This document shows, in pieces, positions 1 to 64,000 of a stretch of DNA of 64,000 bases (positions are counted from its first letter, which is position 1; the number at the start of each line of letters is the position of its first letter). A program made the position numbers and the translations under genes. Origin of the DNA: Treponema sp. J25 (GTDB taxonomy: Bacteria; Spirochaetota; Spirochaetia; Treponematales; Breznakiellaceae); NCBI RefSeq assembly GCF_004343725.1, contig NZ_PTQW01000041.1:1-64000 (forward strand), written 5' to 3'. Under the pieces are notes generated by a model. It saw only the letters and a program-made list of their open reading frames with translations. It was not told where the DNA came from and searched no databases.

Positions 1-61
1 CATGTCTCTTAACACACCATGGGGTGTGGTGCCTCTTACCAGGAATCAACCCTCTTCAATA
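1..61. other. Window edge without a gene; small hairpin
   Basis: No reading frame is supported here. A 6-bp hairpin, CACACC at 13-18 and GGTGTG at 23-28 with a 4-nt loop, lies beyond the 3' end of the minus-strand Nudix gene. It lacks a T-run on either strand, so I do not call it a terminator. Confidence 0.4.
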
Positions 62-472
62 TCAGGAAGAAAAAGGAGGGGCTCCCTCGTATATTTTTTG
101 TACGATGGGAAGATCTGCAGGGCTCCATCGTAGAGAGCTAAGGTAGGCAGGATCGAGCCAGAGGTAGGCCGCGTGTTCCGTAAGATGAAAGGTACCTCCC
201 CGATGATAGGCCTTGTAGGCGGTAAGATGGATTACCGCCTCTCCGTGTGGAACCTGCGATTCGCCGTAGGGCGTTTTTTCTAAGGTTACTTCGATTCCCA
301 GTTCTTCCCGTAGTTCCCGCTGCAGGGCCTCGCAGGGGTTCTCTCCTTTTTCTATCTTCCCCCCCGGGAATTCCCAGAGGCCCCCATTATGCATAGCATG
401 GGAGCGGAGGGTACAGAGAATCTGAGCGGCATCGTTATACACGATGGCCGCCACTACCTCTATGGTGTTCAT
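62..472 (-). CDS. Nudix hydrolase (MutT-like), 136 aa
   Basis: The full Nudix box lies at residues 38-60 in the form GX5EX7REUXEEXGU (G38, E44, R52-E53, E56-E57, G59). It binds the metal and hydrolyses nucleoside diphosphates linked to another group. The length and the FPGGK lead-in fit small MutT-type enzymes that clean up oxidised nucleotides, but the substrate cannot be read from the sequence. I use the ATG at 472 because the core fold starts at MNTIEVVAAIVY. The frame stays open to 526, but those 18 residues run into tRNA-like DNA and have no family match. No clear Shine-Dalgarno precedes 472, so the start is the weak point. Confidence 0.85.
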   Translation of the reverse strand: MNTIEVVAAIVYNDAAQILCTLRSHAMHNGGLWEFPGGKIEKGENPCEALQRELREELGIEVTLEKTPYGESQVPHGEAVIHLTAYKAYHRGGTFHLTEHAAYLWLDPAYLSSLRWSPADLPIVQKIYEGAPPFSS

Positions 473-527
473 ACTATGGACTACAGTACGGGAAGTAACA
501 AAAAAGGACAAGGGCCCCGGTCTCATC

Positions 528-558
528 GAGGTTCGAGCCCGGTTGGGGGGTGTGTAGG
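528..558 (+). other. tRNA 3'-end-like fragment
   Basis: The + strand reads GGTTCGAGCCCGG from 530, identical to the T-arm of the tRNA-Asn at 827-899. A G-run and GTGTAG then follow, nearly matching the sequence behind that tRNA, and a terminator comes next. Upstream there is no matching T-stem strand (only 2 of 5 pairs), no anticodon arm and no acceptor partner. So this is not a complete tRNA. It could be a decayed tRNA tail or a recombination scar such as an attachment site. Confidence 0.45.
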
Positions 559-585
559 AGGCTTCCGAAAAGGAAGCCTTTTTAT
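559..585 (+). terminator. Rho-independent terminator
   Basis: AGGCTTCC (559-566) pairs with GGAAGCCT (572-579) around a 5-nt loop, and TTTTTATT follows. It points along the + strand, yet no gene in this window ends just before it. It sits behind the tRNA-like fragment as the tRNA-Asn terminator sits behind its tRNA. Confidence 0.75.
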
Positions 586-625
586 TGCTTAGATATACTT
601 TTTCAATAGACTCTTACTGCCCAGT

Positions 626-748
626 CCGGGCTCGAAACGAAGGAGCCGCCGAGCGAAGGCGAGGGAAAGGGGCCAGGATGCCCCGACAGGCTCCGAAGGC
701 GGCCTGGAAGGAGCCCGCAGGACGCGGGCGACTGAAAGGCGAGCCCGG
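626..748. other. GC-rich multibranched inverted-repeat element
   Basis: A perfect 9-bp stem, CCGGGCTCG (626-634) with CGAGCCCGG (740-748), closes about 105 nt. Inside are GCCGCC (645-650) with GGCGGC (698-703), GGGGC (669-673) with GCCCC (680-684), and GCCCGC (713-718) with GCGGGC (724-729). The flanks are AT-rich. Short open frames on both strands look like by-products of the GC content. It may be a structured RNA or a repeat element; I recognise no RNA family. Confidence 0.4.
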
Positions 749-784
749 TCGGGATATAAAGGTTCTTTGCTTTGAGCTGTCTGG

Positions 785-820
785 GAAACAAAAAAGGCGA
801 CCACTTTTTAATGGTCGCCT
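785..820 (-). terminator. Terminator of tRNA-Asn
   Basis: AGGCGACCA (795-803) pairs with TGGTCGCCT (812-820). Read on the minus strand, the stem is followed by TTTTTTGTTT. It begins 7 nt past the tRNA 3' end. Confidence 0.85.
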
Positions 821-826
821 TCTACA

Positions 827-899
827 CTCCCCCGCCCGGGCTCGAACCAGGGACCCAGTGGTTAACAGCCACTTGCTCTGCCAACTGAGCTACAGGGGA
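827..899 (-). tRNA. tRNA-Asn (GUU)
   Basis: A 73-nt cloverleaf folds on the minus strand. The acceptor TCCCCTG pairs with CGGGGGA, the D-arm is GCTC/GAGC, and the anticodon stem AGTGG/CCACT holds the loop CTGTTAA. The anticodon is therefore GTT, which reads AAC and AAU. The T-arm is CCTGG/CCGGG with loop TTCGAGC. CCA is not encoded. A promoter lies directly upstream and a terminator directly downstream, so it is probably its own transcription unit. Confidence 0.97.
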
Positions 900-916
900 A
901 TGACTTACAGGGAGGT

Positions 917-945
917 ATACTAGCGAAGGAGATAAAAAATGTCAA
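917..945 (-). promoter_or_regulatory. Sigma-70-type promoter of tRNA-Asn
   Basis: On the minus strand TTGACA (945-940) is followed after exactly 17 nt by TAGTAT (922-917). The tRNA starts 17 nt further on. The near-consensus -35 and ideal spacing fit a stable-RNA promoter. Confidence 0.75.
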
Positions 946-1061
946 GGCCCCGCGCTAATCTCTAAGGTTTTTAGCCCCCTCCTGCGCCGAGATCAAAACT
1001 GAGCGAGAGCCTGAAATAGTTATGATCATATTTTTTTCAGATGATTTCGTACTTGTTTTTC

Positions 1062-2021
1062 TTATCGATCCTTCGGTTTTACCGTATAAAAATACCGGAA
1101 AGAAACCGCCAAGCCTTCGAGGGGCCGGGGCATATTGTGACTCACTTCCATGGCAAGGGTATGCTCCTGGTCGGTATACCACAGGCCACCACTCAGGCGA
1201 GCGTCGTAGCTCACCGTCGTAGAAAGCCACTGGTCCCCCGACCGGGCTGGAAGGGCAAGGCCCTGGACCAGGCGAGCCTGTAGGGCAACCGATCGGTTTA
1301 CCAATATCATGGTGCCTGTCGTAAGTCCTACCGAGAAGGGTTCCCAGTAGGAAGTCCCCTCACGGCTTCCCGGGAGGCTAGTCCCAACACGGAGTCCCAG
1401 CGTAAGGCTTATCGGATCGGTGTAGCGGGTATACTGCCAAAAAAGATCCAGGTAGTGAAGGAGGCCTCCGGTCTGGATGGTATTATCTTGGGTTGCGACC
1501 CCTTCGTTTATCCCGGTTGGAAAAGTCCAGCTTGCCCCAAGCCGATGTTCTCCCCGATTCGTATGGCCTATCCAGGCAGCTTCTACAGTTGCATCTCCCT
1601 GAGCAACGACAGGGGAGACCATATCGATGGTGGCGAGGGGCAGGCGAAGGTAGAGAGGAAATCCAAAAGAAAAATACCAGCGTTGATTGAGTAGGACATC
1701 CGCCGAGGCTTCAACGCAAAGTATCGCCTGGGTATCTCCCTGTACGATAGGAAGGACCGTGAGTCCCCCTCCAAGGGTACTTTGCCAGGGCCACTTTCCC
1801 TGAACCGCCATGCGGTTGTGGGATGTTTCCTGACTTTCAAGGGAAAGTACGGCCGAGAGCATCCATGCCATGCCAAGGAGCATTGGGGAGATAGAGCGCA
1901 TACCTGGTTTCAGGTGCTCTTTACCAGAAGGCAGCCGCCGGCTCGGTCGCTTTCTTGGTGTACGTTGCCTATCCTTGTTCTTCCCCTTTGACAACATTTC
2001 TCCAAGAATCCCCTGACTCAT
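1062..2021 (-). CDS. Outer-membrane beta-barrel-like protein, 319 aa
   Basis: The protein has a basic N-terminus of about 40 residues, a hydrophobic signal segment (residues 41-62), and then alternating strands rich in aromatic, Gly and Ser residues to the C-terminus. This is typical of an outer-membrane barrel, and segments such as GASWTFPTG recall Phenol_MetA_deg/FapF-like channels. The start at 2021 overlaps the C39 peptidase stop as ATGA and has GGGAGGAGG 6-8 nt upstream, which implies translational coupling. The ATG at 1901 would give an ordinary signal peptide but has a poor ribosome site. The pairing with a periplasmic C39 peptidase recalls the fapD-fapF arrangement of Pseudomonas amyloid secretion. 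That likeness is inferred from gene order and fold type only. Confidence 0.7.
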   Translation of the reverse strand: MSQGILGEMLSKGKNKDRQRTPRKRPSRRLPSGKEHLKPGMRSISPMLLGMAWMLSAVLSLESQETSHNRMAVQGKWPWQSTLGGGLTVLPIVQGDTQAILCVEASADVLLNQRWYFSFGFPLYLRLPLATIDMVSPVVAQGDATVEAAWIGHTNRGEHRLGASWTFPTGINEGVATQDNTIQTGGLLHYLDLFWQYTRYTDPISLTLGLRVGTSLPGSREGTSYWEPFSVGLTTGTMILVNRSVALQARLVQGLALPARSGDQWLSTTVSYDARLSGGLWYTDQEHTLAMEVSHNMPRPLEGLAVSFRYFYTVKPKDR

Positions 2022-2644
2022 CGGTATCCTCCTCCCTGGATCCCCGAAAGGAATTGTAAACTTTCTTGCCGTGAATGGGCTTCCTGCACTGTTCTTTCAA
2101 GGGCGGGTTGGTTTTTAAGAAGCGTGGGATGCTGGATCAAAAGAGCATAGCCCTGCCAATGGGAAAGGAGAGCGTCCCGGCTAAGCCAATATACTCCCTC
2201 TGCGGGATCGGCAATCACGAGGTATTCTTCCTCTGCCGCAAGGCAGAGCACAAAGTGTCCCTCCTGGTCTGCAAAATGGAGAATGAGCGGAGCGTAAGAC
2301 CGAGCGGCCTTTACAAGCTGGTCATAACTAAAACGAAAGCCCCTGGATACAAAACCATGGCGGGCCAGAAGATCCTGCATATCTTTAAAGGAAATGGTGT
2401 AGTCTTCCTCGGCTCTTCCGATGTCGTTCGTATGGGAGCGCTCAGAGGTCTGCCTGAGGGTAAACCACTCAGAGACGAGGGTTTCTTCGGAAAGGGGATA
2501 ATTCCAATACCGGGATACCAGGTCCGAAAGGACTGAAAGCCCACAGGAAGTATCGTAGCCCTGCTCGGCCACATGGGAAAAACGCAGGGGTTCAAGACCC
2601 TGTACTTGCTGAAGGAGCAAAAGGAAAGAAAGAATCCCCGCCAT
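2018..2644 (-). CDS. C39-family cysteine peptidase, exported, 208 aa
   Basis: A signal peptide (residues 1-16, MAGILSFLLLLQQVQG) precedes a peptidase C39 fold. All expected catalytic residues are present: Q28 (oxyanion), C34 in YDTSCGLSVL, H130 in GHFVL and D146 in IADPAEG. C39 domains usually cut leader peptides after GG, and in bacteriocin exporters they are fused to an ABC transporter. Here the domain stands alone and carries an export signal, as in FapD-type peptidases, so it should act in the periplasm. I chose the ATG at 2644 because CTGGAGG lies 5 nt upstream; the open frame to 2692 has no such site. The stop overlaps the start of the barrel gene. Confidence 0.8.
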   Translation of the reverse strand: MAGILSFLLLLQQVQGLEPLRFSHVAEQGYDTSCGLSVLSDLVSRYWNYPLSEETLVSEWFTLRQTSERSHTNDIGRAEEDYTISFKDMQDLLARHGFVSRGFRFSYDQLVKAARSYAPLILHFADQEGHFVLCLAAEEEYLVIADPAEGVYWLSRDALLSHWQGYALLIQHPTLLKNQPALERTVQEAHSRQESLQFLSGIQGGGYR

Positions 2645-2679
2645 AACACCTCCAGAATGACACAAAATAATTTTTTGAC

Positions 2680-2712
2680 TTGACAATATCACGGGGGGGG
2701 GGGGGATACAAT
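2680..2712 (+). promoter_or_regulatory. Promoter with 13-G tract in the spacer (probable phase switch)
   Basis: TTGACA (2680-2685) and TACAAT (2707-2712) are separated by 21 nt made of ATATCAC, 13 consecutive G (2693-2705) and A. Losing four G would give the ideal 17-nt spacer, so slippage could switch the downstream gene on and off. T. pallidum is known to carry variable poly-G tracts in promoters of tpr genes and TP0126. The divergent C39 gene starts 36 nt from the -35 box and could be affected too. Confidence 0.6.
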
Positions 2713-2760
2713 CAAGACATCTTCTGGCCAGGAGTACAAAAATTTTCTGGAGGTATTACA

Positions 2761-2898
2761 ATGAAAAAGGTAATTGCGTCTTTACTGGTCCTGTTTTTAG
2801 GTGCTAGTATGGTGATGGCTGAGGTGCCAAAAATAAAAAAGCCATTCCAGGTATGTAAAGTAAGAACAGCTTTCAATTGCCTTTTACATGGGCTTTAA
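2761..2898 (+). CDS. Short secreted cationic peptide, 45 aa
   Basis: An ATG with TGGAGG 8 nt upstream opens a 45-codon frame. Residues 1-20 are a textbook signal peptide ending AMA-like (MVMA). The mature part would be about 25 residues, rich in Lys and Arg, with two cysteines (C32, C40). It lies behind the poly-G promoter and 26 nt before the CPBP protease gene. It could be a genuine secreted peptide such as a bacteriocin or signal, or the stub of a longer exported protein truncated by deletion. The frame is also open upstream through the G-tract from a TTG at 2680, so tract length could in principle act on translation as well. Confidence 0.5.
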   Translation: MKKVIASLLVLFLGASMVMAEVPKIKKPFQVCKVRTAFNCLLHGL

Positions 2899-2923
2899 AA
2901 ACAATAGAGAAAGTGAGGTTTTT

Positions 2924-3796
2924 ATGGAAATCCGTTATCCGGGTATTAAACAGACGATAGGCATGTTAGCCCTGATAGTGCTGTTCCAGGCGGTCGCAGG
3001 AGCGGTATTGGGCATTCTGGCAAATGTCCTCCATGTGCCAGCGGATACCACCCTGATTGGAGGGCTGGCAAATACCTTTGCCTTTGGCTTTTTTATTCTT
3101 CGCTCCAAGAAATTCCTCAAGGAACCCTTTACGCAGAGGTTCCCCTTACCCCCCTTTGATTGGCGATATCTGGTTATCGGAAGTATTTTAATGGTGGGCC
3201 TTTCTATTGTTCTTTCAGAACTTGACAATCTTACTCGGGTAGTGCTTCCCATGCCTGAGTTTTTTCAAAACATTTATGGCTCCCTTTTCCAGAGCGAAGG
3301 AGGTTTTGTCTCTTCTTTCTTTACCCTCTGTATTGTGGCCCCTATAACTGAGGAACTTTTCTTTCGGGGCCTTGTCCTGCGGGGCTTTTTAAGCCGCATG
3401 GCAAAAACAAAGGCTATTTTATTATCGGCCCTGCTATTTTCTTTGATTCATCTCAGTCCCTGGCAATTAATCGGGCCATTTATTATAGGGAGTATCTTCG
3501 CTGTTATCTATATTGAAACGCAGTCATTGCTTCCTACTATTTTGCTGCACAGCCTTTTTAATTTTCTGCCCCTCCTGGTTATGTCAGTTCTTAAAGTAAG
3601 TATCCCTGGCTATTCAGTTACCGAGTATTCGGTGGTGGAATTCCAACCCCTCTGGTTTGACCTCCTCGGACTTTTCCTAGTAGGAATAGCCCTCGTGCTC
3701 TATCGCATGTTCTTTGCACCAAAGGCACCGAGCCCAATCTCTGGCGGTACCGACGGCACCGAAGGAAAAAATGCTCCTTCCTCTTCGTCATCGTAA
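2924..3796 (+). CDS. CPBP-family intramembrane metalloprotease, 290 aa
   Basis: Several transmembrane helices frame the CPBP (CaaX protease/bacteriocin-processing, Abi) motifs: EELFFRG near residue 145, a conserved His in FSLIHLSPW, and HSLFNF near residue 209. The glutamates and histidines form the metal site of this family. Relatives process prenylated proteins in eukaryotes and give bacteriocin self-immunity or processing in bacteria. The start at 2924 has AGTGAGG 6 nt upstream; an ATG at 2888 lies inside the peptide gene and has no site. The C-terminal tail after residue 265 is a polar Ser/Pro/Gly extension ending in five serines. It probably shares the transcript with the short peptide, whose processing or immunity would be a natural role (inference). 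Confidence 0.85.
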   Translation: MEIRYPGIKQTIGMLALIVLFQAVAGAVLGILANVLHVPADTTLIGGLANTFAFGFFILRSKKFLKEPFTQRFPLPPFDWRYLVIGSILMVGLSIVLSELDNLTRVVLPMPEFFQNIYGSLFQSEGGFVSSFFTLCIVAPITEELFFRGLVLRGFLSRMAKTKAILLSALLFSLIHLSPWQLIGPFIIGSIFAVIYIETQSLLPTILLHSLFNFLPLLVMSVLKVSIPGYSVTEYSVVEFQPLWFDLLGLFLVGIALVLYRMFFAPKAPSPISGGTDGTEGKNAPSSSSS

Positions 3797-4141
3797 ACAA
3801 GGGAGTGGAAAAAACAAAAAACGATGCCAGTAGGGTGTACAGAAGAAACAGAGCAAGACTGATGCGGACTTAACCGCTTTACGTTGCCCACATTGTTGAG
3901 GGGGAAGGCCTTCCCCCTGGGCCGGGCCACGGTCCCGGCCCACCCCCTTCTCCGGGGGCACCCTGATTGCAGCCTATTGCCCCCTCCCCATTTTGTCGTC
4001 TTTTCTGTCGCTGCCCCCGGACCCCCGTTCCTCTTACTCAGTAATCCAGCCCATTGAGATGTAATCCCTGATAGGGTTTTTCTCTTATTTCCTTCCTGGT
4101 AAAAAAATGCAATATCTGCTATGCTAGCGGTGGGAGGGATT
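3797..4141. repeat. Intergenic GC-palindrome cluster (REP-like)
   Basis: This 345-nt gap contains no gene. From about 3893 to 4035 it is packed with GC palindromes. GGGGGAAGG/CCTTCCCCC (about 3900-3918) is followed by GGGCCGGGCC/GGTCCCGGCCC, then CTCCGGGGGCAC with an opposing GTGCCCCCGG-like block near 4010. No T-run follows, so these are not plain terminators. They look like a repeated extragenic palindrome. From 4085 the sequence turns AT-rich and holds a possible -10 (TATGCT near 4119) for the ATPase gene. Confidence 0.5.
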
Positions 4142-5890
4142 ATGGCGGAACAACTCATCGTTAAGAATTTGCCCTTTATCAAGATTCTTCCTGCCTGGGC
4201 GCAGGACCTTTCTTATAAGTATTGTTCAAAAACCGCAAACCTCTACATTATTCACGGGAATATTCGGGATTTCCTCCCCCACAAGATGAACGAAGGGGAG
4301 TTTATCTTTGTCCGCATCCAGGAATACATAGCGGAAGTGCTTTTCGGTAACCGGGATATCATTGCCTTTTATGATCGATCTAGTGGGGTTTCTTTTTGTA
4401 CCATCGAAATGGCCCGGGATTATAAGCGGGCCATGAAAAGCCGTTTCCCTGAGGTCCCGGAAGAAGATTTTGTATCCGCCGATCCTACCAAGAGTTTTTA
4501 CTACCTGGAAAAGTACTTTTTGATGAACATACCCGAGAAACGGCGGATTGTGCTTATCATCGACTATGCGGAAACCATCGTCCCTGCCAGTGACATTGTG
4601 CGGCTTACCGAAGAAGACCGTTATTGCCTGGTAACCCTGAATCGCTGGTCCCATGATCCCATTTTTACCAAGGGAGATGTATCGATCATCCTGCTTACCG
4701 AAAACTTAGCCGATATTTCCTCCCGGCTGGTGGGGTCCCCTTCTACGGTAAAGGTGAACATTCCCATTCCTGACGAGGCGGTCCGGGCGAGTTTCCTTCA
4801 ATTCCTGGAAAAACAGGGCACCCTCCTTCTGGAACGGGGCCTTACTCCCCAGCGGGTGGCTACCGTAACGAGTGGCCTTAACCTAATGAACCTGAATCGT
4901 CTGGCCTCGGAAAGTTACCAGGAAGATGTACCCCTGTCTCTTGATTATATTCGGGAGAAAAAGAAGGAGATCATCGAAAACGAGGCGGCGGGGCTTCTGG
5001 AATTTATGGAAACAAACCATGACCTTTCCTATGTGTCGGGCCATGATTTTGTCAAAAAGCGCTTTAAGAGTGCCGCCCGGGCGATAAAACAGGGGCGTCT
5101 GGATGTGCTTCCCATGGGGTATCTTATTGCGGGCCCCGTGGGTACCGGCAAAAGTTTCATGGTCAGCGCCTTTGCGGGGGAAATCGGGATCCCCATGGTG
5201 AAATTCCGCAACTTCCGGTCTAAATGGCAGGGAGTTACCGAATCGAATCTGGAAAAGGTGCTCAATATTCTTAAGGCCATGGCCCCGGTGGCGGTGATGA
5301 TTGACGAGGCCGATGCCTTTCTTGGTGATCGAGACCAGGAGGGCGATTCGGGGACCAGTAACCGGGTCTTCGCCCAGATTGCGAGTTTTATGGGGAACAC
5401 CGAGTATCGGGGTAAGATCATCTGGTTCCTTATTACCTGTCGCCCCGACCTGATTCCCATCGACCTAAAACGGCAGGGCCGGGCCGAGGAACACCTGGCC
5501 CTTTTTTACCCTGAAACCGATGCGGAACGGGTGGCCCTTTTCGAGACCCTGGTGCGCAAGCTTGACCTTTCTATTCGAAAGTTCCCCGTAGCGGAGGTGC
5601 TCAAAAAATTCCGCCACGAATTTTCGGGGGCTGACCTCGAAGCGGTCCTTATCCGGGCAAAATTCCGGGCCGCTATGGAGGATCGCACCTTTGTTACCCG
5701 GGAGGATGTGGAAGAAGCCCTTGCCGATTTTGTGCCCCCCTCCTATCCCTATGAAATAGAACTGCAGAATCTGGTTGCCGTCCTGGAGTGCACCTCTAAA
5801 GAAATGGTGCCCAAGCGGTTCCAGAACCTGGACCGGACAAAGCTGGTTCGGGACATCCAGGAACTCAAGTCCCTTTTGGGAGAGCGGTAA
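4142..5890 (+). CDS. AAA+ ATPase with degenerate N-terminal AAA-like domain, 582 aa
   Basis: The C-terminal half is a classical AAA module. It has Walker A GPVGTGKS (about residues 330-337), Walker B AVMIDEAD (about 384-391), an arginine-bearing stretch KRQGRAEEH and a helical lid to residue 582. The N-terminal half (about 30-250) has Walker-B-like RIVLIIDYAE, sensor-like SIILLTEN and the rhythm of an AAA fold, but no P-loop. The protein thus looks like a tandem AAA with a dead first ring and an active second. Such machines remodel or unfold proteins. No signal, membrane segment or protease domain is present, so a partner is likely. I chose 4142 because GGTGGGAGGG ends 3 nt before it. No neighbour hints at the substrate. 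Confidence 0.8.
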   Translation: MAEQLIVKNLPFIKILPAWAQDLSYKYCSKTANLYIIHGNIRDFLPHKMNEGEFIFVRIQEYIAEVLFGNRDIIAFYDRSSGVSFCTIEMARDYKRAMKSRFPEVPEEDFVSADPTKSFYYLEKYFLMNIPEKRRIVLIIDYAETIVPASDIVRLTEEDRYCLVTLNRWSHDPIFTKGDVSIILLTENLADISSRLVGSPSTVKVNIPIPDEAVRASFLQFLEKQGTLLLERGLTPQRVATVTSGLNLMNLNRLASESYQEDVPLSLDYIREKKKEIIENEAAGLLEFMETNHDLSYVSGHDFVKKRFKSAARAIKQGRLDVLPMGYLIAGPVGTGKSFMVSAFAGEIGIPMVKFRNFRSKWQGVTESNLEKVLNILKAMAPVAVMIDEADAFLGDRDQEGDSGTSNRVFAQIASFMGNTEYRGKIIWFLITCRPDLIPIDLKRQGRAEEHLALFYPETDAERVALFETLVRKLDLSIRKFPVAEVLKKFRHEFSGADLEAVLIRAKFRAAMEDRTFVTREDVEEALADFVPPSYPYEIELQNLVAVLECTSKEMVPKRFQNLDRTKLVRDIQELKSLLGER

Positions 5891-5961
5891 AAGAGAAGGG
5901 CCTGGTCGCCCCTGGGTAGAGATATAATCCTTTAGGGGGTTCGCTGGTAGGTCCTTTACGG

Positions 5962-6076
5962 GCTGAAGAAAGTTGCCCCGTTCCACATGCGTCGTCCCAG
6001 AGGGGATACTTTCTTCCGCTTTTGGCGCTAGCCTCTACGGTGTGAAGAAAATAACCCCATTTCCCAAACGTCGCCC
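5962..6076. repeat. Imperfect direct repeat, two copies of about 36 nt
   Basis: CTGAAGAAA...CCCGTTCC...GCGTCGTCCC (5963-5997) recurs as GTGAAGAAA...CCCATTTCC...ACGTCGCCCC (6042-6076). Start-to-start distance is about 80 nt. The copies lie in the 258-nt gap upstream of deoC, which has no gene. Their role is unknown; paired regulator sites are one option. Confidence 0.4.
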
Positions 6077-6113
6077 CCCTCTCGGATTGATTTGCAACGC
6101 TCCCCCCCTTTGT

Positions 6114-6133
6114 AGTACACTTCACAGTGTACT
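6114..6133 (+). promoter_or_regulatory. Palindromic operator or leader hairpin of deoC
   Basis: AGTACAC (6114-6120) and GTGTACT (6127-6133) form perfect 7-nt arms around TTCACA. The palindrome ends one base before the Shine-Dalgarno GAGGAGG. It could bind a dimeric repressor, or fold in the mRNA beside the ribosome site. Confidence 0.5.
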
Positions 6134-6148
6134 GAGGAGGAACGTATC

Positions 6149-6820
6149 GTGCCAAAAGAATGGACGAAGGCAACGCTTGCCAAAACGATTGATCACACCC
6201 TGTTAAAACCTACTGCTACGGCAGAGCAAATACGGGAACTCTGTGCAGAAGCCCGGGCAAATCACTTTGCATCGGTCTGTGTGAATCCTGTTTGGGTTCC
6301 GCTGGTTGCAAAGGAACTTTCCGGGTCTGATGTGCTTACCTGTACGGTGATTGGATTTCCCCTGGGGGCCTCTGCAAAGGAAGTAAAGGCGGAGGAAACC
6401 CGGCTTGCCGTAAAACAGGGGGCCCAGGAAGTGGACATGGTAATCAATATTGGGGCCCTCAAAGGAGGGGACCATAGAACGGTGGAAGAGGATATCCGGG
6501 CGGTGGTAAAAGCCGCCGAAAGGGCCACCGTCAAGGTGATTATCGAAACCTGCTACCTTTCGGATGAAGAAAAACGCCTTGCCTGTGAACTGGCTCGAAA
6601 GGCGGGGGCCCACTTTGTGAAAACTTCCACCGGTTTTGGCTCGGGCGGTGCCACCGTGGAGGATGTGCGGCTTATGAAAAAGGTGGTGGGCGACACCATG
6701 AAAATAAAAGCCTCGGGGGGAATACGTTCGTATCACGATGCCATTGCCATGTTAGAGGCTGGGGCAGATAGGATTGGCACCTCCTCGGGGGTGGCGATTG
6801 TGGCGGAACTTCCGGAGTAA
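6149..6820 (+). CDS. deoC: Deoxyribose-phosphate aldolase
   Basis: This 223-residue protein matches class I DeoC over its whole length. IDHTLLKP is at the start, [10 protein letters not shown] in the middle, and the Schiff-base lysine is in FVKTSTGF with a second active-site lysine in KASGGI. It splits 2-deoxyribose 5-phosphate into acetaldehyde and glyceraldehyde 3-phosphate, the last step of deoxynucleoside salvage. It starts at a GTG with GAGGAGG 8 nt upstream. The next operon imports nucleosides and a thymidine phosphorylase lies at 50826, so the window holds uptake, phosphorolysis and aldol cleavage. Its own promoter and palindrome suggest separate control. Confidence 0.97.
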
Positions 6821-6850
6821 GGGTTGTGTGGGTTTTATCAGGAAGGGGCG

Positions 6851-6884
6851 AAGACTTTCCCCTATGACTGAGGAAAAGTCTTTT
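6851..6884 (+). terminator. Terminator of deoC
   Basis: AAGACTTTCC (6851-6860) pairs with GGAAAAGTCTT (6872-6882) with one bulged base, then TTTCC. Its tail touches the -35 box of the next promoter. Confidence 0.6.
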
Positions 6885-6886
6885 CC

Positions 6887-6915
6887 TTGACGGAAACCCT
6901 ATTCCGGCTTATGAT
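6887..6915 (+). promoter_or_regulatory. Sigma-70-type promoter of the nucleoside importer
   Basis: TTGACG (6887-6892), a 17-nt spacer and TATGAT (6910-6915) give a near-consensus promoter 53 nt before the receptor start. Confidence 0.8.
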
Positions 6916-6920
6916 ACAAA

Positions 6921-6945
6921 ACGCTGCCCTAATAAGGGAAAGCGT
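6921..6945 (+). promoter_or_regulatory. Leader hairpin
   Basis: ACGCT (6921-6925) pairs with AGCGT (6941-6945), enclosing CCCT (6927-6930) with AGGG (6935-6938). It would form at the very 5' end of the transcript and may stabilise it. It is too small to be a known purine riboswitch. Confidence 0.4.
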
Positions 6946-6967
6946 CATTGATAGGAGGAGGAAGTAT

Positions 6968-8008
6968 ATGAAACGAATTATTACTGCTGCGGTGGTGGCC
7001 CTGGCGGTGATGGGGCTCCTGTTTGTGTCCTGCCAAAAGAAAGAAGGAACCGCTCAGAAAGGGGCCTTCCGAATTGGGCTGGTAACTGATATCGGTGGAA
7101 TCGATGATCGATCCTTTAACCAGGGTACCTGGGAAGGAATTGTTCGGTTTGCCAAAGATTTTGGTCTTAAAGAGGGAGAATATAAGTACCTGCAATCCTC
7201 TGCAGAGGCCGATTACATTCCCAATCTTTCCACGTTCTCTGATGAAAAGCTCGACCTTATCGTGGCGCCGGGCTTCCTTTTTGAAAAAGCCATAGGAGAA
7301 GTGGCCGACAAATATCCTCAGAACAAGTACCTTATCATCGATACGGTAGTAACCAAACCCAACGTGGTGTCCGCGGTATTTGCTGAACATGAGGGGTCTT
7401 TCCTGGTAGGTGTAGCCGCCGGGCTTAAGGCAAAGGCCGATGGGAAAAAGATCGTCGGATTCCTCGGGGGGATGCAATTCCCTCTTATCGAAAAGTTCCA
7501 GGCCGGGTTTGAGCAGGGCGTAAAGGCGGTCTATCCCGAATGCACGGTCCTGGTAGACTATGCGGGGGACTTCGGAGCTCCCGATAAGGGGCAGGCCATT
7601 GCTCAGAAGCAGTATAACGCCGGGGCGTATATCATTTACCATGCCGCGGGTGGAACGGGAAATGGGCTTATTAAAGAAGCGAAGGAACGCAGCGCCAAGG
7701 GAGATATCCGCTGGGCCATTGGGGTAGACAAGGATCAGTATAACGATGGGGTCTATGCGGAAGGTAAATCGGCAGTCCTTACCAGCATGGTAAAAGGGGT
7801 CGACGTAGCGGCCTACGAAGTAGCCAAGATGGTAAAGGAAGGCAATTTCCCTGGTGGTCAAACCCTGGTGTTCTCCCTTAAGAATAAAGGGGTGGGTATC
7901 CCCGCAACCAATCCTAACCTTTCGGACGATATCATCGCTAAAGTAAAAGAATACGAAGCGAAGATCGCAAGTGGTGAACTGGTTGTTTCCGATAAGCCCG
8001 CAAAATAA
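6968..8008 (+). CDS. pnrA: BMP/PnrA-type nucleoside-binding lipoprotein, 346 aa
   Basis: The N-terminus MKRIITAAVVALAVMGLLFV ends in a loose spirochaetal lipobox with Cys22. The body is a BMP-family periplasmic receptor, with the hallmark DIGGIDDRSFNQGTWEG right after the lipidation linker. T. pallidum TmpC/PnrA, which binds purine nucleosides, has the same motif and gene setting. The start at 6968 has AGGAGGAGG 6 nt upstream. The protein should sit on the outer face of the inner membrane and deliver nucleosides to the permeases encoded downstream. A hairpin terminator follows the gene, a common way to make more receptor than transporter. Confidence 0.9.
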   Translation: MKRIITAAVVALAVMGLLFVSCQKKEGTAQKGAFRIGLVTDIGGIDDRSFNQGTWEGIVRFAKDFGLKEGEYKYLQSSAEADYIPNLSTFSDEKLDLIVAPGFLFEKAIGEVADKYPQNKYLIIDTVVTKPNVVSAVFAEHEGSFLVGVAAGLKAKADGKKIVGFLGGMQFPLIEKFQAGFEQGVKAVYPECTVLVDYAGDFGAPDKGQAIAQKQYNAGAYIIYHAAGGTGNGLIKEAKERSAKGDIRWAIGVDKDQYNDGVYAEGKSAVLTSMVKGVDVAAYEVAKMVKEGNFPGGQTLVFSLKNKGVGIPATNPNLSDDIIAKVKEYEAKIASGELVVSDKPAK

Positions 8009-8028
8009 CACGTTAGTCTAAGAGGGGT

Positions 8029-8066
8029 GGGGTGTAAAAACGGTGTTTTTACACCCCCTTTTCTTT
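8029..8066 (+). terminator. Intra-operon partial terminator
   Basis: GGGGTGTAAAAAC (8029-8041) and GTTTTTACACCCC (8045-8057) form a perfect 13-bp stem with a 3-nt loop, followed by CCTTTTCTTTTTT. It lies between receptor and ATPase genes with no new promoter visible, so read-through is likely needed for the rest of the operon. Confidence 0.85.
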
Positions 8067-8137
8067 TTTAGAGATGCGGCGTCTACGGCGGCGGGAAAAG
8101 CTCCGGTGGTATGCGCTGTTTACAAGAGGGGGTGTGC

Positions 8138-9661
8138 ATGGCCTACATCATAGAAATGCTGGATATCGTAAAAACCTTTCCGGGAATTCGGGCAAATGAT
8201 GGAATAACCCTGCAGGTGGAAGAAGGTTCTATCCATGCTCTGTTGGGAGAAAATGGGGCAGGAAAATCTACCCTCATGAGCATCCTGTTTGGGTTGTACC
8301 AACCCGATAGGGGTACCATTAAGGTTCGAGGAAAGGAAGTTTTCATAAAGGATCCCAATGAAGCCACCCGCCTCGGAATTGGAATGGTGCATCAGCATTT
8401 TAAGCTGGTGCATAATTTTACGGTTACTGAGAACATCATTCTGGGACAGGAACCGAGAAAGGGTCTGTGCCTCAATATTAAAGAGGCAGAACAACGGGTT
8501 GCTGAGTTATCAAAACGGTATGGCCTTGAGGTCGACCCCCGCTCTAAAATCGAAGATATTTCTGTAGGCATGCAACAACGGGTAGAAATCCTCAAAATGC
8601 TCTATCGGGATGCCCAGATTCTTATCTTTGATGAACCGACTGCCGTATTAACCCCTCAGGAAGTGCACGAACTGATGGGGATCCTTCGTCGTTTAGTGCA
8701 GGAGGGAAAGACCGTTTTACTTATCACCCATAAACTAAAAGAAATAAAGGAAGTAGCTGAAGTCTGCACGGTCCTTCGACGGGGAAAAGTAGTGGGGACA
8801 GTCCCGGTTCGGGATGTTTCGGAAGCCCAACTGGCGGAAATGATGGTTGGCCGATCCGTGAGTTTTTCGGTGAACAAGAAACCTGCTCAGCCAAAGGATG
8901 TGGTTTTTGAAGTCCGTGATTTGTATGCTAAAAATGCCCGGGGCTTCATGGCGGTACGGGGGGTTAGTTTCCATATCCGTTCCGGGGAAATTCTCGGCCT
9001 CTGTGGTATTGATGGAAATGGCCAGACCGAACTGGTGTATGCCCTGACCGGTCTTGCGCCGGTGGAAAAGGGCACGATCCTATTAAAAGGTAAGGATATT
9101 ACCCACGCGTCAGTGAAGGAACGACTCGAATCTGGTCTGGGTCATATCCCGGAGGACCGACACAAACATGGCCTTATCCTGGATTTCCGGCTCGATGAAA
9201 ACCTGGTAATCCATTCATTTAATCGTCCCCCCTTCTCTCGCTATGGGATTCTCGATTATCAGCGGATCCGCCAAAACGCCGAACGGCTTATCAACGAGTT
9301 TGATGTGCGATCCGGCGAAGGCCCCGCCACTCCTTCGCGGAGCCTTTCGGGGGGGAATCAGCAGAAGGCTATCGTGGCCCGAGAAATCGATCGCTCTCCG
9401 GAAGTGCTTATTGTGGCGCAACCTACCCGGGGGCTCGATGTGGGGGCCATTGAGTATATCCATCAACGGCTTGTGGAAGAACGGGACAAGGGCAAGGCGA
9501 TTCTCCTGGTTTCTCTGGAACTGGATGAAATCCTCGACCTTTCTGATCGAATCGCGGTTATTTTTAATGGGGAAATTGTGGCAGAAGTAGATGCGGCGCA
9601 GACAAACGAAAATGAATTGGGACTGTATATGGCTGGTTCCCGAAAGGCGGTGAGTGTATGA
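8138..9661 (+). CDS. Nucleoside ABC importer, duplicated ATPase subunit, 507 aa
   Basis: Two ABC domains are fused, as in RbsA/YufO-type importers. The first has Walker A GENGAGKST (37-45), the signature variant VGMQQR and Walker B ILIFDEPTAV. The second has the signature LSGGNQQK but a changed P-loop (GIDGNGQTE) and Walker B LIVAQPTRGLD, the usual degeneration of the second domain in this family. The start at 8138 follows GAGGGGGTG; an upstream in-frame ATG at 8111 has no site. The stop overlaps the next start by ATGA. It corresponds in place to the PnrC ATPase of T. pallidum. Confidence 0.93.
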   Translation: MAYIIEMLDIVKTFPGIRANDGITLQVEEGSIHALLGENGAGKSTLMSILFGLYQPDRGTIKVRGKEVFIKDPNEATRLGIGMVHQHFKLVHNFTVTENIILGQEPRKGLCLNIKEAEQRVAELSKRYGLEVDPRSKIEDISVGMQQRVEILKMLYRDAQILIFDEPTAVLTPQEVHELMGILRRLVQEGKTVLLITHKLKEIKEVAEVCTVLRRGKVVGTVPVRDVSEAQLAEMMVGRSVSFSVNKKPAQPKDVVFEVRDLYAKNARGFMAVRGVSFHIRSGEILGLCGIDGNGQTELVYALTGLAPVEKGTILLKGKDITHASVKERLESGLGHIPEDRHKHGLILDFRLDENLVIHSFNRPPFSRYGILDYQRIRQNAERLINEFDVRSGEGPATPSRSLSGGNQQKAIVAREIDRSPEVLIVAQPTRGLDVGAIEYIHQRLVEERDKGKAILLVSLELDEILDLSDRIAVIFNGEIVAEVDAAQTNENELGLYMAGSRKAVSV

Positions 9662-10761
9662 AGCGCAGGGAGCAACGACGAATTGTGGTGCCCTTAGTAG
9701 CGGTCCTCCTTGGCTTCCTGGTGGGGGCCCTGGTCATCATTGTGACAGGACGATCGCCGGCGGTCCTTTTTATTTCCCTTATCCGAACATTAACAGGGCT
9801 GGACCTCTCGGGGGCAAGCGATTTTAATCCCCGCTATGTGGGAGAATTCATAGTCCAGGCCCTTCCCATTATCCTTACGGGATTATCGGTGGCCTTTGCG
9901 TTCCGGACGGGGCTTTTTAATATCGGGGCGGAAGGGCAGCTCATGATAGGTTCTCTTGCGGCGGTGACGGTGGCCCTCCTGGTAAAGGCGCCTCCCCTGG
10001 TGCATCCGCTGCTTTGCCTCCTGGCGGCTATGGCTGCGGGGGCCCTGTGGGGCCTTATTCCGGGGTACCTCAAGGCCCGGTTTAATGTGCACGAGGTGGT
10101 GGTATCTATCATGATGAATTATACGGCCCTCCATTTTGTAAACTGGGCGCTTTTACAGTTTGGTTCGGTGGACCGGGTCAAGACCCCTGATTTTCCCCCT
10201 ACGGCTACGCTGAAGAGTGCCTTCCTCTCGAGTATTACCAATGGGTCCCGTTTAAATTGGGGCATTATCCCTGTGGTCCTCGCCCTTCTTTTCTTCTGGT
10301 TCATAATAGAAAAGACCACCTTTGGCTATCGCCTGCGGGCGGTGGGGTTTAACAAAGAAGGGGCCCGCTATGCGGGCATGCGGGTGGAACTCAATATCAT
10401 GCTTTCCATGATGATAGCCGGTGCCTTTGCGGGTCTTGCGGGGGCGGTAATAACCCTGGGAACCTTTAATTTTGGTCGGGTGCTCCCCGCCTTTGAAGGA
10501 TACGGCATGGATGGTATTGCGGTGGCCCTGGTCGGCGCTAACCATGCGGGGGGAGTCCTCTTCTCAGGTCTCCTCTTTGGGCTCCTTAAGGCAGCCCAGC
10601 CGCTCATGCAATCCCAGGGAATTCCCCGGGAAATTTCCCAGATTATCCAGGCATCGATAGTGCTCTTTATTGCCATGCGGCTTGGTATCGAAATGCTCCT
10701 TTCTTTCATTAGTTCAAATATCGGTTCAAAGGGTGGTTCAAAAGGGAGGGCTCGTTCATGA
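9658..10761 (+). CDS. Nucleoside ABC importer, permease subunit 1, 367 aa
   Basis: This is a BPD_transp_2-type permease with about ten hydrophobic helices. The conserved patch FNIGAEGQLMIG follows the third helix, and the EAA-like loop is near GYRLRAVGFNKEGARYAGM. It pairs with the second permease to form the channel for nucleosides in the inner membrane. The start is coupled to the ATPase gene (ATGA at 9658), and its own stop overlaps the next gene in the same way. The C-terminus ends in a basic tail (SKGGSKGRARS). Confidence 0.93.
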   Translation: MKRREQRRIVVPLVAVLLGFLVGALVIIVTGRSPAVLFISLIRTLTGLDLSGASDFNPRYVGEFIVQALPIILTGLSVAFAFRTGLFNIGAEGQLMIGSLAAVTVALLVKAPPLVHPLLCLLAAMAAGALWGLIPGYLKARFNVHEVVVSIMMNYTALHFVNWALLQFGSVDRVKTPDFPPTATLKSAFLSSITNGSRLNWGIIPVVLALLFFWFIIEKTTFGYRLRAVGFNKEGARYAGMRVELNIMLSMMIAGAFAGLAGAVITLGTFNFGRVLPAFEGYGMDGIAVALVGANHAGGVLFSGLLFGLLKAAQPLMQSQGIPREISQIIQASIVLFIAMRLGIEMLLSFISSNIGSKGGSKGRARS

Positions 10762-11708
10762 AGGTCTTTATTGAAATGTTCCCCATTGCCCTTATGTTTG
10801 GGGCTCCCATTGTTATTGCAGCCCTGGGGGGGCTGTTGAGTGAGCGTTCGGGGATTGTGAATGTGGCCCTGGAAGGGATCATGATGGTAGGGGGCTTTAC
10901 CGCCGCTTCGGTTACGGTGTTGCTCGAACCGGTGCTCCCCGGGTGGGCCCCGTGGATTGGTCTCCTGTGTGCCTTGCTTGCGGGGATGGTCTATTCCCTC
11001 TTACATGCCCTTTCATCGGTCAACTTTAAGGCTGATCAGGTGGTGTCGGGCACGGCCCTGAATATCCTCGCCGGCGGTTTTACGGTCTATCTCTGTCAGA
11101 TTATTTTTAAGCAACAACGGACCCGCGCCTTTAGCACCGGTTTAGCAAAGATCACCATCCCTGGCCTGAGTAACATCCCCATCATAGGGCCCATGCTCTT
11201 TGATCATGTGTATCCCACCTTTTTTGTGGCCCTTGCCCTGGTAGTTCTGGTGTGGTTTGTGGTGTATAAAACCGCCTTCGGTCTGCGGCTTCGTTCCTGC
11301 GGGGAACATCCCCAGGCGGCGGCCTCTATGGGAATCAATGTGTACCGCATGCGGTACCTGGCGGTGCTGGCATCGGGGCTTCTTGCGGGGCTGGCGGGGG
11401 GTGTCATGGTCCTTACCCAGGATATCCAGTACACGGTGACCAGCATTCATGGAACGGGCTTTATTGCTCTGGGTTCCCTGATATTTGGCAAGTGGAATCC
11501 CTGGGGCGTGTTAGGGGCTTCCCTCTTTTTTGGTTTTTCCCAGGCCCTGTCCCTTTATGCCCGGGATATTCCCCTTATGTCGGGGCTTCCCCTGGAATTT
11601 TTCCACCTCTTGCCCTATGTGCTGACTATTGGAGCCCTGGTGCTGTTTTCCAATAAGTCCGTAGGACCCCGGGCGGCGGGAGAGATATACGATCCTGGAA
11701 AACGATAA
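10758..11708 (+). CDS. Nucleoside ABC importer, permease subunit 2, 316 aa
   Basis: A second BPD_transp_2-type permease carries the family patch GIVNVALEGIMMVG near residue 33 and a loop GLRLRSCGEHPQAAASMG near residue 181. It starts four bases inside the previous gene (ATGA). Together with subunit 1, the fused ATPase and the lipoprotein it completes a nucleoside importer. It is the last gene of the operon; a structured region and the alaS promoter follow. Confidence 0.93.
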   Translation: MKVFIEMFPIALMFGAPIVIAALGGLLSERSGIVNVALEGIMMVGGFTAASVTVLLEPVLPGWAPWIGLLCALLAGMVYSLLHALSSVNFKADQVVSGTALNILAGGFTVYLCQIIFKQQRTRAFSTGLAKITIPGLSNIPIIGPMLFDHVYPTFFVALALVVLVWFVVYKTAFGLRLRSCGEHPQAAASMGINVYRMRYLAVLASGLLAGLAGGVMVLTQDIQYTVTSIHGTGFIALGSLIFGKWNPWGVLGASLFFGFSQALSLYARDIPLMSGLPLEFFHLLPYVLTIGALVLFSNKSVGPRAAGEIYDPGKR

Positions 11709-11717
11709 TCTTTAAAA

Positions 11718-11794
11718 GGGGAGCGAACAGGGTATCATCGCCGATAAAGAAGCCTTTCCTACCCTTGACGAGGAAAGGCCCGCTCCCCTAGTAT
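11718..11794 (+). promoter_or_regulatory. Nested hairpin plus alaS promoter
   Basis: GGGGAGCG (11718-11725) and CGCTCCCC (11781-11788) enclose a second stem, GCCTTTCCT (11752-11760) with AGGAAAGGC (11771-11779). The 10-nt loop of the inner stem contains TTGACG (11765-11770), a good -35. TAGTAT (11789-11794) lies 18 nt on as -10. There is no T-run. The structure may end the importer transcript, or read-through RNA or regulator binding may touch the alaS promoter. Confidence 0.5.
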
Positions 11795-11803
11795 GGGATA
11801 GTT

Positions 11804-13591
11804 ATGGATGCAAACGAACTGAGAACGAAATACATCGAATTCTTTAAGTCCAAAGGACATGTACAAATTCAGGGAAAGTCCCTCATCCCTGATAACGATC
11901 CCACCGTTCTGTTTACGACGGCGGGAATGCACCCCCTGGTCCCCTACATTTTGGGCGAGCCCCATCCGGCGGGGACGCGGCTTACCAATTACCAGAAGTG
12001 TATTCGAACGGGTGACATAGAGTCGGTGGGGGATGCCAGCCATCTGACTTTCTTTGAAATGCTGGGCAACTGGTCCCTGGGGGATTATTTTAAAGAAGAA
12101 GCCATTTCGATGAGTTTTGAATTTCTCACCGATCCCAAATGGCTGGGGATCCCCATAGAAAAAATAGGGGTTACCGTCTTTGCGGGTGAACCGGGTATCC
12201 CCCGGGACGAAGAATCGGCGGCTATCTGGAAACGCCTGGGTATTCCGGAAGAACGAATCCGTTTCTTGCCCCGGGAAGACAACTGGTGGGGACCGGCGGG
12301 CACGACGGGCCCCTGTGGTCCCGACACGGAGATGTTTATCGATACGGGACGCCCCGCCTGCGGTCCCGATTGCGGTCCGGGCTGTAAATGTGGTAAGTGG
12401 CTTGAAATCTGGAACGATGTCTTCATGCAGTATAACAAGACCGCCGACGGCAGCTATGTGCCCTTAAGCAGGAAATGTGTGGATACGGGCATGGGCATCG
12501 AGCGAACCGTGACGATTCTCAATGGAAAGAAATCGGTTTACGAAACAGAGATATTCCTTCCCCTTATCCGAGCGGTGGAAAACCTGGCAGGCTATACCTA
12601 CGGCACCGATCCTGAAAAGGATACGTCGGTGCGGATTATCTGTGATCATGGGCGGGCGAGTACCTTTATTTTGGGAGATCCTAAGGCGGTAACCCCCTCC
12701 AATGTGGGTGCCGGCTATGTATTGCGCCGTCTTATTCGCCGGGCGGTTCGTCATGGCCGCAAGCTCGGTATAAACCGGGCTTTTCTTTCCGAAGTGGCCG
12801 CGGTGGTGGTGGAGCAGCTGAAAGGCCCCTATCCTGAACTGGAAGAAAACAGGGATCGGATTTTTTCGGAACTCCAGAAAGAAGAAAACAAATTCCTCGA
12901 AACCCTCCAGAAGGGGGAACATGAGTTCGAAAAAATTCTCCCTAACCTTTTAAAGGATCCCCGGCGGGTGATGTCTGGCCGCTTGGCCTTTAAACTGTAC
13001 GACACCTATGGCTTTCCTATTGAGTTAACCGAAGAACTCGCCGCAGAGCATGGCCTTTCGGTGAACCGGGAAGAGTTTGATGAGGCCTTTAAGAAGCACC
13101 AGGAGCTTTCCCGGGCCGGAAGCGAACAGGTGTTTAAGGGAGGCCTTGCAGACCATGGAGAGATGGCCGTAAAGTATCATACGGCAACCCACTTGCTCCA
13201 TAAGGCGTTAAAGATTGTGCTGGGGGACCACGTGGCCCAGAAGGGCTCGAATATCACCTCGGAACGGCTCCGGTTTGATTTTTCCCATCCTATGCCCATG
13301 ACTCCCGAAGAGATTGCCCGGGTGGAGGCCATCGTCAACGAGCAGATCCAGCGGGATCTCCCGGTTACCATGGAAATCATGTCCCTCGAGGAAGCAAAGG
13401 CCGCAGGGGCTATCGCCCTCTTTGGGGAAAAGTATGAATCCCAGGTAAAGGTGTATACGATTGGCGATTTTTCTAAAGAGGTGTGTGGTGGTCCCCATGT
13501 GGATCGGACGGGAAAACTGGGAAAATTCAAAATTCAAAAGGAACAATCCTCTTCGGCGGGGGTGCGACGAATTCGGGCGGTGTTGGAATAA
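11804..13591 (+). CDS. alaS: Alanyl-tRNA synthetase, short form, 595 aa
   Basis: The catalytic core starts at residue 1 (FFKSKGH, FTTAGMHPLVPY) with motif 2/3 elements, then the tRNA-recognition region. The editing domain has HTATHLLH near residue 459 and the zinc motif CGGPHVDRTG near residue 560. The protein ends right after it. The usual 870-residue enzyme has a C-terminal oligomerisation/tRNA-binding domain, which is absent here; this short form is typical of spirochaetes. It charges tRNA-Ala and clears Ser and Gly mischarging. Its own promoter lies just upstream; no clear Shine-Dalgarno precedes the ATG. Confidence 0.97.
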   Translation: MDANELRTKYIEFFKSKGHVQIQGKSLIPDNDPTVLFTTAGMHPLVPYILGEPHPAGTRLTNYQKCIRTGDIESVGDASHLTFFEMLGNWSLGDYFKEEAISMSFEFLTDPKWLGIPIEKIGVTVFAGEPGIPRDEESAAIWKRLGIPEERIRFLPREDNWWGPAGTTGPCGPDTEMFIDTGRPACGPDCGPGCKCGKWLEIWNDVFMQYNKTADGSYVPLSRKCVDTGMGIERTVTILNGKKSVYETEIFLPLIRAVENLAGYTYGTDPEKDTSVRIICDHGRASTFILGDPKAVTPSNVGAGYVLRRLIRRAVRHGRKLGINRAFLSEVAAVVVEQLKGPYPELEENRDRIFSELQKEENKFLETLQKGEHEFEKILPNLLKDPRRVMSGRLAFKLYDTYGFPIELTEELAAEHGLSVNREEFDEAFKKHQELSRAGSEQVFKGGLADHGEMAVKYHTATHLLHKALKIVLGDHVAQKGSNITSERLRFDFSHPMPMTPEEIARVEAIVNEQIQRDLPVTMEIMSLEEAKAAGAIALFGEKYESQVKVYTIGDFSKEVCGGPHVDRTGKLGKFKIQKEQSSSAGVRRIRAVLE

Positions 13592-13771
13592 AAAAGCAGG
13601 GGCCCATGGTATGGCGGTGAGGAAAAGTTGGTGCCCCTGAAGGAGCCTCAAAAAAGGAAAAATAGAAAAATTCGTAACAATAGTGTATAGAAGTGGTTAA
13701 TAATAATAGAAAAAGAACCGCCGGCTATATCTAAGGGCCGGCGGAATTGTGAGTAATGAAGAAGGGTATAT
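13592..13771 (+). promoter_or_regulatory. Intergenic region with GC hairpin before the parvulin gene
   Basis: CCGCCGGC (13718-13725) and GCCGGCGG (13737-13744) form a perfect 8-bp stem with an 11-nt loop, 27 nt before the start of the next gene. A second, weaker fold (GGGGCCCA about 13602 with TGGTGCCCC about 13631) lies just after alaS. Neither has a T-run. They may be a leader element and a processing or termination signal. Confidence 0.4.
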
Positions 13772-14815
13772 ATGAAACGGATTACAAGTGTGGTAATACT
13801 GTTGTGTTGTGGGGTGGTGGGGCTTTTTGCGCAGGCAGAGCTTCAACCGGTAGCGCTGGTAAAACTTACGAAAACCGAACCTATCACGGTGAAACAGCTC
13901 AAAACGGAAGTCCAAAAGCTGGAAGCCCAGTCAGGGCGGACCTTGACCTTGGATGAACGAAAACAGGTGCTCGAGGTAATGATTAACAAGCGGCTTGCCC
14001 TCCAGGCGGCAGAACGGGACAAGGTGACTGTCTCTGATGCGGAGCTTAATCAACAGTTGCAACAATCAAGGGCCCTGATGGCCCAGTCCCTGGGGCGCCA
14101 GCCTACGGATGCGGAATTCGAAGCGGCCGTAAAAAAAGAAACGGGCTATGATTTAGCTACCTATAAAGAAGAACTACGCAAGGAACTCACGGTCCAGAAA
14201 TACCTGCTTACCCAAAAAAAAGATCTTATCCAGTCTATCAAGGCCCCTACGGAAGCGGAAATTAAGGATTTTTATGAGTTGAATAAAGCCAAATTGGTGC
14301 GTCCCGATACGGTCCGTTTTTCTATGATTTTTGTTCCTGCCGGAAATGATGCGGCGAGTAAAGCCAAAGCAAAAGAATTGGCAGAGAAATTGGCAAAAGA
14401 TATCGGTGGGAACCCCGCTAAATTCGATGAGATGGTTCTCAAGGGACAGACCCCCAATGCGGGGTATCAGGCAGGAGATGGGGGGTATCTTCCAAAGAGT
14501 GCGGAGGCCCAGCAGATTGTGGGCACCGAATTCATGAATGTGGCCTTTTCGCTCAAGCAGGGGGAAGTGTCGCGGCTTCTAGAAAATCAGAAGGGATATC
14601 AAATTATTAAGGTTACGGAGACCTATTCCCAGAAAGTGTTAGAGCTGGACGATATTTACCAACTCGGAACTCGCATCACGGTCCGGGAATACATTGGCAA
14701 CATGCTCCTCCAGCAGCGGCAACAGGCGGTTCTCGAGAAGGCCTCCAATGAATTGGTGGCGGAACTGCGAAAGGGGAACCCCTTTCAGATTTTTGAAAAG
14801 AATATAGCCTGGTAA
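13772..14815 (+). CDS. Exported parvulin-type peptidyl-prolyl isomerase, 347 aa
   Basis: A signal peptide (MKRITSVVILLCCGVVGLFA) is followed by a SurA_N-like helical region (about 40-165) and a parvulin rotamase domain (about 170-285, with FSMIFVPAG, GDGGYLPK, AFSLKQGEVSRLL and GYQIIKV). It should help fold periplasmic and outer-membrane proteins, fitting the several barrel proteins in this window. The start at 13772 has GAAGAAGGG upstream; an ATG at 13756 is in another frame. nusB begins three bases after its stop, so the two are co-transcribed. Confidence 0.88.
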   Translation: MKRITSVVILLCCGVVGLFAQAELQPVALVKLTKTEPITVKQLKTEVQKLEAQSGRTLTLDERKQVLEVMINKRLALQAAERDKVTVSDAELNQQLQQSRALMAQSLGRQPTDAEFEAAVKKETGYDLATYKEELRKELTVQKYLLTQKKDLIQSIKAPTEAEIKDFYELNKAKLVRPDTVRFSMIFVPAGNDAASKAKAKELAEKLAKDIGGNPAKFDEMVLKGQTPNAGYQAGDGGYLPKSAEAQQIVGTEFMNVAFSLKQGEVSRLLENQKGYQIIKVTETYSQKVLELDDIYQLGTRITVREYIGNMLLQQRQQAVLEKASNELVAELRKGNPFQIFEKNIAW

Positions 14816-14817
14816 GT

Positions 14818-15237
14818 ATGGCCTCTCGTCACAAGGCTCGTATTTTAGCGTTTCAGGCCCTGTATTCGTGGGATGTCTCGCGGGTACCGCTGGAAGACCT
14901 GTTGGACTTCCCCTGGCTCGAAGAAGAGCAGCAGCACAAACTTGATGAGGGTGTAGCTGCCTTTGCGCGCCTTTTAATCCAGGGAACCCTTGAAAACATT
15001 GAGGCCATCGATGCTACCATTAAGGCCCACCTTAAGAATTGGGACTTTTCGCGGGTGAATAAGGTGGACCTGGCTATCCTTCGTATAAGCACCTACGCCC
15101 TCATGTTCCAAAAAGAGATGGCTCCTTCTATCATTATTGATGAGGCCATCGATCTTTCCCGGGAATTTGGCACCGATGAGTCCTATAAGTTTGTAAATGG
15201 CGTGCTTGATAGTATACGTCGATCGTTGCAGCGATAA
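14818..15237 (+). CDS. nusB: Transcription antitermination factor NusB
   Basis: This all-helical 139-residue protein has the NusB landmarks RHKARILAFQALYSWD at the start, VNKVDLAILRISTYAL in the middle and FVNGVLDSI at the end. With NusE it binds boxA and prevents early termination of rRNA transcription. It follows the isomerase gene at 2 nt and is followed by a bidirectional terminator. Confidence 0.95.
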   Translation: MASRHKARILAFQALYSWDVSRVPLEDLLDFPWLEEEQQHKLDEGVAAFARLLIQGTLENIEAIDATIKAHLKNWDFSRVNKVDLAILRISTYALMFQKEMAPSIIIDEAIDLSREFGTDESYKFVNGVLDSIRRSLQR

Positions 15238-15289
15238 GGATGGTTCCTTCGCAGAAAAGCTGTAGCGCCATCCTTCTGGTGGATATTAA

Positions 15290-15320
15290 AAAGGGCTCCT
15301 TTTCGGAGCCCTTTATTGTT
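15290..15320. terminator. Bidirectional terminator between nusB and groES
   Basis: AAAGGGCTCC (15290-15299) pairs with GGAGCCCTTT (15305-15314). T-rich DNA follows on the + strand (TTTATTGTTTTT), and AAAA precedes it, giving a T-run on the minus strand. It serves two converging genes. Confidence 0.8.
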
Positions 15321-15337
15321 TTTCCTGTCTGTTTGGA

Positions 15338-15604
15338 TTATTCGATAATAGCGATGATATCCGACATCTTCAGGATAAGATGCTCTACCCCATCTATTTT
15401 AATCTGGGTTCCCGCATACTTATCGTACATTACTTTCTGTCCTACAGAAACCTTAATAGCATCCTTGTCATCACCCACAGCAACTACTACACCGGTCTGG
15501 GTTTTCTCCTGAGCCGTATCAGGGATGATGATTCCCCCCGCGGTTTTCGTTTCGGATTTTTCAAGCTTAACCATTACCCGGTCAGCAAGAGGCTTTACCG
15601 TCAT
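15338..15604 (-). CDS. groES: Co-chaperonin GroES
   Basis: This 88-residue protein has the classical layout: VKPLADRVMVKL at the start, the mobile loop ETKTAGGIIIPDTA and a C-terminal strand ending MSDIIAIIE. It caps the GroEL barrel. AGGAGG lies 6 nt before the ATG. groEL is not adjacent, as in several spirochaetes. No CIRCE inverted repeat is seen upstream, so HrcA control is not supported. Confidence 0.97.
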   Translation of the reverse strand: MTVKPLADRVMVKLEKSETKTAGGIIIPDTAQEKTQTGVVVAVGDDKDAIKVSVGQKVMYDKYAGTQIKIDGVEHLILKMSDIIAIIE

Positions 15605-15660
15605 ACCAATTCCTCCTGAATGTATCTACGAGAATGTGAGTATTTATAGAATACGGTTAT

Positions 15661-15690
15661 AATATACGAAAGAGAAGGGATAAAGGTCAA
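15661..15690 (-). promoter_or_regulatory. Promoter of groES
   Basis: On the minus strand TTGACC (15690-15685), an 18-nt spacer and TATATT (15666-15661) lie 57 nt before the start codon. A TTATAA overlapping the -10 gives an alternative. Confidence 0.6.
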
Positions 15691-15731
15691 CAAAAAAAGT
15701 GTTTGCTTTTTTGGAATGGTAAGGGTATTTT

Positions 15732-16427
15732 ATGTATAGGCCTATGGATATAACTTATTGGCAATTGTATTATCAACTGGGGAAACGGCACGTACGTCGG
15801 CATCACTATAAAGAAGCGATTTACTTCTTTCGACGGGCTATCGATGTGTGCCCGGTAAAGGATATAAACAAACTGGGCCCCTGTTTTTTTTCGTTGGGAT
15901 TGGCCCTAGACCGGATAGGCCGCCATCAACTGGCGGTGCAAAGTTGGGTTCAAGCTCGGCGCCTGGTAAAAACCGGGTATATTGCCCGGTTATACGACCG
16001 TTGGGTGAATGGCTATGGGAGGCGGAAGCAGAAGAATCCCGATCTGGATGATTACGATGCCTTCAGGGCGATCCAGATTGAAAAATACCTGCGAAAACGC
16101 GGTAATGGCCGCTTCTGTTCTGCCGCAGAACGGGATGTGGTATACGCAATCATCGATGACACCTGGCGCTTGCTTTCAAAAAAGCGGATCTTTTCCCACC
16201 TTTCGGTGGAAGAAAAACTAGAGCTTTTTAAACGGGCCCGTCTGGATTTTCCCTTCTTATATCTTGAAGACGCCCTTACCCCCGAACGGGAACCGGTCCT
16301 GGCCCGTTTCTCCCGGAGGGCCTCTCCTTCGTATCGGCTTCACTATGATGATCCCTGTCCCTGTGGCTCAGGGCTTCCTGCCCGGATGTGTTGTTATCGA
16401 ATTGTATCTAAAGGCTACGATTTTTGA
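15732..16427 (+). CDS. TPR protein with C-terminal SEC-C zinc motif, 231 aa
   Basis: TPR-like helices occupy residues 8-85 (GKRHVRRHHYKEAIYFFRRA, then LGLALDRIGRHQLAVQSW). A basic helical middle follows. The tail DDPCPCGSGLPARMCC (about 206-221) is a SEC-C metal-binding motif (CxCx8C[CH]), best known from the end of SecA. Stand-alone SEC-C proteins are often tied to protein export or ribosome contact, but no function can be assigned. TAAGGG sits 6 nt before the ATG at 15732; an in-frame ATG at 15744 is possible. Confidence 0.8.
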   Translation: MYRPMDITYWQLYYQLGKRHVRRHHYKEAIYFFRRAIDVCPVKDINKLGPCFFSLGLALDRIGRHQLAVQSWVQARRLVKTGYIARLYDRWVNGYGRRKQKNPDLDDYDAFRAIQIEKYLRKRGNGRFCSAAERDVVYAIIDDTWRLLSKKRIFSHLSVEEKLELFKRARLDFPFLYLEDALTPEREPVLARFSRRASPSYRLHYDDPCPCGSGLPARMCCYRIVSKGYDF

Positions 16428-16453
16428 CGGTTTTTTTGTTTTTGTGTCATAAT
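16424..16453 (+). promoter_or_regulatory. Candidate promoter of the sigma-factor gene
   Basis: TTGACG (16424-16429), an 18-nt T-rich spacer and CATAAT (16448-16453). The -35 overlaps the end of the preceding gene. This leaves a leader of about 150 nt before the start at 16611. Confidence 0.5.
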
Positions 16454-16610
16454 TACCCAACTGCAATAAAAGAGGCGTTAGTTGGTGCTTTATACGCTGA
16501 GGGCGAGCGATTGTATTTCTTTGTATTGTAGTGTTTTGTTATTTTTTTGATTTCTAGGCGTTAATATGGCATGGTTTTTGCTGTATATTTAGCACACTGG
16601 GAGGTTAGCT

Positions 16611-17489
16611 ATGACAGCAAAGACCATGGTGAAAAAGAATAAACATACCAATGAAGTACTTTCGGATGAGAATGTCCTTTCGATATATCTTAAAGAAATA
16701 AATAAGATTCCCCTTCTTACCCGGGAAGAAGAGGATGCCATAGCCCGGGCTGCGGCCCTGGGAGATAAGGCCGCCCGGGATAAGCTTGCGGCGGCCAACC
16801 TTCGGTTTGTGGTGAATGTGGCGAAGAAATATCAAAACCAGGGTATTCCCCTTTCGGATCTTATCAGTGAAGGGAATATAGGATTGCTCCATGCGATTGA
16901 ACGGTACGATGTGAATAAGGGGTATCACTTTATTTCCTATGCGGTGTGGTGGATTCGACAGGCGATTTTAAAAGCCATATGCGAGAAATCCCGGATGATT
17001 CGCTTACCCCTGAATCGGGCGAATGAACTCGTGCAGATAGAAAAGGCCCGGCGCACTATGGAGGGGAATTCTTCTGATGAGGAAATCCAGGAGATTGCCC
17101 GCATTCTTGATATGGATGCTTCCCATGTGGCGGACCTCATTAATATCAGTCGGGAAATGGTTTCTCTGGAAAGCCCCGTATACACCGACAAGGATGCTTC
17201 CAGTATTGGGGACTTCCTTGAAGATACTACCTACAAGGCGCCAGAAGAACAGGCCATCGAAAATGCCCTGAAAGAGGATATCGATGCGGTGCTGGCTACC
17301 TTAACCCAGAAGGAAGCGGAGGTTATTCGCTATCGTTTTGGTCTGAACGGTTATGCTCCCATGTCCCTTAAGGAGATTGGGGATCGCTTTAACCTTACCA
17401 AAGAGCGGATTCGTCAAATTGAAAAGAAGGCCTTAAAGCGGCTCCAGCACCCCTCCCGGCGCCAGTACCTGGAAAGTTACGTGGCGTAA
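16611..17489 (+). CDS. Sigma-70 family factor, group 1/2 type, 292 aa
   Basis: Region 1.2 (SIYLKEINKIPLLTREEE), region 2 (NLRFVVNVAKKYQ, GNIGLLHAIERYD, FISYAVWWIRQAI), region 3 and region 4 (EAEVIRYRFGL, SLKEIGDRFNLTKERIRQIE) are all present. Region 1.1 and the large insert of housekeeping RpoD are missing. The promoter-reading residues in 2.4 and 4.2 match the primary type, so it should read -10/-35 promoters like those seen in this window. It may be the small sigma-43-like paralogue known in treponemes, or an RpoS-like factor. GGGAGG lies 7 nt before the ATG. Confidence 0.9.
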   Translation: MTAKTMVKKNKHTNEVLSDENVLSIYLKEINKIPLLTREEEDAIARAAALGDKAARDKLAAANLRFVVNVAKKYQNQGIPLSDLISEGNIGLLHAIERYDVNKGYHFISYAVWWIRQAILKAICEKSRMIRLPLNRANELVQIEKARRTMEGNSSDEEIQEIARILDMDASHVADLINISREMVSLESPVYTDKDASSIGDFLEDTTYKAPEEQAIENALKEDIDAVLATLTQKEAEVIRYRFGLNGYAPMSLKEIGDRFNLTKERIRQIEKKALKRLQHPSRRQYLESYVA

Positions 17490-17519
17490 AGAAGGGGCGT
17501 TTTTCTGGCCAATAAAAAG

Positions 17520-17560
17520 AAGGGCCCCTTGGCTAAGGGCCCCTTGAAATTTTCTTTTTT
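17520..17560 (+). terminator. Terminator of the sigma-factor gene
   Basis: Two copies of GGGCCC (17522-17527, 17537-17542) pair across a 9-nt loop; TTTTCTTTTTT follows shortly after. From there to 17662 I see only a short AT-rich stretch and GGGGGGC/GCCCCTC folds. Confidence 0.65.
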
Positions 17561-17662
17561 AAAAGCTGTCAAATAGTCATCGTACCGTTATAATGGGGGG
17601 CTAAAAGGTGCCCTCACGCCCCTCATTATAAAAGGTGCGCCCGAGGTCTCCCATTACAGAAA

Positions 17663-18697
17663 TTACAGAAGGGGTACCCCCTGCTTCTTGCAAATTTCCA
17701 CCGTTTCGTCGGGCCATACCGAAGCCTGGACTTCGCCGATATGGGCCTTTCTCAGGAAGAACATACACAGCCGGGATTGTCCAATCCCACCGCCAATGGT
17801 TTGAGGAAATTCGCCTGCCAGAAGTCGTTTATGCCAGAGTAGGTGCTTCCGTTCCTCGGTGCCGGTGAGTTCCAGTTGACGTAACAAAGCTTCCTTATTT
17901 ACCCGGATCCCCATGGAAGAAAGTTCCAGCGAATCCTGCCGCACCGGATCCCAGACAATGATGTCGCCGTTGAGTCCCGGTTTACCATCTTCCCCTGGCG
18001 TGGTCCAGTCGTCGTAATCGGGGGCCCGGCCGCCGTGGGGCTTCCCATTAGAAAGGGGGGCCCCAATTCCTATGATAAAAATCGCTCCATACCTTCGGGC
18101 CAGTTCCCGTTCCCGGGCGGCCGGTTCCAGATGAGGGTACTGCTTGAGGGCATCCTCGGCATGGATAAAGGTAATCTTCTCAGGGAGAATCGGGGTTATC
18201 GAGGGATACTGTTCGTGGACCACGAATTCGGTCCGTTTGAGCACCTCATAAATTCGCTCGACGATGTGTTGAAGGAAGGCCCGGTTCCGCTGGCCCTCTT
18301 TCATAACCAGTTCCCAATCCCATTGGTCTACGTAAATAGAATGGGTTGCGTCGATGTCATCATCGGGGCGAAGGGCGTTCATATCGGTGTAGAGCCCTGT
18401 TCCCGGGCTATACCCGTAATCGGCCAGGGCCATGCGCTTCCATTTTGCGAGGGATTGAACCACTTCCATCTCTTGGTTCTGAAGGTTTTTAACGGGAAAA
18501 CGAACCGGTCGCTCTACCCCATTGAGATCATCGTTAATTCCTGACCCCCGCGGAACGAAGAGGGGACTCGTAACCCGGGAAAGCCGGAGTTCTGCCGAAA
18601 GGTTCCGCTCAAAAAAATCCTTTACCAGCTTAATTGCGTTTTCGGTCTGTCGTTGATCGAGAATCGGTTTATATTCGGGTGGTATAATGGGTGCCAT
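17663..18697 (-). CDS. asnA: Aspartate-ammonia ligase
   Basis: This 344-residue protein matches AsnA throughout. LSRVTSPLFV and SGINDDLNGVERPV lie near the start, FPVKNLQNQEMEVVQSLAKWKRMAL follows (binding region), and GGGIGQSRLCMFFL lies near the end (class II synthetase motif 3). It makes asparagine from aspartate, ammonia and ATP. AAGGAG lies 8 nt before the ATG, inside GGAGCGCTCC, a perfect 10-bp palindrome that may partly fold over the site. No neighbour shares its direction closely. Confidence 0.96.
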   Translation of the reverse strand: MAPIIPPEYKPILDQRQTENAIKLVKDFFERNLSAELRLSRVTSPLFVPRGSGINDDLNGVERPVRFPVKNLQNQEMEVVQSLAKWKRMALADYGYSPGTGLYTDMNALRPDDDIDATHSIYVDQWDWELVMKEGQRNRAFLQHIVERIYEVLKRTEFVVHEQYPSITPILPEKITFIHAEDALKQYPHLEPAARERELARRYGAIFIIGIGAPLSNGKPHGGRAPDYDDWTTPGEDGKPGLNGDIIVWDPVRQDSLELSSMGIRVNKEALLRQLELTGTEERKHLLWHKRLLAGEFPQTIGGGIGQSRLCMFFLRKAHIGEVQASVWPDETVEICKKQGVPLL

Positions 18698-18864
18698 AGG
18701 AGCGCTCCTTGTACATAAAGGTGATCACCGTCATGAAGACAGGTTAAAACCATTCCTGCTGTACTGTTAAAAAAGGGAAAGCCCACAGGAAGGGGTTTTT
18801 TAGTCTACCCTAAAATGTAATTTCTCGCAAAGGGTCAGCGTACTAAAAAGGATGCCCTAGCCTG

Positions 18865-18893
18865 TTGACATACATAACTCCCCGGGGCATATT
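18865..18893 (+). promoter_or_regulatory. Promoter of pdxST
   Basis: TTGACA (18865-18870), a 17-nt spacer holding CCCCGGGG, and CATATT (18888-18893), 23 nt before the start codon. The short leader leaves room only for the ribosome site. Confidence 0.65.
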
Positions 18894-18916
18894 GTTAGAT
18901 GACAAGGAGCTTGCAT

Positions 18917-19795
18917 ATGGAGAATCGGTTTGAGATAAATCGGGACCTTGCCCGGATGCTTAAGGGCGGGGTTATTATGGATGTGGTCAATGCCGAACAG
19001 GCCCGAATTGCGGAGGCCGCAGGGGCGGTGGCGGTTATGGCCCTGGAACGGGTGCCGGCGGATATTCGGCGGCAGGGTGGGGTAGCTCGTATGAGCGATC
19101 CGAAACTCATAAAAGAAATAAAGGCCGCCGTCAGTATCCCCGTCATGGCAAAGGTCCGGATCGGTCATTTTATGGAAGCCCGCATACTAGAGGCGATTGG
19201 GATTGATTATATTGATGAAAGCGAGGTGCTTACCCCCGCGGATGAATCCTATCATATTGATAAAAAGAGTTTCCGGATTCCCTTTGTGTGTGGGGCCCGG
19301 GATCTCGGAGAAGCCCTCAGGCGAATCGGCGAAGGGGCGGCCATGATCCGAACTAAGGGAGAGGCTGGTACGGGCAATGTGGTGGAAGCGGTGCGGCACC
19401 TACGAACGGTGAATGATCAAATTCGGCGCCTCGTCAATCTGCCCCGGGAAGAATTGATGACCGCCGCCAAGGAACTGCAGGCTCCCTATGACCTCGTGGT
19501 ATATGTGGCGGAACATGGAAAACTGCCGGTGGTGAATTTTGCGGCCGGAGGGGTGGCTACGCCTGCCGATGCGGCGTTGATGATGGCCCTGGGGGCCGAT
19601 GGGGTCTTCGTGGGATCGGGTATCTTTAAGTCTTCGGATCCGGAAAAACGGGCCGCCGCTATCGTAAAGGCCGTTACCTACTGGCAGGACCCCCAAATCT
19701 TGGCGGAAGTCTCCGAAGGGCTCGGAGAAGCCATGAATAGTATCGATCTCAGGGAATTGGCCCCCCACGAACGTCTTGCGGAGCGGGGGTGGTAA
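18917..19795 (+). CDS. pdxS: Pyridoxal 5'-phosphate synthase, synthase subunit
   Basis: This 292-residue TIM barrel carries the family landmarks [18 protein letters not shown], the active-site lysine in [23 protein letters not shown] and [19 protein letters not shown]. It builds PLP from ribose 5-phosphate, glyceraldehyde 3-phosphate and ammonia. The ATG at 18917 has AAGGAG 7 nt upstream; the ATG at 18899 lies before that site. The stop overlaps the pdxT start (TAATG), matching the tight 1:1 subunit need. Confidence 0.98.
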
Positions 19796-20379
19796 TGCCC
19801 CTGGTGGGAATATTGGCCCTTCAAGGGGGAGTGGCGGAACACGCAGAAATGCTTTCGTCCATCCCCGAGGTAAAGGTCCGTCTGGTACGGATTGCCTCGG
19901 ACCTGGAAGGGGTAGAGGCCCTTATTCTGCCGGGGGGAGAGAGCACGGCGGTGGGGCATATCCTTGCCACTGACCCCCGGGGTACGGCGTTACGAGAAGC
20001 CGTGCTCGAGCGTATTGCACAAGGGTTCCCGGTGTGGGGAACCTGCATGGGAGCTATTCTTCTGGCGGGTAAGATTCGCAACGATCATCGGCGGCACCTG
20101 GCCGTGATGGATATCGAAGTGACCCGCAACGCCTATGGGAGCCAGCTAGAGAGCTTTCGAACCATGGAACCGGTTAAGGGCATCGAAGGCGGCCCCTTCC
20201 CTATGGTATTTATCCGGGCTCCGGTGATTAGCCAGGTGGGCCCCGAGGTAGAGGTTCTTGCCACCCATCGGGGCCATGTGGTGGCCTGCCGCCAGGGGAA
20301 GCTCCTTGCCACGACCTTTCACCCTGAACTTACCAATGACAGCCGCTTCCATCGGTATTTTTTAAGTTTTATCTCCTAG
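19795..20379 (+). CDS. pdxT: Pyridoxal 5'-phosphate synthase, glutaminase subunit
   Basis: This 194-residue class I glutamine amidotransferase has LILPGGEST, the nucleophile Cys in GTCMGAILL (near residue 83) and the His/Glu pair in TTFHPELTND. It releases ammonia from glutamine and channels it to PdxS. I start it at the ATG at 19795, one base inside the pdxS stop; an upstream GTG at 19789 is in frame but less likely. It converges on recG with a 77-nt gap that has no obvious hairpin. Confidence 0.97.
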   Translation: MPLVGILALQGGVAEHAEMLSSIPEVKVRLVRIASDLEGVEALILPGGESTAVGHILATDPRGTALREAVLERIAQGFPVWGTCMGAILLAGKIRNDHRRHLAVMDIEVTRNAYGSQLESFRTMEPVKGIEGGPFPMVFIRAPVISQVGPEVEVLATHRGHVVACRQGKLLATTFHPELTNDSRFHRYFLSFIS

Positions 20380-20456
20380 CTCTGATCTAGATGATACCTC
20401 TTCAAAAGGGGGTGAACTCGTGGCCCTGGTTTCCCTGACCGCATCACTCGGCTGAC

Positions 20457-22592
20457 CTACAGGGCTACCCCTTCAAACGGAGGGGAACGGGAGAGGACCT
20501 CCCGAAGTACGGTGTGCTCAGGGAGGAGTAAGCCCGGGTCCTTTTCGATGATGGCAAAGGCATCGTGCCGGGCCTTCTGGAGGGTTTCCACATCCCGGAT
20601 GGGATCGGCCATGCCCAGGGTAAAGTACCCTGACTGTTCTTTCCCCGCCAAATGTCCAGGCCCGCGGATTTTTAAGTCCTCTTCGGCGATGATAAAACCA
20701 TCCTGATGATGGAGCATCGTGGTAAGTCGATGTTTACCATCCTCTGACAGGTTGTCCGAATATACTAAAAAGCAATAAGCTTGATCTGCTCCTCGACCAA
20801 CCCGACCGCGTAATTGGTGGAGTGCCGCAAGACCAAACCGTTCCGCATGCTCGACCACCATACAAGTGGCGTTGGGCACATCTACCCCTACCTCTACAAC
20901 GCTGGTAGCTACCAGGACATGTATTTCCCCCTTTCGAAAGGCCTCCATGATTTCCCGCTTTTTTTCTTCTTCCAGCCGGGAATGAATGAGGGCCACCTTA
21001 TACTCGGGGTAAACCTCCCGGGCAAGACGCTCTGCCATACTCTGGGCGTCTTTAAGGTTGGCAGTAACCTCCGACGTCCCCTCGTCGATAAGGGGATACA
21101 CAAAATAGGCCTGATGTCCCTTTTCTAGTTCCCGTCGCACAAAGTCATATACCCGTTGTTCACTGGATTGTTTCGCCAGGTGGGTTTTTACTGGTTTCCT
21201 ACCGCCGGGCATGTCATGGATGGTGGAGACCTCTAAATCGCCAAACACCGTAAGGGCCAGGGTACGGGGAATAGGGGTGGCGCTCATCATAAGGAGATCA
21301 GGATTGTTCCCTTTGGCAAGAATCTGAGACCGCTGGAGTACCCCAAAACGGTGTTGTTCATCGATAATAACGAGTTGTAGCCGGTGGTAGACCACATCCT
21401 GGGAGAAAAGGGCATGGGTGCCTACCACAAGGTCGATGTCCCCTGCGGCGAGGGCCTTAAGGAGATGGGATCGACCCTGGGCCTTAATGTTACCCGTGAG
21501 AAAGGCCACGTGCAGTCCCAGGGGTTCAAGGAGGCGGGCCGCATTTTCCGCATGCTGGCGGGCTAGTAGTTCAGTGGGAGCCATGAGCGCAGTCTGGCCC
21601 CCTAGTTCTCGGGCTGCCAGAACTGCAAAAAAAGAAACCAGGGTCTTGCCGCATCCTACGTCTCCCTGGATAAGACGGGCCATAGGAATGGGCCCCGCCA
21701 TATCTTTGTTGATATCCTTGATGGCCTGCTGCTGTCCTGGGGTAAGGGGGAAGGGAAGACGGCGAAGGAGCGCTTCCTGGAGGGGTAATAGGCCATCAGG
21801 GTTGAGCAATGGCGCCCCCTCCTTATGTTTTCTTTCTTGATCTCCCCCATGGGCTCGACGGTTTTGGGCCCTTCGCCCGATGAGCAATTCCAGGTAAAAA
21901 AGCTCTTGATAGATAAGGGTCTTTCGGGCCCGCTCAAGTTCTTCCTGGTTCAGAGGAAAATGGACCGCCCGGAGGGCCTGTGCCGTGGGGAGCAGGTTGT
22001 ATTTTTTCACTAAAGAATCGGGGAGTTCCCCTTCGATATGGAGCCCATACCGTTCTAGGGCTCGCTGTATGATCGTCCGCAGTTGATTCTGGGAAAGTCC
22101 CTCGGTAAGGCCATAAATAGGTAAAATCTTACCAAAAAGACGAGGGGGCTGATTCTTATCATGGACTGCTTCGAATTCAAAATTGGATGATTGCAGTTCT
22201 CCATATCGGTACTGAAATTGGCCCCACAGCCAGTAACTCTTACCCACCACCAGTTGTCGCTCCAGGAAGGGACGATTAAAACACACAAGGACCGCCTGGG
22301 CTGTTTCGTCTTCTATGTAAATTTTGAGAATCCGCTGTTCTCTTCCTTTTACAAAGATGCCGGGACGAGTTTGAATCCAGTCATGGGCCAGAACCCGTAC
22401 CTGGGTACATACGGTAGGTTCTTTTTGAAAGTCCTTAAGGGGAATACGACGGCTCCGGTCTTCCCAGCCCCGGGGGTAGTAGGTAAGGAGGGATGCTACT
22501 GAAGTAATCCCTAACTTTGCAAGACGAGCTGCCAGATGGGGACCGATTCCCGGGAGGGATTCAAGATGGGCCCGTAACTCTCGCACGAACAT
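20457..22592 (-). CDS. recG: ATP-dependent DNA helicase RecG
   Basis: The protein is 711 residues. The N-terminal wedge/OB region spans about residues 1-240 with the fork-binding fold. Two RecA-like motor domains follow: Walker A QGDVGCGKT, the DExH box as DEQH in IIDEQHRFGV, motif III MSATPIPRTL, and motif VI QLRGRVGRG. The C-terminal TRG-like hairpin is also present. RecG reverses stalled forks and branch-migrates Holliday junctions. The length is normal. It ends against pdxT and starts 25 nt from the YggT gene, which shares its direction. Confidence 0.97.
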   Translation of the reverse strand: MFVRELRAHLESLPGIGPHLAARLAKLGITSVASLLTYYPRGWEDRSRRIPLKDFQKEPTVCTQVRVLAHDWIQTRPGIFVKGREQRILKIYIEDETAQAVLVCFNRPFLERQLVVGKSYWLWGQFQYRYGELQSSNFEFEAVHDKNQPPRLFGKILPIYGLTEGLSQNQLRTIIQRALERYGLHIEGELPDSLVKKYNLLPTAQALRAVHFPLNQEELERARKTLIYQELFYLELLIGRRAQNRRAHGGDQERKHKEGAPLLNPDGLLPLQEALLRRLPFPLTPGQQQAIKDINKDMAGPIPMARLIQGDVGCGKTLVSFFAVLAARELGGQTALMAPTELLARQHAENAARLLEPLGLHVAFLTGNIKAQGRSHLLKALAAGDIDLVVGTHALFSQDVVYHRLQLVIIDEQHRFGVLQRSQILAKGNNPDLLMMSATPIPRTLALTVFGDLEVSTIHDMPGGRKPVKTHLAKQSSEQRVYDFVRRELEKGHQAYFVYPLIDEGTSEVTANLKDAQSMAERLAREVYPEYKVALIHSRLEEEKKREIMEAFRKGEIHVLVATSVVEVGVDVPNATCMVVEHAERFGLAALHQLRGRVGRGADQAYCFLVYSDNLSEDGKHRLTTMLHHQDGFIIAEEDLKIRGPGHLAGKEQSGYFTLGMADPIRDVETLQKARHDAFAIIEKDPGLLLPEHTVLREVLSRSPPFEGVAL

Positions 22593-22617
22593 CTAGCGTT
22601 TCCCCTATGTTTTTCTA

Positions 22618-23211
22618 TTAAAAAGGAAGGCGTACCAGCATCTGGGAAAAAAGGCGTACCAGGATACTGAGAACGAGGTACACGGAGACTAACACGAGAA
22701 ATAAGCTGATAAGGCCAGTCTGATATGTCACAATCCGATTCCGGTACAAAATACGATTTATCCGATACAAGAGGGGTTTTAGGAAGGTATCGATAATGCG
22801 CCATACGGGACTCACCGAGTTAACGCCTGCCAGATACCCTATGAAACGGATTACCGTCATCACCGCATAGAATGTTACAACAAAGGCGATAGCCGACCAG
22901 AGGCTTCCCAGAATCAGAGAAAGAATAATACCAATGGTAATACGGCCGTAAATGGCCAGGGTTGTAAAGATGTTATTGAGGACCGCGAGGGTCCCTAAAG
23001 CCAAGATGGGCGAGAAATCGATAGAGCCCCGCTGAAGGGCGGGAAAACGGCGGAACCAACCAAGGTAGGGATCGGTAATAGATGCGAGAAATCGACTTGC
23101 CGAATTGGGGGGGAATCCTTCAAACCAGCTCAAAAGAATACGGATAAAGATGAGTAGCATATACAGAGAGGTAAGGGTGCTTAATAATTTCATTACTATT
23201 GAAAGTATCAT
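22618..23211 (-). CDS. YggT-family membrane protein, two repeats, 197 aa
   Basis: Two YggT units of about 80 residues follow one another. Each has paired helices around a pattern like FIRILLSWF...FLASITDPYLGWFRR, and the second is NSVSPVWRIIDTFLKPLLYRINR. The family is linked to membrane-protein insertion, cell shape and osmotic tolerance, with no firm biochemical role. The start at 23211 has AAGGAG 7 nt upstream; the frame stays open to 23307 but has no site there. It may share a transcript with recG. Confidence 0.82.
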   Translation of the reverse strand: MILSIVMKLLSTLTSLYMLLIFIRILLSWFEGFPPNSASRFLASITDPYLGWFRRFPALQRGSIDFSPILALGTLAVLNNIFTTLAIYGRITIGIILSLILGSLWSAIAFVVTFYAVMTVIRFIGYLAGVNSVSPVWRIIDTFLKPLLYRINRILYRNRIVTYQTGLISLFLVLVSVYLVLSILVRLFSQMLVRLPF

Positions 23212-23243
23212 CGAAAAACTCCTTAGCATATTGTACAAAATGC

Positions 23244-23271
23244 TTGATTGTATTGTATAGTGTCGTATAAA
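23244..23271 (+). promoter_or_regulatory. Candidate promoter of the diguanylate cyclase gene
   Basis: TTGATT (23244-23249), a 16-nt spacer and TATAAA (23266-23271) lie between the diverging YggT and cyclase genes, about 140 nt before the cyclase start. Confidence 0.35.
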
Positions 23272-23413
23272 AACGTAGCTATCAAGTATGGAAACGTCTA
23301 TAACCAAAGCAAGGAAAACCGAACGAAATCATCAGTTTGGAATTGCCCCGTCGCAGCAATCGATCGGTGGTCCTGCGTCGTTGTATATTCTTCAAAAAGA
23401 GGTGAGGTGGCGT

Positions 23414-24658
23414 ATGTTACGGGTACTCCATGTGGATCGAAGCCTGGTGTTCCAAAAATACCTTAAAGAAATTATTCTTCGCTGTGGCCATACGGTGGAA
23501 AGCGTGGCCACAAAAAAGGAAGCCCTCCAGCGTCTTGCCCAGGGAGATGTGGATATGCTCCTCTGTGGGATGGAATTTGACGATGGGGATGCGGATAGTC
23601 TTATCATGGAGATGTCCCATGTCTCTTCCCGGGAGGTGCCCGTCCTTATTGTGACCAGCACCGATTCCCTTACCTTGCGGGAACATTTCTTTTCCCTTGG
23701 AGTGGCGGATTATATCCTTAAAAATGAGGTCGATGAGGCTCGCCTTAGAAGATTCTTTGAGGCCCAGGCCGCGGAAGACGAGCTTTCTCGGTACATGCGT
23801 AATTTACGGGTCGCCGTCCTTGATGATTCAAAGGTGATTATCCGACTTCTGCACAGTATTTTTTCGATGTATGGTTTTACAAAAGTAGAAAGTTTTCAGG
23901 ATCCTCAGGAATTGCTTGCACGAACTGAATCCTACGATATTTATCTTATTGATATGGTGTTACCCGGAACGAGTGGTGATCAGGTGGTGAATGTGTTGCG
24001 GGAACGCTTCCCTGAGGCGGTCATCATTTGTATGTCCCAGTTCACCGGGGAAAAATCCCTTACCTCGGTGCTTCTTGCGGGGGCTGATGATTACATCCAT
24101 AAGCCCTTTGATGGGGCTAGCCTTATTTCTCGGCTTAAGATCAATGTACGGGCCTACAAGTACCGAAAGCAGCTAGAACGGATGGTCCTCATCGATCCGT
24201 TAACAGAACTGTACAATCGGCGCTATCTCTTTGAACAGCTTGAGCAGGAGGAAGCAAAGGCCCGTCGATACGGGCGAGCCTTTTCGGTAATTATGGTAGA
24301 CATTGATAATTTTAAAGAAATTAACGATACCAAGGGACATCTTACGGGTGATCGGATTCTGCAGTCTGTGGGACGGGTGCTCGAGCAGTCGGTCCGGGCC
24401 GCCGATGTGGTAGGTCGTTATGGGGGGGAGGAATTCCTTTTGATTCTCCCAGAGACTGAGGAGGAAGCGGCCCGGATCGTGGCAGAAAAGATCCGCAAAA
24501 ATGTAGTCAGTTCCCCCTGGCCCGATGGGGTGTCGGGGGTGACCGTTTCTCTTGGGGTTGCGGGCTATCAGAAAGAGGAAGGTTACGAGGATCTTCTTCG
24601 TCGGGCCGATGCCAGGCTTTACCAGGCAAAACGGGAAGGCAAGAACCGGGTGGTATAA
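23414..24658 (+). CDS. Response regulator diguanylate cyclase, REC-REC-GGDEF, 414 aa
   Basis: The first receiver (residues 1-120) has only one Asp of the acidic pair (HVDRS), and Gly stands where the phosphorylated Asp should be (DMLLCGMEF). The switch Lys in YILKNE remains. The second receiver (about 132-255) is intact, with VLDDSK and the acceptor Asp in YLIDMVLPG. The cyclase domain has GGEEF near residue 337 and, five residues before it, RAAD, an inhibitory c-di-GMP site. This is the PleD layout, so the enzyme should make c-di-GMP when the second receiver is phosphorylated and be product-inhibited. The start at 23414 follows GAGGTGAGG. No kinase gene is adjacent. Confidence 0.92.
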   Translation: MLRVLHVDRSLVFQKYLKEIILRCGHTVESVATKKEALQRLAQGDVDMLLCGMEFDDGDADSLIMEMSHVSSREVPVLIVTSTDSLTLREHFFSLGVADYILKNEVDEARLRRFFEAQAAEDELSRYMRNLRVAVLDDSKVIIRLLHSIFSMYGFTKVESFQDPQELLARTESYDIYLIDMVLPGTSGDQVVNVLRERFPEAVIICMSQFTGEKSLTSVLLAGADDYIHKPFDGASLISRLKINVRAYKYRKQLERMVLIDPLTELYNRRYLFEQLEQEEAKARRYGRAFSVIMVDIDNFKEINDTKGHLTGDRILQSVGRVLEQSVRAADVVGRYGGEEFLLILPETEEEAARIVAEKIRKNVVSSPWPDGVSGVTVSLGVAGYQKEEGYEDLLRRADARLYQAKREGKNRVV

Positions 24659-24665
24659 GAGGCGC

Positions 24666-27600
24666 CTATTCCCGCCAGACCTCGGTGACCCCCTCAAACT
24701 GCTTTAAGTTTTCGAGTACCCAGGGTTCTGCGGAGAGGCTAATCTGACTTGCCGCTTTTATTACCGCCTCTCCCTGAACGAGAGGAATGTGGAGATACAC
24801 GGCACAGTTTCCTGAAAGACCCAGGAGCTCATCCCGGAGGGGATACAGTTTTTCTTCTGAGCTTAGAATGTCCCGGCGAAGTCGGATATGGACTTCCCGA
24901 TAGGACCGTTCTACCAGGTTGTTAATGTCGAGCAACTGATCCACAAGAAAACTCGGTCGGTCCCGTTTGGTGTCCACCTTTCCCTGGAAGGCTACAATAT
25001 CATCTACTTTCAGTCGATCCCGACAGCGTTCCCACACTTCGGGGAAAAAGGTAAGATCCATTTCTCCTCGATAATCTGCCAGGGTGCCAAAACCCATCCA
25101 TTTGCCGGTTTTGGTCTGGATGGGGCGAAGGGCCTTGATCATGCCAAGGATGATGTATTCCTTCCCCGGTGTTGACTGTTCCGGATGAGAGAGATCGAGG
25201 GTCACCGCCCGTTCCCATGCCTGCCGATAGGGATCCAGGGGGTGCCCTGAAAAATAAAAGCCGATGAGTTCCATCTCTATTTTAAGCTGTTCCGCATGGT
25301 CCCAATCGGGGGCGTTCTGGAACTCAAAATCGGGGTATTCCTTTTCGCCCGTATCTTCAAAGAGGCTCGACTGACCGAATCGTTTGTCTTCTTTTTTGTT
25401 CTGGGCGTATTCTACAGCCCGTTCTAGATTGGCGAGGAGGGTGGGCCGCGTCCTACCAAGCGTATCAAAGGCTCCCGTTTTAATGAGGAGTTCGATAGTT
25501 TTTTTGGTAACCGTCCGGAGATCTACCCGATCAAGAAAATCCATAAAATCCCGGTAGGGCCCCTTTTCTCGCTGCCTGAGAATTTCATCCGCCGCCGCGT
25601 CCCCGAGTCCCTTGATTCCCAAAAGTCCATACACGATGATGCCGTCTACCACCGTAAAGTATTTCCCCGACCGATTGATGTCCGGTGGTTCTATGGTAAG
25701 ACCCATCTTTCGGGCTTCGTCGATGTACTCTTTTAGTTTGTCGGGATTGGAGATTTCGTTGGTAAGGTTGGCCGCCATGAATTCGGCGGGGAAATTAGCC
25801 TTAAGGTAGGCCGTCCGATAAGCCAGGACCGAGTAGGCCGCGGCATGACTCTTGTTGAAGCCGTAGCCCGCAAAGGGAATCAGGATCTCGAAAATTCGGT
25901 CCGCATCTTCCTGCTTAAAGCCCCGTTTTACTGCCCCTTCGATAAAACGGCTTTTTTCCTTGACCATAACCTCGGGTTTTTTCTTTCCCATGGCGCGACG
26001 GAGCAGATCTGCTTGCCCCAGGCTGTAACCGGCGATCCTCTGGGCCACCTGCATGACCTGTTCCTGGTAGACGATAACGCCGTAGGTTTCTTTGAGGATA
26101 GGTTCAAGGCAGGGGTCGGGGTACACAATGGGCTGCCGTCCCCATTTAGAATCGATAAATTGGGGAATATAGGCCATGGGCCCTGGTCGATAAAGAGCGT
26201 TTAAGGCGATGAGATCTTCTATTTTGTTGGGTTTTGCCTGCTTCAAAATGTTCTGCATCCCCTGGGATTCAAACTGGAACACACTGGCGCTCTTGCCTTC
26301 TCCCAGGAGGGCAAAGGTCGCCTCGTCTTCTTCGCTGATCTTTTCAATAGAAAACTGGGCGTATTCTCCCCCCCGCTGGTGAATGAGTTCTTCTGTATTT
26401 TTAATGAGGGTGAGGGTCTTAAGACCCAGGAAGTCCATTTTGACAAGGCCACATTCTTCAATTTGGTCCATCGTAAACTGGGTGGCCACCGTACCGGTTT
26501 TCGCATCCCGGTAGAGGGGAACATAGTCAGTAAGTTCGGTTTTCCCAATTACAATTCCCGCCGCATGGAGACTGGAGTGGCGGTTTTTGTTTTCTAGTTT
26601 TTTGGCAATGGCAAATAGTTCCTGATAGCGGGGATCCTCCGCAAGCTGGGCCAGGCGGGGTTCGGCCTCGAAGGCCTTTTTTAGGGTCATCTTGGGGTCT
26701 TCCGGGATGAGCTTGGCAATCATGTTGGCCTCTGCCAGAGGAATGTCCAGGGCCCGGGCCACATCTTTTATAACCGCCTTGGCTTTAAGGGTTCCAAAGG
26801 TGATGATCTGGCCCACCCGGTTCCGGCCGTATTTCTGAGTCACATAGTCGATGACCTCACCCCGCCGTTCGAAGCAGAAGTCCACATCAAAGTCGGGCAT
26901 GGACACCCGTTCAGGGTTAAGGAATCGTTCAAAGAGGAGGTTGTACTTTAAGGGGTCGATATCGGTGATCTTCATCGCATAGGCCACGATGGAACCGGCA
27001 CCGGAGCCCCGGCCGGGACCGACGGGGATATTGTGGTTTTTTGCCCAGGTGATAAAATCCGCTACGATGAGAAAATAGCCTACGAACCCCATTTTTATGA
27101 TGATGTTAAGTTCGTAGTCGGCCCGTTCTTGTATGGCCGGGGTAACGGTCCCATAGCGTTCCTCCAGTCCCTTATAGGTAAGGTGGCGGATGTATGCGGC
27201 CTCTTCGGTGAAGGGTTCAGGAAGTTCAAAGTCGGGAAGCATGGGGCCCGGAAGAGGTATTTTTGTTTCGCATCGCTCCGCAATGCGGACCGTATTTAAG
27301 AGGGCCTCCGGATAATCAGGAAAAAGGGCCGCCATCTCTTCGGGGCTTTTCATGTAGAACTGATTGGTTTCAAAACGCATCCGGGAAATTTCACTGCGTT
27401 TTTTGTTGGTAGAGATACAAAGAAGGATATCCTGGGCCACCGCATCTTCTGGGTCCAGATAATGAATATCGTTGGTGGCCACGAGGGGAATGCCGGTCCG
27501 TTTACTCAGGGCCACCAGGAGGGCATTGGCCTTTTTTTGTTCCGGAATACCGTGATCCTGGAGTTCCAGATAAAAGTTGTTATCCCCAAGAATATCCCGC

Positions 27601-28088
27601 AGCCGCCGGGCCCGCCGTTCCGCCTCTTCTAGTTTGCCTTCCAGTAAAAGACTGGGGATTTCGCCCCCGAGGCATGCCGAAAGGCCGATGAGATCTTTCC
27701 CATATTGGATAAGGAGTTCCTCGTCGATGCGGGGCTTATAGTAAAAGCCCTCGGTGTACGAAAGGGAGGAAAGCTTCATCAGATTCCGGTAGCCCTCTTC
27801 ACTTGTGGCCAGGAGTACCAGGTGATAGTACTTGTTGCCCTGTTCGCTGCCTTTCTTTTCGTGGCGGGACGTGGGGGCCATGTAAAACTCGCTACCAATG
27901 ATAGGATGGATTTCCTGTTCGAGGCATTTTTTGTAGAACTTGAGCACCCCAAACATGTTGCCGTGATCGGTAATGGCCAGGTGTTTCATCCCCAGGGTCT
28001 TTGCCTTGTGGATAAGGCTTTCGATGGAAGCTGCCCCATCAAGGAGAGAATAGTCCGAGTGGACATGCAAATGGGCAAACTCGAGCAT
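24666..28088 (-). CDS. dnaE: DNA polymerase III alpha subunit
   Basis: The protein is 1140 residues. A PHP domain opens with FAHLHVHSDYSLLDGA, followed by palm motifs with GPGRGSGAGS and the acidic pair in MPDFDVDFC. Finger and beta-binding regions, a helix-hairpin-helix and an OB fold come next (GTLADYRGEMDLTFFPEVW). It is the replicative polymerase of the DnaE1 type. The start at 28088 is set by the PHP motif; upstream residues read through to 28295 have no family match. It converges on the diguanylate cyclase gene with 7 nt between stops and no hairpin. The 283-nt gap to the next gene holds no coding sequence. Confidence 0.97.
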   Translation of the reverse strand: MLEFAHLHVHSDYSLLDGAASIESLIHKAKTLGMKHLAITDHGNMFGVLKFYKKCLEQEIHPIIGSEFYMAPTSRHEKKGSEQGNKYYHLVLLATSEEGYRNLMKLSSLSYTEGFYYKPRIDEELLIQYGKDLIGLSACLGGEIPSLLLEGKLEEAERRARRLRDILGDNNFYLELQDHGIPEQKKANALLVALSKRTGIPLVATNDIHYLDPEDAVAQDILLCISTNKKRSEISRMRFETNQFYMKSPEEMAALFPDYPEALLNTVRIAERCETKIPLPGPMLPDFELPEPFTEEAAYIRHLTYKGLEERYGTVTPAIQERADYELNIIIKMGFVGYFLIVADFITWAKNHNIPVGPGRGSGAGSIVAYAMKITDIDPLKYNLLFERFLNPERVSMPDFDVDFCFERRGEVIDYVTQKYGRNRVGQIITFGTLKAKAVIKDVARALDIPLAEANMIAKLIPEDPKMTLKKAFEAEPRLAQLAEDPRYQELFAIAKKLENKNRHSSLHAAGIVIGKTELTDYVPLYRDAKTGTVATQFTMDQIEECGLVKMDFLGLKTLTLIKNTEELIHQRGGEYAQFSIEKISEEDEATFALLGEGKSASVFQFESQGMQNILKQAKPNKIEDLIALNALYRPGPMAYIPQFIDSKWGRQPIVYPDPCLEPILKETYGVIVYQEQVMQVAQRIAGYSLGQADLLRRAMGKKKPEVMVKEKSRFIEGAVKRGFKQEDADRIFEILIPFAGYGFNKSHAAAYSVLAYRTAYLKANFPAEFMAANLTNEISNPDKLKEYIDEARKMGLTIEPPDINRSGKYFTVVDGIIVYGLLGIKGLGDAAADEILRQREKGPYRDFMDFLDRVDLRTVTKKTIELLIKTGAFDTLGRTRPTLLANLERAVEYAQNKKEDKRFGQSSLFEDTGEKEYPDFEFQNAPDWDHAEQLKIEMELIGFYFSGHPLDPYRQAWERAVTLDLSHPEQSTPGKEYIILGMIKALRPIQTKTGKWMGFGTLADYRGEMDLTFFPEVWERCRDRLKVDDIVAFQGKVDTKRDRPSFLVDQLLDINNLVERSYREVHIRLRRDILSSEEKLYPLRDELLGLSGNCAVYLHIPLVQGEAVIKAASQISLSAEPWVLENLKQFEGVTEVWRE

Positions 28089-28371
28089 AGGTATCCCTAT
28101 TCTAGTAGGGAATGGAGAGAAGGGCAAGAAGGATTTCATTGCTTTTTTATCAGCCTTTGATACGAAATCAACAATTGTCTTGAAGTATAGGTACCGTCCA
28201 GAACGAAGGAGGGTGCCTATGGATATGAAGTGAAACGATGTTTCAGAAAAGTCGGAATAGTCAAAAAAATGGACAGAAAATTCTAGCCATCTCACCCTAG
28301 GATGGTGACATGGAATAAAGGCCGGTGAAAAAGGTCTTTTCCGGAGAAACTAATTTGAAAGGAGTTTGAGT

Positions 28372-29481
28372 ATGATGAAACGAATTGTGCACGTCAGTGC
28401 CCTATTACTGCTTGTGGGAACTATGGTATTTGCGGCGGATCCCAAATTCAATCTGAACGCCCGGGTAAGTTCTAACCTTTTTACCTATGATGTTACCAAT
28501 GGGAACATGACCAAGAAATTAGGTATCGGGGATGTATCCAGTACCGATACGGTGGCCATTTCTTATAGCGACAAGAATGCAGGGGCCTATCTTTCTCTTA
28601 AAGTAAGCGATCTTATCGGTTCGAGCGGTGGTACTACTGTAACTGATGATTATTACGGCTGGATGAAGTTTGGGGATCTCAAACTTACCGCTGGGGAATG
28701 GGATCATCGTTATGCGAGCCGGGTTACCACCGATGCGAGCAGCTTTGGGGGCCTCTGGGACCTTAAATATGGGGTACTTACATATAGTGCTTCCGCAGAG
28801 GGCCGGGTGAGTGTAACCGAATCGGACAACATAACTCCCTGGGAAATCGAAGCGGCCGCGGACTATGTGTTCCAGGACCTGACGGTAAGTCTTTCCACCG
28901 GTAACGTGAGTGCCTCAAATGCATATAAGGATTATAACGTGGCCGAGTTCTTTGGTGCCCGGGCAGCTTACAAAGTAAAGGATGTGGTGGATGCCAATGT
29001 GTCCTTTGTGATGAACGGCAAGAATAAGATGCAGATCGGTGCCTTTGGAAACCTCCTCATGGTAAAGGGGCTTACCCTTGTGGCTGGCTACTCGGGATAC
29101 CAGGACCTGGACAATTCTGTTAATAGCCGCAATGCAGGGGAACTCCGGGCCCGCTATGCCATCGATGCGCTTGCTATCACCACCCACAACAATGTTACCG
29201 TAGGAGATAAGCGGCTTATTATCTATGATATGGTGAGCCTCTCTTATAAGATTAATGACGTTATTACCCCCTCTCTTATGGTAGCAAATACGAATTTCTC
29301 TGGGGATAATACTGCCGCGGCCCAGAGGGGCAATGTCCTGGTTGTAAAGCCCGGTATTACCCTCACGGCCCAGAAGGGTGCTACCATCGATGCGGCTCTG
29401 CGCTTTACCATCACCAATCCTGAAACGGGTTCTTCCTCCACTATTATGGATATGCCCGTGGTGTTCCGGGTGAAATTCTAA
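28372..29481 (+). CDS. Outer-membrane beta-barrel protein (porin-like), 369 aa
   Basis: A signal peptide (MMKRIVHVSALLLLVGTMVFA) precedes about sixteen amphipathic strands of 9-12 residues, and the chain ends VVFRVKF with a terminal Phe as barrel proteins do. The size fits a porin. It is distantly like the barrel at 40633 in build, and the two flank the pectin genes, so sugar-oligomer uptake is plausible. AAAGGAG lies 7 nt before the ATG. Upstream, CCGG...TTTTCCGG around 28321-28344 may form a leader hairpin. A long structured tail follows the gene. Confidence 0.75.
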   Translation: MMKRIVHVSALLLLVGTMVFAADPKFNLNARVSSNLFTYDVTNGNMTKKLGIGDVSSTDTVAISYSDKNAGAYLSLKVSDLIGSSGGTTVTDDYYGWMKFGDLKLTAGEWDHRYASRVTTDASSFGGLWDLKYGVLTYSASAEGRVSVTESDNITPWEIEAAADYVFQDLTVSLSTGNVSASNAYKDYNVAEFFGARAAYKVKDVVDANVSFVMNGKNKMQIGAFGNLLMVKGLTLVAGYSGYQDLDNSVNSRNAGELRARYAIDALAITTHNNVTVGDKRLIIYDMVSLSYKINDVITPSLMVANTNFSGDNTAAAQRGNVLVVKPGITLTAQKGATIDAALRFTITNPETGSSSTIMDMPVVFRVKF

Positions 29482-29495
29482 TTAATTAAGTTAAG

Positions 29496-29606
29496 GCGGA
29501 GGTGGTACGCTGGTACGCCCTCCGCAGTGTTTGTATAACCCAGCCCCCTTGTCAGGAGATAAGGGGGACCGGTTATACCAGCATTGCTGGTAAGAGCCTT
29601 CTTCTT
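29496..29606 (+). other. Run of stacked hairpins behind the porin-like gene
   Basis: GCGGAGG (29496-29502) pairs with CCTCCGC (29519-29525) around two tandem copies of TGGTACGC. GTATAACC (29533-29540) pairs with GGTTATAC (29571-29578), enclosing CCCCCTT (29544-29550) with AAGGGGG (29561-29567). CCAGCA/TGCTGG (29578-29590) follows. With the terminator behind them these make about 150 nt of dense structure. It may be a stabilising 3' UTR or a small RNA cut from it. Confidence 0.5.
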
Positions 29607-29650
29607 GGCCTCTAAGCTCGCCGTCGGCGGGTTTAGAGGCCACTTTTTTG
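29607..29650 (+). terminator. Strong terminator
   Basis: GGCCTCTAA (29607-29615) pairs with TTTAGAGGCC (29632-29641), one G unpaired on top, and ACTTTTTTGACTTT follows. It ends the transcript of the porin-like gene. Confidence 0.85.
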
Positions 29651-29715
29651 ACTTTCTCGTGGGGGCCCCCTATGTATGGCAAGCGAAAAGGCGCTTTCGG
29701 CACTCCTAGGGGATC

Positions 29716-31371
29716 CTACTTCTCCTGGGGGATGTATTCAAACCAGTCAAAATCGGCGGGGGTAGTACTACAGGAACCACCATTGTAGGCAAAGATTCCT
29801 ACCATGGTACCGGTAAAGCGTTTGCTATGGGGCCCCTGGTAGCCTTCGTCTGAAAGATGGTAGCAATCGGAAATCGTTACAAGCTCTTCCCAGTGAAGGC
29901 CGTCATATGAATACAGAAAATGCCGTTCCAGAGCTCTGGTAAGTATTCGTAGATATAGTTGAGAGGAAGGAACGGTTTTGTTGGTGTTTCCCTGGGGTAT
30001 TGTGAGTGATTCTTGCCCGGGGACCCTTTCTGGTATAGGATATTCTGGCCTTTCTGCCACGGGGATGTATCCGGTTCCTCGTTGGTCTTCTACAAAAAGA
30101 TACCAGGAGTCTCCCTTTCGTCTTCTCCCAAATTTGATATGTGTTTTGGTATCGTAGTACAGGGTGAGTCCTGCTTCTTCACCAGGGCTCTGGGGATTAA
30201 ATTCCATGAGACACGTGGCCTCCGATACAAGGCTTGTTTCCCGTTGGAGTAGGGGATGTGCCGTAAGTTCATTAAGGTTAGCACTGCGGCAATAGAGTCG
30301 AAGATAGCCTGGCCGCTCGGTTAGTGAATAGGCGGAAAAATCGGGATTCCGGGGAGTATACCACCGAATATCGAGATGGGCTGCTTCAAAATCATCCCTA
30401 TTCTTTTCAGGAAAAGGGCTCCAGGGAAGATTTGGGGCCCTATTCACAAGACTTGGCCCTTTCTTCTCATTGATGATAGGCCAACCATCGTCGGTCCACT
30501 GGACAGGGTCCAGGGCGGTCTCTCTTCCCAGAATACAGAAGCGGTCCGCTTCAAGATTGACGGGATGGGCAGAAACCGGTCTTCCGCAGAGGTACAATAC
30601 CCACCAGGAGCCATCGGGGGCCTCTACAAATTTCCCATGACCACAGCGTTGCAAGGGAGACTCTGGATCGTTTTGTTTCAGGATAGGATTATGAGGGTTG
30701 CTTTCATAGGGACCATACAGAGATCGGGATCGACCGGACCCTATTTGGTGGCCATAACCGGTACCGCCTTCGGCAGTAAGGATATAGTACCATCCATCTT
30801 TTTTAAACAGGTGAGGCCCTTCAGGGATCCGTCCCCCTGAGCCTTCCCAGATGGTTTTGATTTCCCCTGTTACGGTAGAACAGTCGTCAGTAAGGGGAAT
30901 AATGCGTACCCCCGGATTTAGGAGCATGTAGTGTTTCCCATCCTCATCAACAAAGTGAGAAGGATCAATGCCATCCACATCGATAAATCGAGGATAGGAA
31001 TAGGGCCCCTCTGGATTGGGAGAAGTCACCACCATTTGACGACGAATAAGAGAGGAGGGGCTTCCATCCTGTTGAATCTCGTTAAGCCGTAGGGTCACAA
31101 AAATGTAAAAAAGACCATTGTAATAGGAAATATCGGGGGCCCAAAAACCCCGACCGTCCATGAGTCCCCGGATATCAAGCCAGTCACTGCGGGTCCAAAC
31201 GTGACCAATGGGCCGCCAGTGGACTAGGTCCCGGGAATGGGAGATGACAATGCCGGGGTAATAATGAAAAGTGGAGTTCACGAGGTAAAAATCGTTTCCT
31301 ACCCGGATCACCGAAGGATCGGGATGAAAGCCGGGATATACAGGATTGGCGTAGGTCTGTATCGTATTCAT
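29716..31371 (-). CDS. GH43 glycosidase (xylosidase/arabinofuranosidase type), 551 aa
   Basis: A five-bladed propeller occupies residues 8-310. It has the GH43 triad: D18 (base) in HPDPS, D136 in GIDPSHF and E184 (acid) in PEGPHLF. A C-terminal beta-sandwich (about 330-550) helps shape the pocket, as in subfamilies 10-12. It removes terminal xylose or arabinose from short oligomers. No signal peptide is present, so it probably works in the cytoplasm on imported oligomers. It is transcribed away from the second GH43 gene. No clear Shine-Dalgarno precedes the ATG at 31371. Confidence 0.92.
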   Translation of the reverse strand: MNTIQTYANPVYPGFHPDPSVIRVGNDFYLVNSTFHYYPGIVISHSRDLVHWRPIGHVWTRSDWLDIRGLMDGRGFWAPDISYYNGLFYIFVTLRLNEIQQDGSPSSLIRRQMVVTSPNPEGPYSYPRFIDVDGIDPSHFVDEDGKHYMLLNPGVRIIPLTDDCSTVTGEIKTIWEGSGGRIPEGPHLFKKDGWYYILTAEGGTGYGHQIGSGRSRSLYGPYESNPHNPILKQNDPESPLQRCGHGKFVEAPDGSWWVLYLCGRPVSAHPVNLEADRFCILGRETALDPVQWTDDGWPIINEKKGPSLVNRAPNLPWSPFPEKNRDDFEAAHLDIRWYTPRNPDFSAYSLTERPGYLRLYCRSANLNELTAHPLLQRETSLVSEATCLMEFNPQSPGEEAGLTLYYDTKTHIKFGRRRKGDSWYLFVEDQRGTGYIPVAERPEYPIPERVPGQESLTIPQGNTNKTVPSSQLYLRILTRALERHFLYSYDGLHWEELVTISDCYHLSDEGYQGPHSKRFTGTMVGIFAYNGGSCSTTPADFDWFEYIPQEK

Positions 31372-31513
31372 GAAGGTACTATATCACATCAGCAAACAAG
31401 GGGGATGGATTATTCAGATAAAAAATAGTACTACGCCGGCATAGTTAAAAAAGAAGCCTGGATACTGCATCCTCCCTTGAAAATTCCTCTGATATACTGG
31501 ACCTCAAAATCTT

Positions 31514-33187
31514 ATGAACAGTGTACCCCTTGATACTGTCTGGAACCCCTGTGCCTCGGAGCGGGAGTATCGGAATCCTATCCTCTATGCGGACTATTCA
31601 GATCCTGATGTGATTCGGGTAGGGGATCGTTTCTACGGAACCGCAAGTAGCTTTGTTCATACTCCGGGACTCCCAATCCTTGAGTCAGAAGATCTGGTTC
31701 ACTGGCGTCTTATTTCGTATGCGATTCCTCGTTTACCGGTGTATTATGATGGGCCGGTCCGTCATGGGGATGGCGTATGGGCCCCGAGTATCCGATATCA
31801 CGATGGGTGGTTCTGGATCTTTTTTAGCATGCCCGATGAGGGGATTTTTATGACCCGGGCGCAGGATCCCCGAGGACCCTGGACACCGATTCGCTGTGTG
31901 CAGGCGGTAAAAGGCTGGATTGATCCCTGTCCTTTATGGGATGAGGATGGATCGGCATATCTTGTTCATGCCTTTGCTAAAAGTCGCTGTGGTATTAAAA
32001 GTAAGCTCCAGCTTTTTAGGCTGCGCTCCGATGGTTCTGCATTGGTCGGGGATGGCCGGATCATTTTTGATGGTACCGAAACCCAGCCTACAATAGAGGG
32101 GCCTAAATTGTATAAGCGAAATGGGTGGTACTATATTTTTGCCCCCGCCGGCGGGGTAAAGCAGGGTTGGCAGACCGTACTTCGGTCTCGTTCTATCTGG
32201 GGCCCCTACGAAGAACGGATTGTACTTCATCAAGGGAATACGGCCGTAAATGGTCCTCATCAGGGGGCCTATGTAGAATTAGAAGATGGCTCTGGCTGGT
32301 TTATCCATTTCCAGGATCGGGATGCGTATGGACGGATCTGGCATTTGCAACCTGTTTCGTGGCACGATGATTGGCCCTGTATAGGTATCGATCAAAATAA
32401 TGATGATATTGGAGAGCCGGTATCGGTGTATCCCATGCCCTCATGTCAGAAGAAAATATTGGGGACACCCATTGCCGAAGAAGCACTGAAGGAAATCGGA
32501 CAAAAAAAATTAGATCCTCCGACGACCACTTCTTTAGAAGAGAAGGCTAACTTCTCCAGTGCAACTGACCTCAGCGATGAGTTTGATGGACCCGACCTTG
32601 CTCTCCAATGGCAATGGGAAGGAAATACTATGTCCCCTCCCTGCTCTCTTAAAGAACGAGAAAGCTCCCTTCGTCTTTTTGCGTATCCCTGTCCTGGAGA
32701 AGAGTTCTGGTTATATCAATACCCGAATATCCTAAGCCAGAAATTCCCGGCGCCTCAGTTCACGGTAGATGCGGTTCTTACAGGGATGGCTGGAGAAGAG
32801 GTTCTTTCAGGACTCATGGTGTGCGGAGAGACCTATTATTACCTGGGAGCTCTCCGGGAAGAACAATGTATTCGGTTGGTTACCGGTTGGGGAAGCAAAG
32901 AACAAAAGGATGTGCTATATAAGGGGCTGATGTTTGAGTCGGAGGTTTTTCCGCTTGTTTTTCGCCTGACCATAAGAGAAGGGGGGCAAGGAGCCTGGGC
33001 TTGGAGTTGTGATGGACGTACCTTTGATGCTATTGGCGAACCTTTTCAAGCAGTACCGGGACGATGGGTAGGAAGTCGTTTTGGTGTTTTCTCGGTGTGT
33101 ATCGGGGACGGCGGTTTGCTTTCCGGCTCTGGCTGGGCCGATTTTGAACGAGTAGAGGTTATAGGCCCCTCGGAAAATTTTGGGTAA
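31514..33187 (+). CDS. GH43 glycosidase, second, 557 aa
   Basis: The same fold as its divergent neighbour, with catalytic D30 in YSDPDV, D137 in GWIDPCP and E195 in TIEGPKLY, then a C-terminal beta-sandwich (about 365-550). The two proteins differ clearly in loops and in the middle of the chain, so they probably have different linkages or sugars. No signal peptide is seen. It lies 156 nt upstream of the sugar importer genes, which fits feeding on the imported product. The ribosome site is weak (GGACC 10 nt upstream), and a TGATATACT extended -10 lies just before it. Confidence 0.92.
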   Translation: MNSVPLDTVWNPCASEREYRNPILYADYSDPDVIRVGDRFYGTASSFVHTPGLPILESEDLVHWRLISYAIPRLPVYYDGPVRHGDGVWAPSIRYHDGWFWIFFSMPDEGIFMTRAQDPRGPWTPIRCVQAVKGWIDPCPLWDEDGSAYLVHAFAKSRCGIKSKLQLFRLRSDGSALVGDGRIIFDGTETQPTIEGPKLYKRNGWYYIFAPAGGVKQGWQTVLRSRSIWGPYEERIVLHQGNTAVNGPHQGAYVELEDGSGWFIHFQDRDAYGRIWHLQPVSWHDDWPCIGIDQNNDDIGEPVSVYPMPSCQKKILGTPIAEEALKEIGQKKLDPPTTTSLEEKANFSSATDLSDEFDGPDLALQWQWEGNTMSPPCSLKERESSLRLFAYPCPGEEFWLYQYPNILSQKFPAPQFTVDAVLTGMAGEEVLSGLMVCGETYYYLGALREEQCIRLVTGWGSKEQKDVLYKGLMFESEVFPLVFRLTIREGGQGAWAWSCDGRTFDAIGEPFQAVPGRWVGSRFGVFSVCIGDGGLLSGSGWADFERVEVIGPSENFG

Positions 33188-33343
33188 GTTAAGAAAGGGA
33201 GTAAGTTTTAGGAACACATGAAAAATCATAAGAGGAAAAGTATAAATAAAAAAAGAACGGTTTAATCCTAAGATTGGTCGTTTCATTCCTGATAAAGACT
33301 GATAAGATATAATATCCTTAATAATTTTTTCAAAGGAGATTGT

Positions 33344-34807
33344 ATGATCCATAAAAGATTCTTGGCCATAACCATTGCGGTGGCCCTGGCAGCTAGTATT
33401 TTTTCTAGTTGTTCCCAGGGTGAAACGGCGGCAAAAGCAAAAAAAGTAGAAAAACCCACCTCCATTTCTCTTATGGTAGATGGGACCTTTTTGCCAAAGG
33501 AAAATGGGCAGGATATTCTGGTAGAAGGCTATAAGGCTCTAACAGGAATCGAGCTGGTAGTAAACCAACCGGCCCACAATGAGTATTACCAAAAACTTAA
33601 CCTGGCCTTTTCCACCGGTGATGTGCCGGATGTGGTACTCCTGGGGAGCTATGCCTACGCTTCTTATGGGGCAAATGGGTCTTTGTATGACCTCACGGAA
33701 CTATATGAAAAATCCTCTCTAAAAGATCGGGTAAAGGATCCGGCGATTATCGAAGCATTAAAGATAAATGGACGGCTGTATGGTATTCCCTATGAACGGG
33801 GTAATGGAACGGTAACCTATGTTCGGGGTGACTGGCTTGAGAAACTTGGTCTTCAGCCTCCTACAAATTATGATGAATTTATCAATATGCTTCGGCTTTT
33901 TAAAAACAAGAATCCCGATGGTCTTAAACCCGATAAAGTCATTCCCCTTACCGCAGCAGGTCTGGTGAATTCTGAATATCCGCTGGATATTTATCTACGA
34001 GAATTCTATCAGGATGCAAGTCCCGATTTTATCAAAAAAGATGGTAAGTGGATCGACGGGATGAGTGATCCCGCGATGGTAGCTGCCCTTAAGCGAATGC
34101 GGGATGCCTATGCGGAAGGGCTTATTGATAAAGAGATTATTACCAACAAGACATCTACCTGTCGGGATAAATTCTACTCCGGTGTTGTTGGGGTCTTCAA
34201 TTATTGGGCAGGTACCTGGAACCGAAATCTGGCCTTGAATATCGAAAAAAATAATCCCCAGGCTAAGGTAACCCCGATTCCGGCCATTAAAGAAACTAAA
34301 TATATTGAACGCCCTGCAACGGTGATTGCAATTACTAAGAATTGTAAGAATCCCGAAGCAGTTTTTAAATATTTCTTTGAATTTTTATTGGACGGAGATA
34401 AGGGCCAAACCTTTGCTACCTTTGGTGTGGAAGGAAAAACTTATGAGATAAAAGATGGAATGATCCAGTTCCTTCCTTCGGTTCAGGATCCGGCAAAGCC
34501 CTTTGTAAAAGCCTGGTTCTCTCCTGAACTCCCTGTGTTTGATTGGAATCCTGCCTGGAAGCCTACTGATGAGAGAATTACTAATTCCTTAGCTATTTTC
34601 CAGAAAGATGCGGTTTCGTATAAGGTATTTCCTTCTTCGGATACTATTAGTCAGCTTTTGCCAGAACTTAATACCATTAAGGCGAACTATGTGACGAAAA
34701 TTGTGTACGGAACTCTCAGCATCGAGGAAGGACTTGCCCAATATCAGAAGGATGCTCAAAAATACGTCGAGGCTATTCTCGCGGAACTTGCAAAGGTCGC
34801 TCCTTAA
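33344..34807 (+). CDS. Sugar ABC importer, substrate-binding lipoprotein, 487 aa
   Basis: A signal ending in SIFSSC gives a lipid-anchored Cys. The mature part is a family 1 extracellular solute-binding protein of the LplA type, with PDVVLLGSYAY, LKINGRLYGIPYERG and a C-terminal lobe ending KYVEAILAELAKV. It should capture oligosaccharides, here most likely from pectin or arabinan. CAAAGGAG lies 5 nt before the ATG. TATAAT at 33308-33313 marks a -10, but no good -35 is seen, as expected where an activator is needed. Hairpins after the gene may lower expression of the permeases. Confidence 0.9.
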   Translation: MIHKRFLAITIAVALAASIFSSCSQGETAAKAKKVEKPTSISLMVDGTFLPKENGQDILVEGYKALTGIELVVNQPAHNEYYQKLNLAFSTGDVPDVVLLGSYAYASYGANGSLYDLTELYEKSSLKDRVKDPAIIEALKINGRLYGIPYERGNGTVTYVRGDWLEKLGLQPPTNYDEFINMLRLFKNKNPDGLKPDKVIPLTAAGLVNSEYPLDIYLREFYQDASPDFIKKDGKWIDGMSDPAMVAALKRMRDAYAEGLIDKEIITNKTSTCRDKFYSGVVGVFNYWAGTWNRNLALNIEKNNPQAKVTPIPAIKETKYIERPATVIAITKNCKNPEAVFKYFFEFLLDGDKGQTFATFGVEGKTYEIKDGMIQFLPSVQDPAKPFVKAWFSPELPVFDWNPAWKPTDERITNSLAIFQKDAVSYKVFPSSDTISQLLPELNTIKANYVTKIVYGTLSIEEGLAQYQKDAQKYVEAILAELAKVAP

Positions 34808-34819
34808 TAACAGTTATTT

Positions 34820-34885
34820 GTTAGCTACTCTGTTGAAGGGTAGCCAACTTTGCCATGATGAGAGCCCTGTTTTTATAGGGCTCTC
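34820..34885 (+). promoter_or_regulatory. Two intercistronic hairpins
   Basis: GTTAGCTAC (34820-34828) pairs with GTAGCCAAC (34840-34848) with one mismatch. GAGAGCCCT (34860-34868) pairs perfectly with AGGGCTCTC (34877-34885). No T-run follows, so they probably protect the upstream mRNA end or slow read-through rather than stop it. Confidence 0.6.
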
Positions 34886-34911
34886 ATGGTATTAAAAAGG
34901 ATATGTTCCCT

Positions 34912-35832
34912 ATGAAGAAACGAACTCTTACTCTTTCCTGGGTCATGAAAAAAATGTATCACGACCGGATGTATTATCTCATGTTTTTGCCGGTCTTTGT
35001 TTTTGCCCTTTTATTTTGTTATCTTCCCATGGTGGGGGTGCTGCTTGCTTTTTTTGATTTTACTCCTTTTAAATTTAAGTTCGTAGGCCTGGCTAATTTT
35101 ATGGACCTCTTTTTTGGAATCCGATCAGTGAATTTCTGGAGGTCCGTTTATAATACTCTTTTCTTAAGCCTTTCTAATCTTGCTCTTGGTACGATCCTCG
35201 CTGTTTCTATTGCCCTTCTTCTAAATGAAATTGAACAGAAGAAATTCAAGGCCTTTGTACAAAGTGTTTTGTATCTTCCTCATTTTCTTTCATGGGTGGT
35301 TGTAGCATCGATTTTTACAATTATACTTTCTCCCCAGGGAGGATTGATAAATAATATCTTTGCCTTTTTAGGAAAGGAACGAATTTATTTTCTCGCGGAA
35401 GAAAAATGGTGGACCCCTATTTATTTGTTTGTCTCACGTTGGAAAGAAACTGGCTGGGGAACCATTATTTATCTTGCCGCTCTTTCAGGGATAAACCCTG
35501 AGTTGTATGAAGCGGCGGAAATCGATGGGGCGGGAAAGTGGAAACAAGCCCTTTATATTACGCTTCCCTCTCTTCTTCCGACCATTATTATTGTATTTGT
35601 TCTTAATCTTGGTAAGGTACTGAATATTTTTGAATCTGTTTTTGTCCTTATGAATCCCAATGTGCTTAAAGTATCGGATGTAGTATCGGTGTTTGCCTAT
35701 CGAACGGGAATTCAGCAGGCGAATTACGGTATGGGAACTGCTATAGGTCTTTTTAAATCCCTTATTGGAATGAGCTTAGTTCTTATTACTAATAAAATAA
35801 ATGAAAAAATTCGTGGTTCTTCTATTTTTTAA
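34912..35832 (+). CDS. Sugar ABC importer, permease LplB-type, 306 aa
   Basis: The protein has six transmembrane helices and the EAA loop with YEAAEIDGAGKWKQALYITLP (about residues 200-220), where it docks the ATPase. It resembles LplB, the partner of LplA-type receptors. I start it at 34912 because AAAAGGA ends 10 nt upstream; the ATG at 34903 is only 2 nt from that site. Codons are AT-rich compared with the genes up to 31 kb. The ATPase subunit is not in this cluster, so a shared MsmK/UgpC-like ATPase from elsewhere is expected. Confidence 0.9.
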   Translation: MKKRTLTLSWVMKKMYHDRMYYLMFLPVFVFALLFCYLPMVGVLLAFFDFTPFKFKFVGLANFMDLFFGIRSVNFWRSVYNTLFLSLSNLALGTILAVSIALLLNEIEQKKFKAFVQSVLYLPHFLSWVVVASIFTIILSPQGGLINNIFAFLGKERIYFLAEEKWWTPIYLFVSRWKETGWGTIIYLAALSGINPELYEAAEIDGAGKWKQALYITLPSLLPTIIIVFVLNLGKVLNIFESVFVLMNPNVLKVSDVVSVFAYRTGIQQANYGMGTAIGLFKSLIGMSLVLITNKINEKIRGSSIF

Positions 35833-35843
35833 AGGGGTATGAT

Positions 35844-36710
35844 ATGACGCATGGTTTCTTAAAGAACAAACATTATCTAGCTCGAGATATGTTTCGAATT
35901 TGCAATGGCCTTTTTATGTGTCTCTTGCTTATTCTCATGCTTATTCCGCTTTTAAAGGTTTTTGCTGATTCTCTTGATCGTTCTGCTGTGTATGGCCTTA
36001 CGCTCTGGCCTCGAAATCCTTCATTGGAAGCTTATCGGGTGATTGTCTCAAATAAGAATCTGTACCGGCCCCTTCTTGTTTCGATTTTTACTACCGTTAC
36101 GGGGACATTGCTTGGTCTTCTTATTACGACCCTTGCTGCATACGTTCTTATTCAAAAAGATTTGATTGGCCGTGGCTTTTTTTCAAAATTCATTTTTATC
36201 ACTATGATTTTTAACGGAGGATTGGTTCCTACTTTTTTAGTTCTTAAAAATCTAGGGATGACCAATACTCTGTGGGCTGTGTTGCTACCAGCCAGTGTAA
36301 ATGCGTTTAATATCTTTTTAATGAAGAATTTCTTCGATCAAATCCCTACAAGCCTTTTTGAATCCGCTGAGATTGATGGTGCTTCTCCTCCTCAGGTGTT
36401 TTTTATGATTGTCTTGCCTCTTTCGGCAGCAGCCCTTGCATCGATAGGATTGTTTTTTGCCGTTCAGTACTGGAATGAATTTTTCGCCTATGTGATGTAT
36501 GTCTCTAAACCGGAGCTGTATAATTTCCAGGTTAAATTGCGGGAGCTCATCCTAAACGAACAAAATCTGAACGATCCTACCATAATTGGGTACGGGAATA
36601 TGGTAAAAAATGCATCAGTGGTGGTCACGGTTATTCCTTTCTTGTTTATTTATCCCTTTGCCCAACGATATTTTATTCAGGGTGTTACTGTAGGAGCGGT
36701 AAAAGAATAG
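35844..36710 (+). CDS. Sugar ABC importer, permease LplC-type, 288 aa
   Basis: This six-helix permease is of the CUT1 type. Its EAA loop reads FESAEIDGASPPQVFFMIVLP, and the C-terminus reads YPFAQRYFIQGVTVGAVKE, a very common ending for this subunit. It starts 11 nt after the LplB-type gene with AAAGGGG upstream, and a strong terminator follows. With its partner it forms the inner-membrane channel for sugar oligomers. Confidence 0.92.
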   Translation: MTHGFLKNKHYLARDMFRICNGLFMCLLLILMLIPLLKVFADSLDRSAVYGLTLWPRNPSLEAYRVIVSNKNLYRPLLVSIFTTVTGTLLGLLITTLAAYVLIQKDLIGRGFFSKFIFITMIFNGGLVPTFLVLKNLGMTNTLWAVLLPASVNAFNIFLMKNFFDQIPTSLFESAEIDGASPPQVFFMIVLPLSAAALASIGLFFAVQYWNEFFAYVMYVSKPELYNFQVKLRELILNEQNLNDPTIIGYGNMVKNASVVVTVIPFLFIYPFAQRYFIQGVTVGAVKE

Positions 36711-36777
36711 AAGCCTGTGTATCAATTAAGTTGAAGGGAGGGATGAAAAAAAATCTCTCTGCTCTGCTACTCTGATG

Positions 36778-36804
36778 GGGCCCTCTTAAAAGGGCCCTTT
36801 TTTG
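36778..36804 (+). terminator. Terminator of the sugar importer operon
   Basis: GGGCCCT (36778-36784) pairs with AGGGCCC (36791-36797) around a short loop, followed by TTTTTTTG. Confidence 0.85.
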
Positions 36805-36912
36805 TTTATTTTTTTGTAAATAGGACCTGTCGTAAATCATTATGTGCTGTTTAATAAAATTTACTTTCTTTTTATCAAAGCATTTTCTAAGTTATAAAGA
36901 TCAATAATTTTT

Positions 36913-37836
36913 TCAAGGAGTTCGATATTGCGGATTAGGGGTAAGAAAATCATGTTCACTAGGAGTTACGGAATTCTCCAGAAGATAGCCTTTTAAAGGA
37001 TTATTGGTCTGGGCGAGTTCTTCTCGTAGTAGAAAAGCAACCATTGCTGCTCCGTACCTATTCAGGTGAGTATTGTCTACACTGTCAGCCTTGTCGGTAA
37101 TCCACGCGTGGAGATAAAGGGTCTTTTCACTTCCGAGGGCCTCGTATAGTTGTTGGGTTCTTCGACAGAGATCCAGTACGGTAACGCCGAGTTCTTTGCC
37201 CAATTGACGAATGCTTTCGGCATAGTCTCCTCCGGGATATCCCGGTTTATCTTCGGTGATATGAACGAAGGTTCCTTTATACAATCCAGCGGGATTTCTT
37301 CGGACAATAGGGGTGCAAAGAATGGGGGTAGCACCCCGATCTAGAGCAAGTTTTATATAGTATGAATATAAGTAGAATTTAAAAGATGATGGATCCTCTT
37401 TACTTCCCTGGGGATTAGTATAGCGGGCTTCTTCTGGTTTTTCATCGTTATGACCGAAACCAATGAGAAGAAAATCTCCCGCCTTTAGGTTTTGTATAAG
37501 ATTTTGATAGTTTTGTTCTCTTATAAAACTCTTAGAACTTCTTCCAGAAAGGGCAAGGTTGACTATTTCGATATCCTTAAAATAGTGGAATAACTGGGTT
37601 CCATAGCCATACCGGGGATAGTAATATGGATCTTTAAAAGAACTAACAGTGGAATCCCCCACAAGATACAGTATTGGTTTGGTGGTAGTGCGGGGCCGAT
37701 CTTTTTGTTCTACCTGTTCAACCTGTTCTCGATTAAATATCGCCGTATCTGTTTCTGATGTTTTTTGTGAGAATACATGTTCTGGGGTCATAAAAAGCAT
37801 TCCTGTATACAGTAATGTCAGTATGTATGCTTTCAT
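36913..37836 (-). CDS. Rhamnogalacturonan acetylesterase-like SGNH hydrolase (CE12), 307 aa
   Basis: A signal peptide (residues 1-23) and a short polar linker containing VEQVEQ precede an SGNH fold. S62 is in GDSTVSS, the Gly and Asn of blocks II and III are in LALSGRSS and GFGHND, and the Asp/His pair is in DNTHLN (D254, H257). CE12 enzymes remove acetyl groups from rhamnogalacturonan I. It should act outside the cytoplasm to open the substrate to lyases. It is transcribed against the importer operon and has no clear Shine-Dalgarno. A TATAGT lies only about 10 nt upstream of the ATG. Confidence 0.88.
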   Translation of the reverse strand: MKAYILTLLYTGMLFMTPEHVFSQKTSETDTAIFNREQVEQVEQKDRPRTTTKPILYLVGDSTVSSFKDPYYYPRYGYGTQLFHYFKDIEIVNLALSGRSSKSFIREQNYQNLIQNLKAGDFLLIGFGHNDEKPEEARYTNPQGSKEDPSSFKFYLYSYYIKLALDRGATPILCTPIVRRNPAGLYKGTFVHITEDKPGYPGGDYAESIRQLGKELGVTVLDLCRRTQQLYEALGSEKTLYLHAWITDKADSVDNTHLNRYGAAMVAFLLREELAQTNNPLKGYLLENSVTPSEHDFLTPNPQYRTP

Positions 37837-38193
37837 AATAAAATACTATACGTGCTTTTTTTATGATAGTTCTTACCAGAATTTAGATTATTCCGATTTT
37901 TTTTGAGTTCTTCTTTACTGTTTGCGTTTAATCTGGTGTGATGAATCCCTGGGCGAAGGAAAGACACTTTCCCTTTTTAAAGGTTTTTTCCCTCTCATTA
38001 TTGCAATAATTAGGATGTTTTCTGAGAAGACTGCGTTGGATTTCAATCCCTTCAATATTTGGACTGGGGCTGTCTCTTTGCTTCCATCATTTTAACCACA
38101 ATAAAAAGTTGGAATTGTACAAAAAATGGTCGGCATAAAATAAACAAATGGGGCTACGATACTTTTCACCATTAGGCAAGGAGGTAACCCTTT
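37837..38193. other. AT-rich intergenic region, no gene
   Basis: This 357-nt gap has no supported reading frame. It contains the palindrome ATTATTGCAATAAT near 37997-38010 and TTGTACAA-like sequence near 38115. Either could be an operator for the diverging esterase and lipoprotein genes. AAGGAGGT at 38178-38185 is the ribosome site of the next gene. Confidence 0.5.
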
Positions 38194-38781
38194 ATGAATC
38201 GCTTACGATGGATGATTGTGGTGCTCACAGGTTTGGCGTTTTTTTCTTGTGCTTCCGTACCGGATTCTTCTTCTGCAGGTGCGACTACAACGCAAACTGC
38301 ACCTGTAGTAACGGAAGCGAAGACCCAAGGGAATGCACCGGCGAGTAACCAGCCTGCAGGGGTACTGGTGTTCCCCGCGGATGCGAAGGAATTCAAAATT
38401 GAACTGGAATCGATGAAACTCACCGACATGCCCGTTATCGAAGATGCTAAGGCGTCTGAAGGTAAGGCTGTCCGGGTAGAAAAGGACAGTTCCCTGGCAA
38501 CCATTCAGGTTCAATTCCCTGCGGGGTCCTATACGGCTCTGGTAAATGAAAAGGCCCCAAGTTCTTCCCAGGATGCTTTTTATGTGTTCCTTGATGAACG
38601 CCCGTACCGGGTATATCCCTCGGATCCTCCCATTGGGGATTGGGAATTAACCAAGCGGGTTCCGATTACCTTTACCGTATCGGAACCAAAAACGATTACC
38701 ATTACGATTCAGCCCCATAGCCCCGCCAAAAAAGGCGAAACCGGTATGGCCCTGGATTATATCGTGTTTATGAAAGAGTAA
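38194..38781 (+). CDS. Lipoprotein with carbohydrate-binding-like beta domain, 195 aa
   Basis: The lipobox is AFFSC (Cys19). A Ser/Thr/Ala/Pro-rich linker (about 20-60) leads to a beta-rich domain of about 130 residues with EFKIELESMKL, ATIQVQFPAGSYTALVNEK and TITITIQPHSP. The rhythm recalls CBM6/CBM35-type jelly rolls that hold glycans, but this is by pattern only. It sits between the acetylesterase and the pectate lyase, so a surface pectin-binding role is reasonable. AAGGAGGT lies 8 nt before the ATG. Confidence 0.7.
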   Translation: MNRLRWMIVVLTGLAFFSCASVPDSSSAGATTTQTAPVVTEAKTQGNAPASNQPAGVLVFPADAKEFKIELESMKLTDMPVIEDAKASEGKAVRVEKDSSLATIQVQFPAGSYTALVNEKAPSSSQDAFYVFLDERPYRVYPSDPPIGDWELTKRVPITFTVSEPKTITITIQPHSPAKKGETGMALDYIVFMKE

Positions 38782-38897
38782 GGAAATTAGGGAGTGTGTG
38801 AAGCCCCGTATCGTTATCTTAATTATTGAGGAATTTTTAAGGTTGAGCTAATTTTAAAAGGCTTACCTGTTAAAGGGGCGCCGTCTTGAGGGAAACC

Positions 38898-40316
38898 ATG
38901 ACAATGAATAAAAGATTGATTTTTGGCTTTTTGATGGGGGCTAGTATTTTTCTTTCTACTACCTGTTGTAGCTATGGGGTAAATCCGGGTAAGGAAAGTA
39001 CAGCGGGGACGGCTTCGTATGTGACTGGCCTTGCTCAGGGGGAACAGGCGATTTCGGCATCCGATGCCTTTACCGGGTGGGCCTCCTACCAGGGGAGTGG
39101 CGATTTGACAGGGGCCACCGTATCGGCCCCATCAAAACCCGGAGGATACGGGGGGACCGTCTACACTGTAAACACTCGTTCGGCACTGCTCTCAGCCCTT
39201 TCGGCCGGGGATGCACGTATTATATACATTGATGGCATGATCGACATGACCGAGGGAATGCTTCCTTCTTCTGGTAAAGAGAGCACCAGTGGGCTTGATG
39301 CCTTTATCGCAAAATATACCGCCGAGGCGGTCTCGGCTAATTCCCTGGGTAGTGAGTATGTGGTTACCAGTTACAGTGCCTGGAAAACCTTGTATGCGAG
39401 TAAAGTTTCCTATACGGCAGATCCCTCAGGAGCGATTGTAACGGTACAGAAATACCTGGCCAATAAATGGAAGAGCCAGGTTCAAGTCCCTGTGAAAAGT
39501 AATACGACGATCATTGGCCTGTCTGCTAGTTCTGGAATTAAAGGGGGAACCCTCATCATCAGTGGGGTTCAAAATGTGGTTGTCCGGAATTTGCATATCC
39601 AGGATGCCTACGATCCCTTCCCCGCTATTGAAGCAAACGATGGGCTTAATGCCAACTATGATGCCATCAGCATCCAAAAATCCAAGTACGTCTGGATAGA
39701 TCACTGTACACTGGAAGATACTCTTGCTATCAGCGATGAAGGTCTTGATTCGGTTACTACCAGTGATGGGGTAATGACAAAGTGGCAAACCTATGATGGA
39801 CTCTGTGATATTACCAAAGCCAATGATTTTGTCACGGTTTCGTGGTGCCTCTTTAAAAATCATGATAAGACCATGCTGATTGGCAGTAGCGATTCCGATA
39901 CGGGAGACCAGAATCATCAAACGATAACGCTCCATCACAACTATTTTTTAAATTGCCGTCAGCGGCTCCCTATGGTTCGATTTGCCACAATTCATATATA
40001 CAACAATTACTATGGCATGGATGGAAGCGCAGGGCGCAGTAATAGTTATGCCGTTGGGGTACGAAAGGATTGTCAGATTGTGGCTGAAGAAAACTATTTT
40101 GCCTCCGGTATTGCCTATGCCTTTAAAGATTCCTATGGCGTTGTGTATAGTGCCGGTAATATTCTTGAATCCGGCGTGGGGAGCACTACAGCCATGAGTT
40201 CTTCCAAGCCCTGGGAACCTACCGCGTATTATAGTTATACCCTTCATCAAGCAGCGAATGTCCCTGCCTTGGTGTCTCAATATGCGGGGGCTGGTAAACT
40301 TTCGGTGCAAAAATAG
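38898..40316 (+). CDS. Pectate lyase, PL1 family, 472 aa
   Basis: An export signal with Cys pair STTCCS may be a lipobox. A right-handed beta-helix follows, with IIGLSASSGIKGGTLII, VVVRNLHIQDAYDPF, WIDHCTLEDT (calcium-site Asp) and HHNYFLNCRQRLPMVRF holding the catalytic Arg of PL1. It cleaves polygalacturonate by beta-elimination outside the cell. I use the ATG at 38898 with GAGGG 5 nt upstream. The first 100 residues before the helix are a Ser/Thr/Ala-rich stretch (YVTGLAQGEQAISASDAF) of unknown use. A terminator follows the gene. Confidence 0.92.
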   Translation: MTMNKRLIFGFLMGASIFLSTTCCSYGVNPGKESTAGTASYVTGLAQGEQAISASDAFTGWASYQGSGDLTGATVSAPSKPGGYGGTVYTVNTRSALLSALSAGDARIIYIDGMIDMTEGMLPSSGKESTSGLDAFIAKYTAEAVSANSLGSEYVVTSYSAWKTLYASKVSYTADPSGAIVTVQKYLANKWKSQVQVPVKSNTTIIGLSASSGIKGGTLIISGVQNVVVRNLHIQDAYDPFPAIEANDGLNANYDAISIQKSKYVWIDHCTLEDTLAISDEGLDSVTTSDGVMTKWQTYDGLCDITKANDFVTVSWCLFKNHDKTMLIGSSDSDTGDQNHQTITLHHNYFLNCRQRLPMVRFATIHIYNNYYGMDGSAGRSNSYAVGVRKDCQIVAEENYFASGIAYAFKDSYGVVYSAGNILESGVGSTTAMSSSKPWEPTAYYSYTLHQAANVPALVSQYAGAGKLSVQK

Positions 40317-40417
40317 GCTTTGTTGCGTGGGAGGCGAGGCCGTTTACTGGGGGCCTTTGCCCGCGGTAAAAAAAAATAGCCCCAGGTATCCCCATTGCCC
40401 CTGTCAAGTTCTAGAGA

Positions 40418-40479
40418 CTCTCATAAAAAAGAAAAAAATGAGAGAAAAGGGACCCCTGTTGTGAGCAGGGGCCTTTTTT
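40418..40479 (+). terminator. Double-hairpin terminator of the pectate lyase gene
   Basis: CTCTCAT (40418-40424) pairs with ATGAGAG (40438-40444) across an A-rich loop. Then CCCCTG (40453-40458) pairs with CAGGGG (40466-40471), followed by CCTTTTTT. Confidence 0.8.
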
Positions 40480-40539
40480 AATCTTTATAATAAAACGCTT
40501 TTTAGAAACCAGTAAGTTAAATTAGTCTAACTTTGTCTA

Positions 40540-40568
40540 TTGACACTCTTTATGTGCCTGGCTATGAT
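40540..40568 (+). promoter_or_regulatory. Consensus sigma-70 promoter
   Basis: TTGACA (40540-40545), 17 nt, TATGAT (40563-40568). This is among the strongest promoters in the window and lies 65 nt before the barrel gene start, suggesting an abundant protein. Confidence 0.85.
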
Positions 40569-40632
40569 ACTTCTGTCCTGTGCAAGGAAAGGTATCTTTC
40601 CTGACAGAGCCTTACTTCTTAGGAGGAACAGT

Positions 40633-41586
40633 ATGAAAAAACATCTTGCGTTTTTTTGTGCTGCGGTTGTCCTGGCTGGTGCAGTCTTTGGACAAGCAAC
40701 TATCAATGGGTATGTCCGGGCCATCGGAACCCTAACCGATGAGGGGAATTTTAACTACGTAGATCGACTCCGGCTTAATCTTAAGTGGACCGCCGATAAT
40801 CTGGAATTTGCGAGCCGTTTCCAGCTTTCTAGTAAGGAACTGACGGTTAATACCAGCGATAAGATCACCGATATTGATGTGGTCTATGCTTACGGGAAGA
40901 TTAATCTTTTTGGTGGCAAAGTGGTGGTGACCGGTGGAAAGCTCTACAACTACGATTACGATATTTCCTCTGGATATTCGGATTACGTGTTGGGGAATGT
41001 GTACAATGCCACGAGTGATTATACCGCTCAGAAGCAGGGGATGCTGTTGCAGGTACTTCCTGTAGAGGGCCTCAACATCGGTGTGGTGGCCCTGCCTGGT
41101 AATACCAAGGTTGGTACGGAAAATTTTGGTGTTTTTGGAAAGTATTCTATAAGCAAGGTGGGTGATATTGTTGTTCATTCATACTTTGCGGACAAGGATA
41201 ACCTTAAGGATTCCAATGTGAGCGCCAGCTTTACCCTTACCGCTGTGGAAGGTCTTTCTGCTTCTGCGGGATACAAGGGGCTTACCAAGCATGCGGTATA
41301 CGGTGTTATTGATTATTCCAAAGACGCCTTTGGGATTCAGGTTGCCCCTGAATACAATGTGACCGATAAGAAATTCTACATCGAAGGGGCCGTAAAGTAT
41401 ACTATTGCTGATGTAACCCTCATGGGCCTCGTAGGATACGATAAGGATCATGTGTATCTTTCTGGGGATTACCTCGTTGGTGCCGAACTCCAGTATAAGG
41501 TGGGTAATGGTCTTGTAGCATTCAATCCCACCTATACTCAGGATGAGGGATTCTCTCTCCCCATCGTAGTAAAGGTAAGTTTCTAA
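40633..41586 (+). CDS. Outer-membrane beta-barrel protein (porin-like), 317 aa
   Basis: A signal peptide (MKKHLAFFCAAVVLAGAVFG) is followed by alternating strands to a final IVVKVSF, the aromatic end typical of barrel proteins. AGGAGG lies 7 nt before the ATG and a near-perfect promoter further up, so it is probably a major outer-membrane protein. It sits between pectate lyase and the esterases, which suggests passage of oligogalacturonides, but constitutive porin duty fits as well. Confidence 0.75.
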   Translation: MKKHLAFFCAAVVLAGAVFGQATINGYVRAIGTLTDEGNFNYVDRLRLNLKWTADNLEFASRFQLSSKELTVNTSDKITDIDVVYAYGKINLFGGKVVVTGGKLYNYDYDISSGYSDYVLGNVYNATSDYTAQKQGMLLQVLPVEGLNIGVVALPGNTKVGTENFGVFGKYSISKVGDIVVHSYFADKDNLKDSNVSASFTLTAVEGLSASAGYKGLTKHAVYGVIDYSKDAFGIQVAPEYNVTDKKFYIEGAVKYTIADVTLMGLVGYDKDHVYLSGDYLVGAELQYKVGNGLVAFNPTYTQDEGFSLPIVVKVSF

Positions 41587-41634
41587 AGGGAACCCTGATA
41601 GAATCCTGATTCAGGAGTTATCCTGAGATTTCTG

Positions 41635-41667
41635 GGAGGGGCCTCAAAAGGGGCCCCTCCTTTTTTT
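41635..41667 (+). terminator. Terminator of the porin-like gene
   Basis: GGAGGGGCC (41635-41643) pairs with GGCCCCTCC (41652-41660) and TTTTTTT follows. A smaller hairpin, TCCTGATTCAGGA, lies just before it. Confidence 0.9.
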
Positions 41668-41831
41668 CTATCCTGTACTATTCAATATTTACTTGCATAT
41701 TCAAAAACTTCTGTAAAAAGCCTGTAGATCCGGTCTTTTCGTTTCTCTCTTTTCTGGTGTCCATTCCTGCCTGAAACATTTCGCTTTTTTAATACTCCAA
41801 AATACAAAAAGAAGGCGGAAAAATAATACCG

Positions 41832-41846
41832 AAGGGTGTTACCCTT
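41832..41846 (+). promoter_or_regulatory. Hairpin over the ribosome binding site
   Basis: AAGGGT (41832-41837) and ACCCTT (41841-41846) form a tight stem with a GTT loop 6 nt before the ATG. AAGGG is the only Shine-Dalgarno candidate, so folding would hide it. Confidence 0.5.
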
Positions 41847-41851
41847 ATCGT

Positions 41852-43033
41852 ATGAAACGACGCTATTACGGATTTAGGAGAGTTTTTTTATTGATGGGAT
41901 TAACTATACCTCTCGTTCTTTCGGCTCAGACCAGTGAGTATCAAACCCAGGCTATTACAGGGGTAGATAAGCCGCTACCGGTATTCTATGAGGCCCTGCG
42001 GGATCGCATGCCTTTTATTCTTGGCTGGAAAGCGGATCTAGATTTCCCCAAATGGAAAGCGGTTGCTCTTGAAAAAGCTTGGGAAATAATGATCCCCTGG
42101 GAAGATAGTACCCCCTTCGATATGAAGATTATTGAGACGGTGGATCGGGGATCCTATAGGGCCCAGAAAGTGGTCTTTAATATCAGCCGGGATAGTCGGG
42201 TGCTGGCTTACCTTTTAGTACCCCATGGTACAGGGCCTTTCCCGGCAGCCCTGATGTTACATGACCATGGCAGTAAGTTCGATATCGGAAAAGAAAAACT
42301 TGTGGAGCCCTGGGGCGATGAAGAAAAAAGAGCTTCAAGCCGCGTCTGGATAGATAAATACTATGGTGGGCGCTATGTAGGGGATGAGCTTGCAAAACGA
42401 GGTTTTGTGGTACTTAGTTTCGATGCCCTGGGCTGGGGGGATCGTTCGGTAAAGGGCTGGAGTACGGAGGCTCAACAGGCACTGGCTGCTAACTTGATGA
42501 ATATGGGGGTAAGCTATGCAGGCCTTATCGCCCTGGAGGATGTCCGGGCAGCTCGTTTCCTTGCTTCTCTTCCCGAAGTAGATACGAGTCGGCTAGTGGC
42601 GGTGGGTTTTTCCATGGGGGCTTTTCGTTCCTGGCAGGTGGCGGCCCTCTCGCCGGATATTAAGGCTGCGGTAGTGGTGAATTGGATGGCAACCATGCAG
42701 GGGCTGATGGTGCCGGGGAATAACCAGCTTAAAGGTCAGTCGGCTTTTACTATGCTGCATCCTTTTATTGGTCGATACCTGGATTATCCTGATGTGGCGG
42801 GTCTTGCGGCTCCCAAGCCAATGCTCGTATACGCGGGAGAAGCGGATACGCTGTTCCCCGTTCCTTCGGTGAAGCAGGCCTTTGAAAAACTGCAGGCCAT
42901 CTGGAAAGCTGCTCGGGCTCCTGAAAAACTGGAAACTCGCCTCTGGGCGACGGGGCATATTTATGATCAAGAAAAACAAGAAGCATCATTTGTATGGTTA
43001 GAACGACAGTTTGGCCTGGTGAAGCAAAAATAG
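41852..43033 (+). CDS. Exported alpha/beta-hydrolase (probable carbohydrate esterase), 393 aa
   Basis: A signal peptide (residues 1-25) precedes an alpha/beta-hydrolase fold. The nucleophile elbow is GFSMGAF (Ser near 251), an acid lies in AGEADTLFP and the His in TGHIYDQE. LLVPHGTGPFPAALMLHDHG is a mark of the Abhydrolase_7/dienelactone-like group, often found beside polysaccharide genes and thought to remove acyl groups. Substrate unknown; pectin or xylan acetyl groups are likely given the setting. It opens a three-gene run with the next two genes. Confidence 0.8.
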   Translation: MKRRYYGFRRVFLLMGLTIPLVLSAQTSEYQTQAITGVDKPLPVFYEALRDRMPFILGWKADLDFPKWKAVALEKAWEIMIPWEDSTPFDMKIIETVDRGSYRAQKVVFNISRDSRVLAYLLVPHGTGPFPAALMLHDHGSKFDIGKEKLVEPWGDEEKRASSRVWIDKYYGGRYVGDELAKRGFVVLSFDALGWGDRSVKGWSTEAQQALAANLMNMGVSYAGLIALEDVRAARFLASLPEVDTSRLVAVGFSMGAFRSWQVAALSPDIKAAVVVNWMATMQGLMVPGNNQLKGQSAFTMLHPFIGRYLDYPDVAGLAAPKPMLVYAGEADTLFPVPSVKQAFEKLQAIWKAARAPEKLETRLWATGHIYDQEKQEASFVWLERQFGLVKQK

Positions 43034-43045
43034 CAGGATAGAGAA

Positions 43046-43963
43046 ATGTTGGGCTATGTAAAAACAACCTGGCCTGTGCCAGAGATCTATTTGTGGGAAA
43101 AGGGTCCATCCTCTTGTGGTGTTTTTTCCCATGAGTTGGTTGATGAAATTGTGGAGGAGCGATCGGCTGACCCGGTGGTGTGTCAGGATCGCTCTATCAG
43201 AAAGGTTTGCTATCCTTCTGTTTTCCCTATGATAGCCCCAAAACCGCTCCCCTTATCTGTCCTTGTAATACCCGGGGGTGGTTATGAACGGGTTGTAATT
43301 GACAAGGAAGGTTTTGAGATTGGTTCCTGGCTCAACAGTGTAGGAATTACTGCCTTTGTATTAAAGTATCGACTTCCCGAAGCTCCCCATGGGCAGGATC
43401 ACGGAATCCCGCTCCAGGATGCGCAACGGGCTATGACCCTAATCCGGGAACAAGGGGCTTCCTGGGGATGGCCGGAAGGGAAGGTGGCGGTGATGGGGTT
43501 TTCTGCAGGGGGACACCTGGCGGCGGAACTTTGTACTCGTTGGGATACTCAAGTCCCAGCGGGGATTGCAGAATATATCGATGCAGAGAAATGTCGCCCT
43601 GATCTGGGGCTTCTTATATATCCCGTGGTTTCCATGCAGGCCGGTGTTACCCATCAAGGATCCCGTTCTCGATTGTTGGGCTTCCAGCCATCCCCTGAAC
43701 TTGTGGAACTTCATTCGGCAGAATTACAGGTGCGGCAAGACATGCCCCCTCTTTTTATGGTTCACGCCCTCGATGATGGGGCGGTTCCGGTGGCTAATAC
43801 GCTGCGGTTATGTGAGATTTGTAGTAAAAGGGGGCTTCCTGTGGAGGCCCATATTTTCCCCGAAGGGGGACATGGTTTTGGTCTTCGGGAAAAAAGCGGG
43901 ACTATCGCCAGTTGGCCTGATCTTGCGGTCCACTGGCTTACGATACAGGGAGGTTTGAAATGA
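43046..43963 (+). CDS. Alpha/beta-hydrolase, acetyl-esterase type, 305 aa
   Basis: This fold resembles BD-FAE and acetyl-xylan esterases. LVIPGGGYERVV is the oxyanion loop, GFSAGGHLAAEL the nucleophile Ser (near 153), HALDDGAVPV the Asp and EGGHGFGL the His. There is no signal peptide, so it probably deacetylates oligomers after uptake. It starts 12 nt after the previous gene with AGGATAGAG upstream, and its stop overlaps the pectinesterase start (ATGA at 43960). Confidence 0.85.
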   Translation: MLGYVKTTWPVPEIYLWEKGPSSCGVFSHELVDEIVEERSADPVVCQDRSIRKVCYPSVFPMIAPKPLPLSVLVIPGGGYERVVIDKEGFEIGSWLNSVGITAFVLKYRLPEAPHGQDHGIPLQDAQRAMTLIREQGASWGWPEGKVAVMGFSAGGHLAAELCTRWDTQVPAGIAEYIDAEKCRPDLGLLIYPVVSMQAGVTHQGSRSRLLGFQPSPELVELHSAELQVRQDMPPLFMVHALDDGAVPVANTLRLCEICSKRGLPVEAHIFPEGGHGFGLREKSGTIASWPDLAVHWLTIQGGLK

Positions 43964-45879
43964 AACGAGGGAGTATCAAAAATTATGTGGTAAAAGGGGC
44001 CTTTTTTTGTTTGTTAGCCCTTATGATGGTGCCCGGAGTCATAGCTCAGGTAGGAAAGGCTATTTTGTATATTCCTGGCCAGAAGGCTCTGAATGTCCGG
44101 AAGGATCTGGAAGCCCATGGGTTTGGTCACTTGGATACGATTGAAAGTCATTTTTCTTTTGTCTTTGATGACCAAAAAAGAGTGGGTGCCTTACGACTTA
44201 ATACTACCGATGGGGTTAATGATTTTTTTACTATCCCCCTTACGGGAGGTGAAAAACGGGTCACCGTGATTTTTAAAGCCCGGGGGGCTAAGGACGCGGA
44301 TACGGGAACGCCCTTTGGGGTTTTCTGGGTAGGCTGGCAGCGGGGAGAGTATCAAGCCCTTTTGCGGCATAACCATAGTAATCAAATTAAGGGAAGCACC
44401 GGTCAAACAAGCCTTAAACCGGATGATATCGTTTCGGACTGGCATGAATTCCGTATGGTGTTTGAAGTGGAGTCGGACGAAAAGGCCATTACCGCCCGGG
44501 CCTATGTGGACGGTAAATTGCGGCACGAAACAAAGGCCTATGTAAAACAGAGTACCGAATGGGCGGGGGCAGGTCACTTTATTGCCTTTGGAGAGAACGA
44601 TGGAAGTACCAATGGTTTTGCTCGGTACCTCTATGTCCTGGTGATTCCTGATGAGGATGTGCAGAACCTTTCCCTGGAAGAATTGGGAAAGCGGTTAGGA
44701 TATGACTTAACAAAAGTGCCCCTTCTTGTACAGGATCAGGATCCACCAAGTAAGCGGCCTGCCACAAAGCCAGCGGGAATCACCATGTTGGCCTCAGAGG
44801 TTCGAAAGGAAGCAGGTTGGGTAGATCCGGCGGCTATACAGAATAACGAGATAGATCTGTCCCGTCTTCCGTACAGCAAAAATAAGGCGGAATTTATAGA
44901 TCCTCGGCCCATTCTCCCGGATCTTAAAAAACTTGCTGGCTCCCGTCCTGTTCTTACGGTGGTACCTGGCGGGGGCAGTGGTACTTATGCCACCATTAAA
45001 GATGCGATCGATGCTGCTCAACCGGGATCTGTGATCTATATCAAGAAGGGCCTGTATCGGGAAAAGCTTAAAATAACAAAGCCCGATATTACCCTCTTAG
45101 GGGAAAGCCCTGTGTCTACTATTATTTATGGGTACGAAGCAGATACCGGTGGGATCGATGGCAATATTCTTGTAGACGTAAGTCTTAATGGAGAAAGTTT
45201 TAATGCGGTGAATCTTACTTTCTATAATAAAGGTGCCGAATGGAACAAAACCTGGGGAAGTTCGGAACGACGTTCGGTAACCCTTGCTACGAGGAATGTA
45301 GGTCAGGGGGTTATAAGAAACTGTCTCTTCCTAGGACAACAGGATACTATGTATCTTCGTTCTGGTCGGCTCTACTTTGAAAACTGCTACATAGAAGGAG
45401 AGGTTGATTTTATCTGTGGTGGGGCCACGGTTCTTTTTCAGCGGTGCCACATTCATTCTATCTATTATCCCCAGGGAGGCTATATTACGGCCGCAGCTCC
45501 TGCCGATTCTGGTGGTCTTGGCTTTGATAACGGCTATGTGTTTAATCAGTGCCTGTTTACCGCCGATCCTGCCCTACAGAGTGCTAAACCGGTGTTTTTA
45601 GGACGAGGTGCCTGGACGGGAGGAAGTAACGGCAAGGGCCCTGCTAAAGTGGTAATCATGAACTCTCGGATTTCTGCCCTCTCCAGTCAGGGTGGCTGGA
45701 CCGATTGGGACAACGTAAATACGGCGGATAAACAGTTTTTCCGGGAATATCGCAATGAAGGCGAAGGGGCCCTTCTTACTGAAAGCCCGACGCGACGGTT
45801 CCTTACGGAAGAGGAATATCGTACCACCTATCAACGGCCAGAACTTATCCTAGGATACACTCCAAAGCTTCCGTGGTAA
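43960..45879 (+). CDS. Pectinesterase (CE8) with N-terminal jelly-roll-like domain, 639 aa
   Basis: A signal peptide (about residues 1-29) leads to a 210-residue beta-rich domain (GALRLNTTDGVNDFFTIPLT, RAYVDGKLRHETK) that resembles LamG/concanavalin-like modules. A linker with Pro/Lys follows. The CE8 beta-helix begins near residue 325 (GTYATIKDAIDAAQPGSVIYI) and has the catalytic pair in GQQDTMY and VDFICGG, with Arg in FLGRGAW. It frees methanol from methylated pectin and so prepares it for the pectate lyase. The extra domain probably binds glycan. It is translationally coupled to the esterase gene. Confidence 0.93.
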   Translation: MKRGSIKNYVVKGAFFCLLALMMVPGVIAQVGKAILYIPGQKALNVRKDLEAHGFGHLDTIESHFSFVFDDQKRVGALRLNTTDGVNDFFTIPLTGGEKRVTVIFKARGAKDADTGTPFGVFWVGWQRGEYQALLRHNHSNQIKGSTGQTSLKPDDIVSDWHEFRMVFEVESDEKAITARAYVDGKLRHETKAYVKQSTEWAGAGHFIAFGENDGSTNGFARYLYVLVIPDEDVQNLSLEELGKRLGYDLTKVPLLVQDQDPPSKRPATKPAGITMLASEVRKEAGWVDPAAIQNNEIDLSRLPYSKNKAEFIDPRPILPDLKKLAGSRPVLTVVPGGGSGTYATIKDAIDAAQPGSVIYIKKGLYREKLKITKPDITLLGESPVSTIIYGYEADTGGIDGNILVDVSLNGESFNAVNLTFYNKGAEWNKTWGSSERRSVTLATRNVGQGVIRNCLFLGQQDTMYLRSGRLYFENCYIEGEVDFICGGATVLFQRCHIHSIYYPQGGYITAAAPADSGGLGFDNGYVFNQCLFTADPALQSAKPVFLGRGAWTGGSNGKGPAKVVIMNSRISALSSQGGWTDWDNVNTADKQFFREYRNEGEGALLTESPTRRFLTEEEYRTTYQRPELILGYTPKLPW

Positions 45880-45898
45880 AAAATAAGGATTCCTTCAT

Positions 45899-45976
45899 AT
45901 GGACCTAATGGTCTATTTGGAGGGGTCCATCATGGGGCCCCCACTCCCTCTGGGGCCCTCCTTATCGAGAAAGAAG
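45899..45976. other. Hairpins after the pectinesterase gene
   Basis: ATGGACC (45899-45905) pairs with GGTCCAT (45924-45930), then GGGGCCC occurs twice about 20 nt apart and can pair. No T-run follows, so termination is uncertain. Confidence 0.4.
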
Positions 45977-46277
45977 TCCGCGAATGAACACGAATAAACA
46001 CCAATAAATTGAAAAATAGACCGTGGCAAGGCGACGTACTGTTTCAGCGTATCCGCTGTATGGACTAACGATCCACGAATGAACGCGAATAAACGCTAAT
46101 AAATTGAAAAATAGACTGTCACAGGGCGGCGTACTATTGCAATGACTCCGCTGTATAGATCTAACGATCCGTGAATGAACGCGAATAAATTAAGGAATGG
46201 ACCGTCACAGGGGCACGTGCTGTTTCAGTGCCCCCTTGCATGGTTCTAACGATCCGTACATACCTGCGAATGAGCAC
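45977..46277. repeat. Tandem repeat, unit about 95 bp, three copies plus a part
   Basis: Units begin with TCC-RYG-AATGAAC-type sequence at 45977, 46072 and 46168, and a partial fourth at 46253. Shared blocks include GAATGAACGCGAATAAA, AATAAATTGAAAAATAGAC, CGTACT, CCGCTGTAT and CTAACGATCC. Spacing is 95, 96 and 85 nt. Unit 3 differs most in the middle, where GGGGCAC and GTGCCCC can pair. It lies between the convergent pectinesterase and phosphodiester glycosidase genes. It is not coding, and the spacing without distinct spacers excludes CRISPR. Confidence 0.75.
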
Positions 46278-46306
46278 AATACGGGATTACGGGGTAGGTC
46301 TCCCTT

Positions 46307-47254
46307 CTATTCTGTGTACCGTATCCCCAGACAGAGGCCGACGGCCCGTTCTTTCCCAGGGATGTTGTCATGTATTGGGATGTTCAGGACCTCCGCCGCT
46401 TCGCCGGGCCGCTTTACTGCCAGGGTGGTAGACCCACCTCCATCGAGTAACAGGCCATCCCGGGCTCCTAACCGACGGAGAATTTCCGCCGTTTCCTGGG
46501 CCGTAGCCCCTACACTCGATCGTCGTCGTCCATCGATCACCAGGAGAATGATATGCTTCTTATCAGGGAGCACTCCAATGGCAGAACGGGGATTGCGGAT
46601 GGCTCGATAGGGAAGAATCTCCCCATCCTTTAGAATGGTGAAAAAGCCCCCAATTCCGTAGGGAATTTCTTGAAGAAGCTGGGGATCTTTTATCAGGACC
46701 TCTTGTTCTATGATAGCCGCGGTTTTTTCCTGGGTTATGACAAGAGCACTATATCGGGGATGGGGAGGAGAAAGGAGTTCATACTTGTGAATACCAAGCC
46801 CGATGTGCTCCCGGATTTCTCCTTCCCTATCGGAGACGGGTCCAAAAGGGGCGGTATTAATTGCAACCAGACTGTTAGTTTTCTCTGCAAAGTGCCGGAC
46901 CGTGATGGACCGTCCCACACCGGGGCGTTCTGCCGGTGGCCCCACGATTATTTTTAGCTGAGGATGAGAAAGGTCCACCATCACCGCCCAGCTTTCCAGG
47001 GGGGGATTGTGGATAGCAAAACTGGTATAGGCTATACCGGGAACGAGGGGAATGAATGGGGCTTCTTCCAAGTCCTGAATGGTGTCTGCCTGAAAAGTAA
47101 TGGGGTAGGGGTGTGGTACAGAAGGTTCTTCAGGACCGGGGAGATATGCCGAGAAACTCGTGCAGGCGGTCCAGAAAAAGACAACCAGGAACCAGGCCTT
47201 TCTTGCTGTTTTTTTAAGGTATACCCTTAGGGGGCCTGAAACATCGCATCCCAT
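46307..47254 (-). CDS. Phosphodiester glycosidase (NAGPA) domain protein, 315 aa
   Basis: A hydrophobic segment ending FFWTAC may be a lipobox (Cys31). The NAGPA domain covers about residues 75-313, with SLVAINTAPFG, GIGGFFTILKDGE, RSAIGVLPDKKHIILLVIDG and LLLDGGGSTTLAV near the end. Animal relatives uncover mannose 6-phosphate tags. Bacterial ones are periplasmic or cell-wall associated and cleave glycosyl phosphodiesters in envelope polymers. Substrate here unknown. A terminator separates it from rpsU upstream, so it has its own promoter within 47255-47290. Confidence 0.85.
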   Translation of the reverse strand: MGCDVSGPLRVYLKKTARKAWFLVVFFWTACTSFSAYLPGPEEPSVPHPYPITFQADTIQDLEEAPFIPLVPGIAYTSFAIHNPPLESWAVMVDLSHPQLKIIVGPPAERPGVGRSITVRHFAEKTNSLVAINTAPFGPVSDREGEIREHIGLGIHKYELLSPPHPRYSALVITQEKTAAIIEQEVLIKDPQLLQEIPYGIGGFFTILKDGEILPYRAIRNPRSAIGVLPDKKHIILLVIDGRRRSSVGATAQETAEILRRLGARDGLLLDGGGSTTLAVKRPGEAAEVLNIPIHDNIPGKERAVGLCLGIRYTE

Positions 47255-47290
47255 GGCAGGTCTCTCTTTTTAAGGAAAAGGAACTTGGTA

Positions 47291-47315
47291 AAAAAATAAG
47301 GCCCTTTCCGGGCCT
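47291..47315 (-). terminator. Terminator behind rpsU
   Basis: On the minus strand AGGCCC and GGGCCTT (47298-47315) pair around GGAAA, followed by ATTTTTTT. Between it and rpsU, GGTGGTAA/TTACCATCC (about 47345-47365) can form a second hairpin. Confidence 0.8.
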
Positions 47316-47472
47316 CATCATTCTATACCAATCTACGACTTTTGGGTGGTAATCTCTTACCATCCTTTCGGGGCATCCTCCAGCAATTGAGCCGTGCATA
47401 CGTTGGATGAGCCCCTTCCCTTTTTAGATAGATAGGGAATTTCTCCACTTCCTGAGAAATTCCTCTGGGGAT

Positions 47473-47676
47473 TTAGTATTCGGCTTTCCCCTTGCGGTTC
47501 TTCTTCATCAGCTTGCGCTGGATTGCCTTTTTCTTGCGGTTCAGGATGGTAGAAGGCTTTTCGTAGTATTCCCGCTTCTTAAATTCCCGGATGATGCCTT
47601 CTTTCTCGACCATCCGCTTAAAGCGTTTGATCGCCTTTTCCAGCATCTCGTTTTCATCAACGACAATGTGGGCCAC
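47473..47676 (-). CDS. rpsU: 30S ribosomal protein S21
   Basis: The 67-residue S21 has [20 protein letters not shown] at the start, [17 protein letters not shown] in the middle and a basic tail. I start it at the GTG at 47676, giving [18 protein letters not shown] ends 7 nt before it; the in-frame GTG at 47685 lies inside that site. S21 helps initiation at the 30S platform. It is the last gene of the recO-deoA-recJ-LytM block, directly behind the peptidase stop, and a terminator follows. Confidence 0.95.
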
Positions 47677-47696
47677 TCTTCTCACCTCCTTTCCGC

Positions 47697-48698
47697 TTAC
47701 CGGTCAGAATTACGTGCCTTCGCACGATAGGTCGATATTCTACTGAGAATAGCATCTTTGTCAAGCAGAGGATTTGTGATAAGACTATCGGGGTTTGCGC
47801 TTTCCCCCTGGATGCGAATTTCCCAGTGGAGATGGGGCCCCGTGGAAAGGCCAGTAGAACCACTGGTGCCTATGAGGGCCCCCTGCTCAACTATTTCTCC
47901 TACCGCTACCGAAATAGTATCCATGTGGTAGTACAGCGAATACACCCCCGGGGCATGTTCCAGAATAACCGTGTTCCCCGTTACCAGGCGATATCGGGCC
48001 AGGGCAACCCGCCCCCGTGCACAGGCGCGCACCGGTGTCCCCCGGGGAACGCCATAGTCAAGACCGTAGTGAATACTGGTGCTCTGCTTACCATTACTGT
48101 ACCGGTACACCCGTTGATCTCCAAAGAAGGCGGTACGACGTTTGCTTGCCACCGGTTCCACCCAGGGTTCCTGACTGTGGAGAAGGGGTGTCGGCGTGGT
48201 AAGGACCTGCCAGAGTTCCCGGCTTTCCGCTTCTTTACGGGGATCCGGTTTGGTTAATAGGTCGGTGTTTGTGCTATCCAGGGCTATTTCCATGGAAACG
48301 AATTGGACCGGTTCCAGAGAGATGCTTCCTTCTTGTAAGGGCTGTTCTCCTTTAAGAATCCGGATAAGGATGGTAGCTCCCTCGTAGGCTGGACCGGTGG
48401 TAAGCAGGGCCATGGCAATAGTGCCGGTTTCTGTTTCATTTTGATAGGTATCAAAGATGAAAAAGGGACTAGAAAGGATCCTTTTCCCCTTCGGCGACAA
48501 AAGCTCGACCTGATAGTCGCTAAAGGAACCGGCGGCTTCTGTTTGGTTGGGTAAGAGGAACACTACTTGAAAGGCGTCTCCTATCCGGGGCTTTTCGGGA
48601 TACACGAAGAAAGCGGTAGGTTCCTGGGCCCCCAGATAGGGACCCGTAACGATACAGGCGAGCAATGCTAAAATCTTATGAAACCTGTTTTTTTTCAT
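47697..48698 (-). CDS. Exported M23 (LytM-like) peptidase, 333 aa
   Basis: A signal peptide (residues 1-24) precedes a beta-rich N-terminal region (about 25-200). The M23 domain (about 215-325) has the zinc ligands in [12 protein letters not shown] and GPHLHWEI. It should cut peptide cross-links in peptidoglycan or act as an activator of amidases; the metal ligands look complete. The ATG at 48698 lies 23 nt inside the recJ 3' end with GGAAG upstream; open sequence further up belongs to recJ in another frame. rpsU follows with only its ribosome site between. Confidence 0.9.
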
Positions 48699-50829
48699 GA
48701 GCAACTTCCGATCGTTTAAGGTCGGTGATGATAAGCTGCGGCGTTTCAGTCCCATTGAACCAATTACGCTGTAACCGAAATACCAGGTCCACCCGGTCGT
48801 GGAGGTCAAACTCGGTTTTTACCTTTTCTGCGGCCTGCCAGTATACGGCGGGCCACTTGTAGGCTCCCGCATCCACCGTCAGTTTTACGTGGGGGGCTCC
48901 GTTTTTCCCCATCAAAAGTATATCGATAATCGGTAAGCCCCGGGCAAGGAAAAAGAGGTGGTCGTTTGCCTCTCCATAGGGTTCAAAGGTATCTACTACC
49001 TTGAGGAGCTCGGGAGTAAGATAGCCATGGGGTAGTTCCGCATCGATATGGAGGATTTCTTCATCCCGGGCCTCTTCGAGTTCCATGCAGGCGCTGACTA
49101 TTTTAAGTCGATCCAGAAAGAGGGGCCACTTCTCATGGTCCATGGTAAAACCTGCCGCATAATCATGGCCTCCCCAGTCGGTAAAAAGGTCTGCGCATTG
49201 TTCCAGCAAAGAACGGACATCGTATCCCCGGGTAGAGCGGAGGGAGCCCGAAAGGGTAGTTTCGCTGGTAAAGGCCACAGCGATGGCGGGGACTTTAAAG
49301 CGCTGTACCATCCGGGCGGCCATGATGCCCGTTACTCCCCGGTGGATTTCGGGGCCAAAGGCAACGACGAGCTTTCCCCCAAATTGTTCTAAGCTTGCCG
49401 CAGCCATCGGTTCTACTACCGCCCAGATGTCATTCCCCAGTTTTCGGCGATCCTCGTTCATCTGGAGAACCGCCTGGACGAGCTCCTCCCGGCGGGAAAG
49501 TTTTTCTTCTAACAGGAGTTCCACCGCCAGATCGGGCCGGCCCATCCTTCCGCTGGCGTTGATGGCGGGACACACCTGCCAGGAAAGATCACTGGCGATA
49601 ATAGGTCGTCCGCTGAGGCCGAGCTTAAAGAAAAGGTCCGAGATCCCCGGCCGGGCCTTCTTTTCCATGGCGCTGACCCCATTCTTTACGATGATGCGGT
49701 TTTCGTTCTGTAAGGGCATCATGTCCGCGATGGTGCCCAGGGCAACGAGTTGGAGATCTTCCTGGTCTTCCTCCGTGTAAAGGTTTTCTTTTTTCTGAAT
49801 ATAGGTTACGAAAAGGTTGATAAACGTATCTAATTCGGTAGGGTTCCCTTCGCTATAGCGGGCGATACGGGAAAGTTCCTTTAATCTGAGAAGACTCTTC
49901 CCCGCCACCTGGGGAAATTCCCGGCCAATTTCTTCTCGTATATCTTGAAAGTAGGGCTCTATACCGGACCCGAACATTTTATGGAAATTGCGAACATGGA
50001 GCGGCCTATCCCAGACAAGAATAGGCGTGTCTTGAATGAGGGGCAGAATGCGGGTCTGTTCTATGGTTACCATACCGGGGATGATTGTTTCGGTAAGTCG
50101 CCGGACCACGACCAGGTTTCGAAGGATGGCAACCTCCACTTCAAAGGCATCGTTGGTGGGGCGGGTGGTTAATAAGCAGAGGTTTTGCCCGTAGAGACTG
50201 CTTTTCCGGGCAAAGCGGAGGGCCCACACGAGTTTGTAGGTCACCCCACAACCTGCCAGGTCCCGGAAGGGATAGGGGGTGTCTTTAAGTTTTGGATTTA
50301 TGATAGCCAGGGCAGGGGGCAGTTCTTCTTGAGGGTTATGATGATCTACCACAATGACGTCGATGCCTAATTCCTGGGCCAGGGCAATTTCTTCATGGTT
50401 CGAAATCCCACAATCTACGGTGATGATGAGGGTTCCCCCCTGTTTTGCCCATTCTTGAACCGTTTGTCTTGAAAGACCGTAGGCATCGTTCCCCAGAGGA
50501 ACCCGCCATTCTACGGTAAGCCCCATACGTTGTAATTGACGAACCAGGAGGGCCGTACTGGTGATGCCATCTACATCTCGATCCCCAAAAACCAGGACCT
50601 TTTCTTGTTCTTCCCCCGCCGACAGGATCCGATCCACCGCGTCTTCCATGCCGGGGAAGAGGAAAGGATTGTGGAGATAGCGTAGATCCGATTCAAGGTA
50701 GAATTGAATTTCTTCTCCCCGTAAAATGCCCCGTCGGGCAAGGATGGCCGCGGTAAGGGTATCGCAACCATACCGTTGGGCAAGGCTCTTTACGAGTTCC
50801 GGGGGTATTTCTTTCTTTTCCCATTTCAT
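48676..50829 (-). CDS. recJ: Single-strand DNA exonuclease RecJ with extra central domain, 717 aa
   Basis: The DHH core is present: FGDRDVDGITS (about 81-91), ITVDCGISNHEE, VIVVDHHNPQ (about 158-167), then VALGTIADMMPL (about 361-372), the DHHA1 region with WGGHDYAAGF, and a C-terminal OB fold. Between residues 209 and 356 is an insert of about 150 residues that standard RecJ lacks. It reads like a DnaQ 3'-5' exonuclease fold (FEVEVAILRN, ETIIPGMVTIEQT, TPILVWDRPL) but without the acidic catalytic residues. RecJ degrades 5' ends in recombination and repair. It starts at 50829, overlapping the deoA stop (ATGA). Confidence 0.94.
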   Translation of the reverse strand: MKWEKKEIPPELVKSLAQRYGCDTLTAAILARRGILRGEEIQFYLESDLRYLHNPFLFPGMEDAVDRILSAGEEQEKVLVFGDRDVDGITSTALLVRQLQRMGLTVEWRVPLGNDAYGLSRQTVQEWAKQGGTLIITVDCGISNHEEIALAQELGIDVIVVDHHNPQEELPPALAIINPKLKDTPYPFRDLAGCGVTYKLVWALRFARKSSLYGQNLCLLTTRPTNDAFEVEVAILRNLVVVRRLTETIIPGMVTIEQTRILPLIQDTPILVWDRPLHVRNFHKMFGSGIEPYFQDIREEIGREFPQVAGKSLLRLKELSRIARYSEGNPTELDTFINLFVTYIQKKENLYTEEDQEDLQLVALGTIADMMPLQNENRIIVKNGVSAMEKKARPGISDLFFKLGLSGRPIIASDLSWQVCPAINASGRMGRPDLAVELLLEEKLSRREELVQAVLQMNEDRRKLGNDIWAVVEPMAAASLEQFGGKLVVAFGPEIHRGVTGIMAARMVQRFKVPAIAVAFTSETTLSGSLRSTRGYDVRSLLEQCADLFTDWGGHDYAAGFTMDHEKWPLFLDRLKIVSACMELEEARDEEILHIDAELPHGYLTPELLKVVDTFEPYGEANDHLFFLARGLPIIDILLMGKNGAPHVKLTVDAGAYKWPAVYWQAAEKVKTEFDLHDRVDLVFRLQRNWFNGTETPQLIITDLKRSEVAHEKKQVS

Positions 50830-52136
50830 GAGGCGCAAATTTCCTTTGCCACAAGATTACGTGGTGCGGGGAGGGCGTCCTCTATATGCAGGGCTCCCTC
50901 CAGAAGGGGAAGCGCCTCCTCAAGGCTTCCCTGATCCTTACCCCACACAGTCATGACTAGTTCTCCGTTCTGGACTTTGTCTCCCCGCCGATGATGGAAT
51001 TGGATCCCCGCTGTGGGACTGACCGGATCGCTGGTGGTGTTTCTCCCTACGCCCAGGAGCACCCCTGCTCGGCCTATGTCGTAAGCATCGATGTGGGTGA
51101 TATATCCACTCCGGGGTGCCCGGACTTCTTTCCAATGGGGAGAGCGATAGGTCCCCCGTAAGCGGAGGAGTTCTTCCGGCTTGCCGCCCTGGGCTTCCAC
51201 ATTTTTAAGAAAGAGTTCCCGGGGTTTGCCGCTTGCCAGGGCTTTTTCACAGAGTTGGCGGGCAGTGCTTGCATCGGGGGCCTTTCCCGCCAGCAGTACC
51301 ATCCGGGCGGCAAGTTCCAGGGTAACCTCCATGAGATCCGCTGGACCCTTTCCTTCAAGACAATCAAGGCTTTCTTCGACCTCTAAAAAGTTTCCTACCA
51401 TGGTCCCCAGGGGTTCATTCATGTCCGTAAGCAGGGCAATAATGGGTTTCCCCATGGCCTTGCCCGTTTCTACCAGGGACCGGGCCAGTTGTTCCGCCTG
51501 GGAAAAATCCTTCATGAAGGCACCAGACCCGAATTTAACGTCGAATACCAGGGCTTCTGCTCCTTCGGCCACCTTTTTGGAAAGAATACTCGCGGTAATG
51601 AGCGGAATCGATTCCACCGTGGCGGTCACATCCCGTAGGGCGTACAGGAGCCGATCCGCCGGGACGATCTCGCTGGTCTGGCCGGTCATGGCAAAGCCGG
51701 TGGTTGCAAGGATGCGCCGGAATTCTTCCACCGAAAGGTTTGTTCGATAGCCGGGGATGGCTTCCAGTTTGTCCAGGGTTCCTCCCGTGTGCCCCAGGGC
51801 CCGGCCAGACATCATGGGATCCTTGATTCCCAGGGAGGCGACGAGGGGTGCCAGGATAAGGCTTGTTTTATCCCCCACTCCCCCGGTGGAGTGTTTATCC
51901 ACAAAGGGGCCTTCTATCCCCGAAAGGTCGATGGTTTTTCCGGAATGAAGCATTATCTCCGTAAGAGCGCCCGTTTCCCGGGGAGTCATCCCCTGGAAGT
52001 ACACCGCCATTGCCCAGGCAGAAACCTGGTAATCCGGGATACGGCCCTCCACATATCCTCTGATAAGAAACTCTAATTCATCCCGGGAAAGCTCTTTGCC
52101 ATTTCGTTTATTCATGATGATATCTACCGCTCGCAT
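50826..52136 (-). CDS. deoA: Thymidine/pyrimidine-nucleoside phosphorylase
   Basis: This 436-residue protein has the family signature in SGRALGHTGGTLDKLEAIPG, the phosphate loop DKHSTGGVGDKTS near residue 80 and the C-terminal domain with GRNTTSDPVSPTAGI. It splits thymidine, deoxyuridine or uridine to base and (deoxy)ribose 1-phosphate. Whether it is strict DeoA or broader Pdp cannot be told by eye. With DeoC and the nucleoside importer it completes a salvage route. GAAGGAGG lies 6 nt before the ATG, and its stop overlaps recJ. Confidence 0.95.
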   Translation of the reverse strand: MRAVDIIMNKRNGKELSRDELEFLIRGYVEGRIPDYQVSAWAMAVYFQGMTPRETGALTEIMLHSGKTIDLSGIEGPFVDKHSTGGVGDKTSLILAPLVASLGIKDPMMSGRALGHTGGTLDKLEAIPGYRTNLSVEEFRRILATTGFAMTGQTSEIVPADRLLYALRDVTATVESIPLITASILSKKVAEGAEALVFDVKFGSGAFMKDFSQAEQLARSLVETGKAMGKPIIALLTDMNEPLGTMVGNFLEVEESLDCLEGKGPADLMEVTLELAARMVLLAGKAPDASTARQLCEKALASGKPRELFLKNVEAQGGKPEELLRLRGTYRSPHWKEVRAPRSGYITHIDAYDIGRAGVLLGVGRNTTSDPVSPTAGIQFHHRRGDKVQNGELVMTVWGKDQGSLEEALPLLEGALHIEDALPAPRNLVAKEICAS

Positions 52137-52169
52137 GATAGCCCTCCTTCTGGGTAGGTCCGCTTTTTG

Positions 52170-52925
52170 TTATTCCTCATGCCATTGTATCCTTTTACCA
52201 CTGAAGGCAGTGTATAGTCCCTCTCCTACCTGTATAGCCCTGGCAAGCACCTCATCCTCAAGGGTGTACCGGAGGGCCTGCGGGCCATGCTGCTTGTGTA
52301 CCTCCCTGAACCAGCGCCGGAATCCCGGGTACAGGGGGACCGCTGCCAGTCCAGCTGAGGGAGCCGCCCTTTCCCGGCAGGTGGAACACACCAGGAGATT
52401 CTGGTCCGGGAGATACCATAGTATATCAAGATGACCGATGGGGCAAGCGCAGGAACCACAATGGGAAAAATCGGGAAAAATCCCCAGAATGTCCAGATAC
52501 TGCCATATGAAACAAAGCACCAGGTGTCGCCGTTGGTCCCGCTGGGCCTCCGCCAGGATTTCCAGGCTTTCATCTAAAAGAAGATATACCTCTTCTGGAT
52601 TGGCGCCGCCGCCATGTCCCTGGAGCACCAATTCGACAAGAAAGCTGGCCGCCAGAATTCTCCCATAGTCTTCCCGAATGCCGGGGCGCCAGGTTTCTAC
52701 GTCAAAATCGGTTACCTTGCGGCTATCCCGCACCGGATCGTGGTATACCCACAGCGTACCCCTATTAAAGGAACTCACGTGGGAACGTAGCTTGCTTTTG
52801 GGGCCGCCAAAAAGGGTCGCCCGCAGGAGCCCCTCTTCCCGGGTAAGGAAGACCGCCTCCCGATTCGATTCGCCTGAGTTTTTTACCGTCAGAACGATGG
52901 CCTGGTAGGTTTTATTGCGTGCCAT
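52170..52925 (-). CDS. recO: DNA repair protein RecO
   Basis: The protein is 251 residues. An OB fold forms the first 80 (YQAIVLTVKNSGESNREAVFLT, LFGGPKSKLRSHV). A helical domain follows with a zinc knuckle of two CxxC-like pairs (CGSCACP and CSTCRER, about 155-190). RecO loads RecA on SSB-coated DNA together with RecR. It lies 33 nt upstream of deoA in the same direction and groups here with recJ, its partner in the RecFOR route. Confidence 0.93.
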   Translation of the reverse strand: MARNKTYQAIVLTVKNSGESNREAVFLTREEGLLRATLFGGPKSKLRSHVSSFNRGTLWVYHDPVRDSRKVTDFDVETWRPGIREDYGRILAASFLVELVLQGHGGGANPEEVYLLLDESLEILAEAQRDQRRHLVLCFIWQYLDILGIFPDFSHCGSCACPIGHLDILWYLPDQNLLVCSTCRERAAPSAGLAAVPLYPGFRRWFREVHKQHGPQALRYTLEDEVLARAIQVGEGLYTAFSGKRIQWHEE

Positions 52926-53035
52926 ACGGTACTACTCTGAGGGGAGCTGGTTTTTCTTTTAGGCCCGAAGTTTTCCGGGGGCGCACGGGGCTTTTCTTCC
53001 TCCTATGAGAACTGTTCAAAATAGAACCGCCCATC

Positions 53036-54373
53036 TTATGACGAACCCTGGGGAAGGGAGCTAAGGTCCAGAGCAAACACCTTACTCTTTCGTTTGTAAT
53101 CGTAGAGGCGGCGTTTCCGCTCGGGAAGCTCTTCTACGGAAATTTCCTTGAACCCCAGGTACTCAAACCAATCGTGGGTCCGGGTGGTGAGCACAAAAAC
53201 CCGCTTCATGCCCTGCTTGCGGGCCCTTTCTATGAGATAGCCCACGATACGGCGCCCCATGTTGAGTTCCCCGTAGAGGGGATCTGTGGCCAGGGCGGCA
53301 ATTTCTCCCTGTCCTTCCCCCCAATCGTGGAGGGCTCCACAGGCGTGTACGGACCCATCGATGTCAAATACCACGTAATCCTTTATCTTTTCGTGAATAT
53401 CGTCGGCGCTGCGGCGGAGGAGTATCCCCTGTTCCATAAGGGGTTCCATGAGCCGCAGGATCTGGGGGATATCGTCAGCCAAAAGGGGCCGGATCGACTC
53501 ATATTCATCGGCGTAGATCATGGTCCCTGCCCCCAGATTGGAAAAAAGTTCCCGGAGTACCGCCCCTTCTTCCCGGCCGTCTACCAGGTGTACCCGCTCC
53601 ACCCCCGCCCGGCCTGCCCGCAGGGCCAACTGGAGTTCTTCCAGGGGGCGGTCCTTTTGGGGGCTGTTCATATCCAGGATGGCCTGGGCTTCCTGAAGGG
53701 TAAGGCGTCCAATACGGCCCGAGGCATCGCAGGAAAGGTTCGCCGGCACCTGGTAGTGGGATGTCATGAGAGGTCCATGGGCTGAAAGGATAAAGAATTT
53801 TACCGCCCCCAGGGCCCGGCATACTTCCAGGGCTATTTCATCACTGGGAAGATTGTAGGGCTTCCCCGCAATACTCCAGCCGATACAGGGAATAATGGGA
53901 ACCATCCCCATCTGGAGTACCCGTGACAGGGGTTCTACCAGAATTTTTTCTACCACCCCCGAATGCCCATAATCGACTCCATTTACCACGCCTAAGCCAC
54001 GGGCGCGCACAAAATTACCGATCACCGAGTCGATACGGCTCGCCGAAAGGGCCGTCATAAAGCGGGTCGCCACTTCAAAGGCCGCCATTTTTACAAAGGG
54101 AATGGCCTGGCCTGAAGTCAGCCGGACGGTCCCCTCATATGACCAGGGAATTTCGTATTCCGTGAGGACCGCATCAATCCATTCTTTGGCCCCCGGTACA
54201 ATCACAACCCGGATGCCCGTTTGGGCAAGCAAGGCCAGGTCGTTCATCAGGGAAGGAAAGGATGGGGCTTCGGTAAGGGGATAATCAACTTTAAACACCA
54301 TCGTCCTTCCGTGGAAGCGGCTCTGGTAAAAAAAGGCTTCCCGGATGAGTTCTACCTGACTCGTTTGTTGCAT
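53036..54373 (-). CDS. argA: N-acetylglutamate synthase, ArgA type
   Basis: The protein is 445 residues. An amino-acid-kinase-like domain spans about 25-285 (TGIRVVIVPGAKEWID, MVPIIPCIGWSIAGKPYNLPSDE). A GNAT acetyltransferase domain spans about 290-430 (IRPLLADDIPQILRLMEPL, IAALATDPLYGELNMGRRIV, VFVLTTRTHDWFEYLGF). This is the ArgA layout. It acetylates glutamate for arginine synthesis, and the kinase-like part usually holds the arginine feedback site. The first gene of the minus-strand block; 110 nt separate it from recO. Confidence 0.92.
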   Translation of the reverse strand: MQQTSQVELIREAFFYQSRFHGRTMVFKVDYPLTEAPSFPSLMNDLALLAQTGIRVVIVPGAKEWIDAVLTEYEIPWSYEGTVRLTSGQAIPFVKMAAFEVATRFMTALSASRIDSVIGNFVRARGLGVVNGVDYGHSGVVEKILVEPLSRVLQMGMVPIIPCIGWSIAGKPYNLPSDEIALEVCRALGAVKFFILSAHGPLMTSHYQVPANLSCDASGRIGRLTLQEAQAILDMNSPQKDRPLEELQLALRAGRAGVERVHLVDGREEGAVLRELFSNLGAGTMIYADEYESIRPLLADDIPQILRLMEPLMEQGILLRRSADDIHEKIKDYVVFDIDGSVHACGALHDWGEGQGEIAALATDPLYGELNMGRRIVGYLIERARKQGMKRVFVLTTRTHDWFEYLGFKEISVEELPERKRRLYDYKRKSKVFALDLSSLPQGSS

Positions 54374-54626
54374 GCCCCTGCCCCTTGTGTGGTGGTATGG
54401 TTTTACTGATTATAGTCTTCTCCTTTTTTTTCGGAAAGGGGCCACCGGTGAAAATGGTCTTTCCTCTCCTTTGTCGCCATACGGTTCTGCCCCAGAACAT
54501 AAGGGTAGCCGCGTACCCTTTTGCCTGGGAGCTTTTTAGAACCTTACACCGGGAATTTTTGTGCTTTTGGTCTTTCTATTTGCTTTTTTGCCCCATATTT
54601 GCGATATTTTAGCCAGAGGTTGCACT
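54374..54626. other. Divergent intergenic region between argA and lon
   Basis: No gene is supported in these 253 nt. The stretch is T-rich (CTTCTCCTTTTTTTTCGG) with no convincing -35/-10 pair by eye. Promoters for both genes should lie here. No HAIR-type or CIRCE-type heat-shock palindrome is visible. AGAGGT at 54616-54621 is the lon ribosome site. Confidence 0.5.
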
Positions 54627-57296
54627 ATGTCAGATCAACAAGGCATCGTTCCTATTGAACAAATATTACCCAACAAATTGTACCTGGTAGCCCTCATGGG
54701 GCGCCCCATATTTCCCGGTATTTTTACTCCCATCATGATTGGGAATCCCACCGACGTAAAGGTGGTGGAAGAGGCCCTCTCGGGAGACGGGCTCATTGGG
54801 CTCGTGATGTTGATGAATGAAACCGAGAATCCCACCATCGATGACCTGTATAAGGTAGGAACCGTGGCCAAAATCGTAAAGAAGATTAACCTTCCCGATG
54901 GGGGGGTGAATATCTTCATTTCTACCCTGAAGCGCTTCCGGATAAAAAAGGCCCTGAATCCGGCAAACCCCATCGTGGCGGCGGTGGAATATCTGGAAGA
55001 TGAAGAGGATGACACCAGCGAAGTAAAGGCCCTTACCCGGGCCCTGATCAGCGAGATGAAGCAGATCTCCGAAAACAACCCCCTCTTTTCGGAAGAGATG
55101 CGCCTGAATATGATCAACATTGATCATCCCGGGAAGATCGCCGACTTCATTGCCAGCATCCTTAATATCGATAAGACCGAACAGCAGCGGATCCTGGAAA
55201 TCCTTAATGTGCGCAAGCGGATGGAACAGGTCCTGGTCTTTATTAAAAAGGAGCAGGAACTGTTAAAAATCCAGAAGAAGATCCAGAAAGAAATCAACGA
55301 AAAGATTGAAAAAAGCCAGCGGGAATATTTTTTGCGGGAAGAGCTCAAGGCGATTAAACAAGAGCTGGGGATGACCACCGATGCGAAGAGCAGCGAGTAC
55401 CAGCGCTTTAAAGAAAAGATCGAAGAGCTCCATTTTGAAGGGGAAATCAAAGAGGCCGTAGAACAGGAATTAGAAAAATTCAGCCTCATGGATCCCAACT
55501 CCAGTGAGTTTATCGTAACCCGCAATTACCTGGATACCATCGTGAACCTTCCCTGGAAAGATCCCGAACCCGAACAGTTTGATCTTCACCGGGCCCGGGA
55601 AATTCTGGAGGAGGACCACTATGGGCTTAAGGACGTGAAGGATCGTATCGTAGAGTATCTGGCAGTGCGAAAACTCCGGAAGGACACCAAGGGTTCTATC
55701 CTGTGCCTTGTGGGTCCCCCGGGGGTGGGGAAAACCAGTGTGGGCCGTTCTATTGCCCGGGCCCTGAATAAGCAGTTCTTCCGCTTTTCGGTGGGGGGCA
55801 TGCGGGATGAGGCGGAAATTAAGGGGCATCGTCGGACCTATGTGGGTGCCATGCCGGGGAAGATCATCCAGGGGCTTAAAATCGTAAAGACCAAGGACCC
55901 GGTGTTTATGATAGACGAGATCGATAAAATGGGTTCCAGTTTTCAAGGGGACCCTTCCAGCGCGCTCCTTGAGGTACTGGACCCGGAACAAAACTACAGT
56001 TTCCGGGACCATTACCTGGACTTGCCCTTTGATGTATCCCATGTGTTCTTTATTGTTACCGCCAACACCCTGGATACGATTCCCCTTCCGCTCTTAGACC
56101 GGATGGAGGTGATTCAATTGCCGGGCTATATTGATGTGGAAAAACTGGAAATCGCCCGGCAGTACCTTATTCCGCGGAGCCTTGAACGGAATGGGCTTAA
56201 AAAGACCCAGGTACGCTATACCCGGGATGCTCTGCTGTTTATTGCTAATGGCTATGCCCGGGAAGCGGGGGTCCGTAATTTCGAAAAGAACCTGGATAAG
56301 ATTCATCGGAAACTGGCAAAACAGGTGGTGGATGCTCTGGAAGAGGAGCAACAAACAGTCGATGGGGCATCCACTCCCCCTGCAGGGGCCAGCGCCGAAG
56401 CCTCGGCTAAGGAAGGGGTCTCCTCTTCGGGGAAACCTGCCGGCGAGGCCAGGGCAGTGCCCGATACGAGTCAGGAGGGAACCGTCTCGGCGCGGGTTTC
56501 CTCGGCAAAGGAAGAGGGCGCCCGGGAAACCTCCCCCGTACAGCTTGCGGCGGGGCAGGAAACGGTACCGGGTCAAGAAAAAGCCGATCAAGCGGCGAAG
56601 CCGGTGGAAGCCTCTTCTGCGCCTCGGGGAAAAGGAAAAGGGAATAACCTCGCCAGAAATGGACTTCCCCGCTTTGTCATCGATAAGCCCGCGGTGGAAA
56701 AATATCTGGGTAAACCCATCTTCGCAGAGGAAGAGATAAAACGGGCAGATCGGCCGGGAATGGCCGTAGGCCTTGCCTGGACAAGCCTGGGTGGGGACAC
56801 CCTTATCATCGAAGCGGTAGCTATCCCCGGGAAAGAGGGGATTACCCTTACCGGTAAAATGGGAGAGGTGATGAAAGAGTCCGCTACCATCGCGTACACC
56901 TACACCCGTAAGTTGGTGGCAGAAAAATACGGCATTGGCCAGGAGTGGTTTGAAAAACATCACATCCATCTGCATATTCCTGAGGGGGCCACGCCAAAGG
57001 ATGGGCCTTCGGCGGGTATTACCATGGCCACGGCCCTGGTGTCCCTCGTAACCGGTCGGGTCATTGCGGATCGCTATGCCATGACGGGGGAATTGAGCCT
57101 TACGGGCCAGGTGCTTCCGATCGGAGGACTCAAAGAGAAGACCATCGCGGCCCAGAGGAACCGGGCAAAGCATATCATCATCCCGAAGAAAAACCTGCGG
57201 GACCTTGACGAGATTCCAGAGCATGTAAAGAAGGGGATTGAATTCCACCCCGTGGAACGTTTTGAAGAGGTCCTTGCCCTGGTTCTGCCTGATTAA
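54627..57296 (+). CDS. lon: ATP-dependent protease Lon with low-complexity insert, 889 aa
   Basis: The LON substrate domain comes first (about residues 10-205), then coiled coils (about 215-310), the AAA+ module with GPPGVGKTS (near 363) and [11 protein letters not shown], and the protease domain. The latter has the catalytic Ser in [12 protein letters not shown] (near 794) and Lys in GGLKEKT (near 837). Between motor and protease, about residues 572-672, lies a stretch of 100 residues made almost only of Ala, Glu, Ser, Gly, Pro, Lys and Gln. Most Lon proteins have a short linker there. The start at 54627 follows AGAGGT. Lon removes damaged and regulatory proteins. Confidence 0.96.
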
Positions 57297-57311
57297 GCGA
57301 TGTGGTACCGT

Positions 57312-57342
57312 GCTACGGGTCTTCTCGCGGAAGACCCGTAGC
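57312..57342 (+). promoter_or_regulatory. Perfect 13-bp hairpin behind lon
   Basis: GCTACGGGTCTTC (57312-57324) pairs with GAAGACCCGTAGC (57330-57342) around TCGCG. No T-run follows, so it may be a processing or Rho-linked end. The next 260 nt to the chemoreceptor-like gene hold GC-rich folds (GGGCC near 57380-57415) and no supported gene. Confidence 0.6.
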
Positions 57343-57609
57343 AAGAAGCCCCGTACCTGGAACGTCAGAGAATCTCCATCGAGGCCCGTTGAGGGCCCCG
57401 CCGGGGCCTCAGGCCTATCCCAGAACTAAAAGAAAAGCGACCTTCTAAAAAAGGTGTGGAAGTATCATGGTACCAATCCTCAAAGGGGCACAGAAAAGTG
57501 TACCAGCCCTTTCCACCGAGGAGGGCCGGTACCTTCAGTGGTGGCCCCGGCGGAAGCGCCCCCTTGCGAATCGTCAAAAAATGGGCATACTTATACCCTG
57601 GAGGATATG

Positions 57610-59211
57610 ATGGCGGGTTTTGTGGACCTCTATAAAGATGCCGGACCAGAAGTAGCACAAAAGGCTCTGCGATTACGGGCGATTTTGTTGCTTGTTCTTA
57701 TTATTCTGCCGGTAGTGAGTGTTCTTGATTTTGTTACGGGGGATCTTGTTAATTCAATCTTTGAGCTTTCCTTAGTGGTGATAAACGGTATTGCCTTTAT
57801 TATTCTATATCGAGGAAACTATAAGCGGGCTGCCTTTTTGGCTATTATTGCTACGACGGTGATGTTACTGATCATGTCCCTCGTGGTAAGTAGTCGGGAA
57901 GCAACCCTTTTGTATCGTAATGTGGCTTTCAATGCGGTGGTGTTGGCCTTTATAGTTTTATTCAGCAACGATATGCGTCTTGCTGTAGGAATTTCTCTGA
58001 TTCAGGCGACAATTTCCCTTGTGCTTTTTGCGTTTGCTTTTCTTTTACCGGCGGGGCTTCCTATTTCTGCTATTGTGATTAATCTTGTGGTAAGTTTAGT
58101 ACTTCATTTCTTTCTTTCGTACCTGTTATTTTCTTCTACCAAAATACAGAATGAATTGAATAAGGCCCTGCGGGATGCGAGTGAGCGGGATCAGCAGCAG
58201 ATTGAAAAGTATGGTACCATTGTTGAAGGAATAGCAAAGAATCTCGAGTCCCTGGGACAGCTTTCGAATCATCTCCAGCGGATTCGGGATCTGCTTTCGG
58301 AATCTACGGGGGCGGTGATTTCTATCGAAGCCCGGATCCGGGATCTGGAAAACGCCGCAGATACGACGAATCAGGCGGCTACTACCATTGGTAAGCGAAT
58401 AGAAGATTTAAATCGCAATATAGAAGAACAGTCCGCAGCCCAGATAGAATCCTCTGCTTCGATTAACGAAATGGTCGCCTCTATCCGTAATGTGGCCGAA
58501 TCGGCCAACCGGCGACGGGCTTCCCTTGCCCAGCTTGACGGTACCGCCGACGAGGGAATGCAGCGCCTCGATGGCCTCCTTTCCCACATTGGTCGTATAG
58601 AAGGAAGTATCGGGGCTATCCAGAAAATGGTGGGGGTTATCAATGCTATTGCGGGTTCCACGAACCTCCTATCTATGAACGCGGCCATCGAGGCGGCCCA
58701 TGCGGGAGAGGCGGGCCGGGGGTTTGCGGTGGTGGCCGAGGAAATCCGCAAGCTTGCCGATACGGCAGGAAAAAATGCCAAGGAAATAGGGCGACAACTC
58801 CAGGAAGTTATCGATGTGATAACCCGGGCTGCCGAGGAAAGCCAGGGGACCCGCAGTGCCTTTCAGGAAATTCGAAAAGAAATTACCGGCGTTATCACCG
58901 CCTTTGATGAGATTCGGACCGCCACAGCGGAACTCGCCGAAGGGGGAAGACAAATTCTCGAAGCCCTGGCTACCCTTAATACTCTATCGGGCCAGGTAAA
59001 GAGCGGTGGGGCAGAAATCAGCGAAGCCCAGAAGGCTCTAGAAAAGCTCCAGGGGAACATGTACACCGCCCTGGCATCCCTCCGGGATAATGCCCGCCTT
59101 GTGATGGAAAAGGATGGGGCCATCTTGAAGGCGGTCCAGGAGGTTGCTTCGGTGAGCGAGGCAAGTTTCCATCATGCAAAAGAATTGCATGGTCAGGTTG
59201 CCGGTTCGTAA
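57610..59211 (+). CDS. Membrane methyl-accepting chemotaxis-type protein, 533 aa
   Basis: About six transmembrane helices fill residues 20-190 with almost no periplasmic loops. Then comes a long coiled coil and the receptor signalling tip ([39 protein letters not shown]). The tip binds CheA and CheW. The lack of a periplasmic sensor domain suggests it senses membrane state, an intracellular cue, or has a role outside classical taxis. I start it at 57610, 5 nt after GGAGG; the ATG at 57607 is too close to that site. Confidence 0.88.
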
Positions 59212-59217
59212 TTGGCT

Positions 59218-60522
59218 ATGAGGGAGCGGCAAGAACTTTTTTTCCCCCTTGATAACAGTGCCATTTTTATGGCCGCCATTGCCGGGCGAAGGGGGCCTTT
59301 TATTTATCAGTTCTATGTGGAACTGCGTCATCCGGTGGTGCTGCCTGCCCTGGAGATGGCGGTGGAGCGACTTTTCCCCCGATTCCCCTATCTTTTTGTC
59401 CGGCTCCGGCGGGGGGTATTCTGGCAGTATCTTGAACCCTTAGACAAACCACCGCCGGTGGAACGCTTACCCCCTGCGCCGGGCCTCTCTATGGGATCTA
59501 TTTCTCGAAAAGGACTCTTACGCATCTATGTACGGGGGCGGCGTATCGCCTGCGAATTCCATCATGCCATTACGGATGGCACCGGGGCTATCACCTTCCT
59601 TAAGGCCCTGGTGGTGGAATACTGCCGTCAATTGGGGATAGGGCGGGAACTAGACCCCCAGATACTGGCTGGCATCCCCCAACCGGAGGAAGCGGTGGAC
59701 CCCGCCGAGTACGAAGATTCTTATAATCGATACTTTCGGCCAGGGCCGCCGGTGCCAGAAACCCTGCCCCCGGCCTTTGTGATTCCCGGTTGGCGGATGC
59801 GTTTCGGCTACCGGGAAACCATAGGCACGATTCCCCTCGAGCCACTGCTTTCCTATTGCAGGGGAAAGAAGGTGAGTATTACGGAATTCCTTGTGGCGGT
59901 CCATATAGCAACTCTTCAAGACCTGTACACTGCTCTTCCTGCTAAGAAACAGCGGAAAAGTAAAAAAATCATTTCCGTACAGGTGCCGGTAAACCTGCGA
60001 AAAATATACCCTTCCCGAACATTGCGGAATTTCTTCCTTTTTGTGGCTCCCTATATTGATCTTCGCCTGGGCTTTTGGTCCTTTGAGGAAATCCTTAAGC
60101 GGGTACACCATCAGATGCAACTAGGGCTTGAAGAAAAAGAACTGGTCCGTCAGATTAAACGAAACGTGGGAGGAGAGCGGAATCCCTTTAATAGACTTGT
60201 GGTCTTGCCTATCAAATTACTGGTGTTGAAGCTTATCAATGCCCTCATCGGGGTGGGATCCTATTCGGGCTCCCTTTCTAACATTGGGTCGATAGAAGTA
60301 CCTCCTCCCTTTGATGCGGAAATAGAGCGTTTTAGTTTTCTTACCAGTCGGGCCCACAAAACGGGGGCCAACATTGGGGTCTGTAGTTTTAAAGAAACCC
60401 TGTATATCATTATTGGAAGCACCGTCGGGGAGGTTGAATTCGAGCGGCTCTTTTTTCGGCGTCTTGCCTCCTGCTCCTTGCCGGTTACGGTGCTGATGGA
60501 ACGATATGGAGGAAACGAATGA
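59218..60522 (+). CDS. Condensation-like acyltransferase, 434 aa
   Basis: The HHxxxDG motif of the chloramphenicol-acetyltransferase/condensation superfamily reads HHAITDG (near residue 117), and the C-terminal half has SLSNIGSIEVPPPF, resembling the DFGWG-region of wax-ester and alcohol acyltransferases. It should join an acyl group to an alcohol or amine, but no carrier-protein or adenylation gene is nearby. The start is uncertain: ATG 59218 or TTG 59212, and neither has a good ribosome site. Its stop overlaps the next gene (ATGA), implying a joint role. Confidence 0.75.
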   Translation: MRERQELFFPLDNSAIFMAAIAGRRGPFIYQFYVELRHPVVLPALEMAVERLFPRFPYLFVRLRRGVFWQYLEPLDKPPPVERLPPAPGLSMGSISRKGLLRIYVRGRRIACEFHHAITDGTGAITFLKALVVEYCRQLGIGRELDPQILAGIPQPEEAVDPAEYEDSYNRYFRPGPPVPETLPPAFVIPGWRMRFGYRETIGTIPLEPLLSYCRGKKVSITEFLVAVHIATLQDLYTALPAKKQRKSKKIISVQVPVNLRKIYPSRTLRNFFLFVAPYIDLRLGFWSFEEILKRVHHQMQLGLEEKELVRQIKRNVGGERNPFNRLVVLPIKLLVLKLINALIGVGSYSGSLSNIGSIEVPPPFDAEIERFSFLTSRAHKTGANIGVCSFKETLYIIIGSTVGEVEFERLFFRRLASCSLPVTVLMERYGGNE

Positions 60523-61280
60523 ATCTGCGGTATTGCCCTGCCTGTGGGGTCTTTGTTCGTGCTACGGATCTGCAGTGCCCCCTTTGTGGGAAACCCACTA
60601 TTGAAGGGGGAAGTGTACAGGAGGGAGAAAAGCTTCCCGAACAGCCCCCTATTGTTTCTGGAAGAGAAGTTTCGGCTACAGGGAACTCCGATCCCTATGG
60701 AGAGATGAAGAATCTTTCCCGGGGAGAAAAACGCTTTATTGTGGTGGAACTCCTCTCAGTGTTTAGTGGCATTGCGGTGGTGGTAACCCTTTTGGTGGAT
60801 CTTTTCACATCCCATCGTATTGGCTGGTCCCTGTATGCCCTTTTTGGAATTATTGCCTTCTGGCTTATGGTGAATATTCCCCTCTTGTTATACCGTCATC
60901 CCTGGATAGTGGTGGCCATCCTTGTCCCTTCGTTGCCACTCCTCGTGTTTATTTTTGATGTCCTGGACGGGAAGATTACCTGGTTCCTTCCCTTTGGATT
61001 CCCTATAACGATACTTACCGAGCTTTCTCTGGTGCTTACGGGGCTTTTCATAGGAATTATGAAACGCAAAGGCCTGAATGTTTTTGCGGTGCTGCTGCTT
61101 GGGGCTACTCTCTTCTGTGTAGGATTAGAGGGCATCCTTTCTCTGAACTTCCAGGGAAGGCTCCTGTTTAGCTGGTCTGTGGTGGTGGCCCTTTCCTGTG
61201 TTCCTATGGCGGGTATTCTCTTTTATCTTCACTATCGTATTATGCATCAGGCCTCGTTGCGTAAACTTTTCCGATTGTAG
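60519..61280 (+). CDS. Zinc-ribbon membrane protein, 253 aa
   Basis: A zinc ribbon (CPACGVFV and CPLCGKPT) forms the first 30 residues. A polar stretch follows, then six or so membrane helices (about 75-245). It matches the general build of the DUF6320 family, which often stands next to condensation-like acyltransferases. The ATGA overlap with that gene supports the pairing here. It may anchor the enzyme at the membrane or handle its lipid product; this is inference. Confidence 0.75.
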   Translation: MNLRYCPACGVFVRATDLQCPLCGKPTIEGGSVQEGEKLPEQPPIVSGREVSATGNSDPYGEMKNLSRGEKRFIVVELLSVFSGIAVVVTLLVDLFTSHRIGWSLYALFGIIAFWLMVNIPLLLYRHPWIVVAILVPSLPLLVFIFDVLDGKITWFLPFGFPITILTELSLVLTGLFIGIMKRKGLNVFAVLLLGATLFCVGLEGILSLNFQGRLLFSWSVVVALSCVPMAGILFYLHYRIMHQASLRKLFRL

Positions 61281-61381
61281 GCGCTGAGCCCTTCTGTGAC
61301 AGAGTCTCCGGGTTAGGGGCCTCTTATCAAAGGTGCTCCTAACCTCGCGGACCTCTGGTTTTTACCCTCCTTTAGTTTCTC

Positions 61382-61410
61382 TTGCCACGGTTCCCTGCTT
61401 ACGATACAAT
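61382..61410 (+). promoter_or_regulatory. Promoter of the EF-G paralogue
   Basis: TTGCCA (61382-61387), 17 nt, TACAAT (61405-61410). The start codon follows 56 nt later, with a small CCGGT/ACCGG fold in the leader. Confidence 0.7.
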
Positions 61411-61465
61411 GGCGCCGGTTATCACAGTTATTACCGGTGAGAAAATTACGAATCGGAGTTGCCAC

Positions 61466-63496
61466 ATGCTCAGCACCATGCGAAATATTGGTATCATGGC
61501 TCATATCGATGCAGGAAAAACAACCACCACCGAACGCATTCTCTACTATACGGGTAAAAGTCATCGAATAGGAGAAGTAGATGATGGGGAAGCCATCATG
61601 GACTGGATGGAACAGGAGCAAGAACGGGGAATAACCATCCAGAGCGCGGCTACCACAACCTACTGGCGGAACCATCAAATCAATATTATCGATACCCCCG
61701 GCCATGTGGACTTTACTGCGGAGGTAGAGCGGTCGCTCCGGGTCCTGGATGGGGCCATCGCGATTTTTTGCGCCGTCGGTGGGGTGGAACCCCAGACGGA
61801 AACGGTGTGGCATCAGGCGGATCGCTATCGGGTGCCCCGGATTGGCTATATTAACAAAATGGATCGACTGGGGGCCGATTTTTTTCAGGTTTTGGAAGAT
61901 ATAAAGACAAAACTGGGTGCCACCCCCGTACCTATCCAGCTTCCTATAGGAAAAGAGTCTTCTTTTGAGGGCGTTATCGATCTCATAGCTTTGCAGGAAA
62001 TTCGCTGGGATCCCTCCACCGATGGGGAAAAGATGTACTACAGCCCCGTGGCAGAGGAACGGATGGCCGAGGCCCTTCGGTATCGGGAGCACCTGATCGA
62101 TGTGCTTGCCAGCCATTCCGATGAAATTACCGAACGATACCTGGCGGGGGAAGAAATCCCCCAGGATTTGATAAAAAGGGAACTGAGGAAACAGGTGCTG
62201 AATCGGACGCTGGTTCCTATTTTGTGTGGCGCTTCTCGCCGTAACATGGGGGTACAGCCCCTCATCGATGCGGTGGTCGATTACCTCCCCGCCCCGGATG
62301 AGGTAGAACCGGCGGTTGGTTTTCATCTTAAAAAGGAAGAGGAAATCCAGATACCCTGTGATCCCAAAGGGGTACCCCTGGGGCTGGTGTTTAAAATTCA
62401 ATATGATCGAGAAGCGGGGAGCCTCTGCTATGTCCGTATGTATTCAGGTTCCATTAAACCGGGGGCGGTGGTTTTTAATGTGGGAAAGAAAAAACGAGAA
62501 CGGGCAAATCGTATCCTCCGGATGCATTCCAACAAATCGGAGCCCATGGATGAACTTAAGGCGGGGGATATCGGCGTCATTGTGGGGATGAAACTGGCCC
62601 AAACGGGAGATACCATTGGCAGCGAGGGGTACCCGGTGGTGCTAGAAAAAATGCATTTCCCCGAACCGGTTATTTCGGTGGCCATCGAACCCAAGAGTGT
62701 GTCGGAACAGGAAAAATTGCGGGAGGTTCTGGAAATCCTTTCCCGGGAGGATCCTACCTTTCTTATTAAAGAGAATGAAGAAACGGGGCAGCTTATCATT
62801 TCGGGTATGGGAGAACTGCACCTGGATGTGCTCGTTACCCGGATTTTAAAAGAATACAATGTGGGGGCAAAGGTCGGTAACCCCCAGGTAACCTACCGGG
62901 AGTCCATCTCTAAGGTAGTGGAACATACCCAACAGTTTAGCCGCATGCTGGCAGGAAAGGAAAATGCGGCCACCCTTACGATCCGTCTTGAGCCGCTTCC
63001 CCGGGGTAGTGGCAATCGATATACCTGCCAGGCTAAGAAGACCCTCGCCCCAGAAGAAATCTTTGATGCCATTGAACGGGGAATTCAGGCTTCCTTTAAT
63101 TCGGGGATTGTCCTGGGCTACCCCTGTATCGATGTGGGGGTGACCCTCCTGGATATTGAGTATTCGGAACTCACGGGAACAGAGTTTGCTTTCGAAGCCT
63201 GTGCCAGTATGGCCTTTGACGAGGCTGCCCGAAAGGCCGATCCCATTTTGCTCGAGCCTATCATGTCGGTAACCCTTATTTCTCCGAAGGAGTATGTGGG
63301 TGACGTGATTAGCCTGGTGGTTCAGCGGGGCGGTATTGTGCAGAGCATGGATTCCAAAGCCACGGTGGACCAGGTAAAGGCCGAGGCCCCGATGGCGAGC
63401 ATGTTTGGTTTCATGACGGCCCTCCGTTCCGTGAGTCAGGGGCGGGCTACCTTTTCTATGGAATTTTCGCATTTTGAAAAGAAGTCATCCCGCTAG
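61466..63496 (+). CDS. Elongation factor G paralogue (EF-G2 type), 676 aa
   Basis: G1 ([12 protein letters not shown]), G2 ([12 protein letters not shown]), G3 (DTPGHVDF) and G4 (NKMD) are all intact, followed by domains II-V with [12 protein letters not shown] and a C-terminal FGFMTALRS. The compact length and the sequence around [12 protein letters not shown] fit the second EF-G of spirochaetes. Relatives of that branch recycle ribosomes rather than translocate, so that is the likely task. The ATG at 61466 follows GGAG by 7 nt; open sequence from 61382 overlaps the promoter and is not used. Confidence 0.92.
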
Positions 63497-63690
63497 TCGA
63501 GTGCGGGAGGATAGGAAACAGGAGAGGGGGTAACGTTGTAGTAGGTGCAGGCGATAGGTTTCTCCCCATGATAAACCAGGAAATCCTGAAAAGGGCCCTC
63601 TGGATACGGGATCCCCACAGGGGTTACAGCACAGAGGCCCTTTTCAGTATATATCCCCGTGATTAAAAAGCCGTTTAAAAAAGTTAACAA
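63493..63690 (-). CDS. Possible small protein, 65 aa
   Basis: A frame from a TTG at 63690 overlaps the end of the ParB-domain gene by 47 nt and ends beside the EF-G paralogue stop. Its middle ([20 protein letters not shown]) looks protein-like, but there is no ATG, GTG or good ribosome site. It could be a coupled small gene or chance. Confidence 0.25.
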
Positions 63691-64000
63691 TGGCGTTCCA
63701 GATTCGCCGAAAAATCCCCGGGTTGCGGAGCTTTCTCAGCCGTTCCAGACCCTTATCGAGCTCTTCTTCGGTAAAGGCTTTGCGATTGATGTTTTCTTCC
63801 AGTTCCAGTTCCAGCTTGGTAAGCTCATCCTGGGCATCCACAATAAGGGCGTTAATGGTACGCCATCCCAGTTGCTTCGCCGCTTCCAGTCGTCGATGCC
63901 CCGCGATGAGCACGTTCTTTTTATTGATCAATATAGGGTGGAGTAAGCCGTAACGGCGCATACTGTCCATAAGGCTCGAAAGATCTCCCAGGTCTTTTCG
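63644..64000 (-). CDS. ParB N-terminal-domain protein, 5' end beyond the window
   Basis: The visible 118 codons begin outside the window. They carry the ParB/Srx nuclease-like core GLLHPILINKKNVLIAGHRRLEAAKQLGW, then an acidic helix (DELTKLELELEENINRKAF) and a hydrophobic, aromatic tail ([20 protein letters not shown]). The tail looks like an amphipathic membrane-touching helix and differs from chromosomal ParB, which has a helix-turn-helix and a dimer domain. The GHRR motif would bind CTP in true ParB. No parA is in view. Confidence 0.8.
   Translation of the reverse strand, partial: RKDLGDLSSLMDSMRRYGLLHPILINKKNVLIAGHRRLEAAKQLGWRTINALIVDAQDELTKLELELEENINRKAFTEEELDKGLERLRKLRNPGIFRRIWNAIVNFFKRLFNHGDIY

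Follow-up and report, generated by a model that had tools for sequence, protein, structure and literature searches.

What does a run of 13 consecutive G do when it lies between the two boxes of a promoter, and which genes would respond if its length changed? The question arises from a 64,000-nucleotide stretch of the Treponema sp. J25 genome (hereafter the window; positions 1-64000 of contig C41 in a draft assembly of 3.18 Mb and 66 contigs), for which the original prediction was a slippage switch acting on a small secreted peptide and a CPBP protease, and perhaps on a divergent C39 peptidase. Comparison with a paralogue and with related spirochaetes makes it probable, in our judgement, that slipped-strand phase variation at the poly-G promoter spacer controls a Fap/Nap-like secreted-peptide system, probably of bacteriocin type.

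The promoter and the G tracts of the genome

On the forward strand, a -35 box TTGACA (2680-2685) is followed by the segment ATATCAC, the 13-G tract (2693-2705), a single A and a -10 box TACAAT (2707-2712), so that the boxes, the 13 G, the 21-nt spacer and the 17 nt that it would measure with 9 G are all as first described. The two boxes flank a homopolymer tract, as a promoter-spacer switch of the TP0126 or porA type requires. The tract is the sole run of G or C longer than 7 within the 64-kb window, and because dinucleotide shuffling yields more 8-G words than the window holds, a single long tract is unremarkable by composition and its placement is the argument.

Pattern searches of the whole genome, in which tract lengths are assembly consensus values, revealed 14 tracts of at least 9 G and 6 of at least 10 G. 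Of the latter six, four are preceded by TTGACA and followed by a -10 box, an arrangement absent from all 30 of the control tracts that are exactly 8 G long (the first 30 of 82 such tracts; Fisher p = 2.5e-4), and a reversed-pattern control in the same genome gave no match. These four promoters (C12:126336 and C12:128005, each with 10 G; C37:4934 and the window, each with 13 G) all stand upstream of genes for peptides with a signal sequence or a GG leader. As the C12 pair are duplicates and the C37 and C41 copies are paralogues, they amount to two independent instances.

Other long tracts deserve separate mention. A nine-C tract within the spacer TTGATT-18-TATAAT (G000:C42:34786) lies directly 5' of a CheW-like gene (MAETHQYLTLSIEGERYAIPVLKVREVLEY...) and forms a weaker fifth case, in which a chemotaxis gene is possibly phase-variable. 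An 18-G tract (G000:C53:27517-27534) has no promoter boxes around it and lies 61 bp short of the end of its contig, where the assembly may be broken. In two orthologous lipoprotein genes, at G000:C14:150219 and G068:C127:4102, the signal sequence contains a run of 9 or 10 G, and both genes are out of frame in their assemblies; the run is probably a translational phase switch conserved across two genera, and long G tracts therefore seem to be used elsewhere in the lineage. Two complete relatives have very long tracts, of 45 G (G028:C1:2493625-2493669) and 36 G (G168:C1:279759-279794), along with many others of more than 10 G.

Secreted-peptide cassettes in the window and in relatives

Downstream of the window promoter, a Shine-Dalgarno-like GGAGG (2749-2753) precedes a gene for a 45-residue peptide (2761-2898, forward strand), a truncated member of the cassette family described below that consists of a conserved signal sequence, MKKVIASLLVLFLGASMVMA, and 25 unique residues. 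The match of this peptide to the leader profile ends at about residue 30, and it has no GG, the motif expected of a class II bacteriocin leader (PF10439). Its 25-residue tail, EVPKIKKPFQVCKVRTAFNCLLHGL, has a charge of +4 and two Cys, and the short peptide could itself be a product. DNA similarity between the window and the other cassettes stops near 2830 and restarts within the next gene, and thus the mature peptide and its first partner have probably been deleted from the window copy. That next gene (2924-3796, forward strand) encodes a CPBP/Rce1-like membrane protein (Pfam PF02517, 1.4e-22), the N-terminal half of which is 46% identical to a protein of the Treponema caldarium cassette, and which, judging from sequence, is a probable immunity or processing partner. 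The target named in the original prediction therefore stands in part: both genes are there, but the peptide is a truncated copy, and intact cassettes carry a bacteriocin-like GG-leader peptide together with probable immunity genes.

On the opposite strand lies a stand-alone C39 peptidase gene (2018-2644; Pfam PF03412, 8e-16), the product of which begins with a signal-like hydrophobic stretch and keeps all of the active-site residues Gln, Cys, His and Asp in the alignment. Fap/Nap-type hybrid secretion requires such a stand-alone enzyme with an intact active site and a signal sequence, the latter judged here from the hydrophobic N-terminus. The nearest named model of the window protein is FapD (NCBIfam C39_FapD, 9e-9, below cut-off), and since it scores 34.9 bits against the curated cut-off of 330 of the FapD equivalog (NF058616), we call it FapD-like rather than FapD. 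The gene that overlaps its end (1062-2021, reverse strand), and that adjoins the C39 gene in the relatives examined, encodes a probable outer-membrane beta-barrel partner. This protein has weak barrel similarity alone (OMP_b-brl_2, 0.15), a profile search of PDB sequences and Pfam gave neither FapF nor a useful PDB match, and a single-sequence structure model reached a pLDDT of 35.

A paralogous cassette on contig C37 is 92% identical to the window over the promoter, the leader and the start of the C39 gene. Its peptide is intact, with 120 residues comprising a signal sequence MKKVIASLLVLLLGASMVMA, later ...FADVEGIALGEQDSAAVKGG, and then a distinct mature part that is not bacteriocin-like. Behind this peptide gene, in the place of the CPBP gene, the C37 copy has a membrane-anchored retropepsin-like aspartyl protease (L087:3477-4430; Asp_protease_2, 6.6e-6). 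A leader-profile search found no further convincing cassette in the genome besides those of C41 and C37.

Orthologous cassettes are present in the finished genome of T. caldarium (G027), in G067 and, twice, in G068 (contigs C132 and C219); in all of them a gene for a stand-alone C39 peptidase diverges from the peptide gene and has a barrel-like gene behind it. Where a cassette is intact, its peptide combines a Sec-like signal with a conserved leader that ends in VKGG or VEGxG and with an unrelated mature part. In T. caldarium and G068 C219 the mature parts are Gly-rich and bacteriocin-like (VIGAVVGAFSGAVSG...WGAVTGL), with which weak Gly-zipper and Bacteriocin_IIc matches agree. Differing small membrane proteins are encoded 3' of the peptide genes, namely a 60-residue protein and a half-length CPBP relative in T. 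caldarium and the CPBP protein only in the window. This combination of hypervariable mature peptides with changing small membrane or CPBP proteins points to bacteriocin-type peptides with immunity. More distant members of the family (G162, G071, G077, G003 and G178) have the C39-barrel pair and leader peptides of the ...VEGxG type, and lack a poly-G promoter there. In distant relatives of this kind (L123, L124, L126 and L127), a small lipoprotein gene (SCQNEGRWYPEAEVSV...) that is absent from the window cassette directly precedes the C39-barrel pair.

Alignment of the six cassette promoters revealed that the -35 region is kept up to the tract in all six and that the -10 box, followed by CAAG, is kept in five; the box is TATAAT in four of the five cassettes other than that of the window and is deleted, together with the leader region, in G068 C219. 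The tract itself measures 13 G in the window, C37 and T. caldarium (spacers of 21, 20 and 20 nt), 8 G in G068 C132 (15 nt) and 9 G in G068 C219 (no spacer remaining), and in G067 it is an interrupted stretch of 16 nt, G7-T-G2-C-G5 (23 nt), which from its sequence seems locked. Conservation of the boxes while the tract length varies is as expected for a slippage switch. None of the assembled alleles has a 17-nt spacer, and those with spacers of 15, 20, 20, 21 and 22 nt are all predicted to be off or weak.

The second instance, on contig C12, involves a different kind of peptide system. Here, two tandem genes encode 73-residue peptides with the leader MNGFTEVSSLELEQIEGG, each behind a promoter of the form TTGACA-AATTTC-G10-TAGGCT-TATTAT or -TATCAT, in which either TAGGCT, at 16 nt, or TATTAT/TATCAT, at 22 nt, may be the actual -10 box. 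Adjoining them are genes for a peptidase-containing bacteriocin exporter (TIGR01193, 629 bits against a cut-off of 524) and a HlyD-type adaptor. The peptides have a GG leader and score 19.5 bits with PF10439 (class II bacteriocin with double-glycine leader; gathering threshold 27.1). When relatives were searched for such an exporter cluster, the sole match was one to TIGR01193 in T. caldarium that is partial, interrupted by a stop and below the cut-off.

A probable promoter-spacer switch and its alternatives

Near-identical promoters with G runs of other lengths, found in the genome and in related spirochaetes upstream of peptide genes, suggest that random gain or loss of G probably flips these genes on and off in single cells. 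The G tract would act as a hypermutable spacer in a sigma-70-type promoter, where slipped-strand mispairing would alter the distance between the -35 and -10 boxes, giving 17 nt at 9 G in the window and at 10 G in the copies with TATAAT, and cells would shift stochastically between weak and strong transcription. The peptide would presumably be exported by Sec and then cut behind its GG-type leader by the periplasmic FapD-like C39 peptidase that is encoded divergently, and the cleaved peptide would probably leave through the neighbouring barrel. Because the window copy lacks a mature peptide, what the switch would control there is the remaining leader together with the CPBP gene; an intact copy is present on C37. 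The poly-G switch first proposed thus gains strong comparative support from paralogous and orthologous promoters that keep their boxes and differ in tract length, and what had to be amended is its target. A wider reading, which we advance tentatively, is that two unrelated secreted-peptide systems of environmental treponemes (the Fap/Nap-like cassette with a periplasmic C39 peptidase and the class II-type cluster with an ABC exporter) are under the same kind of poly-G switch, such that production of hypervariable antagonistic peptides, and perhaps immunity, would be stochastic and bet-hedged in single cells.

Several features of the window copy would also fit a relic, in which the switch works in the intact cassettes and the tract of this decaying copy no longer controls anything useful; we regard this as a serious minority possibility. 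The window peptide has lost the GG motif and the mature part, its -10 box is weaker than that of all TATAAT orthologues, the promoter has an extra A and a 21-nt spacer, and decay is seen in other copies too, with the -10 box lost in G068 C219 and the CPBP protein reduced to half-length in T. caldarium. Against this, nothing interrupts the 13-G tract of the window, the reading frames of the C39, barrel and CPBP genes remain open, and the cationic tail with its two Cys could be a product. Whether the peptides are antibacterial at all is a further matter: the promoter switch could be as proposed and the peptides could instead be fibre, adhesin, signal or autolysis peptides, a reading for which one may cite the closeness of the window C39 protein to FapD among named models, the mature part of the C37 peptide, unlike a bacteriocin, and the Neisseria Nap peptides, which induce autolysis and had no inhibitory effect on other bacteria tested (PMC11798529). 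We consider it the less likely reading, as a toxin with its immunity better explains why hypervariable mature parts occur together with changing small membrane proteins, and the Gly-zipper or Bacteriocin_IIc-like matches, weak as they are, lean the same way.

That the tract is static, or merely tunes the spacer with no switching of length on a biologically relevant time scale, appears improbable. In its favour, the count is 13 G in each of three copies, the tract of one relative (G067) is interrupted and stabilised, and poly-G spacers are widespread in bacteria. Against it, orthologues differ in length (8, 9 and 13), and in T. pallidum comparably long G runs are variable within isolates, with 7 to 11 G at tprL (PMC7864442). 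Reciprocal switching, with one tract serving the divergent promoters of both the peptide operon and the C39-barrel operon, is very unlikely. In the C37 copy the minus strand does offer TTGATT-17-TGTTAT, placed where it could serve the C39 start, yet the best minus-strand matches reach 7-8 of 12 positions and a usable spacing is not kept across orthologues. With no conserved minus-strand promoter containing the tract, and with minus-strand boxes that are weak and unconserved, we rejected the suggested control of the C39 promoter. Least credible of all is an artefact of sequencing or assembly; the draft has 66 contigs, homopolymer consensus lengths are error-prone and the 18-G run lies close to a contig end, but the same promoter with 13 G is found in a finished relative and in the 92% identical paralogue.

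Relation to known switches and peptide systems

The type of switch that we favour, slippage in a poly-G promoter spacer, is known. The T. pallidum precedent named at the outset bears it out, as the TP0126 promoter has poly-G between its -35 and -10 boxes and is transcribed best with a 17-nt spacer (PMC7864442). TP0126 is an OmpW homologue, however, so that its tract drives an outer-membrane porin in another sequence context and not a secreted-peptide cassette. The same can be said of the classical case, porA of Neisseria meningitidis, which shares the poly-G spacer and spacing-dependent transcription (PMC7864442, PMC3639595) but is a porin gene of another phylum. Poly-G promoter spacers are not rare either, and we rejected rarity as an argument because at least 118 stretches in GTDB genomes have them, many 5' of genes for predicted secreted or surface proteins.

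It is the use of the switch on such peptide cassettes that appears unreported. Our searches of the open-access literature brought up no bacteriocin-like peptide under a promoter-spacer switch, and the sole close match was the nap island of Neisseria gonorrhoeae. Bacteriocin-type signal genes are described in T. denticola, and the text searched there does not refer to phase variation (PMC11879956); according to a 2015 account, no bacteriocin had ever been isolated from a spirochaete (PMC4319587). Phase variation has been studied mainly on the surface antigens of pathogens. Here the same switch would act on bacteriocin-like cassettes in spirochaetes, among them the cultured, free-living T. caldarium, so that a harmless organism could serve to test how peptide warfare is stochastically controlled, what it costs and how cells protect themselves.

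Among secretion systems, the class II bacteriocin clusters with a TIGR01193 exporter, represented by the C12 locus, share double-glycine leaders and poly-G promoters of the same layout, but their C39 domain is inside the exporter, their peptides have no Sec signal, and the locus is separate from the window. The nap island resembles the cassettes in that it has peptides with a GG motif, a stand-alone C39 peptidase, an immunity-like gene and homopolymer tracts inferred to be phase-variable (PMC11798529), and it encodes a FapF-like channel where the cassettes have the probable barrel. The original statement that no such switch was known on a peptide/protease locus thus holds only in part. The nap tracts are placed within the coding sequences of napR and napC rather than in promoters, and the nap peptides are without shown sequence relation to those of the cassettes. 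The Pseudomonas Fap system likewise combines a Sec-exported periplasmic C39 peptidase, FapD, with an outer-membrane barrel, FapF (PMC5557850). The likeness to Fap is a partial one, in that the window C39 protein matches the FapD model at 35 of 330 bits and the barrel is not recognisable as FapF, and the substrates here have clear GG-type leaders. The GG-type peptides of the cassettes are clear candidates for what periplasmic FapD-like C39 peptidases cleave, a question that the Pseudomonas work had left open (PMC5557850).
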